A DNA stretch of 64,000 nucleotides from Chrysoperla carnea (lineage: Eukaryota > Arthropoda > Insecta > Neuroptera > Chrysopidae): contig NC_058342.1 in assembly GCF_905475395.1 (NCBI RefSeq), positions 32,322,140-32,386,139 on the forward strand. Reading direction: 5' to 3'. Below the pieces are notes generated by a model, which ran no database searches, was not told the origin of the DNA, and saw only the letters and a program-made list of their open reading frames with translations. A program made the position numbers and the translations under genes. Shown here piece after piece: positions 1 to 64,000 of the stretch; positions within the stretch are counted from its first letter, which is position 1; each line of letters opens with the position of its first letter.

Positions 1-234
1 CAGGGGCCCCCACGAAAATCTGATATGATTATTTTTGAACAAAAATTTTCAATTTCAAGTTATTTTTTTTTTCAAATTTCGAAAAAATTGATGAAAAAAT
101 TGATGATAATATGTATTTTGAAACTCAAAATATTCAAAATAACGATTAATGTTACTATTATTCAAAAAAGGGGGGCCCCAAAATTTTATTGGCCTAGGGC
201 CCCCGATGGGCTTAATCCGGCACTGAACATATCG
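1..234. repeat. GC-rich dispersed repeat fragment at the left edge
   Basis: Runs of GGGGCCCC and a phrase reading ...GATGGGCTTAATCCGGCACTG contrast with the AT-rich background. A related phrase recurs at about 58550-58590. Cut by the window edge; class unknown. Confidence 0.4.
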
Positions 235-480
235 TAACAGAATTGGTCTCAGAGGTACCCGGTGCCTAGGGTAAACGGTTTCCCGTCGTCTTCTGGAGTT
301 TTTGGGAAAGTCGTTACTCGCGGGCTTTAGGAGTCGCTGAACAGATGCATCCTGGGCACCAAGTACCTCCGAGACCAATTCTGCCACGATATTCGTGTTC
401 AGCCACCCCAAAAACCCCCGTATACTGAGTTTGGTTTGATTATATGACGAATTTCTAGAAAACTCCAGGAGGCAACGGAG
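235..480. repeat. Satellite units, one inverted and one direct
   Basis: Two monomers of the satellite seen at 2401-2920 meet in opposite orientation: 235-340 inverted, 355-480 direct. Shared blocks are GAGACCAATTCTG, CACGATATTCGTGTTCAG, CCAAAAACCCCCG and ATGACGAATTTCT. The long minus-strand frame across it is a by-product. Confidence 0.7.
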
Positions 481-485
481 AAATC

Positions 486-549
486 GTTGGGTTAGGTTGG
501 GTTGGGTTGAGTGTTGGGTTGGGTTGGGTCGTAGTTAACGTTAACTACG
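486..549. repeat. TTGGG/TTAGG-like pentamer run and a 20-bp perfect palindrome
   Basis: About nine GGTTG/GGTTA-type pentamers occupy 486-529, one of them exactly TTAGG, the arthropod telomere unit. They abut the perfect palindrome CGTAGTTAACGTTAACTACG at 530-549. Confidence 0.7.
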
Positions 550-1130
550 ATATACACCAATAGATGTCAGGGACCCTGATTCCAAAAAAGTGGTTTTTAA
601 AAAATGTTACGTCCGTCGGTACGTGGGTATGTCGGTATGTCTGTTGACAAGCTGGAGCCTTCAATTTTCAACCGATTTTTCTCAAACTCGTACTCGGTTC
701 AGTTTAGTCATAATTCCAGACGATTTTTTTCCTAAGCCTTTTTTCAAGGGTACTTCCCTCTAGGATAAAACAGGATTTTTGGGGTTTTCTCAAAAACGAC
801 TTTAACGATTTCGATTAAACTATACACAAGGCTAAACCTTAAGGTGTTCCTAGGATTGGTATAAGCAGCATATCCGGGAAAATTCGAGAAGGCCCACATC
901 CTATGGAAAACCTTTCCAAATAGAATGAGTCATATTTTACAGTGTATCTTTCGGTTTTTCATGAAAAGACAGACAAAACGCCGTTTTAAAAAACATCTAG
1001 ACCTAAATAGATCGACTTTTCGTTTGCCTAACTAGATCGACTTTTCGTTGGAGCCATTTCCAACGATTTTCATGAAAATGAGTATGCAGGGGTTTTTTGG
1101 GCGAACGAAAAGTCGATATATATATATTTA
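545..1130 (+). repeat. Dispersed repeat E, long copy
   Basis: A shorter copy lies at 28527-28720. Shared stretches include ACGATATACACCAA-AGATGTCAGG, the CAGTGTAT...TTTCATGAAAAGAC segment and GATC-ACTTTTCGT. No coding potential; class unknown. Confidence 0.6.
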
Positions 1131-1670
1131 CAAGAATTTCTAGTTTAAATATATAAGATTATTGATAATACGGTTTAACTGTAACGCTTGTTGTATAGTA
1201 AATACAGTAAAATATAAAATAAATAATAAATGATAAAATAAACAGGGCTATTAACACACAAATATAATATTTATAAAATTTGCATAAATTCATTTTAATA
1301 CACTTAAAACATAAATGTTGATTTACATAATTGCTAATGTAATTAATATCATGATACTAAACTGAACTGAGCACTGAACTGGCTGTTAGCTGTTAGCTCT
1401 GTGTTCGCTGATGACGATGACTAATATAACACACATTGTTTTGGAATAAATTTAATCTTAAATAGGGGCTTTATTCACTGACACTGCTACTAGACCACGC
1501 AATACACTCATATCACTACTATAGCACCAAACCATACCGTGCTATCAAAAAATGTGCAGGAATTATATGGATCCTAGGATGCTGCAATAGGTGGAGATGT
1601 CCCATTTTTGAACTCAAGAACTAAAAACTTCAGTACCCAAATAACAACTCTAAAGTCGACCAACTCGTAT
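1131..1670. other. No recognised feature
   Basis: AT-rich sequence with only short chance reading frames; I see no repeat match or motif. Confidence 0.4.
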
Positions 1671-1920
1671 CGTAGATTCATCCTTTAATGAACAGAGACG
1701 CTATAGTTAGTTTATTAATGATTGAAGAGAGATATCTATATAATCAAATTTATAAGCATCACTTGCACACAATATATTATATATTTTTATAGTTGCGTAG
1801 CATTGTAAAGCTAAAAAAAATCACATTGTTTGAGTATAAAGCATGTATTTGATTAATATGTATGTACCGTGCAATAAACCAAAACTTTTTTACAATACTG
1901 TAGGTTTACAATCACTTTAA
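1671..1920 (+). mobile_element. TTAA-flanked MITE family B, 5'-truncated
   Basis: Matches the right half of the family B element (see 28800-29373), including CATCACTTGCACACAATATA and the closing AATCAC-TTAA. Confidence 0.8.
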
Positions 1921-2400
1921 TTGATGAATTAATCGTCAAAAAATTTTTTCGAGAAAACCACTCGATACGAGTTTAGTACCACAACGTATAAGACTATTGT
2001 GCCCTACTTTTTGATGACACAGTAATGGTAGTCACTCTTGTAGTCATACATGACATGACAAAGACAACCATATCATGACTAACTGACAAATAATGACGAG
2101 TTATTATGTATGACTGACAATTGGTGCATATTACAACTTAATTTACTAATTATTATTATATTGGTATCACTGTGTTGTGGACTATAGAATTCAGTATGTA
2201 AATCTGGTCTCGTACAGATGTTGCCCGACAATTATTTTCAGTAATTAACTACTAATATAAATCTCCTGCTTTCGAAATTTTTCTACAGTATATAGGGTGA
2301 ATTTTTTTTGCTTAAAAGTAGGAAATTTTAGTTGGAGGATTGGCCAAGTTTCTCATTTATTCTTAAAATATACGAAGTTAGTTTTTCCCATGACACAGGT
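1921..2400. other. No recognised feature
   Basis: AT-rich; contains short TGACTGACA-like runs near 2080-2120 but nothing I can name. Confidence 0.4.
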
Positions 2401-2920
2401 GCGGCCAGGAAAGACCAATTCCACTAGACGTCACGATATTTTTTGTTCAGTGGCCCCAAAAACCCCCGAGTAACGAGTTTAGACTGATTATATGTCGAAT
2501 TTCTCGAAAACTCCCGGAGGTGAGGAGATACCGTTTGCACCAGGTACGTCTGAGACCAATTCCGACACGATACTCGTGTTCAAAAACCTCTAAAACCCCC
2601 GGGTAACAAGTTTGTGCTGTTTTTGTGAAGAATTTCTTGAAAATTTCAGGAGGCGACAAGAACACCGTCGTACCAAATACCTCTGAGACCAATTCTGTCA
2701 CGATATTCATGTTCAGCGATCCCAAAAATCCCCTAGTAGCGAGTTTGGCGTGATTAAATGACGAATTTCTCGAAAACTCCAGGAAGCGAGGGGAATACCG
2801 TTGCACCAGGTATCTCCGAGACCAATTCTGCCACGATATTCGTGTTCAGCGACCTCAAAAACCCCCCTGTAATGAGTTTGGTCTGATTATATGACGAATT
2901 TCTCGAAAACTCCACTAGAA
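2401..2920 (+). repeat. 133-bp tandem satellite, about four units
   Basis: The anchor GAGACCAATTC recurs at about 2551, 2684 and 2817, a 133-bp period, with a fourth diverged unit from about 2410. Each unit carries CACGATA...GTGTTCA, AAAACCCCC and GAATTTCTCGAAAACTCC. The 119-aa minus-strand frame here repeats with the satellite and is not a gene. Confidence 0.85.
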
Positions 2921-3981
2921 ACTCGAAAACTCAACTTTGATCATTTTTTCGTGCTTCGTTTCTTGGTCTAGATATTTTTTTCCATTCTGGGTACATTTTT
3001 TCATGGAATCACCTTTAAAAATTCGTTTCAAAACACGTCGATTAAAAAATCTGTTTTCTCCTTAGAAACAGATTCAAAATGAGAATAAACACATTCTATT
3101 TTGAAGTCGGTTGAATGAAAAATTTTTGTTTAAATATAATTTTCACTTGTTGTTTTAAAAACAATCAAAAGATGTTACGATAATCGTTTTCCACGTTAAA
3201 AGTGACTACTTTTACACGACGAGCATCGGGTGTTATGTAAGTGAATATTTGTTATATAATAATAGTCGTTGAGATTATGTTTAACAACGGAAAAGATTGC
3301 ATATTTTAGCAGTTTATTTCGTAAACGTCAAAGCCAGTAAGAAATCGTTAAGGCGTTGCTGGTTTTACGTTATATGTTCCAACTTTTATGTTCAACTGCT
3401 TTGATTTATATGAAATCTATTCTAAAATTCTAGAATAATACTTTATTTGTATAACATATATACACACTCCGAACTCCCACCCCCTTACAATTCCCTCATT
3501 CAGTCATGTGACAAGGGGTGAAATATAAGTATATTTTTTTTCGATCGAAAAAAATTTTTCTGGTAACATATTTCACTTTTCAATAAGTTAACTAAAAAAA
3601 AATTATTGTTTTTTTTTAAATATTTACGATTATTAGAAAGTTACACATCGAAATGTTTTATGATCCATCGAAACATGGGTGTTTTTTTTGGACCATAAAA
3701 GATGATAAAGACAATATCAATTCAATTGTACCATTGGGATATGTTTTATTGTGTGTATATACATAGTGATATGGGACACTTATATAACCACATCGAAAGT
3801 TCGAAGTGTATTTTCGAAGTTGTGTGTTTCATATATGTAACTAAACAACTTTTAGTAAATAAACACTATACAACTATTTTTACAGGATGTTTCAGAACAA
3901 TCAGAATGGCTATTGAAATAAATACCACGATACTCGAAATAAAATTGTATATTAAGGAATTCTATTTAAAAAATACAATTA
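2921..3981. other. No recognised feature
   Basis: AT-rich; the 95-aa frame at 3702-3989 has no recognisable domain and runs into the adjoining repeat. Nothing else seen. Confidence 0.4.
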
Positions 3982-4380
3982 ACAAGTGAAAACAAACAAT
4001 TGACTGAGTTAATTGTTGAAATACCATGCATAGTCAGTGTTGATTTCTTTATCACATTATACATACAAACATGTGACACATACATAACTGATAATCAAGT
4101 ATAGTACATATTATAAAATTTCCGCCTAATTGGCGCCCTCGCGGGTAAACAGTGATGATTACAAAAAAATGTTTCAAACAAAAGTTGTTTAATTTTTGAT
4201 AAGGAACATTTTTTACGTTGATACTTTTGTTCTATCTCTAACGGTTTACAAGATGGGTCCTACGGACGCAAGACCCAATTAACCTATGATGCTCATTTAC
4301 GAACTTGACCTCACTTTTTACGTCCTGAGTGCACTGTAAAAATTTCAGCTCGATACCTTTTTTCGTTTTTTAGTTATCTA
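3982..4380 (-). mobile_element. HINE-like repeat, truncated copy
   Basis: Inverted copy that starts at the 3' end signature (ACAAGTGAAAACAAACAATTG) and runs to the middle of the element, losing the microsatellite and head. Family description at 6823-7338. Confidence 0.85.
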
Positions 4381-4426
4381 TTCTATTTCTAATTATTTCT
4401 TCTATAAGATAATATCGGTAACATCA

Positions 4427-4702
4427 GAGCCTAAATGGCCGAGCGGTCTAAGGCGTTTGCCTTTGACTGTTTGTCCATTTAGACTTAGGTTGCGGGTTCG
4501 AATCCAGGCAGCGGCATTGCGAACAATTTATAATTAATGGGAGTGCAGAATTGATCACATTGTCGCCGCTTGGGTAAGAACCAAGTACCATGTTTGTAAT
4601 TAAATAAATAACGATTAACAAATAATGATGTGGGTGGCCCTGTTATAGGCGTATATGTCAGAGAAACGGAGGTCAAACCCCATTATTATTATTATTATTA
4701 TA
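4427..4702 (+). mobile_element. tRNA-derived SINE, full copy
   Basis: The head resembles a class II (Leu/Ser-type) tRNA, with A box TGGCCGAGCGG at 4436-4446 and B box GGTTCGAATCC at 4495-4505. The ends cannot form an acceptor stem, so it is not a tRNA gene. The body includes GGGAGTGCAGAATTGATCAC and the tail is (ATT)n. Other copies are at 9752 and 22416. Confidence 0.88.
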
Positions 4703-5248
4703 AGTCATCCTTAATGGTCCGCCACTTTGGATTTAGAATGGCGTCACTTAGTTTTCCTTGCACAGCTAATCGTGCAAATTAAAAATGTACGAAAAATTTT
4801 AGCGATTTGATTAATTAAAAATAAAGCGACGTGTATTTAACTTTCGCAAGAAAGCTGTACACTTCTGAGACTTCTGGTATTCGAATGAAGTAATCATACT
4901 ACTATTTTGTGGGTTTGTTGCATTTTCTAATAGAAATTTTTCTTTTCATGAAAGTTTTCGATGTTTTTTAATAGTTGTGTTATTATAGTATTTGTTTTTT
5001 CAAAGTTGGTTGTAGTTTTATTGTTTCGATTCAAACTATTTCATTTTATATGTTTTAACTTTGTTATATGGGTTATTCGAAACAATTCGAAAATATTTAA
5101 AATAAGTATGATGAGAAATCGAGAAGATTAAACATGTACTGCATACGAGTTTTGTATTACATTCAAACAAATTTGTGATTTGTCTATTCCCTTGATTATA
5201 TGAATAAATTTTCTAAAAATCGAAACACATTACTCTAACGACTTCAGA
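4703..5248. other. No recognised feature
   Basis: AT-rich sequence between a SINE and a MITE; no supported feature. Confidence 0.4.
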
Positions 5249-5713
5249 TAATTAGCTATTTTTAGCTTTACAATACCACGCAATTACAAAAATATATAAT
5301 ATATATTGTGTGCAAGTGATGCTTATAAATTTGATAATATAGATGTCTCTCTTCAATCATCAATAAACTAACTATAGTCGTCTCTGTTCATCAAATGATG
5401 GATCTTCGATGAACTCATAATTAAATTAAAATTTAGTTTTAATATCATCAATAACCTTATATTTTGATGGTATTATTATAAACTACAAGATTGTTTAAAT
5501 ATTTTAGATAATTTTTATCACACTCTCAATTGAAAAGTATAACCTATATGGTTCATCATTTTTTCAGCCAACTTTGAACGATAAAAAAATTAATAAAAAG
5601 CCCGATGACCTAGGAATTTTTTGTGATTTTTAGAAACTTTGTTAATCAAGAAATGTATTTTTAGAGTTTTAATGAAATCCCTAGTATTATTCAATCCTTG
5701 CATATCTCCTTAA
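5249..5713 (-). mobile_element. TTAA-flanked MITE family B
   Basis: Inverted copy ending in AATCCTTGCATATCTCC-TTAA at 5713; the far end is missing. Confidence 0.85.
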
Positions 5714-6822
5714 CGTTTGGAAAAACTAAAAAAAAAAAAAAACCATTTTCAAAGCTGAAAAACAATACTAAAAAATTAAATTTTTAAAATCCAAAAATGA
5801 TCTTTATTTTAATGACATATTTTATCAAGTTCTGATGAGTCATTACGGATTGATTTATTCTAAAGTCTGAATTTTTAATATTTAAAAAGATGTCGTAGTT
5901 GCCATTAATATCGAAATTAAATCTGTGATGTCATATCGGTATGAGTCATAGACCATAAGGTAGTTCAGTGTAGACAGTTGTCTATTATAATCAGATGTCT
6001 ATTTGGCAAGATAGCGTGTTCCATATCGATATTGATTCAATAATATTGACCTTTTAAGACTATCTTTAGATTAAATATTAGAAGTAATTCCTTTAAAAAA
6101 ATGAAAAAATGAAAGAGCTTTCAAGATAAGTGACAATCAAATTTGGAAAATATTTTCAAATATAAAATGTATAAAATTGATGAAAAACAAAATTAATTTC
6201 AAGCACAAAATAATCATGGAAAAACTTTCAATCACTAATTTAAACTAAAAACTTTTTAAATGGTAAATTTTCTTAAAAGTCATCGTTCGAAGGGTGATGT
6301 TTTATTAATTGAACTTCAATTTAATTTAAAATCACAAACTCACATATCACATCCCCTACACCACACACCCTCCTTCATATTTTCATTTAGAAAAAGAAAA
6401 ACATTGGTAAGTTAATTAAGTTATCGAATTCATTTACTACAATAATAAAAAAAAAATTTAACGGTTTGTAAAACGTTACTTCTGGGAATGCCGCCTATAT
6501 ATTTTATTTCCTTGCCTCCGAAGAGATACATACGAAAATTGTGCTTAATTCATTCTCTCATATTCAATTAACCATACAATGTAAGTATCCTCTTGGGGTG
6601 GTTTTTTTTTGCCACCACTAATAAAACAAAAAAAAACCATTGCTACGCTTCGAGTCGAATCGTCAACCAGCATATCAGTCACACGTATGAATGCAAGATG
6701 ACGAATATTATCCGGTGTTGATTTAAATATCTGACCTGTTTGTTTGTTCATATAAATTGGAAATACGTTCCTATAGAGAAAAGTCTAATTACTTATAGAT
6801 ACTATTTCGTGTAGCTTGAACA
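5714..6822. other. Mostly featureless; short dispersed repeat at 5925-6005
   Basis: A segment with CGGTATGAGTCATAGACCAT and TATTATAATCAGATGTCTAT recurs at about 10720-10850. The rest is AT-rich without a recognisable feature. Confidence 0.45.
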
Positions 6823-7338
6823 TTTTTATACCATGTATATATGAAATATACATAGTATATTAAGTTTAGTCCCAAGTTTGTAACGCTTAAAAATAATGAT
6901 GCAAGAAAAAAAATTTTGTCATAGGTGTTCATAAAATCAGTCCATTTCCGGTTGTCCGTCCGTCCGTCCGTCTGTGGGCACGATAACTCAAAAACGAAAA
7001 AGATATCGAGCTGAAATTTTTACAGCGTACTCAGGACGTAAAAAGTGAGGTCGAGTTCGTAAATTAGCAACATAGGTCAATTGGGTCTTGACCTATGGGT
7101 CGGTAGGACCCATCTTGTAAACCGTTAGAGATAGACCAAAAGTTTAAATGTAAAAAATGTTTCTTATAAAAAAATAAACAACTTTTTTTTGAAACATTTT
7201 TTCGTAAACATCACTGTTTACCCGTGAGGGCGCAAATTAAGCGTAAATTGTATATATGTGAAATGTGATAGAGTAATCAACACTATCTATACATGGTATT
7301 TCAACAATTAACTCAGACAATTGTTTGTTTTCACTTGT
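6823..7338 (+). mobile_element. HINE-like (non-autonomous Helentron) repeat, full length
   Basis: Reference copy, about 516 bp. In order: head TTTTTATACCATGTATATA; a GTCC/GTCT tetranucleotide microsatellite after TTTCCGGTTGTCCGTCC; a conserved middle (ATCGAGCTGAAATTTTTACA, GGTCAATTGGGTCTTG, AAACCGTTAGAGATA, ATCACTGTTTACCCGTGAGG); and a 3' end. ATACCATGTATA (6828-6839) is the exact reverse complement of TATACATGGTAT (7288-7299). A 7-bp stem-loop follows (AACAATT 7303-7309, AATTGTT 7319-7325), then TTTTCACTTGT. Subterminal inverted repeats, a GTCY microsatellite and a 3' hairpin are the described features of Drosophila DINE-1 and Helentron-related HINEs. No transposase frame. Confidence 0.8.
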
Positions 7339-7362
7339 TAGTCATAGTTTTTCCTACAATAC

Positions 7363-7612
7363 TGAACATTTTTATACCATGTATAAATGGAATATACCAA
7401 GGTATACTAAGTTTAGTCCCAAGTTTATATCGCCTAAAAATATTGATGCTATGAATAAAATTTTGGTATAGGGGTTCATAAAATTGCCTAAATAGTCCAT
7501 TTCCGGTTGTCTGTCTATCCGTCTGTCCGATTGTGGGCACGATAACTCAAAAACGAAAAGAGATATCAAGCTGAAATTTGTATATCTCACTCAGGGCGTT
7601 AAAAGTGAGCGT
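7363..7612 (+). mobile_element. HINE-like repeat, 3'-truncated
   Basis: Second head-to-middle copy starting 25 bp after the previous full copy, suggesting a tandem arrangement. Confidence 0.85.
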
Positions 7613-7695
7613 CAATTTTCACACATTTTTCGCGGCAATTGCGGTAGAATTTCGCCAAAAACTCGCCGAATGTTAATTTTAAGAAGAATTATATA

Positions 7696-8091
7696 CAGTC
7701 AAACCTGGTAAGCGAGAGTTCAAGGGAGCAAAATCTCATTCTCGCTTATGGATGTTTCTCACTAACCCGAGTTTCTCGCTAATGCAGGCACATGGGTAGC
7801 GTTTCTCTCTTGTAGAGGTACGCAGCAATAACAAGTCGCAGCAAGTACGAATGTAGTAAATATGTCTCCTAAATAATATAAATAAATAAAGTTCGACTGT
7901 CGCTTATAGAGGTATAGATAAGTAGCAGTCTCACTTACGGAGGTCCATGAGGGAAAAACGACTCTCTCATACAAAGGTTTCTGTTTCTCGCTAATAGAGG
8001 TTATGGGAGCTTAAAATGACGGGTCCTGACTGTTACTCTCACTTATAGAGTTTTCTCACTTATCCAATTCTCACTTACCCAGGTTTGACTG
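7696..8091. mobile_element. TA-flanked MITE, pogo/Tc1-mariner type ends
   Basis: 396 bp between TA dinucleotides. The termini CAGTCAAACCTGGTAAGCGAG and its inverse (...TACCCAGGTTTGACTG) match over about 20 bp. CAGTCAAACC-type ends with a TA target site are usual for pogo-like Tc1/mariner derivatives. The interior has repeated CTCGCTAATAGAGGT-like words and no transposase. Confidence 0.85.
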
Positions 8092-8644
8092 TAATTAATT
8101 GTTTATAATGTATCTTCTTTTTCAATAGTTCAATTTATAAGAAATACACAATATATTTATCTAATAAATTTATATACAGTCAAGTGAATTTTTATATCTA
8201 TATATATATATATATATATTTGTTTTTTTATTTTTTTCAAAAATATCACCTTCATTAATTACGATATATGTAGAAATATTTTTATTTATCCCAAATGAAT
8301 TGTTTGATAAATTTTTTTCGAGACCAAATAAGCGAATTTTTTTTTAATTTTCATAAGAATTCAGTACGGAATATATATAACATATTTGCTAAAAACTCTT
8401 CGAAAGGTCAACAAACTATTTTTTGTCAAAGGACAATGAAAATTAACCAAGTTACTGTCACTCTAAGTCAAATCAAGGTCATTAGTGGTCATTAATGTAA
8501 CTGCTTTAATTCATAATAGAAGAAAATATAATAAAATTTTTCGAAATGTGCCATTGGTTTTCGAAATATCGAAAGTTGAATAATTTAACCAAAAATTTCG
8601 TTAAAAAATTAAACAAATATTATTTGTATAAATTTAATTGTAAT
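8092..8644. other. No gene; (TA)n at about 8196-8219
   Basis: AT-rich with a short TA microsatellite; the 66-aa frame at 8295-8495 has no domain I can recognise. Confidence 0.4.
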
Positions 8645-9294
8645 TTAAGGATGTATGAGCATGACAACAATATTTGATTTAAAGGCTCAAAATTTGTTTG
8701 TAGGTAGACTTTTTTACTCAAAGAATATGTGGTTAAAATTTCAGCTTAGGTATCCGTGCAAATTTTTAAGAAAAAAGTCATTAAAAATCGATATAAAATA
8801 CATTGGCTCTTATGGAGGAATCTCAAAAAACGACATATTTTGAAAGTTTTTGATAATTTTCACTTGGAATGAATGAAAACAAATTTTAAAAAAACTTTTT
8901 AATAGAAAGTAAACATATTAGCAATGAATTAGAAAAGAAAAAAACTAAGTGTCTCCGTCCATATAAGGGATGTAAGAGCAGGGTAGATTAAGGGTTGAAA
9001 TTATTTTTATCTTATTTTCAACTTTGATGATGAATTTCGTTATAACTTCATGAATGTAGACGAAAAATAAGAATAAAATTTTTCGATATGTGTCTTGGTT
9101 TTCGAAATATCGAAAGCTAAATAATTAAACAAAATTTTCAATTTTCGATATTTTGAAAATTAAGCCAGATATCGAAAAATTTTATTCTTACTTTTCGTCT
9201 TATATCGTTTAGTAATAATATAAATTTATCATCAAAATTGAAAATATCTATTTTTAAATTTGTGCCCCCACTACCATGCTCATACATCCTTAAC
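8645..9294. mobile_element. TTAA-flanked MITE family A, full length
   Basis: 650 bp with perfect terminal inverted repeats TTAAGGATGTATGAGCATG / CATGCTCATACATCCTTAA. TTAA at each end suggests a TTAA target duplication. The ends start GG, unlike the CCC of typical piggyBac, so the superfamily is open. The interior is AT-rich and partly palindromic around TTTTCGATAT...ATATCGAAAA. No coding capacity. Confidence 0.88.
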
Positions 9295-9751
9295 AATATT
9301 GATACAATTAATTTCGACTAAAATTATAAAATTGGATTTAGAAAGTGAATTGACTTCTTTTTACATTGAAATATCTCCGAAAATTTTTTGACATACGATC
9401 ACACAGGTTTTCAAAATGTTTACTCACATCAACCACACAAAGCACAACAAAAAAAAAATCTTAAAAGGAAATGGTGAAAAGATTAATATTTCGTGTATGT
9501 CCAAGTCGCATCATTGTCGATCAATATAAAAGACTATTATCATTAGCAGATACACAGATATACTCTGCTAGTATAGTTCGTTCGCTGCTATCATCAGTAT
9601 TGTTGTCATCATCAGGGTTCATGATATTTTTGGGGATGCTTTTATCATGTGGTATGAGATACCCATACGTACATCCATACGTACGGTAAGTGTTAATAGT
9701 ATAGTCAAAATCGATTATACCGACATCGCGATCGCTTATTTGTTAAGTTAA
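9295..9751. other. No recognised feature
   Basis: Contains a 72-aa frame (9471-9689) without similarity I can recognise; otherwise AT-rich. Confidence 0.35.
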
Positions 9752-10021
9752 GAGCCTAAATGGCCGAGCGGTGTAAGGCGTTTGTCTTTGTCTGTTTGTC
9801 CATTTAGACTTAGGTTGCGGGTTCGAATCCAGGCAGCGGTAGTGTGAACAATTATAATTAATGGGAGTGCAGAATTGATCACATTGTCGTCGCTTGGATA
9901 AGAACGAAGTAACCGACTCCACTCACATCAAAAATGTAATTTTAAAATATGTTTATAACTGAATAATTAAAGATTAACAAATAATGATGTGGATTAAGTA
10001 TTATCATTATTATTATTATAT
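9752..10021 (+). mobile_element. tRNA-derived SINE
   Basis: Second copy with intact A box (TGGCCGAGCGG) and B box (GGTTCGAATCC), the shared body and an ATT-rich tail. Confidence 0.88.
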
Positions 10022-10440
10022 TATTCGTTGTGTGTCTGGTCATGGTAGGGGCAATAAAATCAATGCCAGCGCTTCCAGTGAAAAATTTTTGCGATAAAGG
10101 AGGCTGTTATGACTTATTTGCAATTCTTTACATGTTAATGTTATAGAAAATGTCAAATTAAAATTATTGAAAAACACTAATTAATTAAACTTTATGCTTT
10201 AAAAATTGTAAAAATAAGAAATCAAATTGCACAAATATTATTTTTCAAATGTAAATTATCATAATTATTTATTTAAATTTATGAGACAATAATATTAAAT
10301 TTTCAATGTAAGTCATAAATGCAATCTATACAATTATATATGCATCCATACAATTTTATAATTAAAGTAGTTGTATCGTTACCATGGAAACGCCTCCAAT
10401 AAAACTCACGCACGGTGCGAATACTGACGAATGAGTAAAA
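10022..10440 (+). mobile_element. Dispersed element C (MITE-like)
   Basis: Both ends match the inverted element at 20795-21345: one has CATGGTAGGG-CAATAAAATC and CAGCGCTTCCAGTG, the other GTATCGTTACCATGGAAACG and ACTCACGCACGGTGCGAAT. Middle AT-rich; class unknown. Confidence 0.65.
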
Positions 10441-11421
10441 TACAAACTCAATCTCAATACAAACTCAGATTTAGAGTTTGAATTGACTCAAATTAGATTT
10501 ATAAGGTTCTCACCAAATTCTCACCAAATTACAAAGAAAAAATAGGGTATTATCAAAAATAAATCATGAAATTTGAAAAATAGTTAAAATTTATGTAAAA
10601 ATATACTTAAATATTCTGATTTCGAGTCCTAAAAGCACATTTTTCTTTTATAATATTAAAATTAAAAAACGTAATTCTAAACTGTATATCACGTCACCTT
10701 AAACGCGAGTAATCCCTGCTGTTATGTCATAGCGGTATGAGTCATAGACCATCAGTTAGTTCAGTGTCGACAGCTGGGTATAATATATCAATAGATAATA
10801 AGTATTTATATTTATTATAATCAGATGTCTATGAATATATCTGTCAAACTTATTTGTGTTATTTCGTATAATGATACCGATATTACGTCATCAAATTGGA
10901 TGCCCGCGTTTTTGACAGTTTAAAAAAGATTTTAAAATTTAATTTAAGTTTTTGACAAGAAAGTTTGTGTATTTTTCCGAAATAAATTTTTGGTGGGCTT
11001 TTTATTAGCAAAATCAACATTTTGAAGTACTTTTTCAAAAATAGTAGAATACCCTATACTATCAATGTCGTTAAAATCGATTTTGACTGTACACAAAAAA
11101 ACCCATACTTATTCAAATACTAGATCATCTAATACTGTCCGCCCCTAGTCCAATGTTATATAACGACTATACTCGAAATTTTCTCAAAACATCCCTTATG
11201 TATATATTGTGTTATCATATCATACAAGGGTAATTTTATTATCAAACGATACACACAAGTTTTTTTTTCTTTTTTTGGAAAATCGTCTTAAAAAAATATA
11301 CAAATTCTGATTTATAACCTGTTCTTTTTTTCGAAAATTTTTAATAAAGTATCTTTGCAATAAATGGGAATGAGGGGATTGTTTATAAATTTTTGATAAT
11401 AAACAAAACTGCAGTGCATGT
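10441..11421. other. Mostly featureless; repeat segment at 10720-10850
   Basis: Shares CGGTATGAGTCATAGACCAT with 5925-6005. The rest is AT-rich without supported features. Confidence 0.4.
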
Positions 11422-11565
11422 TTAAGGAGATATGTAAGGATTAAATAATACTAGGGATATCAATAAAACTTTATAAATACATTTTTAACAAAGTTTACAA
11501 AAAACACAAAAAATTCTTAGGTCATCGAGCTTTTTAAATTTTATTTTATCGTTCAATTTAATATG
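11422..11565 (+). mobile_element. TTAA-flanked MITE family B, left-end fragment
   Basis: Starts TTAAGGAGATATGTAAGGATT and matches about 140 bp of family B before diverging. Confidence 0.75.
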
Positions 11566-11945
11566 GGTTGATTTTAATAAGATAACGATTTCTCCAGAAA
11601 ATTTATCGAAATTTCTTATTAATGATGTCGAAACATAAGGGGATTGGAAAAAAGTAGGGAAGGAATGAGATAATGTGGACCAGGAATTGTTTGTAAATTT
11701 TTTTTTTCCTGTGAGTAAAGTAAAATGAAATAATGATTTGTCTGTGACGATCATGTGACTCGTGTTATGACATTAACTGTAATGAACCAATGAATGTATA
11801 AAATGTAGTAAAATAACATTTTCTTTTCTATGAATTTTTCATCTGACATCATACATATTATATACAGGGTGTTAGGGTTATACAAAACTTTTCATATTTT
11901 CCCAAAAAAAAACATTTGTTATAATATTTGGTCTTAAAACTAAAA
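11566..11945. other. No recognised feature
   Basis: AT-rich sequence between a MITE fragment and a retrotransposon fragment. Confidence 0.35.
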
Positions 11946-12598
11946 TCTGGATCCCGGACACTCTGGTTGGTAATGAGAGAGCAGACAAGCTGGTAATGAG
12001 AGAGTAGACAAGCTGGCCAAACTGGGAACCACCATGGCTCCCACTCAAGAAAAGCTTGCGAGGATGCCATACCAAGAAGGTCTTAACAGATTAGGAGATA
12101 ATCTGATAAACCAACAATTAAAGCCATGGACCAGCTACGAGGGAGGGCGAATCGCCAAAAGCCTGTTGGGTGAAGGAAACTCGCTCGGTAACAGAGCCGA
12201 GGAGATCTTGAAACTTAACAGAGATGATATTAGAGTCATCGTAGAGTTACTCACAGGGCATGATAACCTGAACAAGTCCCAACACCAAATTGGAAAAAGA
12301 CAATCTCCCGCGTGGTACAGATGCGGAGATAATTCAGAAGAAACATCGATTCACTTTCTCTGTTACTGCCCGGCGCTCATACAGCAGCGAAGGAAATGGT
12401 TTGGTCCGGCCATAGTCGAACCAGAAGAAATTAGGAAACTCAGCGCTAGGCATCCTGGATTTCAGTACATCAGTTGGTTATAATAGCCACTGAAAAGCGT
12501 AGCGGGGATAGAGTACAAGGATCTATTTGGCTAGGTGCTCTGAACCATTGCTTCGAAGCACGGTGCTTGAGCATGGCCCGCTAACCTCCATACCATAC
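11946..12598 (+). mobile_element. Non-LTR retrotransposon 3' fragment (RNase H and zinc knuckle)
   Basis: 5'-truncated. It starts with the end of an RNase H domain (WIPD...NERADKL, with a short internal duplication and one stop), then an open frame from 12034 to 12483 with PYQEGLNRLGDN, LLTGHDNLN, and a C-x2-C-x4-H-x4-C zinc knuckle (YRCGDNSEETSIHFLCYCPAL). This layout is typical of I/Jockey-group elements with RNase H. After the stop come about 115 bp of 3' UTR and an (ATACC)n tail. A second copy lies at 27430-28030. Dead fragment. Confidence 0.88.
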
Positions 12599-12920
12599 CA
12601 TCCTGGCGCTCATACATCCTTAAATGGTTAACAAAAATGACTTGGATAAAATATTAGAGAAAACTCTCCCTGTATAAAAATATGTCATATATAAAAGAAA
12701 AGTAAATGGTATGTGTACTAAAGGACTTTTTGACTCAGTGCCTGAGGCATGTCATTTTTCAAAGTTGCCTTGAAGCGGAGACGACACACATATAATACAT
12801 ACATCTGATCTCATATCATAGAGAAAACCGGGGGTGCGGTCGTTTTACGTTAGTAATATGGGTCTACACTTCTACTAGTCGCAGAAACGAAACACTAAAC
12901 ACAGCAAATGGTCGAAAAGT
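12599..12920. other. MITE family A terminus, then no recognised feature
   Basis: 12608-12624 reads GCTCATACATCCTTAA, the right end of family A. The remainder to 12920 is unassigned. Confidence 0.5.
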
Positions 12921-13218
12921 GATATCATCGACAACCTTATATTTTGATGGTAATTTTTATAAACTACAAGATTGTCTAAATATTTTAGATAGTTTTTTAT
13001 CCCAATCTCTAGATTTTTTGATATAGAAATATCCAATTGAAAAGGATAACCTATATGATTCATCATTTTTTCAGTCAACTTTGAACCATAAAATAATAAT
13101 AAAAAACCCGATGACTTAGAAATTTTTGTGATTAGTGAAAACTTTGTTAGTTAAAAAATGTATTTATAAAGTTTTATTGAATTCTCTAGTATTATTCAAT
13201 CCTTGCATATCTCCTTAA
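12921..13218 (-). mobile_element. TTAA-flanked MITE family B, partial
   Basis: Inverted copy ending AATCCTTGCATATCTCCTTAA; about half the element remains. Confidence 0.85.
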
Positions 13219-13849
13219 TTCGCAAAATTTTTTGACGTCCTAACGAATCGAATACCGAAAACCGCATTCAAATTCGACTTCATTCGCAACCGCATTCAAA
13301 TTCACCGTTCAAATTTTTTCGAACTTCATTGCATCATTTCTGCGACTATTACAGTTCTACACTGATCATACAACACACATATCCTTGCTTGGCTTGGCAC
13401 GGATTATCTAAATTATTTACTTTTTAAATGTCATTAACTATGATCACGTATTCTTAACATATCCCAACTTATTTCCATCTCGGTCGGTGTAAGGGTTGAT
13501 TTTACATATGAGATATCATTTAGATTTTTATACTGTTTGTGTTTATACTTTGACGGACATGGCTTATATGTAGCTTTAATTTGTGTTCCTGTATCAATGT
13601 CCACCACTACATGACATAATCAACCCTTATTGCACATTGTTTACCACAACGATTAACCCCCAATTCAACTTCCCTCCCCGTTCTCAAACTTTTAAATATA
13701 TATATTTGTTTAAGTTTTTTATTTAAATGTATACATTTCTGAATTCTTTTTTGCATAAATTAATCAAGCAAGAAATTTTTTCTCCCCTTCTCCTAAAAAA
13801 ACAGTTTTAGAAAATTCACCTTTATAGAAAATTTCAACATCTTCGAAAA
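13219..13849. other. No recognised feature
   Basis: Contains short repeated CCGCATTCAAATTC words near 13260-13310; otherwise unassigned. Confidence 0.35.
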
Positions 13850-14075
13850 CCTACTTTATTACTAATTTTCGTCTACATTCATGAAGTTATAACAAAATTT
13901 ATCATCAAAGTTGAAAATAGGATAAAAATAATTTCAACCCTAAAACTACCCTGCTCTTACATCCCTTTCATGGGCGGAGGTTATTTTTGAGATTCCTCTA
14001 TAAAAGCAATGTATTTTATATAGATTTTCAATGACTTTTTTCTTAAAAATTTGCACGGATACCTGAATCAAATTA
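13850..14075 (-). mobile_element. MITE family A internal fragment
   Basis: Matches the middle of family A (TTCATGAAGTTATAACAAAA, CTACCCTGCTCTTACATCCC, ATTTTCAATGACTTTTTTCT) without the termini. Confidence 0.8.
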
Positions 14076-14565
14076 GACGAAATTAAAAGAAATCAAATTT
14101 TTTGTACATGAAAATTGATTTTGGTTTGTCAAAGGCTAATAATTCAAACTGGAGTTGAGTGATTTAACTTTGATGACGGTGGCGCTGTTATTTTTATTAA
14201 ATCTTCTTTTTAAATAATGAAGAAAGCCACACAAAAAAAAACAATTTTGAAAATGTAATAAAAATAATTTTACAAGTAATAAAAATAAAATTGAATCCAA
14301 AAAAAATGCTACTAATTTTAAAATAATGGTCACATCCAATTATAAATAGTGAGTTCCATGAACTGAAATATCAAATTGATTTGATTTATTTCAAGAGCTG
14401 ACCTTAACTTTTATGTAAAAATCCTAGTGGTTTGATGATTGGTAAGTTGATTGACTATCGTTTTTTCTAAATTTGGGCGGAGAATCTAGCTTTTTCAAGA
14501 ATATTAATATTTCATGGTCAATGATTGTTGGAAGACCTTAAATTACTGTTTTTTGCCTGATCTGT
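14076..14565. other. No recognised feature
   Basis: AT-rich; no supported gene or repeat. Confidence 0.35.
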
Positions 14566-15056
14566 GAAGGAGATATGCAAGGATTGAACAATATTAGGGA
14601 TTTCAACAAAACTTTATAAATAAATTTTTTGATTAACAAAGTAAAAATTTCTAGGTCATCGGGCTTTTTAATTTTTATTTTATCGTACAAAATTGAATGA
14701 TGAATCATATAGGTTATCCTTTTCAATTGGATATTTCTATATTAAAAAATCTAGAAAATGTGATAAAAAACTATCTAAAATATTTAAACAATCTTGTAGT
14801 TTATAAATAATACCATCAAAATATAAGGTTCTCGATGATATCAAAACAAAATTTTAATTGAATTATGCGTTCATCGAAGATCATTTGATGAATAGAGACG
14901 ACTATAGTTAGAGTATTGATGATTGGAGAGAGATATCTATATTATCAAAGTTACAAGCATCACTTGCACTTAATATATTATATATTTTTGTAGTTGCGTG
15001 GTATTGTAAAGCTAAAAATAACACATTATTTGACTACAAAGCATATATTTGGTTTA
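14566..15056 (+). mobile_element. TTAA-flanked MITE family B
   Basis: Near-complete copy from AAGGAGATATGCAAGGATTG to the ACATATATTTGGTTTAT-like right part, where a retrotransposon end begins. Confidence 0.85.
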
Positions 15057-15210
15057 TTGGCATGAATGAGGTGCACTCAGTCTCTGAAATTGAGGAGCTG
15101 ATAAATGAAATTATTAGCGGAAAGGTGGTAAAACACATATATGGTATCACAATGAGCTCTATAGCCGAAGTGTATCCGTCTTGGACAACCAATATAACCT
15201 AACCTATTAG
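15057..15210 (+). mobile_element. Non-LTR retrotransposon 3' end with CCTAA tail
   Basis: A short coding remnant (NEVHSVSEIEELINEIISGK) leads into a 3' UTR with GTGTATCC-TCTTGGAC and ends with two CCTAA units, like the other CCTAA-tailed ends in this window. Confidence 0.6.
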
Positions 15211-15659
15211 GATTTTTACATAAAAATGCATGTCAGCTCCTAAACTTAATTTCTTCTAAGTAAATAAGTAATATTTTACTGTACTTAACTTTAAAATACT
15301 TAATATTTTATTTATTATATATATATGTAGATACTTTGACAAAAAAAAACAAACAGAAACCAAACATTAACGACAAAAAAAATTTATTTGCACTTAAATA
15401 GTGAGAGATTACTTGTATTAGAAAAAAACGAATATTACGTGTTTCCTGATTTCTATAAAACAACAAATTTTTATTATAACAGTTACAAACACTCATATTT
15501 ACATCTGAATTAACTGCTTATCATATGTTTTTTTAACCTCCGTGTATAGTCGCAAATAGGGGATAATCCTGTTCTCGAATTGACCATATTACCCATAAAA
15601 ATGTAAAACTAGACATGACAAAATTTGAAAGTTATATTAAAATTGATTTAAAAAAGTTA
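15211..15659. other. No recognised feature
   Basis: AT-rich, with no supported feature. Confidence 0.35.
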
Positions 15660-15789
15660 TAAGCCATCAAAGATTGCATTCAAAAGTTGCTCATCTGTTT
15701 TTAGCAAAACAAAGTTTTATATGTAATCTTTATGATGATACACACGTATGACGTCACTAGTCGGTATTTTCTTCTCTGTTTAGTTAGGA
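15660..15789 (+). repeat. Dispersed repeat D
   Basis: Matches 55085-55205: ATCAAAGATTGCATTCAAA, TTTTTAGCAAAACA, GTATGACGTCACTAGT and TTCTTCT-TGTTTA. Confidence 0.7.
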
Positions 15790-16421
15790 TTAAGGATGTA
15801 TGAGCACGGTAGTGGGGGAACAAATTTAAAAAATTGGTATTTTCAACTTTGATTGTTAATTATAACTTGACGATATAAAACGAAAAATAAGAATAAAATT
15901 TTTCGATATCTGGAGTAATTTTCAAAATATCGAAAATTTTGTTTAATTATTCAGCTTTCAATATTTCGAAAATCAAGGCACATATCGAAAAATTTTATTC
16001 AGATTTTTCGTCTAAATTCATGAAGTTATAACAAAATTCATCATCAAAGATGAAAATAAGATAAAAATAATTTCAAAATCTAAATCTACCCTGCTCTTAC
16101 ATCGATGGAGACACTTGGTTTTTTTCTTTTCCATGCCATTGCTTATATGTTTCTTTTCTATTAAAAAGTTTTTCTTTTTTAAGTTGTTTTCATTCATTCC
16201 AAGTGAAAATTATCAAAAACTTTCAAAATATGTAGCTTTTTGAGATTCCTCCATAAGAGCCAATGTATTTTATATCGATTTTCAATGACTTTTTTCTTAA
16301 AAATTTTCATGGATGTCTAAGCTGAAATTTTAACCACCTATTCTTTGAGTAAAAGTCTGCTTATAAAAAAATTGTGGACCCTTTAAATCAAACATTGTTG
16401 TCCTGCTCATACATCCTTTAA
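15790..16421. mobile_element. TTAA-flanked MITE family A, full length
   Basis: Begins TTAAGGATGTATGAGCACGG and ends CTGCTCATACATCC-TTTAA, in the opposite internal orientation to the 8645 copy. Confidence 0.88.
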
Positions 16422-16899
16422 CATAGGTTTGTTTGCGAATATATTGTAAATATTCATATAGTCTCTATATGGAAGTCGTTTGATATTTTCACACCATACT
16501 TTTTTTGTCTTTTAGATATTATTTAAATATTTATTTTTGGTCCAACGATTATTATAGTAAAAATTTTTTATTTCATAAATAAAGCTACGTGCCTAAAGAA
16601 AAATTTATAATTAAACTTGTGTCGATATGGTCAACCATACAACCATACAAATTACGGATACTTATATTTTAACGTAGTCGAGTTTTTTGCTTTTTATTTT
16701 TTCTTTTTAAACTTATGTAAAATGTAAGTATACTTTTAAAGTAGGACAATTCCTGCTTTTGAAGTGAGATAGTGACATGTGGCTAATTTGATAACGATGT
16801 CACTTAGTCTTATTTTTTGGATGAAAATTACCAATTTTTATCTAATTCTAAAACTTTTTTGATTTTCTTTTTTAATAAAATTTATTTTGTAAGGTAATT
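16422..16899. other. No recognised feature
   Basis: AT-rich; nothing supported. Confidence 0.35.
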
Positions 16900-17290
16900 T
16901 TAACGCAATAAATGCAAAAATCGGTACCCCTTATCATTTCCGATTTCGATAATACTCAATATTTATAGTTATTTTAACCTTAACTTTTTTATTAGAAAGT
17001 ATAGTTTATGAAATAATGCTATAATTGGATCGATTTTAGTTCAAATCTCGGAAACCATACTTCTTATCGTTAAATAAACTCGATTTTTTAATTATTTAGG
17101 TCAAATTTACTTTAGAAACTTAATTTTATCGAATTCCGAAACAAAAAAATATTCCCGATTTTTTTAAAGACTTGCAAAAAATCGAGACCAAATTTTTATC
17201 TCCGATTTCGTTGAAACTCGTTTTATAAGGTAATATGAACCCAAAAAACACTTAAACCGCGTTTATTTAACCATCATCGGAGTAATATTT
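16900..17290. repeat. Diverged relative of the NOMO-intron foldback repeat
   Basis: Shares GGTACCCCTTA, CGATTTCGATAA-ACTCA, ATAATTGGATCGATTT and CGTTAAATAAACTCGATTTTT with the 41820-42740 repeat, at visibly lower identity. Confidence 0.6.
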
Positions 17291-17752
17291 CTAGAGACAT
17301 CACCTAAAATTCTCTGTTGTGACATCTCGAATCAATTTTCGGGCAATACTTTTGAAACTAGTAATGGCAGCTTATTAATTTGGGAAAAATTATATAGCAC
17401 TGACAATGGAAATTTTGATCGGAAAAATAAAAAAATCAGCTTCGTTTGACAAATGGACAAAAATCGAAATACAAAAATGGATTTAAGAATTATAGTCCAG
17501 AAATTCGTTAAGATATTGGGATAGATAGGATACTTTATTTATGACAAGTTGATAAAGAAAAATTTGGGATGCCCGTATATAGATTCTAAACCCATTGATT
17601 TCCCTTAAACCAATTGAATAAAAATCAATAGAAAATATGTTCTACATTTTCATTTGCAAAAAAAAAAATAGTAATAATTTTCTTGACCTAGTACACAAAA
17701 TCGTATGCAATAAAAATAATCGAACAAGGAGTTTATAGAAACCTGCAGGATA
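17291..17752. other. No recognised feature
   Basis: AT-rich; no supported feature. Confidence 0.35.
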
Positions 17753-18176
17753 TCTCTATATATTATAAATGCGAAAGTAAGCATGTTTGTTTGTTTGTTA
17801 CGCTTTCACTCTAAAACTAGCGAATGGTTTTTAATGAAACTGTACAGCAATATAGCTGATATATCAGATTAACACATGAACTATAATTTATAAAGATATA
17901 TTTAAAAAAATAAAATAATTTAATTTGACATTCGACATTACCATAAATTACAGATTTCTGTAAAAATAGTCAATATAAAATATTTCACGGCCATCTTCTC
18001 TGATATACTCAATTACGACTATTATACATTTAAAAAAATAGAAAACTATACATATACTTTACCTGTGTAAAACAATCCTTACGATTACTTCGACTGTTAT
18101 AGAAAGTGGATAAACGAGAGCAATCTTTAATAATCTTTACTTTTAAACCCAGCGAAGCGGGTGGGTATCACTCTAG
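17753..18176 (+). mobile_element. Non-autonomous Helitron
   Basis: Inserted between A and T. The 5' end is TCTCTATATATTATAAATGC and the 3' end is a GC-rich hairpin (CCAGCGAAGCGGGTGGG region) followed by TATCACTCTAG, giving the canonical CTAG-3'. A near-identical copy is at 26234-26633. No Rep/helicase frame. Confidence 0.88.
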
Positions 18177-18426
18177 TATATATATAAATATATCGAAACC
18201 CCCAACTATAATACTAATATAATACATTCAAAACGTATACAAACCGCTCTACTGAAATAACTACTTCAATTATGTAAGCTCGCATCCACATACATAATGA
18301 AAAAAAAATTTATTCTCCATAAATTTAACCATTATATAGTGAAAATCGATTATAACGATATCAATATGATATCTAGGGTGGTCATCTCTCCGGTTTTGAG
18401 TCGGGTATTCGATTTCTGTAAGAGAA
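18177..18426. other. No recognised feature
   Basis: Short AT-rich interval between a Helitron and a retrotransposon end. Confidence 0.35.
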
Positions 18427-18695
18427 GGAGACAATGTCTCATCTTCTCTGTCACTTCCCAGCCCTTACCATGAGGAGATGGACTTACTTAATCCAGCATC
18501 TCTTTGACGACCTCTCTGACCTAAAGTCCGTCAACGTCAAAGCTCTCCTGCTGTTCTTAAACAGTTCCAAATGATTCATGGAGTAGGGGCCGGGGCTGGG
18601 CTAACCCTTTTTGGGTATCACAACGGACCCTATGATCAAAGAGTGCCCACACCAGGATAGCCACTCTAACCTAACCTAACCTAACCTAACCTACC
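18427..18695 (+). mobile_element. Non-LTR retrotransposon 3' end with (CCTAA)n tail
   Basis: Encodes remnants of a C-terminal zinc knuckle (HLLCHFPALTMRRWTYL) and LLLFLNSSKWF-ME, then a 3' UTR ending GCCACTCTAA and four to five CCTAA units. Same family as 51870-52218 and 61925-62576. Confidence 0.85.
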
Positions 18696-18696
18696 C

Positions 18697-18808
18697 TGTA
18701 TATATGAAATATATATCAAGGTATATTAATTTTAATCCCAAGTTTGTAACGCTAAGAAATATTGATGATACGAGCAATTAACTCAATTGTTTGTTTTTCA
18801 CTTATTTC
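18697..18808 (+). mobile_element. HINE-like repeat, internally deleted
   Basis: The head (TATATATGAAATATAT-TCAAGG, AATCCCAAGTTTGTAACGC) is joined directly to the tail (GCAATTAACTCAATTGTTTG); about 400 bp of middle are missing. Confidence 0.8.
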
Positions 18809-19379
18809 TATCAAATTTTAAAAAAGACCATTCTTATTAAAAGTTCCTAAATTCAGTTATCCTAAATTCAATTCTTCATAATTTCTAATTCGTAGTCATA
18901 AGCAATGTCATATTAAAAGATTTTGACTGTAGTTAGACGGAGATAACTATATGTTATATATCTGTTTTTTTCTAATTTTTTTTTTTGTTGGTAGCAAAAA
19001 AAAATTTGACATTTCTCGTTGTACGGAAAAAAGGCAACGAAAAAAAAGTATATTTTCAGCCCTACGATATGTGAAGTTTTTTTCCAGTGTGTTTTTTTTT
19101 CCTCGAATTTTTTTTTCGCAATGTTTTTGTTTGTTATATACTTATCCGTCCGACAGAGAAAAATTTTGTGTAGATAAAAATAATTATTCGACATTAATAT
19201 ATGTTGTTTTCGAGTAAAAATTCTTCATGTATATATGCAATTCAATATACAAAATAATTCTATGGATTTACATAGAAATTTTCTATTCAATGATTTCGAA
19301 ATTGTATATATAAACTAGAAAGGCGTATTGAAGAAAATGCGAATTTTCAAGATTTTTATCTATTGAAAATATTTATGAC
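18809..19379. other. No recognised feature
   Basis: Rich in homopolymer T and A; two overlapping frames on opposite strands (18913-19217) are chance products of these runs. Confidence 0.4.
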
Positions 19380-19588
19380 TAGTGAAAACAAACAATTGAC
19401 TGAGTTAATTGTTGAAATACCATTAATAGACGGTATTGATTACTCTGGCACATAATACATACATAATCTGATATTCCCATATAATACATACTATACAATT
19501 TGCGCATAATTTGCGCTCTCACGAGTATACAGTAATGTTTACGAAAAAATGTTTCAAACAAAAGTTGTCTATTTTTTTATAAGAAACA
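19380..19588 (-). mobile_element. HINE-like repeat, inverted 3' half
   Basis: Tail-first copy joined head-on to the plus-strand copy that starts at 19589, forming an inverted dimer. Confidence 0.85.
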
Positions 19589-19938
19589 TTTTTATACCAT
19601 GTATATGAAATATACCAAAGTATACTAAGTTTAGTCCCAAATTTGAAACGCTTAAAAATAATGATGCTATGAACAAACTTTTGATATAGGTGGTCATAAA
19701 ATTACCTCATTAGTCCATTTCCGGTTGTCTGTCTGTCTGTCTGTCGTCTGTCTGCCCGTCTGTCAGTCTGTCATCACGATTACTCAAAAACGAAAAGAGA
19801 TATCAAATTGAAATTTTTATAGCGTGCTCAGGGCGTAAAAAGTGAGGTCAAATTCGTAAATGATCAACATAGGTTGATTGGGTCTTGGGCCCGTGGGACC
19901 CATCTTGTATACCGTTAGAGATATAACAAAAGTTTAAA
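19589..19938 (+). mobile_element. HINE-like repeat, 3'-truncated
   Basis: Has the head, an expanded GTCT microsatellite (about 19727-19772) and the middle, ending after AACAAAAGTTTAAAT. Confidence 0.88.
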
Positions 19939-20794
19939 TATATGGAAGAACTGACAATAATGTTAACTGTACAAAAATTAATCGGTGATCAAGCTTCAAA
20001 AAAGTTTTCATGGCGCTTTTCAACAAGAAAACATAACAAAACTTTGATTTTTGACGTTTAAACGTCAATAGTTAGTCAAATTGACGTATAAATTTTATCT
20101 TTTACGATATTTTTAAAGCATTAAAAAACATTTACGTGATACAAATATTATATTTTTATTACTAAAATTACGATTAAATTAGTTGCTAACTTGACTAGTC
20201 ATGTCACGGCCGAAATACTTTGAAATGAAAGAAATTTTCACCACAATGGTACAGGATTTTTCACTATGGAACCCTAACAAAGTGAATGCGGAAATTTAAT
20301 ATTACAAACGATTATTATTAAGTTAACTAAAACTAAATAAAAAAAATTATTAAATTAAATTTTTATGAATTAAAGAGAAGTATACATAATAATATAATAA
20401 TTTTTTATGGTTGGTCATCTTCTCCAATCTCCATCTCCATTGAAGTGGGATCTTATATCGTAAGGTATCGTTGTAGATTAAAAATTTGTTTGAAAAAACC
20501 AACAAACTGAAGTTAATTTATATATTTATACATTTGTGTAAGTGGTCTAATAACATTTTTCCGTGACTGAAATAAATGTAAATACAATTTTTGTCTCCAG
20601 ATATAATTTTAGGTTACAATAATTTCATTAAAATTGCTGTCAATAATGAGATAAGATCATACTATTTTTGATTCGAGCAACAATCTTCCTATGATATACA
20701 ATTCTATTCATCCCGTTAGGACTCGATTTAAAATTTAAAATTTTATAGAAGTTTGCCTGATTATTTAAATAAGCAAATCACTTCAAAAGTAGGC
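19939..20794. other. No recognised feature
   Basis: AT-rich with no supported gene; a short TTGACGTTTAAACGTCAA palindrome lies near 20050. Confidence 0.4.
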
Positions 20795-21345
20795 ATATTT
20801 AACAGTGACCTTATTCGCACCGTGCGTGAGTTTTATTGGAGGCGTTTCCATGGTAACGATACACAATTTATACCATGCATATATGTAATATGCAAGGTAT
20901 ACTAAGTTTAGTCCCAAGTTTGTAACGCTTAAAAATATTGATGCTACCAACAAAATTTTGTCATAGGTGTTCATAAAATCACCTAATTAGTCCATTTCCG
21001 GTTGTCCGTCCGTCCGTCCGTCCGTCTGTGGACACGATAACTCAAAAACGAAAAAAGATCGAGCTGAAATTTTTACAGCGTACTCAAGGCGTAAAAAGTG
21101 AGGCAGAGTTCGTAAATGAGCATCATAGGTCAATTGGGTCTTGGGCCAGTAGGACCCATCTTGTAAACCGTTAGAGATAAAACAAAAGTTTAAATGTAAT
21201 CAATAATTTTAATTTGACATTTTCTATGACATTAACATGTAAAGAAGATCAAATTAGTCATAACAGCGTCCTTTATCGCCAAAATTTTTCACTGGAAGCG
21301 CTAACATCGATTTTATTGTCCCTACCATGACCACGCACACAACGA
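20795..21345 (-). mobile_element. Dispersed element C carrying a HINE-like insertion
   Basis: Inverted copy of the 10022-10440 element. Its two ends (20795-20865 and 21197-21345) flank a HINE-like copy. Confidence 0.7.
20867..21196 (+). mobile_element. HINE-like repeat nested in element C
   Basis: Head, GTCC microsatellite and middle are present; the 3' end is missing. Surrounded by element C, so it is the younger of the two or replaced the middle of C. Confidence 0.85.
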
Positions 21346-21483
21346 ATAGGGACGCGTTAGATGAATGATATGTTTTCATAGATTTCTCCAAAACTAGTCA
21401 GCGGAAATTAAAAAATAAACTATTTAAATTAAAGATAAAACCTTTATAATGAAAACAAAAAAAAACCCGTTAGATCCGACTAA

Positions 21484-21710
21484 TTAAGGATGTATGAGCA
21501 CGGTAGTGGGTACACAAATTAAAAAATATATTTTTTTTCAATTTTGATTGTGAATTATGCTATAACTTGACTATATATTATTTAGATTTCGATATTTCGA
21601 AAACCAAGACAAACATCGGAAAATTATAATTTTAGTTTTCGTCTACAATCATGAAGTTATAACAAAATTCATCATCAAAGTTGAAAATAAAATTCGAGTT
21701 AAAAATGAGT
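21484..21710 (+). mobile_element. MITE family A, left part
   Basis: Starts TTAAGGATGTATGAGCACGG and loses similarity after the ATCATCAAAGTTGAAAATAA block. Confidence 0.85.
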
Positions 21711-22221
21711 ATTTTAAGAAATTTAATCCTTTGCTCGAATCAATCTAATAATTATTGGTGGCTGTAGCTCTAAGTATCAAAAGTGTTATGAAAAGACATT
21801 TGTATTAGCTTCTATAAATTTTAAAAACAGTAGTTACAGGTAAATTATATGTTTTGGTTGATGCGTGTATGATGGTAACATGCCCTCGGCCAACAAATAC
21901 ACTTATATACCTATCATACTTAGTTTACTTGGGTTATGTTTGAAATCTAATCTAATCAAGGATTACATTTCAACAAATCCATGGATTACCATTTAAAATG
22001 ACATATTTTATTCAACTCATACATTTTTACTCATCATATACAACGTGTTCTGTTATTAACTGCAGAAACCTAACTTCCCAAAATAAGCTCATAAAAGCAA
22101 CAAAAAAACTCTTTTCCAAATTTGGATCTGAGCCCTAATTTGGGAGCTACAGGTATGACACAAACTGATAATTTTGATTATTCACTGACTATCATTCGAT
22201 ATTAGTAAATTTGTTTAATAA
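21711..22221. other. No recognised feature
   Basis: Unassigned AT-rich interval. Confidence 0.35.
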
Positions 22222-23017
22222 TATTCTACTCAAAGAATATGTGGTTAAAATTTCTGCTATGCAAATTTTTAAGAAAAGTCATTGAAAATTGATATAAAAT
22301 ACAATGGCTCTTATGGAGGAATCTCAAAGACGACATATTTTGGAAGTTTTTGATAATTTTCACTCGAAAACAAATTTAAAAAAAATAAACTTTTTAATAG
22401 AAATTAAACATATAATAATAATAATAATGGGGTTTAACCTCCGTTTCTCTGACATATACGGCTATAACAGAGGCCACCCACATCATTATTTATTAATCTT
22501 TATTTATTTAATTACAAACATATTTACAATTACATTTTGATGTGGGTGGAGTCGGTTACTTCGTTCTTATCCAAGCGACGACAATGTGATCAATTCTGCA
22601 CTCCCATTAATTATAAATTGTCCACACACTGCCGCTGCCTGGATTCGAACCCGCAACCTAAGTCTAAATGGACAAACATTTTAAGACAAACGCCAGGCTC
22701 TAAATTAAACATATAAGCAATGGCATAGAAACGCAAAAACCAAGTGTCTCCGTGCATATAAGGGATGTAAGAGTAGGGTAGATTTAGGGTTGAAATTATT
22801 TTTATCTTATTTTCAACTTTGATGATGAATTTTGTTATAACTGAATGAATGTAAACGAGAAATAATAATAAAATTTTCCGAAATTTATCGATATTTTGAA
22901 AATAACGCAAGATATCGAAAAACTTTATCGTCAAGTTAAAATATAATTTATCATCAAAATTTGAAAATATATATTTTTTAAATTTTTGCCCCCACTACCG
23001 TGCTCATACATCCTTAA
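22222..23017. mobile_element. MITE family A split by a SINE insertion
   Basis: Left-truncated copy (TACTCAAAGAATATGTGG ... GTGCTCATACATCCTTAA), interrupted at 22416-22701 by a SINE flanked by a 15-bp target duplication. Confidence 0.88.
22416..22701 (-). mobile_element. tRNA-derived SINE with target-site duplication
   Basis: Inverted copy. The direct repeats AAATTAAACATATAA at 22401-22415 and 22702-22716 are its target-site duplication, the mark of LINE-driven retroposition. The (ATT)n tail abuts the left duplication. The head has lost its A box by deletion (GAGCC joined to TGGCG), so this copy is probably transcriptionally dead. Confidence 0.92.
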
Positions 23018-23411
23018 ATAGAAAAAAATTAATAAATATATTTTTATTGATAATAATTGAAGCAAGGTGAAGGGAAAAGATTAAAGTTTCAGTCATCAAC
23101 TGAACTGATTTTCACTGTTTGATGAGTTCATTGAAGCGAGACGTTTTGTCTTGCTTGTTTCACATTCCTTTGATATATACATTTCATATAAGATGTAAAA
23201 AAATCTTTTATTACCAAATTCAATCTTATTTATGTATAACAAGTGAAAATGAACAATTGACTGAGTTAATGGTGACCTGGCCCTTTTTAAATTTCGAAAA
23301 ATTTTCCGACAGATTTAGTATGAAATTCGAGTCAATAGACTAAGTATTTGAAACTATTTCTGCCCATTGATTGCAATTGAGGGTAAAGTTTATTTCTGGT
23401 ATAGTTCGTAA
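23018..23411. other. No gene; HINE tail fragment at about 23240-23275
   Basis: A short inverted tail (ACAAGTGAAAATGAACAATTG) of the HINE-like repeat; the rest is unassigned. Confidence 0.5.
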
Positions 23412-23998
23412 TTTTATACCATGTATATGAAATATACCAAGGTATACTAAGTTTAGTCCCAAGTTTTTATACCATGTATATGAAATATACCAAGGTATAC
23501 TAAGTTTAGTCCCAAGTTTTTATACCATGTATATGAAATATACCAAGGTATACTAAGTTTAGTCCCAAGTTTGTAACGCTTAAAAATATTGATGCTATGA
23601 ACAAAATTTTGGTTTAGGTGTTCATAAAATCACCTAAATAATCCATTTCCGGTTGTCTGTCTATCTGTCTGTCGTCTGTCCGTCTATCATCACGATTACT
23701 CAAAAACGAAAAGAGATATTAAGCTGAATTTTTTAAAGCGCCTTTATGGCGTAAAACGTGAAGTCGAGTTCGTAAATGAGCAACATAGGTCAATTGGGTC
23801 TTGGGTCCGTAGTATCTATCTTGTAAACCGTTATAGACACAACAAAAGTTTAAATGTAAGAAATGTTCCTTATCAAAAAATAAACAATTTTTGTTTGAAA
23901 CATTTTTTCGTAAACATCACTGTTTACCCGTGAGGGCGCAAATTAGATTCGAATATTGTATAGTATGTATTTGTATGGGAATATCAGTCATGTGTGTG
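23412..23998 (+). mobile_element. HINE-like repeat with a triplicated head
   Basis: Three head units start at 23412, 23465 and 23518, an exact 53-bp period, before the microsatellite and middle. The 3' terminus is lost before the tRNA region. Confidence 0.9.
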
Positions 23999-24106
23999 AT
24001 CTGTATATATGACTGGCTATCTCTCTTTACTTAAATTACGTAAAAAACAAACGATTTTCCGAATTTTAAAAATAATATGCAAAAGTAGAAGGGTATTATA
24101 TGTACA

Positions 24107-24114
24107 AAAAAAAG
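24107..24114 (-). terminator. Pol III oligo-T terminator of tRNA-Arg
   Basis: A run of A on the plus strand reads as T8 on the minus strand within 15 bases of the tRNA 3' end, the usual RNA polymerase III stop. Confidence 0.7.
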
Positions 24115-24120
24115 AAATAT

Positions 24121-24193
24121 CGACCGTGACAGGACTCGAACCTGCAATCTTCGGATCCGAAGTCCGACGCCTTATCCATTAGGCCACACGGTC
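24121..24193 (-). tRNA. tRNA-Arg (anticodon TCG)
   Basis: The minus strand folds into a standard 73-nt cloverleaf. The acceptor strand GACCGTG pairs with CACGGTC, with G as discriminator. The D arm is GGCC...GGCG, the anticodon stem TCGGA/TCCGA encloses the loop CTTCGGA (TCG at 24158-24160), and the T arm carries GGTTCGAGTCC. The A and B box promoters are intact, there is no intron, and a run of eight T on the minus strand just downstream (24107-24114) can end pol III transcription. It lies in about 250 bp of sequence between two copies of the HINE-like repeat, with no SINE body attached, so it is a real gene rather than a SINE head. Confidence 0.95.
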
Positions 24194-24252
24194 TGTTGCC
24201 AATGAATCGATAAGATAGACCTTAATTCGGAATAAAAATAATTCTAGAACAG

Positions 24253-24622
24253 AAACTCAAGCTGAAATTTTTGTAGCGTGCTGAGGACGTAAAAAGTGAG
24301 GTCGAGTTCCTAAATGAGCAACATAGGTTAATTGGGTCTTGGGTCCGTGTGACCCATTTTGTAAACCGTTAGAGATAGAACAAAAGTTTAAATATTAAAA
24401 ATGTTTCTAATACAAAATAAACAACTTTTGATTTTAACATTTTTTCGTAAACAACACTGTTTACTCGTGAGAGCGCAAATTATGCGCCAATTGTATAGTA
24501 TGTATTATATGGGTATATCAGTTATATCTACCATGTATGTATGTGTAATGTGACAGAATAATCATCACTGTCTTTACATGGTATTTCAACAATGAACTCA
24601 GTCAATTGTTTGTTTTCACTTG
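24253..24622 (+). mobile_element. HINE-like repeat, 5'-truncated
   Basis: Starts in the middle (AACTCAAGCTGAAATTTTTG) and keeps the full 3' end, with TACATGGTAT, the stem-loop and TTTTCACTTGT. Confidence 0.88.
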
Positions 24623-25130
24623 TTTACATTTGAACAAAGTTTGAATCGTCCAATGAGACGAATAACGGCTAGTACCTTTATAAATTAATTAGAATAGAAT
24701 ATCGGTTTGATGTTTGATTATCGTATATCGATGTATCTCCGGTATCTTTTCAAATAATATCCGGTGATTGTATATTGTGTATCATTACATGTGTCAAGTC
24801 AAAATGAAAAAAGGTTTGTGGTATTTAGTGGTAATAAACATCGATTATACTATTTACAACTTTTGTTTGTTTTATTGTTAATGTTAGGTTATATTGTTAC
24901 ATTTCAATGGATACCTGCTTTACATTTTGTTCAATCATTTAATTAATTGACAACTCTTTAAAATACAATAACAATTAATTATCGGTATTTACATTTTAAA
25001 TTAGGTATTTTTATTTATTCATCGATTTTCAATTTTTATATTTTTTTAAATTATTTTGTTTAAAAGAAGAGGAACTATTGAGTTATACCTTAGATCAGTG
25101 CTTCACAAAATCAAGATCATGTAAGATTCA
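24623..25130. other. No recognised feature
   Basis: AT-rich; the 60-aa frame at 24764-24946 has no recognisable domain. Confidence 0.35.
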
Positions 25131-25689
25131 TTAACGAGATATGTAAGGATTGAATAATACCAGATGTTTCAATAAAACTCTATAAATACATTCTTTGATT
25201 AACAAAGTTTCCAAAAATCACTAAAAATTCCTTGGTCATCGAGCTTTTCAATTTTTATTTTATCGTTCAAAGTTGAGTGATGAATTATATAAGTTATCCT
25301 TTTCAATTGGATATTTCTATATCAAAAAATCTAGAGAGTGTGATAAAAAACTATCTAAAAATATTTAAACAATCTTGTAGTTTCTAAAAATACCATAAAA
25401 ATATAAGGTTGTCGATGATATCAAAACTAAATTTTAATTTAATCATGAGTTCATTGAAAATCCATCATTTGATGAACAGAGACGACTATAGTTAGTTTAT
25501 TAATGATTGATGAGAGATATCTATATTATCAAATTTATAAGCATCACTTGCACACAATATATTATATATTTTTGTAGTTGCGTGGTATTATAAAGCTAAA
25601 AAAAATCACATTATTTGTCTACAAAGCACGTATTTGGTTTATATGTATGTACCGTGCAATAAACCAAAACTTTTGTACAATCACATTAA
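25131..25689 (+). mobile_element. TTAA-flanked MITE family B, full length
   Basis: Runs from TTAACGAGATATGTAAGGATT to CAATCACATTAA, about 559 bp. Confidence 0.88.
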
Positions 25690-26233
25690 CAAACTAAAAT
25701 TATTTTACTATCTAATAAGATCAATTTCATATAATCTTTGTAATTATAGAAGTTGAGAAGTTGATCTTGATTTTTCTTCTAAATTGTACCAAGTTTCCTA
25801 AATGGTACAGAGTTTTTGACTGCATATACAATTAAATTTCTATTCTTAACATACAAATTATGTTCATTCAAAGTTTTTATTCAATTTTTTGTGCAATTGC
25901 TATCAAATATTTGCTGTAATATTTGGTGAAAATAAATTTTTATATGAAAATAAATTTTCCCACTAAGTTAATTACGTGTAAATTGTTAATTGATACAATA
26001 GCATACATTATATATAATATAATGTATTGTCTTTGAAATACACCCATCATCTCTTTGTCAACTCGAAAGATATCCCTACACAACACTTTATAATATTATA
26101 TAATATCGAAAAGTTTCATAATAAAGTCATTGTGAAAATTATTTTACATTGAACGAAAATTTTTCCTATAATTCAGAAATGTTTTATTTTATACAAATTA
26201 TATAAAATCTTTAACGATCACAAGATAAAATAC
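25690..26233. other. No recognised feature
   Basis: AT-rich; nothing supported. Confidence 0.35.
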
Positions 26234-26633
26234 TCTATATATTATAAATGCGAAAGTAAACATGTTTGTTTGTTTGTAAACTGTACAGCAATATACCTCA
26301 TACTTCAGAATAACACATGAGATATAATTTATAAAGATATATTAATATAAAAAGATTAATAAAAATAAAAATTAATTTAATTTGACCTTTCCATAAATTA
26401 CAGATTTCTGTAAAAATAGTCAATCTAAAATATTTTACGGCCATCTTTTCTAATATTCTCAATGAATAATTACGACTATTATACATTTAAAAAAATAGAA
26501 AACCATACATATTTTTTACCTGTGTAAAACAATCCTTATCATTATTTCGAGTGTTATAGAAAGGGGATGAGCGAAAGCAATCTTTACCAATCTTTACTTT
26601 TAAACCCAGCGAAGCGGGTGGGTATCACTCTAG
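26234..26633 (+). mobile_element. Non-autonomous Helitron
   Basis: Second copy, with the TCTATATATTATAAATGCG start, the CAGCGAAGCGGGTGGGTATC hairpin and the CTAG end. It has a deletion near its 5' end relative to 17753-18176. Confidence 0.88.
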
Positions 26634-26687
26634 TATTTTCCATAATGTTCGGTTAAGAAAATTTTGTTCATGTAACGATTAGAGACT

Positions 26688-26845
26688 GTAAGAGCAGGGT
26701 AGATTTAGGGTTGGAATTATTTTTATCTTATTTTTAACTTTGATGAAGAATTTTGTTATAACTTCATGAATGTAGAAGAAAATAATAATAAAATTTTTCG
26801 ATATCTGCCTTGGTTTTCGAAATATCGAAAGCTAAATACACTCAT
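26688..26845 (+). mobile_element. MITE family A internal fragment
   Basis: Contains GTAAGAGCAGGGTAGATTTA, TATAACTTCATGAATGTAGA and TTTTCGATAT-TGCCTTGG blocks without termini. Confidence 0.75.
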
Positions 26846-27002
26846 TCTGTTTCCACTTCCATTTAGTATATTTTCAAAGATATCAACTTGAAAATTTACC
26901 TATTTTGGAATAAAAGGTAAAACAGACCATTGCATGGCATATATGTGTTGAATGATAAGTGATAATATTTTCGCTGAGAAACTGTGGGTATTGTGTAATC
27001 AT

Positions 27003-27048
<46 letters not shown>
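27003..27048. repeat. (ATA)n microsatellite
   Basis: About 15 uninterrupted TAA/ATA trinucleotides. Confidence 0.95.
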
Positions 27049-27049
<1 letters not shown>

Positions 27050-27052
27050 AAA

Positions 27053-27429
27053 TAATATTAATACTACCCCATTGTTTGTACTGTCTTCAGTTTTATTAAT
27101 GAACACTTAACTATAAAGATAACATTGTTTTTGAATAAGATTGTATTTGAGTGTTACTTAATGACACCACAATATATGAATTATATACATATACTTTTCT
27201 CTTTAACTCCCTCTTCAGTGCCTGCACACACACCCCCCCTCTATAAATACCCTCTTCTATACGCTCCTTCACACATACATATCATCATAATACAGTTCAC
27301 TTACAGAATCTACCCCCCCCCACCTCTCCGTCTCCCTTCCAACCTATCATCCGTCATCAAAGCCGTTCTTTAATATAGTTTTAAAATACAGAATGGAATG
27401 TATTCAAAAATTTTCAAATTCAATTCAAG
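27053..27429. other. No gene; C-rich pyrimidine stretches
   Basis: CCCCCC-rich segments near 27230 and 27310 generate an 82-aa Pro/Ser/Leu frame that I do not regard as a gene. Confidence 0.4.
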
Positions 27430-28030
27430 GTATGGGTATGGAGGTTAGCGGGCGATGCTCGAGCATCGCGCCTCGAAGCAATGGTTCAGAGCACCTAGCC
27501 AAATAGACCCTTGTACTCTATCCCCGCTACGCTTTTCAGTGGCTATTATAACCAACTGATGTACTGAAACCCAAGATTTGCCTAGCGCTGAGTTTCCTAA
27601 TTTCTTCTGGTTCGACTATGGCCGGACCAAACCATTTTCTTCGCTGCTGTATGAGCGCCGGGCAGTAACAGAGAAAGTGGATCGATGTTTCTTCTGAATT
27701 TTCTCCGCATCTGTCACACGCGGGAGATTGTCTTTTTCCAATCTGATGTTGGAACTTGTTCAGGTTATCATGCCCTGTGAGTAACTCTACGATGACTCTA
27801 ATATCAGCTCTGTTTAGTTTCAAGATCTACTCGACTACTCTGTTACCGAGCGAGTTTCCTTCACCCAACAGGCTTTTGGCGATTCGTCCTCCCTCGTAGC
27901 TGGTCCATGCCTTTAATTGTTGGTTTTTCAGATTATCTCCTAATATGTTAAGACCTTCTTGGTATGGCATCCTCGCAAGCTTTTCTTGAGTGGGAGCCAT
28001 GGTCGTTCCCAATTTGGCCAGCTTGTGATC
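27430..28030 (-). mobile_element. Non-LTR retrotransposon 3' fragment (RNase H and zinc knuckle)
   Basis: Inverted copy of the 11946-12598 element. The zinc knuckle (CDRCGENSEETSIHFLCYC) is intact, but the frame is broken near 27824 by a frameshift and stop. It too is 5'-truncated just upstream of the TMAPTQEKLARMPY segment. Confidence 0.88.
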
Positions 28031-28526
28031 TTTTTTATTTTAGCTGCGCCACCCTGTAAGAATGTGTATAGCAGCACCCAAGTGATCAAGTCATGTTCAT
28101 AAATGTACATTGTAAATTCAATCAAATATTTTATCGGTTGACCAAAATGATTAAGCCCATTCAGCCATGGTAACATGGAATTATTCAAAATTACTCACTG
28201 TAACCAATTTATTTGTATGGAATACAATCACTTCAACTTCTGTAAGACGTATCTTATATACATACACAACACACACACATAAACACATACCTTTTTTTTA
28301 CTAAAAAAATATATAAATTAAAGTCTCATTTATATTGAATTTATACAGTGTGTTTATTGTGTAAGTTTCTTCAACAGTGGTGGATTTAAGAGATTAGTAC
28401 CTGGATGACCGACCTTTGCTCGGTATATTTTTAGTTAAAAAGACACAAATTTTATGAATAATATAAGAACCGTTTAAAACTGCACATAAATACCAAATTG
28501 AATGTCCCCGTAATGTACTTTATTTC
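28031..28526. other. No recognised feature
   Basis: A short (CA)n-like stretch near 28258-28285; otherwise unassigned. Confidence 0.4.
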
Positions 28527-28720
28527 GATAACTACGATATACACCAACAGATGTCAGGAAAAGTCATATTTTGCAGTGTATGTTTCAGTTTTTCATGAAA
28601 AGACGAATAAAACGACGTTTTTTTTTTAAATGAAACCTAACTGGATCTACTTTTCGTCCTAAAAAACCACTACATACTCCTTTTCATGAAAATCGTTGGA
28701 ACCATTTCCAAAATCGTTGA
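28527..28720 (+). repeat. Dispersed repeat E, short copy
   Basis: Matches parts of 545-1130 (ACTACGATATACACCAACAG, TTTCATGAAAAGACGAATAA, TTTCATGAAAATCGTTGGA). Confidence 0.6.
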
Positions 28721-28799
28721 TACAAGAATTGCTCGTTTAAATATATCCAGTTAAAATTTTCAAATAATCGATTTTTGCATTTCCGGGATGTGCATATAT

Positions 28800-29373
28800 T
28801 TAAGGTGATTGTATACCTACAGTATTGTAAAAAAAGTTTTGGTTTATTGCACGGTACATACATATAAACCTTGTAATGCTTTGTAGTTAAATAATGTGTT
28901 ACTTTAAGCTTTACAATACCACGCAAATACAAAAATATATAATATATTGTGTACAAGTGATGCTTGTAAATTTGATAATATAGATATCGCTCTTCAATCA
29001 TTAATAAACTAACTATAGTCGTCTCTGTTCATAAAAAAATTGGATCTTCAATGAACTCATAATTAAATTAAAATTTAGTTTTGATATCATCGACAACCTT
29101 ATATTTTGATGGTAATTTTTATAAACTACAAGATTGTCTAAATATTTTAGATAATTTTTTATCAGACTCTCTAGAATTTTTTGATATAGAAATATCCAAT
29201 TGAAAAGGATAACCTTGATTCATCATTCAACTTTGAACGATAAAATAAAAATTAAAAAGCCCGATGATCTAGGAATTTTTTGTGATTTTTGAAAACTTTG
29301 TTAATAAAAAAATATATTTATAAAGTTTTTATTGAAATCCCTAGTATTATTCAATCCTTGCATATCTCCTTAA
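28800..29373 (-). mobile_element. TTAA-flanked MITE family B, full length (reference copy)
   Basis: 574 bp between TTAA tetranucleotides. The outer ends are TTAAGGTGATTGTATACC and, read inward from the other side, TTAAGGAGATATGCAAGG, sharing TTAAGG-GAT and scattered matches as an imperfect terminal inverted repeat. Not coding. At least seven copies or fragments occur in this window. Confidence 0.88.
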
Positions 29374-29987
29374 GTATCGTGGTATTTATTTCAATAAGTA
29401 TGACCCTAATAAATATGAAGTCCTGCTTCTGTCATCATGCTTACGGTGATATCAGAATAATTTGGATAAATTTTGGACGAACACTATGTATATTAATGAG
29501 CAGAATGTATCGATGATCTATATAATTTAAGTTGTGAAATGGACTGAATCAAAATAGATACCTATAAGTAAGGTGAATATTATTGTAAGTATTGATAGAC
29601 TTTGTGACTGATCGATCGATAGATCTGACAGACAAACTTATTGATAGAACAGAAAGACGGACGGACTTTGAAACAGTGTGTTGAGTTTGTGTATTGGTTG
29701 GATGTAATATAATACTGACAAATTTGTTGTTCAACATTCATTCTAAAATAATAATGATATGCTAACTCGTGCGTTTCGAATCCACGTGGTATACAACACT
29801 TGATTCGAAAGTTCATTCACTATTTTTTGAGCTGAAATTATTAGCATATATCTACATAACGAGAACAGCGTATCTTAAGAATGTACAAGCGCCTGGGCAA
29901 TTTTAGATAAAAAGCTTGATTTTACTTTAACATGTAGTTGGACTAAGTCTAAATCAATTCTAAGCATTTCAGGGGGAGGGGGTTGCT
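29374..29987. other. No recognised feature
   Basis: Contains a run of GATCGATCGATAGATC near 29610; no gene supported. Confidence 0.35.
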
Positions 29988-30336
29988 AGTGGTGTAGCGA
30001 CGGGTGGCAAGGGAGTGCATCTTGTCCCGGGCTCTACTCACAAAGTGTAAGAAGACGCTGCGAAATACCCGAAGAATTGGCTAGAGATAAATAATAGATA
30101 TCTTTTGAACTAATTTTAGATGATCATATACATTTCAAAATCTAGTCTTGTTTTCTCAACTACATTTTTTGTCTAAAATTTAAAGACTACCTTGAGCCTA
30201 TGACTTTATTGATTTTAATTTATTTATTAATTAATTTGCGAGTATATTTTTCATATAATATTATATAATTTTCGAATAGGGGAGGGGGCTAAAATAGTAT
30301 TGCGCCCCGGACGCAAGTTAAGCTTACTACACCACT
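29988..30336. mobile_element. Short DNA transposon with AGTGGTGTAG ends
   Basis: About 349 bp with perfect 10-bp terminal inverted repeats AGTGGTGTAG / CTACACCACT. Near the left end is GCAAGGGAGTGCATCTTGTC-CCGGGC, which also appears inverted inside the foldback element at 55655-56436. No coding capacity. Confidence 0.7.
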
Positions 30337-31833
30337 GTTTAAGTCGAAGGTGCCTGTTGAGATTATCAGTGACGGTTTCCTGATCGAAGAATTCCTAATA
30401 AACAAGTGTTCTTAAATGTGTATCGTAATTTGGCAAAAAAAGGTAATTTTCTTAAAGCTTAATGCAGAACGTCCCATATAGCAAGAATTTTCCGGCGAAG
30501 AAGCTATTCTTAACATGGTCGAAAATAATCCCTGTATTAGTATACGAAGAAAAATTTTGCTCAAAAATTTATTTAATTGTTTAAATTCAATAGTGTCCAT
30601 AATTCCTGAACTTTTGGGCTTTGGACAACAGTAAATAAGGCACATTCGATTTAAAACTTACCAAATAATACGCTCTTAAGCTATATTCATCGAGTAGTGG
30701 ACACTGCATATTTTAATAATTTTAATGGATTTTAATCGTGTCCCATTTTTGAACGCAAGGACTAAAAACTTCAAATCCAACCAACTCCTTTATAGACGAA
30801 AAACTCAACCCAATCAACTCGTAATTACAACAATACTCCGGATCTATAAAGTTTTTGGTCTATTTTTTTCGATTACCAATTTTAATATGTATGAATAGTT
30901 CAAAGTTTCTTCTGGCTATTTTCTGGGCATTCGAACGAAATGTAAGAAGCCATATCATCGTTTCAAAGAGAGCGATCAAATAATTCGAAATTTCGATTTT
31001 CTCTCAAATAGTTTACATTTTTGTTTTTCCAAGTTTTTCCATTTTTATTTAGTAAGATTTCATAATATTTTCATACAAGGAACGATGCTTGCCTATACAA
31101 ACTTTTATCCATTTGTTTCTTACAGAGCTGCCATCTGAATTTGCGTTCCTTGAATAAGATTTGAACCAAGCCCAACTTGGTTCATTTATATCATAGCCGG
31201 TGATATAAATGGATGAAGGCGTTCGTATAAATATAAATCAATAAACAAGATAGTTTTCATATGTACCCATTGCGAAATAAAAATTACTCAAAATTCGAAC
31301 TCGAAACGAAAATCACCTGACATCTAGTGTTCGAACTGAAACTTAACTTTTAGTTTAAACAATCAATATTTTTGATTCAATCAGTTTTCTCTTACCAACA
31401 TTATAATATATATATTTCTTTCTTTATGCTTGCTTCTCTGCTCATCACTAAATATAAGTTTAATGCTGACATCTATATTTGTTTTTAATGACTAAGCAGT
31501 CCCTCTCTCAGAGAGTACAGTCATTTTTCAGAGCCATCTATCAAATCAAGTTGTAAACATACACAAATTGCAGTGGTACTAAATTTTAAAAAATTCTACG
31601 AAGCGAAATTCCAGTTCCTTCTGTTTGCAAGTTTGAACGTGATTTTTTTTTTCAAAATCAGAAAGATCTTATAAAGTTTGAGTTGCAATCTTTGTTCTGT
31701 GATGTGAAAAAGAAAGCGGTGCGATTAATCTTAGTAAAATTAACAACGTAAATGGTTTTTTTATTTAAATTTTAAGCTGATTATTATTAAATCAAATCAA
31801 ATTTCATAAAATACCTACTTTTGTTAATAAAAA
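30337..31833. other. piwi upstream region; no further feature recognised
   Basis: Should contain the piwi promoter and 5' UTR, but I see no convincing core promoter element. No repeat family from elsewhere in the window is obvious. Confidence 0.4.
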
Positions 31834-34800
31834 ATGTCTGAAAAAAAGTGTTCAAGTGCGGGGCTTCCCAAATTAATTGATAAAAAAGTAAGTTTTATTG
31901 AAAAAAATGTCTTTAAGTTGTATTAAACTAACAACTTTTTTGTTTAAAACCTCGTTTAAAATTTTTGAAATAAAAATCGTATAAAATTTTTTACAGTAAA
32001 TTCTCAGTAGCTCAAATATCGATTCCGAGAAACCGCCTTTTAATTAAGAGGGGACAAGGGTCTGAAACATCAAATTTTTTTTTTCGGATTACCTTTTTTA
32101 TTAATATTTCTCAATGTCCTAGCAATTATATTTTGCGTAGGTTGGAAACAAGTTGTAGAAAGTACGGTTACTTTTAAATTCTGATATGCGTACCATGCTT
32201 AACAATTCAGCACTTGCATTATGAACAGTTTGCTCACGCATGATTTAAAACAAATGATATATTTTGTTTTTCGAATAATGAACTCTTTGAAATTTAAAAA
32301 CTATAACTCAAACATTGTCACGTTTCCTTATAAAATTTACATAATTGAGGTTTTACTGTAATTTAAGTTTTTGCCCTATTTCGTATCGTTTTCCGAATAA
32401 AATTTAAAGGATGGGAAATTGAGTGATTTAATTAGATTTACTATAATATAAAATTTGCCTTCTTTTTTATATATCTAGGAAGATGATCCCAATGCAACGC
32501 CCTCCTTGTATAGAATAGGTCGTGGACGAGGTAGTGGATTCAAATCTCTTGCGCAATTAAGAGATGCACTTAATAGTTCTACGACTTCAAACACCTTAAG
32601 TGAATCTACAACAGAACATTTAAAAAAGCTTGGATCTCCAAAACTTTGTGATAAATTAACACCTACCACAAATCCAAAAACAGAAACGGAAGCCACAAAT
32701 CCAGAAACGCAATCATTCGCAACCACTTCAAACACGTTAAGTGAATCTACAACAAAGCTTTTAAAAAAGCTTGGATCTCCAAAAATTGATGATAAATCAA
32801 CCACTTTCACCAATCCAGAAACGGATACCAAAAATTCAGAAACGGTTATTAAAAGAGAAACATCAATTAAATCGGATATAACAGTTGCATCCACTGCCAA
32901 TGTGGTAGTCTCTACGAAAGAAACGACCCCAGTTATTAAAAGAGCAACGCCAACAGAATCGGATAAAATAGTTACATCCACTGCCAATTATATTCGACTG
33001 AATGTGGACCCAGAAAAAGGAGTGTATGAATACGACGTACGTTTCAATCCAAGCGTTGACAATCGCAATTTAAAATTACAAATTTTAGAGAAATTTTTCA
33101 TAAGTCCATTAAAAATTTCCGACGGTAATGTCTTTTATTTACCAATTCGATTAAACATAACAAATTTTTCCGGAAAACATCCCGTAAACGGAGTTCCAAT
33201 AACAATTAACATGACTCTGAGGCGCAAGCTAAGTTTAGCCGAATGTACGCCTTTATATAATATTTTATTTCGACGTATTTTTAAACTCTTACAATATGTT
33301 CAATTCGGACGAAAAATGTTTAATCCGGCCGAATTTCATCGTTTAAACCAGCATAAACTGGAAATATGGCCAGGATATGTAACCGCTGTTGATGAGTACG
33401 AAGATGGAATTATGTTATGTATCGATTGTAGTCATCGAGTACTTCGTACGGATACAGTTCGATCGTATCTAGTGGAATGTATTTCCGTAGCACATCGTAC
33501 CGGCCGCTCATTTAAACAAGAAGCGGAAAAGGCTTTAATTGGCCAAGATATAATTACTAGATATAATAACAAAATATATTGCGTTGATGATATTTTATGG
33601 GATCAAAACCCATCGGGAAAATTTCAAACTCGCGATGGTTCGGAAATTTCTTACATTGAATATTTTAAAAATTATCACGGGATTGAAATCCAAGACGTAA
33701 AGCAACCATTACTAGTCCACAAACGGCCAAACGATACCTTGCTTTGTCTAATCCCAGAATTAAGTCACATGACAGGTTTAACGGAACAAATGAAAAAAGA
33801 TTTTGTGTTAATGAGAGATCTAAACGCCGTTATGCAAATAACACCGGATGTACGAAAAATGGCGATTCAAAAATTTCTAAATAGTGTTCGGAATAATTCC
33901 GAAGCACAAAAATTACTTAATTTATGGGGGCTAAGTCTTGAATCCAAAACAATTAACTTAGAAATGAGAATTCTTCCAGCCGAAAACATTCTGTTTGGTG
34001 GAAGCAAATGTGTACAGGGCTCATGGAATGCTGATTGGTGTAGAAGTATCCGTGAAAATCGATTAATTTCTGCTATAGATATCCAAAAATGGTACGTAAT
34101 CTTCACACCAGGGGACAGAATCAAGGCTGAAAGCTTTACAGATATGCTTCTGCAAGTTTGTGATCCAATGGGTATGCGAATATGCCCTCCACAATTGATA
34201 TGCTTACAAAATGATGCTACCGAAACTTATGTACAAATGCTAAATGAAATTATTCAACCCGATGTACAAATTATCGTACTTTTATGCCCCCGAATAAGGG
34301 ATGATCGTTATTCCGCGATTAAAAAAATATGTTGTGTGGATAAACCAATTCCGTCGCAAGTGATTCAATCGCGAACAATTAAATCTAATCTAAAACAGCT
34401 TCGACCTGTCGTACGAAATATCGCGTTAAAAATGAATTGTAAACTTGGTGGTCAATTATGGTCTATAAATTTTCCAAAACACAATTGGATGATTTGTGGT
34501 ATCGATGTTTATCATGACAATCGATCGAGATCAAGGAAAAGTGTGGTTGGATTTGTGGCATCTATGAATCAACAAATTACCAGATGGTTTAGTCAGGTTG
34601 CTTTCCAAACCAAAACCGAAGAATTATGTAGCGCGTTAAAAGCATTATTTACAAACGCGTTAAAAAACTTTTTTAACGTTAACGGCAACTGGCCAACACA
34701 AATTTTCATTTTTCGAGATGGAATCAGCGATGGTCAACTAAAATTTTCTAAACAGTATGAAATACCACAATTAATGGAAGCGTTGAAAATTATCTGGAAC

Positions 34801-36036
34801 AGTAATATTTGTCGACCGGATCAGATGCCAAAATTAACTTTTATTGTTGTTCAAAAGCGGATTAATACACGATTATTTTTACAAGATAATGAAAAAAATC
34901 CCCCACCAGGTTCAATTATTGATCATACAATTACACGACGAGATTGGTATGATTTTTTCCTGATTCCACAATGTACACGACAAGGGACTGTATCCGTCAC
35001 ACATTATGTGGTTATCGAAGATCAGAGTGGGATGAGTGTGGCGCATATACAACAGTTAGCCTTTAAAATGTGTCACATGTACTATAATTGGTCTGGAACT
35101 ATAAGTGTACCTGCTCCATGCCAAGTAAGTAATCTTTTTAAGCTTGTTATTATTCGTTTTAGCGAGTTTGTTCCTAAGCGGTACATTTTAAGACCGTGAG
35201 TATATTTTTCGTCAAACCTAGACATAATAAGCTTGAAAATAAGGGGTGAATCATGGAATTTGATAAAGGAATAGGGGAGTAAGGAATAGGCCAGAAAAAA
35301 ACTTGAGTGATAATATATAAGATTCAGAGTTTTCAAATTAAAATAAAGTTTGTTTGTGGTAGCCCTGGAACAAACTCAATAAAATCGATATGTAATTTTT
35401 ATACCATGTATATATGAAATATACATAGTATATTAAGTTTAGTCCCAAGTTTGTAACGCTTAAAAATAATGATGCTAGGAAAAAAATTTTGTCATAGGTG
35501 TTCATTCGTCCGTCCGTCTGTGGACACGATAATTTAAAAACGAAAAAAGATATCGAGCTGAAATTTTTACAGCGTACAGAGGACGTAAAAAGTGAGGTCA
35601 AGTTCGTAAATGAGCACCATAGGTCAATTGGGTCTTGGGTCCGTAGGACCCATTTTGTAAACCGTTAGAGATAGAACAAAAGTTTAAATTTAAAAAATGT
35701 TTCTTATCAAAAATTAAACAACTTTTGTATGAAACATTTTTTCGTAAACATCACTGTTTACCCGTGAGGGCGCCAATTAGGCGGAAGTTTTATAATATGT
35801 ACTATACTTGATTATCAGTTATGTATTTGTCACATTTTTGTATGTGTTATGTGATAAAGAAATCAACACTGACTATGCATGGTATTTCAACAATTAACTC
35901 AGTCAATTGTTTGTTTTCACTTGTAACATTTAAATTTCTTTGTTTACAGTATGCCCATAGATTAGCGTCTCTGGTTGGCACTTACATTCACAAGATTCCC
36001 GATGAAAAGTTGGCTAATCGTCTATATTATATTTAA
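31834..36036 (+). CDS. piwi: PIWI-clade Argonaute protein (Piwi/Aubergine-like), complete
   Basis: PIWI-clade Argonautes bind piRNAs and silence transposons, mainly in the germline. Coding exons are 31834-31887, 32479-35124 and 35950-36036, giving 928 aa; both introns are GT-AG and phase 0, and both donors read GTAAGT. I chose the ATG at 31834 because the open frame of the large exon has no nearby in-frame ATG and joins exon 1 exactly in frame. Residues 30-36 contain an RG-rich motif (R-IGRGRG) of the type that is arginine-methylated and read by Tudor proteins. Residues about 50-190 are low-complexity and internally duplicated. PAZ lies at about 300-430, MID at about 555-650 (YSAIKK, then PSQVI) and PIWI at about 650-925. 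The catalytic tetrad appears complete: D694 (GID), E732 or E733 (KTEE), D765 (FRDG) and H860 (THY). The C-terminus follows the family pattern PAPCQ-YAH...LYYI. Length is normal for the family. I cannot separate Piwi from Aubergine without a tree. Confidence 0.95.
35396..35924 (+). mobile_element. HINE-like repeat inside piwi intron 2
   Basis: Near-full copy with a shortened microsatellite. It ends 25 bases before the 3' splice site (AG at 35948-35949) and makes up about two thirds of the 825-bp intron. Confidence 0.9.
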
Positions 36037-36060
36037 GGAAAATTTAAAATAATTTTTTTG

Positions 36061-36066
36061 AATAAA
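36061..36066 (+). promoter_or_regulatory. Polyadenylation signal AATAAA, piwi
   Basis: A canonical AATAAA lies 25 bases after the piwi stop codon, at the start of a 42-bp tandem duplication. Further AATAAA-type hexamers follow up to about 36175, so several cleavage sites are possible. Confidence 0.5.
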
Positions 36067-36148
36067 TAAGAAAGAAACGTTGTTTTAAATAATAAATAAT
36101 TAATTCAATAAGAAAGAAACGTTGTTTTAAATAATAAATAATTAATTC
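36065..36148 (+). repeat. 42-bp tandem duplication in the piwi 3' UTR
   Basis: Two essentially identical 42-bp units start at 36065 and 36107, each with GAAACGTTG and an AT-rich tail. They lie just after the piwi stop codon, so they are probably transcribed in its 3' UTR. Confidence 0.9.
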
Positions 36149-36383
36149 ATGTTTTCAAATTATGGATAATAAAGATTGTTATTTTATTTTTCATTAAATT
36201 ATTTGTTAATTATTTTTTTCGCCGCCCTGAGGAGTTGAAAACTATCAAAAAAACTTGTATTTACTAAATTTTATTTGGATTTCGAAACAACGAAGCCAGA
36301 AAATGAAAATTTGATAATTATTAACAAATCTGGAAAACTTAACAGAGATTTTCATCCTATTTCGTCAAGTTCTATAAAAATCC

Positions 36384-36492
36384 AACTCATAATATAATCG
36401 GTGTGGCTATCCGCACAATACCGTCTACGGTCTAGACCGTCCACGGTCTAGACCGTATTGTGCGGATAGCCACACCGATTATATTATGAGTT
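36384..36492. repeat. Near-perfect inverted repeat with nested palindromes
   Basis: Arms of about 38 bp (36384-36421 and 36455-36492) are reverse complements. The roughly 33-nt centre contains the 10-bp palindrome GGTCTAGACC twice, so two alternative inner hairpins can form. It lies in the piwi-NOMO intergenic region. Confidence 0.9.
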
Positions 36493-36860
36493 CGATTGCT
36501 TGGGCATCATACTCAACTTTTGGCCTAAGGGGGTCAAAGTAGGAATGTTAAGTTTAGGGATGGCAAATCAGTAATTTTTGGCCTCAAAAATTGATTTAGC
36601 CAATGAAATCTACACTAATTTTATAAAGAGTAAACATTTGATTTTTTGTTTGTAATGGATTAACTCAAAAACTGTTGAAACGATTTTAAAAATTATTACA
36701 TATTTAAAAAGCTAAAAAAAAATTAGGGTTCCGTATCCACAAATTTATGATGTGGGAGTCAATGATAAGTTCAGACCCAGGGGACAGCTATCATGATCAA
36801 CTGCCCTGAGTACGTCTAAAATAAAAATTTTCGATATTTCGCTTTATCTTTGAGATAAGA

Positions 36861-37148
36861 GCGTATTCTACAGAAATGTAACATACCGTGTGCGGTATAC
36901 TCTCGTCCACGGTATACATTATACAGATGGGAAAGCGTATTCTACAGAAATGTAACATACCGTGTGCGGTATACTCTCGTCACGGTATACACAATACAGA
37001 TGGGAAAGCGTTTCTACAGAGATTTTTTGCCGTGCGAGGTTTTTAACCGCACACGGTAAGCTATAACACACGGTATGCGTTTATACAGAGATTTTCAAGC
37101 CGTGAATGGTTCTATACCACACACGGTAAGCTCTAACACACGGTATGG
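36861..37148 (+). repeat. Tandem array of 69-74-bp units with internal inverted repeats
   Basis: Four units start at 36861, 36935, 37008 and 37077, each opening with GCGT-T-TACAGA. Every unit contains an inverted pair such as ACCGTG...CACGGT, or GAGGTT...AACCGC flanked by CCGTG/CACGG. The first two units are closely similar; the last two diverge but keep the hairpin potential. Confidence 0.8.
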
Positions 37149-37171
37149 TATATATCTACTAGGAAGTAAAC

Positions 37172-37340
37172 TACTGTGACTTGTGCTCCACTGCACAAGT
37201 CATAGTAAAGTACTGTGACTTGTGCTCCTCTCCACAAGTAATTGTAAAATACTGTGACTTGTGCTCCACTCCACAAGTCATAGTAAAATACTGTGTCTTG
37301 TGCTCCACTCCACAAGTCATAGTAAAATACTGTGACTTGT
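37172..37340 (+). repeat. Tandem array of 39-bp hairpin units (4 full, 1 partial)
   Basis: Units start at 37172, 37211, 37250, 37289 and 37328, an exact 39-bp period. Each unit is an imperfect palindrome: TACTGTGACTTGTG pairs with CACAAGTCATAGTA across a loop of about 8 nt. The last unit stops after 13 bases. The array ends 265 bp before the NOMO start codon. Confidence 0.9.
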
Positions 37341-37554
37341 ATCAGTTGTACATTATGTATACCGTGTGTAATGGTCAGCTACTTTTGATAAACGGAGGTA
37401 AATCTCCTATTCATTTTGGACTTTGTCTAGTGAATTTTGAACACGATATAATAAGTAAATATTTGAATTTGAAACATAGATAATTTTAATTTTATCGAGT
37501 TGGCAACATTCGTTTAGTTCGATATCTTTCGTAAACGTTCGTTTATTATCGAGA

Positions 37555-37572
37555 ATGATGGTACAGCAATAA
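37555..37572 (+). promoter_or_regulatory. Possible uORF ahead of NOMO
   Basis: Two overlapping ATGs (37555 and 37558) open a five-codon reading frame that stops 32 bases before the NOMO ATG. It matters only if the mRNA begins upstream of 37555, which cannot be seen here. Confidence 0.3.
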
Positions 37573-37604
37573 TCCAAAATAAATTAGTTCAAATTTGTAC
37601 AAAG

Positions 37605-40600
37605 ATGTTTTTAATTTATTTATTAACAATAAGTATTTATTTCATAACAAATACACAATCCAATGATATCTTAGGTTGTGGAGGATTCATTAAGAGCGAT
37701 GGACAATTAGATTTTTCACGTATACTTATTAAATTGTAAGTGAAAACGTCTACATTTTTTCGAAAGTTAGGTTAGATTTGATAAAATTTCTCGTTTTTTC
37801 CCGTAGATACACCAAAAAGGGTAGTTTAAAAGATACTACAGAATGTGCACCAAATAATGGATATTATTTTATACCCTTGTATGATAAGGGTAGTTATATA
37901 TTAAAAGTTGAACCACCGACCGGCTGGAGTTTTGATAAAACTCAATTTGAGTTAAACGTTGACGGTGAAACTGATCCTTGTAGTTTAGGAAAGGATATCA
38001 ATTTCTATTTTAAAGGATTTGGTATCACGGGAAGGGTAAGTTTTCTTTCAATTTCTATTCATTTGCATGTTTTTTTGAACTTTTGTAGCCTAATCTATGA
38101 ACTTCTTGTTTGAAATGTATCTTGTAAGGTTGTCCTGTAATTTAACGAGTTTCATAATCGATGATTAAACTTGGTCCATGACTTAAAATCGAAGTTGTAC
38201 ATCTTAATTCCCATCTCTTGGCCATTTTTCGGTTTTATTACCTCGATACCTCGACTTATAATTGATTTTTTTAGGTATACAGTGCGAACAGTGAAACGGG
38301 ACCCGCTGGTGTAAAAATATCCTACAACGAAAATGGGAAACAACGTGAAACCGTCACTACGGAAGGGGGTAACTTTTATTTTACTCCTGTGGTACCAGGA
38401 CGTTACACAATTGTTGCATCTCATCCTAAGTAAATATTTTAACAACTTTTCTTCCTGAAGGTTCATTTATTAATTTTTTTGTTCTTGTTATAGATGGAAG
38501 TTTTTGAAAAATTCCGTAACAGTAGATGTAAAAATTGGAAATACGGAGTTACCACGTGACAGTTTTATAGTGGCTGGTTACGATGTTACCGGACATATTG
38601 TTGGAAATGGTGAACCAATAGATGGCGTTAATATTGTTTTAATTAATGATAAACTGGTGAGTTTATATTTCCCCCCCAAAAAATAAACTTACACTCTGGG
38701 TCTTAGATTATAATGCACTGCTGAAGGTGTGATGCAAACCCGTTCTATAAGAGGGAAAATATGACTATTATTTTTAGGCTTATTTTAAACGAAAATAAAG
38801 GTCAAAGGGAAAAGGTTTTCTTTCCACGCTACTTTAGGGCATCACAGCTTAAATGAAATTTTGTATGTAGGGTTGTTTACTAGACATTTCGATGTTATAA
38901 AAGCGAGGACTGTTTTCAGCAAATTGGGGGTAATTTCCAAAGGAAAAGATGCTTTTTTCGACGTTTTTGTGGTTTTAAATTTCAGTAAAGCCTTCTCAAA
39001 TTGAGCTAAGGTGCTAAACATCGGTATGTAGATTAGGCTAGGGCCAAGGATATACATTTTGGGGATTTCAACTTCCCAGGCCCCACTTCCCTCTTTTTTT
39101 ATTCCGAAATATTATGTTTTTCACGATTTTCATGGCTTTGAACATCCGTACAAGCTCTTTAAATTGAGCAAAGGGGTTGAAAATCGGTATGTAGGTTTGG
39201 CCTAGGGTTAAGGATATGCATTTTGGGAAGTGTCAACTTCCCAGTCCCACTTTCCTCTTTTTTTTCCGAAATATAATGTAATGGCTGTGAATATCTGTAT
39301 CTGTATATAATTTATGGTTGTGAATATCTGTACAGTCTGTCAGTCTCTCTAAATTAAGATTTACGGAGATGTGGGGTTCGTTTTCAAACCCTTCCCCCTC
39401 GTAACGATTATTATAATGTCATTTTATATAACTTAACCTCAAAATAAATGGTTAAAATGTCAAAAATCTGAAAATAGAGGAAGATGATAAAATACCCTAC
39501 CCTACTGGATGAAATCCTGGATTCACGTCTGAACAAGGTTGTACTTTTTGAAAGTGTCAGTTTCCCAAAATAACATAAAAAATGAAAAACATCTTTTAAT
39601 AAGAAATATATAATGAGGAAGTTGAGGATGGGGGTAGTCTTAAGTGTTGGAACTTTGCTTTTGACGAGTTTTTGTTTGTTTCAGAATTACGTGGTAGCCG
39701 AATGTAACGTTCATCCAATACCAAATTTCCAAACAAATTTAGGCAAACCAATATGCAGTATTAAATCGGATGCAAGCGGTACATTTAAATTTGTTTCATT
39801 ACCACCCGGCAATTATAAAATCGTGCCATTTTATCAAGAGACAAATGTTAAATTTGAGATACAACCGGCATTTATTGAATTCACTGTAAATGATAATAGT
39901 GTTGAAATCGATACCAAGTTTACGGTGACTGGTTTAACTGTAAGTGGTCGTGTGATTCTACCAAAGGAGAATCAAGGTGCAACCGTTATTGTTAATAATG
40001 AACAGAAAACTATTACTGGTGTTAATGGACAATATACTTTGAATAATATTCGATCTGGTACCTATCGATTAACTGCCCAAGCTCGTAAGTATGTTTTTTA
40101 TTATACGAACGAACCTCTTCTTAGAGTGTCCTATGGTCTAAGTGTGTCCCACCCCAGGACAGCCACTCTAACCTAACCTAACCTAATACCTGTATTAATT
40201 TATCGAATAAATAAATTTCTTGAGTTTTTTTCATTTTGTATAATCCAAACCAGGGACACCTATTTTGGAGGACCTGCAGAAAATGGGATCTTAAAATTAA
40301 AGAAATGTTCTATACGTTTTTTATATTTATGGAAAATAAATGGCCTTCCCAAGAAAAACTAATAAAAAAACGTTGTTTTTTGAGCTGGACACTGGATATA
40401 ACCCCTTAATTATGAAATAACTATGAAGGTCCAGAAGCTCCCAATAAATGTACAACATATTTTAAAAATTGTTTTTTCTTTTGGTTTGCAGCGGATATTA
40501 AATTCCCCGAAATCAAAGTGGATATAATGCCTCGTAAACATACGTTACCCGATTTAAAACCGAACGCATATAAAAGTTGCGGTCAAGTATTGAGCGACAA

Positions 40601-43600
40601 CGAATATGAAGTTGTGTACGAATTAGAATCGAACAAAGATCGTTTTACTGTCAAATCAAATCCAAAATCGGGTGGAAATTATTGTATTTATTTACCTCCG
40701 GGAAAATATTCAGCTACAGTACTGCCAAGTGTTCATGATCCACCAAATGTTCAGTAAGTATTAAAATAATATCAAAACAATGAAAGCGGTGGGTCCCCAA
40801 AAAGACGCCCCGGGATTTGTGGATGAATTTTACAGAAGATATGTTCAAAAATAATTCTTAAAAAGCATGTAATGTGGGCAAAATATGACTTTGATGACTG
40901 TGTTCTGCTCTTCACATTTTTTAAGGCTTATTTTCTTTTTTTACATAGATTTTATCCATTGGCTCACACCGTCGAAATTGTGGACAAAACTCCACAAGAA
41001 ATTGTTTTCTCGCAATTACGTGCTACAGTTACTGGAACAGTTGAATGTTTCACGAGTGCCGAATGTGAATCCTTACAAATTGACTTGAAATCCATGTCAA
41101 CGGGTAGTCCATCACAGATTTACAAAACTGTCATTTCTAGTAAGTATCCTGGCAGAATCCAATTTTCAGAATTTATTTCTTCTAAAAATATATTTCTTGT
41201 TTTTAGATGGAAAATACAAATATTCCGATATTCCTCCGGGACGATATGAAGTATCTATTGTAGGAGTTGGACTTTGTTGGGAAAATCAGAAACATTATAT
41301 CGTGATCAATTCAGAAGAAGCCTCAATTCCATCATTTAAACAAACTGGCTATCGTACTCTGTTCCGAACTGATTATCAAACTCAAGTAAGTAAAAAATGC
41401 TACAATTACGGACCCATTCTTCATGAGAAACGACCCGGAAGGAGAAGCTTTTAACGTTCAGCGTTGCCACTGATTTCGAAAGAAGCGTGTACTTTCGTTT
41501 GCCTCTAATAAAACCCTTTGCCAGATGGCAATCTTTTCTCCAATTTGGACCCAGTTTTGGCAGGATAGAAGTTCCAACAAAGAAGTTTTGAGCATTCTGC
41601 GCCTTTTCAAACTCTTTTTAAATCTTGAAAAACATGAGAACGATCCGAAAGAAAAGCTTTGGGAATGTTCATGGGTTTATTTGACTCTAATAAAACCTTT
41701 TGCCAGATGAAAATTCTTGTCTGCTATAAGGAACCAGTTACGGCATAATAGAATTTCCGACAAAGAAAAATTGAACATTCTGTGCCTTTTTAAACCTTGA
41801 AAAACGGGAGTGAAATCGGTTCGATTATAGTTTTATCTCAAAAACTGTTCTTCCAATCGTTAAATAAACCCGATTTTTGTATTCACCGGGTCAAAATTAC
41901 CTTATATATTGAGTTTTATCGAAATCGAGAGTGCAAATTTTTTTTCGCTTTTTTGCAATTTTTTTAAGGGGTACCCCTTTGTAAAAAATCGAAAAATCAT
42001 AAAAATATTAAATGTTTTGGAATTCAATAAAATTCATATTATAAGGTCAATTTGACCCAAAAAAATGAAAAATCCAGTTTATTTAACGATTAGACGATTG
42101 GATTCCGAGTTATGGGCTGAAATCGCTTCGATTAAAGCACTATCTCAGAAACTGTTCTTCCAATCGTTAAATAAACCCGATTTTTGTATTCTCCGGGTCA
42201 AAAATACCTTATATATTGAGTTTTATCGAAATCGAGAGTGCAAATTTTTTTTCGTTTTTTTGCAATTTTTTTAAGGGGTACCCCTTTGTAAAAAATCGAA
42301 AAATCACAAAAAAAATTAAATGTTTTGGAATTCAATAAAATTCATATTTTAAGGTCAATTTGACCCAAAAAAATGAAAAATCCACTTTATTTAACGATTG
42401 GCACAATAGTTTCTGAGATAAAGCTATAATCGGACCGATTTCAGCCCATAACTCGGAATCCATTCGTCTAATCGTTAAATAAACTGGATTTTTCCTTTTT
42501 TTGGATCAAATTGACCTTAAAATATGAATTTTATTGAATTCCAAAACATTTAATATTTTTGTGATTTTTCGATTTTTTACAAAGGGGTACCCCTTAAAAA
42601 AATTGCAAAAAAAACGAAAAAAAATTTTCACTCCCGATTTCGATAAAACTCATTATATAAGGTAATTCTAAGGTAAATTTGAACAAAAAAATTAAAAATC
42701 CAGTTTATTTAACAATTAAACGAATGGATTCCGAGTTATCTGAAAAGAAGCTTTGGACGTTCGGCATTGCCACTGATCTCAAAAGAAACGTGTAATTTCA
42801 TTTGCCTCTAGTAAAACCCTTTGCCAGAATACAATTTTGTCTCCAACAAGGACCGAGTTCTGACATAGTGAAAGTTCTGACAAAGAAAGTTTGAGCAGTT
42901 GGCACCTTTTAAAACTTTGAAAAAGATGAGAAACCATCCGAAAGATAAGCTTTGGACTTTCGGCGTTGACACTGATCTCGAAAAAAACGTGTATTTTCAT
43001 TTGCCTCTAATAAAACCCTTTGTCAAATGACAATTTTTGTCTCAAATAAGGACCTAGCTGCGACAATTTTTATTTATTTTGGTTTTTTTTTTCAGATTCA
43101 TTATGAATTATTAAGCGAAAATAATTCCGTCATACAAAAAGGTGTAATCAACAATCCTCCAGGAACGAACACTCATTGTCTCAAGAAATCCGGACGATAT
43201 CGTTTCACTGGTGTCAGTTGTCACGGCTACGATCCAAAATTCGTTGAATGGAGCACCAGTTCACGATCGAATATCCAAACACCAATCGTATTCACGGCAA
43301 TCACACATGCGCATAATATTCTCGTCACCGTAAACGATAAAAACGCGAAGATTACGTTGAATGTGAAGTCCGAGGACGAGGAATTCTTGTACGCATTGGA
43401 TCAAGCGAATATCACTCCAATCAGTGATAATAAAGTGATCCACGAATTTAGCTTACAAGTGGCTGAACATGAAACACTTATTATTGAACCAAAATCTGAT
43501 ATCATGTTGTTTAAACCGCAAGTGTTACGATTGGTTGGTAGCTTTGATTGTGTAAAATTGGCTGGAGAAATTCTGGCGTTGAAGGGGAAAATCCTTGCTG

Positions 43601-45500
43601 GAAAAATTGTACCACCTCTTTCAGGTAAAATATGATATGGAAAATTTTCCTCCGTACTTCTTTCGTTAGATTTAAAAGTATCTGTGAGTCCAAAAAATAC
43701 GGAAACTCATAACCCATAACTCGGAATCCATTCGTCTAATCGTTAAATAAACTGGATTTTTCTTTTTTTTTGGCCTTAAAGTATGACTTTTATTAAATTC
43801 TAAAACATAAAATATTTTTGTGATTTTTCGATTTTTTCCAAAGGGGATACCCCTTAAAAAATTTGCAAAAAAACGAAAAAAAATTTTCACTCCTGATTTC
43901 GATAAAACTCAATAAATAAGGTAATTTTGACCCGAAGAATACAAAAATCGGGTTCATTTAACGATTGGAAGAATATTTTCTTAGATTAAGCAAAAATCGA
44001 ACCGATTCACTCCATAACTCGAAATCGGATTTGGATAAAAATTATTTTCTAAAAATTGTTTCAAATTTTTCAGGTGTTCAAATAAGTGTGGCCCAATTAA
44101 AAGGTCATACTCAAATTGCGACATCCGAAACAAAAGCTGATGGACAGTATCGATTTGGACCGTTGGACAATGACTTAGAATATTTAATCAAAGCTACCAA
44201 GGAAAATTACTATTTCGAAGGACCGGATGCAAATGGAAACTTCAAAGCCCATAAAATGGCTGATATAATTATTGAAGCTGTTGATCAAGACAGCAAAGAA
44301 ACTCTTTCGGTAAGTAATTTCTGCATCACACTGTATATATATATATATTATATTAATTCAAAATTCAATCAAAATTTTTTACAGGGTGTTCTAGTATCTG
44401 TCTCCGGTGGCGATAATTATCGTAAAAATCTTCAAACCGTAAACGATGGAACCGTACAGTTTACATCATTGAATCCTGGTGAATATTTCATGCGTCCAAT
44501 GATGAAAGAATACCGATTTGAACCCACATCTAAAATGATCACAGTCAAAGAAGGCGAAAGTTTCCGATTACGGGTTAACGGCAAACGTGTTGCATTCAGT
44601 GCATATGGAACAGTTCGTTCTCTCGGTGGTACCGGAGAACCAGGTGTTTTAGTTGAAGCTCGTTCGATTTCAACCGCTTCGAAATGTGAAGGACATATTG
44701 AGGAAGCTACAACGGACATCACAGGGGCGTTCCGTATTCGAGGTTTATTACCTGGATGCTCGTATCACTTACAGCTCAAACATCAATCAGAGATGTCGTC
44801 GCCGATAACCTTCGATAACATCCAAAACGATTTACACAATATCCAATTAATTTGTTTACAACCTCCCGCTTATGTAGACGTTACTGTTCATGTCTACACC
44901 CCGAAATTGGACGATTATAAGTCGTTACGAGTAAAACTAGGATACGGAGATCAATTATCACAACCTATTCAATCCGTACGAATTGATCCACAAATATTAT
45001 CACAGCGTAAAACTCCAATACCAAAACCGGGTCTTTTGGTTGTTCTAAACAGTGTCCCCTACGATAGTAAACAATACTACGTCCAATTAGAGTCCAGTTT
45101 ATCCCAAGCTTCGCATTCGTACGACACAAGCACTATTTATTTCTACGCGAACACTTCATTTAAGCACGTTCAACTTGATTTTTACCCGAATGTTAAATCG
45201 CCCGAATATGAAATTAGTCCCATTTCAATTTTGGGTCTACCTTTGTTATTTTTGTTGATCTTTGTGGTATTTGTTCCAAATAAATTATTCGAATTCGGTT
45301 CAAAAGTCCAACAATATGCTTCAGTTTATATACAAAATTTAAATAATGGCGGTACTTTGAATCCAATCAGTCAAAAACAATCGAATAATTCGAAAAATAG
45401 TGGTGGAAATGAGAACGATTATGCTGACATCGAACAAATTGTACAAAATATTAATGCAGTTAAACATAAACCGAAAAAACGTGTTTTATTATCGACGTAA
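37605..45500 (+). CDS. NOMO: NOMO (nodal modulator), ER membrane protein, complete
   Basis: NOMO is a type I ER membrane protein that partners nicalin (NCLN) and TMEM147 in the BOS part of the multipass translocon. Coding exons are 37605-37735, 37807-38035, 38275-38429, 38494-38656, 39685-40084, 40492-40753, 40949-41139, 41207-41385, 43096-43624, 44074-44309 and 44385-45500. All phases join, giving 1,196 aa, close to the roughly 1,220 aa of the human protein. The N-terminus is a hydrophobic signal peptide (MFLIYLLTISIYFI) followed by GCGGFIKSDG, a family hallmark; APNNGYYFIPLYDKGSY and GWSFDKTQFELNVDG follow. The body is a chain of Ig/carboxypeptidase-regulatory-like beta repeats with recurrent LPPGNY, IPPGRYE and LNPGEY motifs. 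One transmembrane helix lies at about residues 1105-1125 (ISILGLPLLFLLIFVVFVP), before a short cytosolic tail. Introns 8 and 9 are full of repeats. Exon 5 starts at the AG at 39683-39684; an upstream in-frame ATG at 39613 is intronic. Confidence 0.96.
40126..40187 (+). mobile_element. CCTAA-tailed non-LTR 3' tip in NOMO intron 5
   Basis: Only the last 60 bp of the family are present (GTGTCCCACCCCAGGACAGC, CACTCTAA, then about three CCTAA units), 41 bases after the exon 5 donor. Confidence 0.75.
41441..43070 (+). repeat. About 195-bp tandem repeats in NOMO intron 8, split by foldback repeats
   Basis: Copies at about 41441, 41640, 42741 and 42946 share GTTGCCACTGATCTCGAAA-AA-CGTGTA, TTTGCCTCTAATAAAACCC and GTTC-GACAAAGAA-TTTGAGCA. 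The 41815-42740 foldback array lies between the second and third copies. Confidence 0.8.
41815..42740. repeat. Foldback array in NOMO intron 8: two direct and one inverted copy
   Basis: Units of about 310 bp: direct at 41815-42125 and 42126-42420, inverted at 42425-42740. Landmarks are AAGGGGTACCCCTTTGTAAA, TTTTGGAATTCAATAAAATT and CGTTAAATAAAC. Roughly 250-nt arms (42150-42401 against 42470-42725) are about 95% complementary by eye. Confidence 0.85.
43700..44030 (-). repeat. Further inverted foldback copy in NOMO intron 9
   Basis: Same orientation as the inverted arm in intron 8 (CATAACTCGGAATCCATTCG, GTCTAATCGTTAAATAAAC, GGGATACCCCTTAAAAAA). Confidence 0.8.
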
Positions 45501-45734
45501 TTTTCTCGAAAATAGTATTATGGGAATACAAAGCTTTTGATGCATTTCGAAACCTTGAAAGTTTTGTATTTCATCATCGAAGTGCAATTTCGAGAGAAAT
45601 CCTGTTTATTTATTTCGTTTCAATTTTAAATTCGAGTATAAATTTTTCGCAGATTCAGATATGTATTTATATGTAATAGTTTTATTTGATTTTCTATTTG
45701 ACGGGAAAATTCCTCTTAGAATTTTAAATACTGC

Positions 45735-45740
45735 AATAAA
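45735..45740 (+). promoter_or_regulatory. Polyadenylation signal AATAAA, NOMO
   Basis: First canonical AATAAA after the NOMO stop codon, 235 bases downstream. A second candidate lies near 45905. The 45501-46020 stretch is otherwise AT-rich with no other feature and is probably 3' UTR and flank. Confidence 0.45.
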
Positions 45741-46339
45741 TTTCCCGATAAAATGAAAATTTTGTACGTATTATCCGTAAACTATTTAAAAATCATTCCT
45801 TTAATTAAAAAGATAATTGTTTTTGTGTTTTTTTCTGTTCTGTGTATTTTCTCTGTTAAATGAAAATGATTGAAAAATCAATTTTTCTATAAATTTTATA
45901 AATAATAAATTTTTTGTTGTCAATTTTCATTGTTAAAAAAAAGAAAATAAAATAATTATGAAAAAACTTTTGGAATATTTACTTTTGTGTGAAAAATGCC
46001 TAAGAATACATTTTACTGTATACAGAGTGTTCGGAAAACCTGTATGGTTAAAAAAAAATGATCAAATTATTCTTTAAATTGTTTTTTGGTTATCAAATTC
46101 TATTCGAATTGGATTTATCATCGCAACGATCGATAACTAGACCTCACCCAGATAGGCGCCTTAAATTCAACCACGGGCGCTTACAGCTCGGCATAGGAGG
46201 TTCCATGCCCTTAATATACATGTTCTTGACATGTATACATTGACTTTATAGTTATACATAGACTAAGCATCGCCTATCTTTCCGTACAGTGAGAAGCGTG
46301 TCAACATCTGAGGTAATTTCTTAGGTCAGCTAGGGTCAG

Positions 46340-46680
46340 CTAGGGTGGTAATTTGTTTATCAATATGTTCGTTCCTATGTTGGCACACTATAGACCAAAC
46401 GCGTCGGCCAATTTTGATGATTCTGACGTCAATTGATTCATCTTAATCTTGAGAGTGCCACTGAAGATATGGCAGTAAAGAAAATTCAATATTTTGACCA
46501 CCAGGCGCCATATTGTAAAAAGAAAGTATATGTTTTCCTATGTGGCGCAATAGAGACCAAACGCGTGGATCGATTTCGATGATTCTTACGCCAATCGATT
46601 TGTTTTAACCTTGGGACTGTTACTGAACATATTGTAACATAGAAAATTCAATATGGCGACCACCAGACGTCAAAAAAAAA
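46340..46680 (+). repeat. About 180-bp tandem duplication
   Basis: Two diverged units share AGACCAAACGCGT, TTTCGATGATTCTTACG, CAATCGATT and the segment GAAAATTCAATAT-GCGACCACC. Confidence 0.7.
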
Positions 46681-46781
46681 AACAAATTCGGCAGTTTACA
46701 TAACGACTTTAACAGTTTTGACCTCTTGTTGAGAAGAGTCGAGTTAGTGTAGATTTTAATGAGTTTCGACTGTTAAAGAAA

Positions 46782-47088
46782 AGAGCAACATAGGTCAATT
46801 TGGTCTTGGGTCCGTAGGACTCATCTTGTAAAACGTTAGACATAGAACAAAAATTTAAATGTAAAAAATGTTCCTTATAAAAAAATAAACAACTTTTGTT
46901 TGAAACTTTTTTTCCGGTAAACACCACTGTTTACCGGTGAGGGCGAAAATTGTATAGTATGTATTATATGGGAATATCAATTATGTATGTGTGACATTGT
47001 ATGTATGTGTAATGTGACAGAGTAATCAAGACTGTCTATACATGGTATTTCAATAATTAACTCAGTCAATTGTTTGTTTTCAATTGTT
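46782..47088 (+). mobile_element. HINE-like repeat, 5'-truncated
   Basis: Runs from GAGCAACATAGGTCAATT to the 3' stem-loop and TTTTCAATTGT. Confidence 0.85.
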
Positions 47089-49889
47089 TTTCCAACCTAA
47101 TAAACAATTGTGGAAAATTTCAATGATTTCAATTCAATTTCATTGTACTACTATTTCAATAAGAAAGGATGTTGGAGTAGGTAAATATGAAAATGAAACA
47201 TGATTTCTAGAGAGAGCGATCCGATGAATATATTTTTTTATTCAATTATTTTTATTTGTTTAAAGATTGTTATGGATGACACTTACATATTTTTTAAACA
47301 AAAAAAGAATAGATTTATCCTCAATATCAATAAATGCAAAAAAAAAGATACCATTTTTTTTATTCAAAATGTTTTGTTTCTAGTTTTGAGAGATTTTGTA
47401 TTTATATTTATTTATTTTTTTTAAATTAAATGTAATACTATTTTTTTTTTTCAAAATACATCACAGATTAATATTTATATATATTTATTTATATATATTT
47501 TTTTTTAAATAAAACAATTGCGAACCATTTTTTCTTTTTTTTGTAAATTTTTAATAGAGTTGCCACCTCTTCAGTTTTGGACTGCAGTCTCCGGTTTTTA
47601 AGGTGTGTCTCCGATAGCCGGACAAAAGTATGAATTCTCTAGATTTAGATTCTTTCTTTTCCAAAAAAAAAGTCAGAAGCATTTCAAATTAGTTCAATGT
47701 TTGAAAAAAGAGTCGTTTTTAAAACTGAAAACAAACAAATAAAATTTTTGTGCCGCCCAAATTCTTGAATAATCATTAAACTTCCTTAACAATATCTTGG
47801 AGTTGTTCCCGATTATTCTAAGCTTTAATTTTTAACGAAAGTTTCAAGATCTTTTTAATATAGTCAGCTGTTTAAGAGTGTCAAATGCTCTTAGAAAATT
47901 GAGTACGTGGACTGAGCGTCAAACGATTTAAAGTGTGCCAACATCTGAGGTAATTGCTTGGGTCAAATTCATCTCGGCAAATTATTAATATAAATAAATT
48001 ATTTACCATAGTAGGCTTTTGTCCACTAAGAATAAAAGTTTCTAATGATTAATCATGACAATCTAAAATTAAGCATTCAGTCACGTGACAGCAAATCAAT
48101 CAGAAAGTATTACATTTTAATAGAACGAAGCAGATTTTTTGATTACAACTGATTAAATTTGTGTACACAAAAATGCTTGTATGTTAAGTCGTGATGTCAT
48201 TCAAGACGCCATGACACTACATTATTTTCGAATAAAATTTAAATTGGTTTTTGAAAATGCAAAATACATAATATAGAGTTTATTTTAAGAAATACTTTTT
48301 TGGTGTAAATCAGATGTAAATGTAACGTTTAAACCAATTTTTCGAATTTAGGACAAAAGCCCATTAAAAAATGTTAGGCAATATATAGAAATATTTCATT
48401 ATAACAATATTCAAACAATAATTTATTTCATTGAACAGTGAACTTTTAAATGAAAATTACTCTCATTTTACAACGATGTCAAAAAACGGGGTGAAAGTTC
48501 ACTGGATTGCGTTCCGTTTTAACCAGTAAGCAGTATAGTTGACCATAAAGGAACGGTTTTGCATACTGAATAAACGTCATGAACGCACCCTATCTAGTAG
48601 GTAAATCGTACTGATCGTAATTTTGACGAAACGTCACAAGATTTTATAATAAGTTAATGTGTTGAATTTTAAGATTTTTGGTAGCTAAAAAATTATATTT
48701 TTAAACGTTGTTTTCAATCATGAGAATGACCACTTTTGGATTTTTTTAAATTTATAATTCGAAAAATGGTACGCTTTAATAGCTTTTTCAGAAGGTATAT
48801 TATAAATAGAAAATTCTCAAATCTCCGGACTAAATATATTTTTAAACCGGAGACTGCGGTTTTAAAGAATTTTGGAGTTGGCAACCCTAAATTTCCTGAA
48901 ACGAAGAAAATAATAAAAAACCGATAAACTTTATTAGTAAAGAAAAAATTTGGTCTTAAATTTAGAGAGATTTGACAAAGTCTAATACTTGCCTTTTTGA
49001 ACAAAAAAAAAAAAAAAAGAAGTGATCTGATTGACCCTTATACAGTTCTAGTTGCTTTAAATTAGGCGATACTTGATACCTGATCACGCTATTGGCCAAA
49101 TTATTGTCATGATCTTAAACAAATAAATTCGTCATGGTGGCACTTAAATTTTCTTTATTAAGTGAAAAACGTGTAATGCTGCGGCCAGACAAAAATTTGC
49201 GAACAACAACAAGAAAAGGCTAGTATCAAATGGACATAAACCATGCTGTTTGGTCCTTGCCTATTTTCATTTTTGTTGTGGTGTTCCTTTGTGACTGACC
49301 GTAGCTTAAAACAAATGCAAAATAGGTTAAATATGATAATTTTTCTATAAACTTCAATTATAATCAGTTATAAATAGCACCAAAATTTTTAAATCAGGTC
49401 TTCAGAATTCAATTCTAGAGACTCTAATATTTTTTCTAGTTTTTTTATATCAATTTCCCTGGTCTATTCCCAAATTCCGTAACATTACCAGGTTTTCCGG
49501 GTCGAACGCCACCCCGTCAGTTTCTTTAGCGAGCGCCGCACGTATCGACCAAAGGCAGCTAGTGTTAGCGAATATAAAAAGAGTTTTTTTTTATTGACCA
49601 TGAATGTAATATTTGTAAATGGTTATCTGTAGAGTATTAAATTGGCCTGTCATTAACGTGATGATTTTGGTATTTCGCCTAAAATAATAAAATAGTAGAT
49701 CCAACAAGGACGTCACCAAGAACGCAACCAGAGAGGGTTATAGCTTCCGTCTTTAAAACTCGAAAAAAATTAACCAAATGCCACATTTCGCGTGAAACAT
49801 CAAATTTTGTGGGATTCCCCATGTTGCACTTTCGCGAATCTCTCAAATTTGGTTTTTTATTTTACATATTAGAGTGCGCCATCTTTTAT
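47089..49889. other. No gene; long T/A runs and a short dispersed repeat pair
   Basis: 47330-47530 is dominated by T runs and TATATTTATT. Short related segments with CCGGAGACTGC-G-TTTT occur at about 47570-47640 (inverted) and 48810-48880. No coding region I can support. Confidence 0.45.
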
Positions 49890-50340
49890 GTCGATATCTT
49901 TGACATTTGTCAAAGCAATTTAAACCTGCGTATCGTCGAAAATGTCGTGGCCAACAGGTACCGTCTGACAACAATATTCGTCGTTTGGTGTCAAATTTTG
50001 TTGAGCACGGGACAGTGGGAGATCGTCAACATGCTGTTCATGAACGACCAAGGCGTTCCAATGAACTGGTTGAATAGGGTCTAAGAGAACGTTGTCTAGA
50101 GCCCAAAAGTTTAGTATCGTTACCGCGCTCAGCTTTTGGCGTCAGTGTAACCATTTGAGCTCTCCAGACTTCATTTTGTGTGGTTATTTGAAAAGCGAAG
50201 TGTACGCAAACAGGTCTCACACCGTTGACGAGCTCTAGGCAAACATTCGTACTGAAATCATCGCTATACCGCCCGAGATGCTCGAAAAGGTAATGGAAAA
50301 CTCAACAAAAATGACACATTTTGTTTTGGCAAAACCCTGG
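49890..50340 (+). pseudogene. Decayed DDE (Tc1/mariner-type) transposase 3' remnant
   Basis: Across frame breaks, the plus strand encodes SPDFILCGYLKSEVY-ANR, VDEL-stop-ANIRTEI and IAIPPEMLEKVMEN. This corresponds to the C-terminal 'SPDL-PCDFFLWGYLK ... ANIR-EI-AIP-EML-V' signature of Tc1/mariner-like transposases. Upstream similarity (50000-50130) is faint. Multiple stops; inactive. Confidence 0.7.
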
Positions 50341-51869
50341 TGGAAAAAATATTTGAAGAAAGAAGTCTTAATAATTCTTAGAAATTTTGAAAAAGTCTGG
50401 ATAACTCTCGAGTTACTAAGACTTTTTCAGAGTTCCTAAGACATTTTTTAGAGTTTCTAGGACTTATTAAGACTTATTCTTCCTTCAAATTTTTTCCACC
50501 ACTTTTTGTCCAAAAGGACAAAGTTTACCTATCGACATAAAAGATGGCGAACTCTTTATTGTACGTTTCTATAAATTTTATTAGTTGAACATACCGTCCC
50601 CCCGTGGCTCCTGGTTGGCGACGCCTTTGAAGTCCAAATTCTAAGTCTAGGTACATTTATCTTATCTAAAAAATTGAAATGAAAGATCTAGCCTGTATCG
50701 GGATCTTGTTTGTTTGTGGCTTCAAACTGAAATGTTTTTAATGAGTTTTTCTTGATTGGAGTTGATTAATTAAGACATTGATATTTCAACAGATATAGCA
50801 TGCAATTTTTTGTCTCAAAATGAGCACGTGAAACAATTATGTTTTTTTTTTTGTTATATATATGTATATATATATATATTTTTATTTTTTTTTTTGTAAT
50901 TATTTTTTGGCAAGATCAAACTTATTTTCATCAAAGTTTTTCACTTTTCCAAAATGGCACATTTAAAATAGTAGTTTTCTTTATACATATAATATGATCA
51001 TGAAAATAAAGGGTGTTTAAGCAAGCTTTTTGAGGGAAAAATTATAAATTTGATGACCCATCACTGCACATTTTCAGTGACATACAGTTAAGATCCGAAA
51101 GGACCTACCATCAGAGAGAAATGTTACTAGGAGCTAATTTTTGTGACTAGACCACCAAAAATTAGGACAATAACTTTTTGGTGTTCCATGTCTTTTGTTG
51201 ACCGAACTATAATTTTTCCTCCTTAGAAGTTCACATCTTTGAGTTGGCAGCATTTTTTTTGTTTGATAATGATTGCATAATGAATAGACTCACGCCCAAG
51301 AAAATTTTTTTAAATTAATTTCACGTAATGGACATGTTAATTAGCTTCCAAAATTGTACGATCTAACCCCCCCCCCTCGGATTAGGTAAGTGCCAAGAGG
51401 TTCCGGAAAAGATCAAAAGAGAAAAATCAAATTTGTACGAGAAGAGCGCCACAAGAACGTGCCAAATTAATTTACAAAATCTAAAAAAAAGGGAAGACAA
51501 ATTTTTATGTTAAGGGGTAGGCATAAGGCGCCTTTTGATTTTCACATCGTCTAGTACTCCGGAGTGTTGCATTGGCTAAGGGACCCTAAATGTGTATTTT
51601 ATATCCTAAGATTAATTTTCTTCTGAGAGCAATATCACTAATTTGGTGACATGAACACTAACAATCACCCTCTTCCGAGGAGAAATGAAAGTGTGGCAAT
51701 CAAAAGACAAGTAGGAACCCCACAATATCCTATTAGAGCCCATATAAAAATAAATGACTAATCATTGATTCGTGACCCGTAATTATCTTTCTTCCAGTAA
51801 AAATAAAAGTACAACCTGACCTTTTGGGATTACAGCTTGTCTTTTGACGTCCTTAAACGAACTGGCGGA
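50341..51869. other. No recognised feature
   Basis: AT-rich; (TA)n near 50856-50880 and a C8 run near 51369. Nothing supported. Confidence 0.35.
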
Positions 51870-52218
51870 AGAAATGAATGTAAATATAGTATGGGTAACT
51901 TAACAAAAGGACATTCCAGGAAATTGTGAAGCCGACGATCTTGTTAGAGATGGCAAAATGCTGCTGGACACAAGTATTAATAGACAGTGATTAAGAGAAG
52001 GAAACGATGACGTATCTTCTCTGTCACTACCCAGCTTTGACCACGAGGAGGTGGACTTACTTGAACCAGCCTTTCTCTGACGATCTCTGCGGTCTGAAGT
52101 CCGTTGACATCAAAGTACTCCTGCTGTTCTTAAACAGCTCCAAATGGTTCATGGAGTAGTGGCCGAGGATGTAAAGTGTGTCCCACCACAAGACAGCCAC
52201 TCTAACCTAACCTAACTA
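51870..52218 (+). mobile_element. Non-LTR retrotransposon 3' end with CCTAA tail
   Basis: RNase H end (VNIVWVT..KDIPGNCEADDLVRDG), zinc-knuckle region (LCHYPALTTRRWTYL in a shifted frame), LLLFLNSSKWF-ME stop, a 3' UTR with AGACAGCCACTCTAA and two CCTAA units. Frameshifted and dead. Confidence 0.85.
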
Positions 52219-54617
52219 AATATCGCTATATCGTATTTTGACAAAGGAAATCGGTCATCAAAAGACAACACCATAAAATTATTGTTGAAATTTGTCTATT
52301 GACGATTGAATTGAGCCATTTTTCGTCGAAGAAGAACAATTTTCGAGAGTCACTAAACAAACTCCTACTAACATAATTATTACTTCGTTATGATTTCGAT
52401 CTAAAATTTTGTTGTCATTTTTATGAATTATGGCGTCCATAATAAAAAAATTTGAGCAATACAACAAAACTTGCATGATGAGCGATATCTGATTGAGAAC
52501 ATGGCTAATGTCTATAATGACAGATTAAACACCCTTATATACATATAAAGAATACAATACATTTGTTATAATAATTTTAAATTTTTTTTGATTTTTTTTT
52601 TTAAATTTTCTTTTTATAAATATAAATATTTTTATACAAAAGTAAACATTTAAAATATTTCTTTTATTTTCTGGTATTTAAATTAATTTATTAATTAATA
52701 AATAATCAATCTAGGTATGGTTTATTTCATATAAGTTGAACATTTATTTAAAATTATTTTTATTTGTTTCATGTACACTAAACAAAACAAAAAAGTTGAT
52801 ACTCTTTGTTTCGTTTAAAAATACACAATGTTTCCAGGCATGTTACTTCCGTCCTTCTGGGATAAACTAACGCTCATTTTAACGATAAAAAAGTTAAATT
52901 CAAGATGCTCTAGTCCAATTTACTGTAAGATCAGAAATTCACGACCATTTGTAAAAAAAAAACTAACGTTTTTAGAAAACAAAATTTTTCCCGATAATTT
53001 TGTGTGCGTTTCATAGCCGCATGATATTTCGTTCTCAAGAAATGAGATGTACATTCAAATTGTATACTTGATGTGGAAAATTTTACGTATAACTTACAAA
53101 GCATCTATTGTTCGAAACTGACAATGACTTGACGGACTCCGCACATAGTATAAGAGATACTCAACCAACGTATATCGTACGTCTTTCGGTTTTTTTTTGG
53201 GGTTCTCATATATAAATTATATTACATAGTACGTATAACAGACAAAGCATCTATTGTTTGAAACTGACAATAACTTGGTGGACACAGCACACTATACAAC
53301 GCTTAAGGAGTAAACTCCAATCGGCTTTCAAATAGTCTTGAATTTCCAATTACCATGACAAACATCCGAAATATATTGGAGCAACGCATCTTCAAGTAAA
53401 TTTCTTTGCCCTTAAAATAAAGCCCCGGTAGATCCCAAAAAGACCAAGGATATCAAAGTTATAAACCTGTAAATATTGTAAACGAAACAAAAAATGTTTT
53501 TTTTTGCGTTCAGTGTATGTACAGTGGCGGATTCACAGTAAAGAAGCAATTTCCTTATAGGTATTCTAATCCGACCTTTAGGTATTCCCCCTTTATCGAT
53601 CGGAATTTCATTTTTCTTCGGGAAATAATAATTTAAGCTCCCACTAACATTTTTCTTTGGAAAAATAATTATTACAGTTTTTACCCTTATTACCCAGGCA
53701 TCCTATAAGAATTACCCCTTGGACCTTTTTTTCTTAAATCGACCACTGCGTAGGTAGAATCGTATCGTATTTGTATTCGTTATTCGTTAAGTTAAGTACA
53801 TAAAATATAATTAATTATTTATTATAGAATTAATTTAATTAATATAAATATAGGCCATTGAATTCGTTTTTTTTTTTTTTAATAATTTATTAATAACTAA
53901 TTTAATTTAATTAAAAAATCAATATTCCAACAATCTTATTTATTTATAGGAATCAACAATTATAAAATGGCACTGATTTGTTGGAACAAAGTACATATGG
54001 CGGATTTTTTTTTATAAAAAATATATCAGTTCAACTTATTTGAAATAAAGTTTTTTTTTTATAAAATTCTTTTTTATTTTGGTAACTCTTTTGGAAGTTA
54101 CGCAAATAATAGATGTCACAATCACCAAGTGTTCTCAAAAATAGTAATCCCATCTCCAAGCTAATTATTATTTGTACATTGTACATAATAATTTTGGAAC
54201 ACCCAGTTTTAATACACAGTATCACATAATTTATGAAGTTTAAAAAACAAATAATAAGTAGATTTTACGTTTTATAGTACGTTGATTTCAAAAATGTAGG
54301 AGAGATTTTTTTTAAAAAATTTCTTGAGCTTTTCTCTGAAACTTTAAGTATAGTACAGGAAATGAACGTATTTAAAACTAACTTATTTGATACTGAACCG
54401 ATTTTTAACGTCTCATTTTGCTCGTAATTGAATTTGAGAAAAACCTCTTTAATTAATTTGTCATTTGTCCCCTCGGGAAAACTTAATTTTCCCGACGTCA
54501 CTTTGAATTTTCACATTTTTTAAGTACATTTTTGGATCCAGCGACCACGAAAATCCCTTAGGTGGCAAATATCGCGAATGTTGATGGATTAAATATTTCG
54601 CAACCAAAAATTTAACT
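52219..54617. other. No recognised feature
   Basis: AT-rich intergenic DNA. Short duplicated words (ACAAAGCATCTATTGTT-GAAACTGACAA) occur at about 53097-53130 and 53233-53266. No gene supported. Confidence 0.4.
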
Positions 54618-55018
54618 GCAAAAGCACGCCCTATCGATCTTTTTGTCTTGAAGAGTTTTCAGCAAGAGGTGTCAGAAAAGTTACCATATTGATAACTGGA
54701 TTGTGGCAGCCAAGCGTTCATAGCGACGTAGGTTTTTGATCCTTTGATGTTGGCTCTTCCTATCATTGCGAAGCAAAATTCGCCAAGCGTCGGATTGTTC
54801 ACCCGCCAATAGGGAACATCAGCTGGGTTTAGACTGTCGTGAGACAGGTTAGTTTTACCCTACTGATGATTTGTCATTGCGATAGTAATCCTTCTCAGTA
54901 CGAGAATACTGATGTTAGGACATTTGGTTCATGCATTTGGTCGAACGACCATTGATGCGAAGCTACCATCCGTTGGATTATGTCTGAACGCCTCTAATGC
55001 CGTATCCTATCTAGTCAT
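54618..55018 (+). pseudogene. 28S rRNA 3'-end fragment, degenerate
   Basis: Reads the conserved 3' part of 28S rRNA in order: GCCCTATCGATC, GAAGAGTTTTCAGCAAGAGG, GTGTCAGAAAAGTTACCA, GATAACTGG-TTGTGGCAGCC, AAGCGTTCATAGCGACGT, GCTCTTCCTATCATTGCGAA, AGACAGGTTAGTTTTACCCT, ACATTTGGTTCATGCA, CGAAGCTACCATCCGTTGG and GAACGCCTCTAA. The sarcin-ricin loop, normally AGTACGAGAGGAACC, reads AGTACGAGAATACTG (54897-54911), and other invariant positions are changed, so it cannot be a working rRNA. No 18S, 5.8S or rest of 28S is nearby. Confidence 0.92.
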
Positions 55019-55084
55019 ATCATTCAGAAAGGCTCAAATCAAATTGATTTTATTAGGTTAAAAATTTATTTATAATTTGATTGA

Positions 55085-55205
55085 TTTATTAGGTAAAAAT
55101 AAGTTATAAGTAATCAAAGATTGCATTCAAAGATTGTCCATCTCCTTTTAGCAAAACAGAATGGCGATACCCAGGTATGACGTCACTAGTTAGTATCTTC
55201 TTCTT
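55085..55205 (+). repeat. Dispersed repeat D
   Basis: Second copy of the 15660-15789 repeat (ATCAAAGATTGCATTCAAAG, GTATGACGTCACTAGTTAG). Confidence 0.7.
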
Positions 55206-55654
55206 TGTTTATTTAGGAATTTTAAACGTTCATATCTTGCATACTTGTAAGATTTTGTAAAAACTAACCTCACTTTTCTATTCTTGAAGTGAGAATTCTT
55301 CATCTGTCTATGTCTTCTTCAATTGTGCGATACCGTGTATTTAAAAAGTGTATATCTATATTGTCAAAAATTACATTTTAATTAAAATATAGATAATTTT
55401 AAATAGGTAATATAATTAATTTATTTTCTTTTTTGATATACTTTGTAACTTTAACCATTAAAATTTGGGGTTTTTTTTTCATCATCATTTTCATTTGTTT
55501 TTAAAAATAATTAATAGATAAAAATGTATTTACATTGAATTATAGGTAAAGCCAAAAAAATACGTAAACAAAGAAAAAAAAAAACAATCGTATATTTAAT
55601 ATTAAACTAAAACGTATGTGATACCTACACACATTTAAAAAAAAGGAATGGTTG
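55206..55654. other. No recognised feature
   Basis: AT-rich interval before the foldback element. Confidence 0.35.
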
Positions 55655-56436
55655 CTTGGAGCTAGGAACTATGGTCCGGGAACGGACTACAAAATCACTG
55701 TACCTATCAGTAACCAGCTCAAACTTTGTAATAAAACGGCAATCAAACCCATAAAAACAATGGGCTATGGCAACCATACCAGACCGGGGGAGAAAGTAGG
55801 GAATTTGTCATGCCATATTGGGATACCAACTTGACCTTGGGTAGCGCCCGGGACATGATGCACTCCCTTGTCCACCTTTCGCTACGCTACTGAGTCATGT
55901 TTGTGGATAAAGTATTGCAACCTTTGAAAAACGGGTCAACCTTTGAAGGTTGGCAACCTTTTTTCAAAGGTTGCCGAACTTTATCCACGAAGTTGATCTG
56001 GCAACCTATTATTTCATTTGGCACCCTTTTAGAGCACCGCCCGGGATATGATGCACTCCCTTGTACACCTTTCGCTACGCTACTGAGTCATGTTTGTGGA
56101 TAAAGTATGGCAACCTTTGAAAAAAGGGTCAACCTTTGAAGAGTGGCAACCTTTTTTCAAAGGTTTCCATACTTTATCCACTAAGTTGACCTGGCAACCT
56201 TTTATTTCTTGAAAAGGTAGATTGAAAGCTACAGCTCCACGTGAAAATTACCCGGTTACCTTATGGGTAAAGTTGGTATTCCAATATGGTATTACAAATT
56301 TACCCCTCTTCCCCCGATCTGGTAGGATTACCATTGCCCATTGATTTTACGGGTTTGATTGTTACTTTATTATAAAGTTTGAGCCAAAATTTGATTGGTC
56401 AATTGATTTTGTAGTCCGATCCCGGGCCACTAGGAG
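55655..56436. mobile_element. Foldback element with long inverted arms and nested tandem hairpins
   Basis: Arms of about 175-180 bp (55655-55833 and 56262-56436) are reverse complements over most of their length (GGACTACAAAATCA, CTCAAACTTT-TAATAAA, CAATCAAACCC, CATATTGG-ATACCAACTT). Between them are two tandem units of about 187 bp (from about 55848 and 56037). Each contains a hairpin of roughly 30-bp arms, at 55903-55988 and 56096-56181, in which GTGGATAAAGTAT-GCAACC pairs with GGTT-CC-ACTTTATCCAC. No coding capacity. Confidence 0.85.
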
Positions 56437-57145
56437 ATAAGGAAACGGTGGTGAAGGAACAAGGGATATTGTTTATAGTGAATACTATAGCTATAGCGTT
56501 AGGACGACGCTTCAAAAATGATTAATTTAAAATTACAAAATAAAAATAGCTCTTTCCACACCGCCCAATAAATATCCAACCCAAATAACCCTGTCAGCCC
56601 AATATTTAAATAAAAATTAAAAAATGGACATATCTGTATACACAACTACAACATACACACGCATGCGCACCACATGCACGCGCATCACGTACGATATATT
56701 GAGACTAAATTAGCACCAACAAAACATTTTTGATACGTCCATTAACCTAAAGCTAGAGAGAAGAGAGTGTAGAGAGGGGAGGGGGAATTCTTTTAAATGC
56801 GTATAATTCGATTTGAAAGAGATAAGTACGAAGAAAAAATTTTCTTTAATTTCCTTTTAAACCAAAGTTAAAGACTAGAATAATGAGCGCCAAATACGAA
56901 CATATTTCAAATGGAATGATCGTTTTGACAAAATTAACTACATAGCAGCTTTGAAAAATAAAAGGAGGGATTTAATTGGGAGAGGGGGTAAAGGAGGGGG
57001 TAGAATTATCAACAAAATTTGACTATATAAAAAAAAAATAGTGAATTTAGAAATTCGAGGAAAAAAGACAATAAATGCTTTTGATCTAATTTTAAAAAGA
57101 AGATATTGTTTCTTTTGTACTTGTAAAATAGGCCAATGAACTTTT
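56437..57145. other. No gene; CA-rich and GA-rich low complexity
   Basis: CACATGCACGCGCAT-like alternation at about 56645-56690 and GAGAG-GGGGAGG at about 56757-56788 and 56980-57003. Beyond the predicted 3' end of the ARHGEF17-like gene. Confidence 0.45.
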
Positions 57146-57151
57146 TTTATT
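57146..57151 (-). promoter_or_regulatory. Polyadenylation signal AATAAA, ARHGEF17-like gene
   Basis: Minus-strand AATAAA about 70 bases past the stop codon. It is the nearest canonical signal. Confidence 0.45.
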
Positions 57152-57219
57152 TGAAACAACGAACTCGAAAGTCTCAAAGTTTACATTTTGAGTTCAATTG
57201 TATAATTGTCGTGATTGAT

Positions 57220-60200
57220 TCAAACATGCCACAATAAAAGATGGTTTGTTGAATCTTCACGTCCCGCTAATTCCGATACACTTGCATTACGGAAATCTTC
57301 GTAACCATCCCCACCACTTATTATTAAGATTTTATTTTGATCTTTGTTCGTTTGTGATGTGTATTTATGATGGTGGCCATACTTTCCAATTTTACTGGTT
57401 GTGGTCACAGCGTGAGTGGCATCTTCAACGTACGTTAAGAAACGTACTTGACCCGTATGTCCATGTGACAAACCTGAAATCAATCACGCTTCAATTTTAA
57501 ATACATTCTAAAAAATAAAACACATTCTCGGGGAGACCACTTAATTTTTGGTCCTTCGTGCCATCTTTAACTATAGACTTATATCATCCCTCTTTTTTGG
57601 TCCCTCATGATATGAAAGCACCTAATTAGTCCATTTCCGGTTGTCTGTCTGTCTGTCTGTCTGTCTGTCGTCTGTCTGTCGTGTGTCTGTCGTCTATCTG
57701 TCGTGTGTCTGTCGTATGTCTGTCGTCTGTCTATCGTCTGTCTGTCTGCCATCAGGATAACTCAAAAACGAAAAGAGATATCAAGCTGAAATTTTTGAAA
57801 TTTTTATAGCGTACTGAGAACGTAAAAAGTGAGGTCAAGTTCGTAAATGAGCAACTTAGGTCAATTGGGTCTACGGTCCATAGGACCCATCTTGTAAACC
57901 GTTAGAGAAACAACAAAAGTTTAAATGTGAAAAATGTTCTTTATAAAAAATTAAACAACTTTTGTTTGAAACATTGTTTCGTAAACATCACTGTTTACCC
58001 GTGAGAGCGCAAATTGTATAGTATGTATTATATGGGTATATCAGTTATATGAGTGTGCCATATACGTATTTGTATGTAATCAACACTATCTATACATGGT
58101 ATTTCAACAGTTAACTCAGTCAATTGTTTGTTTTCACTTGTTTTTTTTTTTAAGGAGTGTATATACAGTGTGTTAAATTGACAAGCACATAACTTACCAT
58201 TTACAGTTAATTGTGTTGTAATCCGTTCGGTACTCTGAGTGATATGTGGAATCAAAATTGTTAGAAGAACGCCAGCGCTGGTACCAACCCATAATAAATC
58301 CTTACACGCTAACAAAGCTGTCACTCGTAAGCATGCCGATTTATGCTGTCGAATAATATCATCACAACCTGCTAAATAAAATTCATCAAATTAGGATGGC
58401 AATCGATATGGACTTTATGAAATTCTATGACTTTTCTATGAATACAGCAAAAATTAATTGGGGGATTCCCCGATAGTGTAAACTTCACCGTGCAAGTGGT
58501 GTAATTTTCCCTTTTTTTTATTTGCCAACAGAGCCTTAATTTCATGCGTGTTCAAGGGCCCCGGTATGGGCTAATATGGCACTGGGAACTACTGGTCTTC
58601 AGTAATGATCCTCAAACCATAGATGATGTTAATTTAAATTTTCATATTTGGAGACCTCAAACATTGAATTAACTCCCACCTCCCCCCTCTGTTGATAACG
58701 CCCTTGTTTATTGTATTGTAATAGTAAATATACTCACTGGATAACATTTTATTAACCGTTGGGGTGACATTGATTTCACATAACATTTCATAGGTGTTGG
58801 CATGGAAACATTTGATAACCGCTGAATTATGAATTGAAACCCAAACACCTAGGCCTGTCAGTGTCATACACGATAATTGTTTACAACTATCGTTACTCAC
58901 TGGAAATGTGTGTTCCACCTAAATTCAAAAAAACAAATGCAATAATTTATTAAGGATGTACTACCTTAAAATTATTCAAAAAAATAAATAAAAATAAAAC
59001 ATGTGGTTCACTTACCTGAAGTGTAGTAATGTTTAAAATTTTTATAAAATTTGGACATCCACACCAAAGTTTACCATTATTGGGTAACATACGTATAACG
59101 GGCATTGATGCTGTACCAATTGATATAACGCATGGATCACTTGTGTTCCAAACTCCCACTACAACAGAAGCATTCAATTTAGACGATTTAAAACTTTTAC
59201 AGTGTCCCATAAATTTTGATATTTTGAACGTGTATGGGACACTTTATTATATTTTATACTTACAATTATCTCTGGTATAAATTGTGATGTCTCCATTTGC
59301 CAAAGATACAAACACTCGATTATCCAAGTATCTACGTGAAAAAATTTATTTTAGAGATGATATCTTAAAAAATAGTATATTTTGAAGGATTTGGAATATC
59401 TAATAATAGGACAATTTACAATTTCTAACCCGGTCACATAGACACCCTTCCCTTCTCCAACAAGTTGTTCGGAATTTTTTTTCTTCTGGTTTTCTTGGTC
59501 AATACTCTTTCCACCAAGTGCATAGAGACGGCCTGAGTGATTGGACAGACGGACTCGACATTTAAGAAAGGTCTGAAGTCCTTGACCTTGAATAAATCGA
59601 TGAAATTGGATTTTTCTGCCTTTCAAGTTAATGGGAATTTTTTCTTCTTGTTTCTTGATCAGGACTCTTTCCGCTTAATGCACAGAAAAGACTCAGGGGA
59701 TTGGAACGAAGTCGACCTTTAAGAAAGGTCTGAAATCTCTTGACCTTGAATAAACCGATGAAATACAACTTTTCTGTCTTTCAAGTTGGATGGGAATTTT
59801 TTGGTCCTGGTTTTCTTGGTCGGGACGCTTTTCACTAAATGTACAGAAGAGGTCTGAGTGTTGGACAGACGGACTCGACCTTTAAAGAAGATCTGAAGTC
59901 TATTGACCTTGAATAAACCAGTGGAATTCGACTTATTTGCCTTTACAAGTTAATGGGAATTTTTTTCTTTGGTTTTGTTGAAATGTACTTGTTCGAAGTG
60001 CACAGAAGAAACCCAGGTGATTGGACAGATGGCCTGAACCTTTAAGAAGGATCTAGAGTCCCTTGAGTGAAATTCAGCTCTTCTGCCTTTCAAGTAAATG
60101 GGAATTTTTTTCTTTTGGATTTTTTGGTTGGGACTCCTTCCAACAAGTATACCGAAGAGACCTGAGTAATTGGGCAGACGAAATCGACCTTTATTTTATT

Positions 60201-63200
60201 TTACTACTTTGGCTGGTAGTTGCGGGGGCATATTTTACTATTATATTTCAATCTGAAATTCCATATTTCTTAAACTAGTACTTACATAATACATTGAACA
60301 GCAGAATTATGTTGAATTTTAATTTTATTCTTTTTGATTCGAATATTATCACTTGAATTGTACATATGAATGCATCCATCTTCAGTTCCCAACCACATGG
60401 TCGGTTGTGCCGTCTCGGGCAGATCAACAAGCTCAGTAGATTGTGATTGTGATTGCGTTAGTGCTGATTGATTAGCGCTGTTACTGGCAGTACTAGTTCG
60501 ATCACCTCCACCAGAGTGGTCACGTTCTGATTGTTCATGTTCCACGTCCTCCGTGTCGGATTCCCCGCTGGATGAACTACTATCAAAATGAATGTTTCCA
60601 CTATTGGTGTCATGATCATGTTTGGTGACGGTGTAGCCACAACCACCTAGAGTCTTGTAATTCGTGTACGAAGATAAACTTGATGAATATAAATTTAATG
60701 AGCCATTTTTACTGTATTGGACCGAAGTGTTGTTGTAGGTGTCACTAGAGTTTGAAGCCATCGGTGAAGGTATAGAAGCCATGCATAGAATGCGTGCGTT
60801 GCACACACTGTTACATGACACCACCGTTGGTTCTGGATACAAACTCAAGACACACACTTGACCCACGTAGCCGTCACTGTTACAAACCCACACATCTTGA
60901 CATGCAGGCGGTCGATTTGATGAAGCATGAGTTGTACCTGGTGCTCCAGTCCCTGTTATATTCGTTGTGACTAATGTTGGTGCTGCACATGTGAATTGCA
61001 AACCAGACCTGGTTTTTCGTATTGGTACCGCTGACATGAACTCTGGTAATGGACGTCTATTTGGAGATAATGCTAAAACCAAATTTCAAAGTATTAAGCA
61101 AGGGAAAACATCGCGAGGCGCAGTTAGTAATGAATATTTTGTATACCTAATTTTTGTTTGGCGTCATTAAATGCATCCTCCCAGCTAGCACGAAGTTCAT
61201 TTTTTGGGAATATAATTGAAATCACTTCAATTCCATTCGATGTGTTTAAACTCAATTCCAAATAGGATACTTGGCTACCAGAATTTTGTCGTTCAGCCAA
61301 TTGACGATTAGTCGTTGCCAACATTTCACGTATAATTTCATCTAATTGCTCGTGTGGACAATGTAACGACCATATTAACTCATTGATTTGATTTAATGTT
61401 GCTAAATCTTCTGATATGTTTTCAATTTCACTCATCATACGCCGTACATTATCATCTTTAGCTAAGAAAAACAACAAAATTGTTCAGAAAAGTGGGTTTA
61501 CGGTCAAACTACCTTAAATAAATTAAATATCTACAATACTTACGTTTTATTATTTCTAAATCGTCCAATGGTAATCGCATTAATAATTTATATTTATGAG
61601 TTTCCAATGAATTTGCAACACTTGCTGAACAAATGCTACAACAACAAAAATTTTATTATTTCATCCGTCAACACCGATATCAAAATCCGTTGCGTAGTTT
61701 TAAAGATCTAAGCTTACGTAGGGATTAGGGACAGACAGATGGTGAATGACGTTGTTTCATACTATGTATTGATAATGAATTTTCCCATTCTATTTTCAGT
61801 TTTCAGAATAGCCCTGATTTCATTTAGTTTCGATTATTGAGATTACTTTCTTTCATATTTGAAGGATTTGCCACCCCACATTTTTGCCGATCCGAGCTCG
61901 CCCCCTCCCTGGATCTGGCCTTGTCCATGAGTAGTGAAAATCGTCAACAAAAGAACGTAAACGTATGGGTACTTGAACACAGAGACATTCCGGAAAATTG
62001 TGAAGCCGGCGAGCTTGTTAGAAATGGCACGTAATACTGCCGGAGCATAATAGTCAGGAGAAACTTGCAATTCCATCTACACAAGCATCAATAGTCAGGA
62101 GTAACTTGCAGTTCCATTTTCGAACTGCAAGTTACTCCTCAAAGAGGATATCTTAAAAATGACCAATCTCAGATGGTGGGAGGAACGTATTTTGGTACTT
62201 CAAGACAGATATGGCATGAGTACAATCGTAGGCGTTCTTATATCGAAGATATTATATCACTTCTAAGGGCCTCGATTAGCAAAATTGTTGCGGCTACTAC
62301 AGGCTACTGGTTGGGCGGCAGGAAGAAACAATGTCTCATCTTCTTTGACACTGCCCAGCTCTTGGTACGAGGAGGTAGACTCACTTGAGCCAGCCTTTCT
62401 TTGACGATTTCTCCGACCTGAAGTCCGTTGATGTCAAAGCACTCCTGCCTATCTTAGCTCCAAATGGTTCATGGAGTAGTGACCGGGAATGGGTCAACCC
62501 TTTTTCGGTATCACAACGGACCCTATGATCTAGGTGTGTCCCACCCCAGGACAGCCACTCTAACGTAACCTAACTTTTCATCATTAATAAAAAACTTACG
62601 AAATAGTAATAGTACTTACGTAGAAGGTTTACGAACAGTTCCACTACGTCGTTTAATACTAGTGATAACTAATAAGTCGTTGAATAAAAATAAAGCACGA
62701 TCTTTGCGTGTACCCTGTGTGGTGACCATAGTAACTAAGTCATGACGTAAGTATTGACGATCTGATACAACTAAATTAATTAAACCTTCGACCAATGATT
62801 CTAACTCTTTTAAATTCTGTTGCTGTTGTTCGAATTCATTCATTTCTCGTTCAGTGCAGTTGATTTTCAAAAGTAGTTCATGAATATGATGTTGAGCCTC
62901 CAATAATAATTGATGATCCGGATGAGTGATTTCAGTATGTTTGAGTAGTCGCTGTATGAGCATTTCGTATTTTGGAAATTTTTGGATTGGTTTTATTAAT
63001 AGCGAATCCAATGCAAATTTACCTTTATGTTCACGAGCCATTGCCTATAAAATTATCATATTTAATACAAGAGTTCTTAACAAAAGAAAAGCCCAGGGAA
63101 GAAACCACGTTAGTTATTTTTCCTTCATTATGAGAAAATCTATATCTAATTGAGACACTTTTCAAGAATGGGCGTAAAACTCTATAGCACTAACGTGGTT

Positions 63201-63588
63201 ACGGTACAATTTTTTTCTGAGTGAGGTTTTAGGGTGAAAACAAGGCTTTATTTTCGAGTACAAAACTTGATTTCTTGCCTAAAAGAATGCTAGTATATTA
63301 GTTTCAAATCAAAACCAGTGGTTTGCGTGATTTTCCCCCTGAACTGTTCAAATAATGAAAACTAACCTCAATGAATCGTGCAAAAGCAGGCTTAGCTTGA
63401 GCAGTATTTTTAATGATTTCCTTCGCTTTTTTCCAGTTATTAACAAATCCAGTATATGTCTCAACTACAGATGGCTTCGTAAAAACATCTATGAACACAT
63501 CTCCAATTTTTTGTTTTGCATCCCAATGTTCCAAACGTTTATGTAATTCATCCAAAAAAATTTCATGATGGCATAATAATGCTGGTAC
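57220..63588 (-). CDS. ARHGEF17: Rho guanine nucleotide exchange factor 17 (TEM4)-like, 3' part
   Basis: This is a Dbl-family exchange factor for Rho GTPases. The ten 3' exons on the minus strand are 63588-63367, 63044-62620, 61635-61544, 61461-61147, 61072-60286, 59331-59264, 59158-59016, 58918-58738, 58368-58198 and 57473-57220. They are GT-AG with matching phases and give the last 885 aa. Residues about 1-160 of this part are the DH domain, with its conserved late helix (LLIKPIQKFPKYEMLIQRLL). About 175-345 is the PH-like region (RALFLFNDLLVITSIKRRSG; KYKLLMRLPLDDLEIIK). From about 375 onward is a WD40-like propeller (DVWVCNSDGYVGQVC, GKLWCGC, LLWVGTSAG, ISGGDGYEDFR) ending in STNHLLLWHV. 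This tail is why I chose ARHGEF17 over ARHGEF10. The large exon carries a Ser/Asp/Glu-rich linker (residues about 500-570). The exon boundary at 58371/58368 has two AGs in tandem. The 5' exons lie beyond 64,000. Confidence 0.92.
57614..58141 (+). mobile_element. HINE-like repeat with expanded GTCT array, in the last ARHGEF17 intron
   Basis: Headless copy beginning at CACCTAATTAGTCCATTTCC. The GTCT/GTCGT microsatellite is expanded to about 100 bp (57640-57750). The 3' end is intact, with TATACATGGTAT, the stem-loop and TTTTCACTTG. It lies antisense to the host gene. Confidence 0.9.
59440..60190 (+). repeat. About 160-bp tandem repeat in an ARHGEF17 intron
   Basis: TTGACCTTGAATAAA recurs at about 59581, 59740 and 59901 with AAGAAGGTCTGAAGTC, TTCTGCCTTTCAAGTTAATG and GATTGGACAGACG-ACTCGAC; about four and a half units. 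Fills most of the 59332-60285 intron. Confidence 0.8.
61925..62576 (+). mobile_element. Non-LTR retrotransposon 3' fragment with CCTAA tail, antisense in an ARHGEF17 intron
   Basis: RNase H remnant (NVWVLEHRDIPENCEAGELVR), a short duplicated block near 62052-62138 (GTCAGGAG-AACTTGCA-TTCC), LRASISKIVAA-TGYWLGG, a broken zinc-knuckle region and the shared 3' UTR ending GCCACTCTAACGTAACCTAA. Lies in the 61636-62619 intron. Confidence 0.85.
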
Positions 63589-64000
63589 CTTTTAAATCAA
63601 CCAGATCAAATCATTAATTCAACCAATACCAAGTCAAGAACTATGGATTCATAAAATAAACTTTATTTTGGACTCAATAATAGTTATTTTAAATTCTAAA
63701 TCTTCTTTTGCTTATAAAATGATGTCGTAAGAACGAATTGTATTCGAATTACTTGTAGAATGGTAGATAGAAATCAAATGAATCAATTTCTTGTAAATCC
63801 TTTAGAATTTGGCGCTCATAAACTCCTAATTCTGAAGTTTAACGTTATTAGAAGGTACAATTTTAGGCATAATAGGGAATATTTATGAAATTTAAATTTG
63901 GTTCAACATTTCAACTTTCACTTTGGCTGGACATTTGAACTTAACCATTATTTTAGTAATTAATATCTTTTTAATTACTTAATAAAACTACAAATTCATT
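63589..64000 (-). other. Upstream intron of the ARHGEF17-like gene, cut by the window edge
   Basis: No exon can be recognised between the DH exon at 63588 and the edge; AT-rich sequence. Confidence 0.6.

Follow-up and report, generated by a model that had tools for sequence, protein, structure and literature searches.

An inversion (PMC7642927) and the origin of a satellite (PMC4079207) are reported as consequences of foldback-type DNA transposons, and four described elements resemble the repeats that we analyzed here. FB (Foldback) of Drosophila melanogaster carries end sequences, a spacer and tandem blocks mirrored around a middle region, with variable block numbers and 9-bp duplications (PMC7642927). 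Tetris of Drosophila virilis is non-autonomous and has modular inverted ends with tandem repeats and 8-10-bp duplications; no transposase was found for it, and its repeats are able to grow into satellites (PMC4079207). In Tm1 of root-knot nematodes, the ends are composite, with tandem units that vary, the duplications measure 9 bp, and short, non-identical tips lie outside the repeats (PMC3169594); Galileo of Drosophila has long inverted ends and, in one D. willistoni copy, internal tandem repeats (PMC4168063). In all of these respects, the elements are like the family described below.

Here, we analyzed a stretch of 64,000 nucleotides of the Chrysoperla carnea genome (the window), in which three repeat blocks lie between piwi and NOMO. 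Very likely, these blocks are what is left of a non-autonomous DNA transposon of the foldback type.

Repeat blocks between piwi and NOMO

Pfam analysis of the window placed Piwi and PAZ domains (32479-35196, + strand) 5' of the repeat blocks and NOMO domains, also on the + strand, 3' of them. The last piwi frame ended at 36036, which we take to be the C-terminus of piwi. Four AATAAA motifs (36061, 36091, 36133 and 36168) lay beyond this stop, the first of them about 25 bp past it, and piwi read-through into the repeat blocks was therefore considered less likely. A perfect 42-bp tandem duplication, which takes in the surroundings of two of the AATAAA motifs, was also observed just past the stop (36065-36149). 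On the other side, a possible NOMO start was found at 37605, so that the arrays stop about 250 bp short of it. Elsewhere, the window contained a short (CTAAC)n run (18666-18697), which is (TTAGG)n on the opposite strand and presumably the arthropod telomere repeat, and further tandem arrays, their units ranging from 53 to 307 bp (2432-2914, 23412-23572, 41837-42626, 46363-46666, 55845-56208 and 59477-59980), among which 41837-42626 sits among NOMO exons.

The initial annotation had reported three hairpin-rich blocks in this interval, each repeating a structure. The blocks are real and lie where they had been placed, and both the repeat layout and RNA folding bore out their strong hairpin potential: folded as RNA, 36384-37340 reached -338.3 kcal/mol, whereas 20 dinucleotide shuffles averaged -224.3 (sd 7.89) and none of them was as low as the real sequence (z -14.45). 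The first block is indeed a 109-bp inverted repeat with nested palindromes (36384-36492), whose arms (36379-36427 and 36449-36497) are 96% complementary and carry two GGTCTAGACC cores. It begins with 15 bp of left host flank (36384-36398, + strand), the end of a flank that is single copy in the genome (36040-36398), followed by an end block, here called T, which begins CGGT-GTGGCTATCCGCACAATACCG (36399-36447, + strand). A second end block, arranged head to head with this one and missing 7 bp of it, contains the end motif with one mismatch (36448-36477, - strand); the block closes with a mirrored copy of the left flank (36478-36492, - strand), the exact reverse complement of 36384-36398.

The sequence separating the first and second blocks (36493-36859) was foreign to the repeat family; within it, 36608-36714 is a piece of an older dispersed repeat and was found in at least 39 other places at 77-87% identity with 40 of 171 candidates scored. 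The second block had been described as four units of 69-74 bp; repeats are present there, but they belong to two different families rather than one, comprising two units of about 74 bp (A array, 36860-37007, + strand; 74 and 73 bp, variant order ATT-CAA) and about two units of 70 bp (B array, 37008-37154, + strand). In the third block, the 39-bp period was exact over 4.5 copies (37165-37340), whereas the copies themselves, previously called exact, are not identical (91% matches); with its inner edge, this C array extends to 37359 (+ strand). The array half opens within the A array at 36860 and closes at the C inner edge, and homology to most other copies stops at 37358-37359, with one copy (L009) aligning on to 37370.

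A dispersed family with modular ends

The search for the units elsewhere in the genome, which the initial annotation had suggested, was productive: 36384-37340 gave at least 247 matches in its own 559-Mb genome (40 of 328 candidates scored). From the best matches we drew 39 loci (L009-L047), a sample that consequently favors array-bearing copies. These loci had a single module order from outside to inside, namely T (end block), S (spacer), A (74-bp array), B (70-bp array) and C (39-bp array), with T>S, S>A, A>B and B>C neighbor pairs occurring 49, 45, 45 and 12 times, respectively, and any other kind of pair at most 11 times. These counts drop hits below 55% of the unit length with less than 40 bits as well as weaker overlapping hits, take in, for T, partial matches inside internal ACCGT-rich arrays, and exclude L048 (without end motif and A core) and L001-L008 (which overlap later loci or the window). 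Runs comprised 1-11 units of A, 1-6 of B and 1-10 of C, and inverted ends faced each other in L011, L019 and L022; inverted ends with variable numbers of tandem repeats are the structure that defines foldback elements. C was inverted relative to A and B in certain copies, L023 and L025 among them, which indicates that arms had been rearranged. Frames of at least 130 aa were surveyed in 40 loci, and those within elements ran through repeats. Comparison of the arrays with phage records, an improbable place that served as a check, gave no match. Paired C units formed a tandem array with a period of about 148 bp in one locus (L028:2130-3192), like a satellite growing from a transposon arm, and within another element copy lay an unrelated insertion (L011:3161-3500), palindromic and bounded by long inverted ends.

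The copies were very similar to each other. Among full-length A units, 47 of 129 were identical, and the consensus base was kept in at least 96% of units at each position, with the exception of two adjacent positions of one variant site. The order of unit variants in the window C array, ACGC-AGCA-TACC-AACC, was the commonest among 38 arrays (seven, window included; the next, TGCA-TACC, had five), and the ATT-CAA order of its A array was the commonest among 52 (14, window included). Since the same variant order would not be expected elsewhere if an array had grown at this spot, it appears that the arrays came to the window ready made.

The end block was also recognized in an alignment of ends, and its motif occurred at 96 places in the genome with up to two mismatches (45 forward and 51 reverse; none for the reversed control), preceded by a variable 4-bp tip (CGGT, CGAA, GCAA and others). 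Exact 9-bp duplications bounded 15 of 22 pairs of facing ends (6/8, 7/10 and 2/4 in the three batches), versus 0 of 462 mismatched control pairs, and no pair among the 22 had a duplication of 7, 8, 10 or 11 bp. The seven other pairs differed at two of the nine bases (L064 and L070) or at four to nine (L026, L041, L066, L078 and L080). Elements in the first batch of eight facing pairs spanned 1.0-2.7 kb. Target-site duplication is thus a property of the family, whereas the window copy is broken: it has neither a second end nor a duplication, its array half stands apart from the end block, and it is assigned to the family by its modules only. The end motif had no match in viral_contigs, and its first 14 bases were not found in literature text, which says little because sequences are seldom given in text. 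The 96 ends were unevenly spread over the genome (21 on contig C6 versus 6.6 expected; nine on C1 versus 24.0 expected) and were concentrated in a single terminal quarter of C1, C2, C4, C5 and C6, and in both terminal quarters of C3.

Transposase and superfamily

The P superfamily, to which Galileo belongs, makes duplications of 7-8 bp (PMC4168063), and a Galileo-like assignment was not supported, as none of the 22 facing pairs had a duplication of either length. The Mutator superfamily (MULE) makes duplications of 8-11 bp (PMC6446971); the 9-bp duplications fit this range, although such a length is not exclusive to MULEs. On the basis of duplication length alone, we call the superfamily Mutator-like. 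The genome contained 14 MULE domain matches over the cut-off, two on C5 and 12 at C1:138.28-139.76 Mb; the latter (G000:C1:138278958-139763879) lie within the last 1.7 Mb of that contig. The match nearest to any of the 96 ends was 3.5 Mb away, and we could not assign any of the 14 to the family as its transposase.

ACCGT/ACGGT palindromes are common to T, S, A and B, and the C module lacks this shared motif. CCGT/ACGG occurred 15 times in the 375 bp of T, A and B in the window, whose remainder had a density of 3.2 per kb. If a comparison with Galileo made in PMC4079207 is a guide, these palindromic sites may serve protein binding instead of RNA structure, and are predicted to be repeated binding sites for the transposase.

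RNA structure

Selection for RNA structure, one of the two explanations offered by the initial annotation, was not supported. Across 14 stem pairs of the C hairpin in 125 units (35 distinct), no double or compensatory change was found, although the units are too alike for a strong test; 102 of 1750 cells were broken, chiefly at pairs 4-33 (28) and 7-30 (31), and substitutions were about equally frequent at stem and unpaired sites (4.25 and 3.75 per site, respectively). The unit set admits up to eight substitutions in 36, and with a limit of five (119 units) the number of double changes was still zero. Rfam analysis of 36000-37600 in the window gave nine matches up to E 1, including microRNA families with E-values from 3.4e-7 to 0.053. 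All nine were well below the gathering scores, so that no membership in a microRNA or other Rfam family was found, and such matches are what generic hairpins would give.

Origin of the blocks and of the palindrome

The inverted ends of the family combine an end block with a spacer and with three different tandem arrays, the number of units differing from copy to copy, and insertion generates a 9-bp target duplication. We propose that a transposase from elsewhere, most likely Mutator-like, would cut and paste the elements. One array half (36860-37359) may have been left when an insertion between piwi and NOMO broke up, and the palindrome (36384-36492) may have arisen as an end block and its flank were copied in a fold-back, in the manner of hairpin-primed repair synthesis. 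The derivation of the palindrome and the array half from one insertion is putative. Local amplification of the blocks via hairpins, or their maintenance by selection for RNA structure, would agree with the strong folding and with the sub-threshold Rfam matches; however, we regard this explanation as very improbable, because modules in the same order and unit variants ordered alike recur at other loci, which does not support hairpin-driven amplification in place, and because the C stem pairs showed no double changes. The same recurrence of modules, module order and variant orders led us to reject three independent local repeats. Ordinary minisatellites, unrelated to transposons and spread by chance or recombination, could account for the different unit numbers between copies and for the satellite-like array of C units in L028, but the fixed module order and the 9-bp duplications at facing ends make them the least credible explanation. 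What might have been a structured-RNA locus beside piwi appears instead to belong to a young foldback transposon family.

In the palindrome, two ends meet head to head, and 15 bp of flank are mirrored, not duplicated; the mirror image is exact over 15 bp and reaches 20 bp with one mismatch, whereas none of nine positions agreed when the flanks were compared as a direct repeat. Cut-and-paste insertion duplicates its target directly. A plain insertion with direct duplication was therefore rejected, and the mirrored flank points to fold-back synthesis that, once the element had inserted, would have continued from the end into the adjacent flank, possibly primed by the ACGGTCTAGACCGT core. With 40 of 112 candidates scored, the 119-bp stretch containing the palindrome had no other full-length match in the genome. 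Its other listed forward matches all fell within query positions 11-81, and none of those listed reached 1-10; a weak reverse match (C6:27791829-27791908, 76%, query 42-119) entered the mirrored flank, probably via A+T richness. On the basis of the matches listed, the possibility that the mirrored flank is part of the family end was rejected. A complete miniature element of two ends, inserted independently, would explain why the CGGT tip opens both sides of the palindrome, as it does in L062/L063, a copy with an exact duplication, and why the shorter form of the right-hand end recurs at one other end in the genome (L078). It is nevertheless rather unlikely in view of the mirrored flanks and the lack of a second full-length match among the candidates scored. 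Thus, the palindrome is probably a product of fold-back repair, for which the 7-bp-shorter second arm needs an extra slip. More tentatively, the end blocks of the family in general might act as hairpin primers, a break near the ACGGTCTAGACCGT core allowing the strand to fold back and form a palindrome by copying the end with its host flank. If true, hairpin priming would be a route to new foldback ends, and perhaps to their inverted architecture, with one such event caught in the window.

Comparison with known foldback elements

The elements introduced above, compared by description, also differ from the family. FB has ends of 467-479 bp with repeats of 27-31 bp (PMC7642927), whereas the end block here is short and the array units measure 74, 70 and 39 bp. 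A single array is described for Tetris (units of about 220 bp; PMC4079207) and for Tm1 (units of about 14 bp; PMC3169594), compared with three different arrays here; in addition, Tm1 has a known Phantom-like (Mutator) transposase (PMC3169594), whereas none was linked to our family. Galileo differs in its P-superfamily affiliation and its 7-8-bp duplications (PMC4168063), in contrast with 9 bp here. We found no arm with three different arrays in the descriptions of FB, Tetris and Tm1 available, and make no claim that such an arm is absent from print. The three-array ends and the palindrome with its mirrored flank offer a natural example of how the ends of foldback elements may grow. Set beside FB, Tetris and Tm1 by description, this family is new but belongs to a known kind, the foldback elements, and shares with all three an architecture in which an end is combined with a spacer and tandem arrays.
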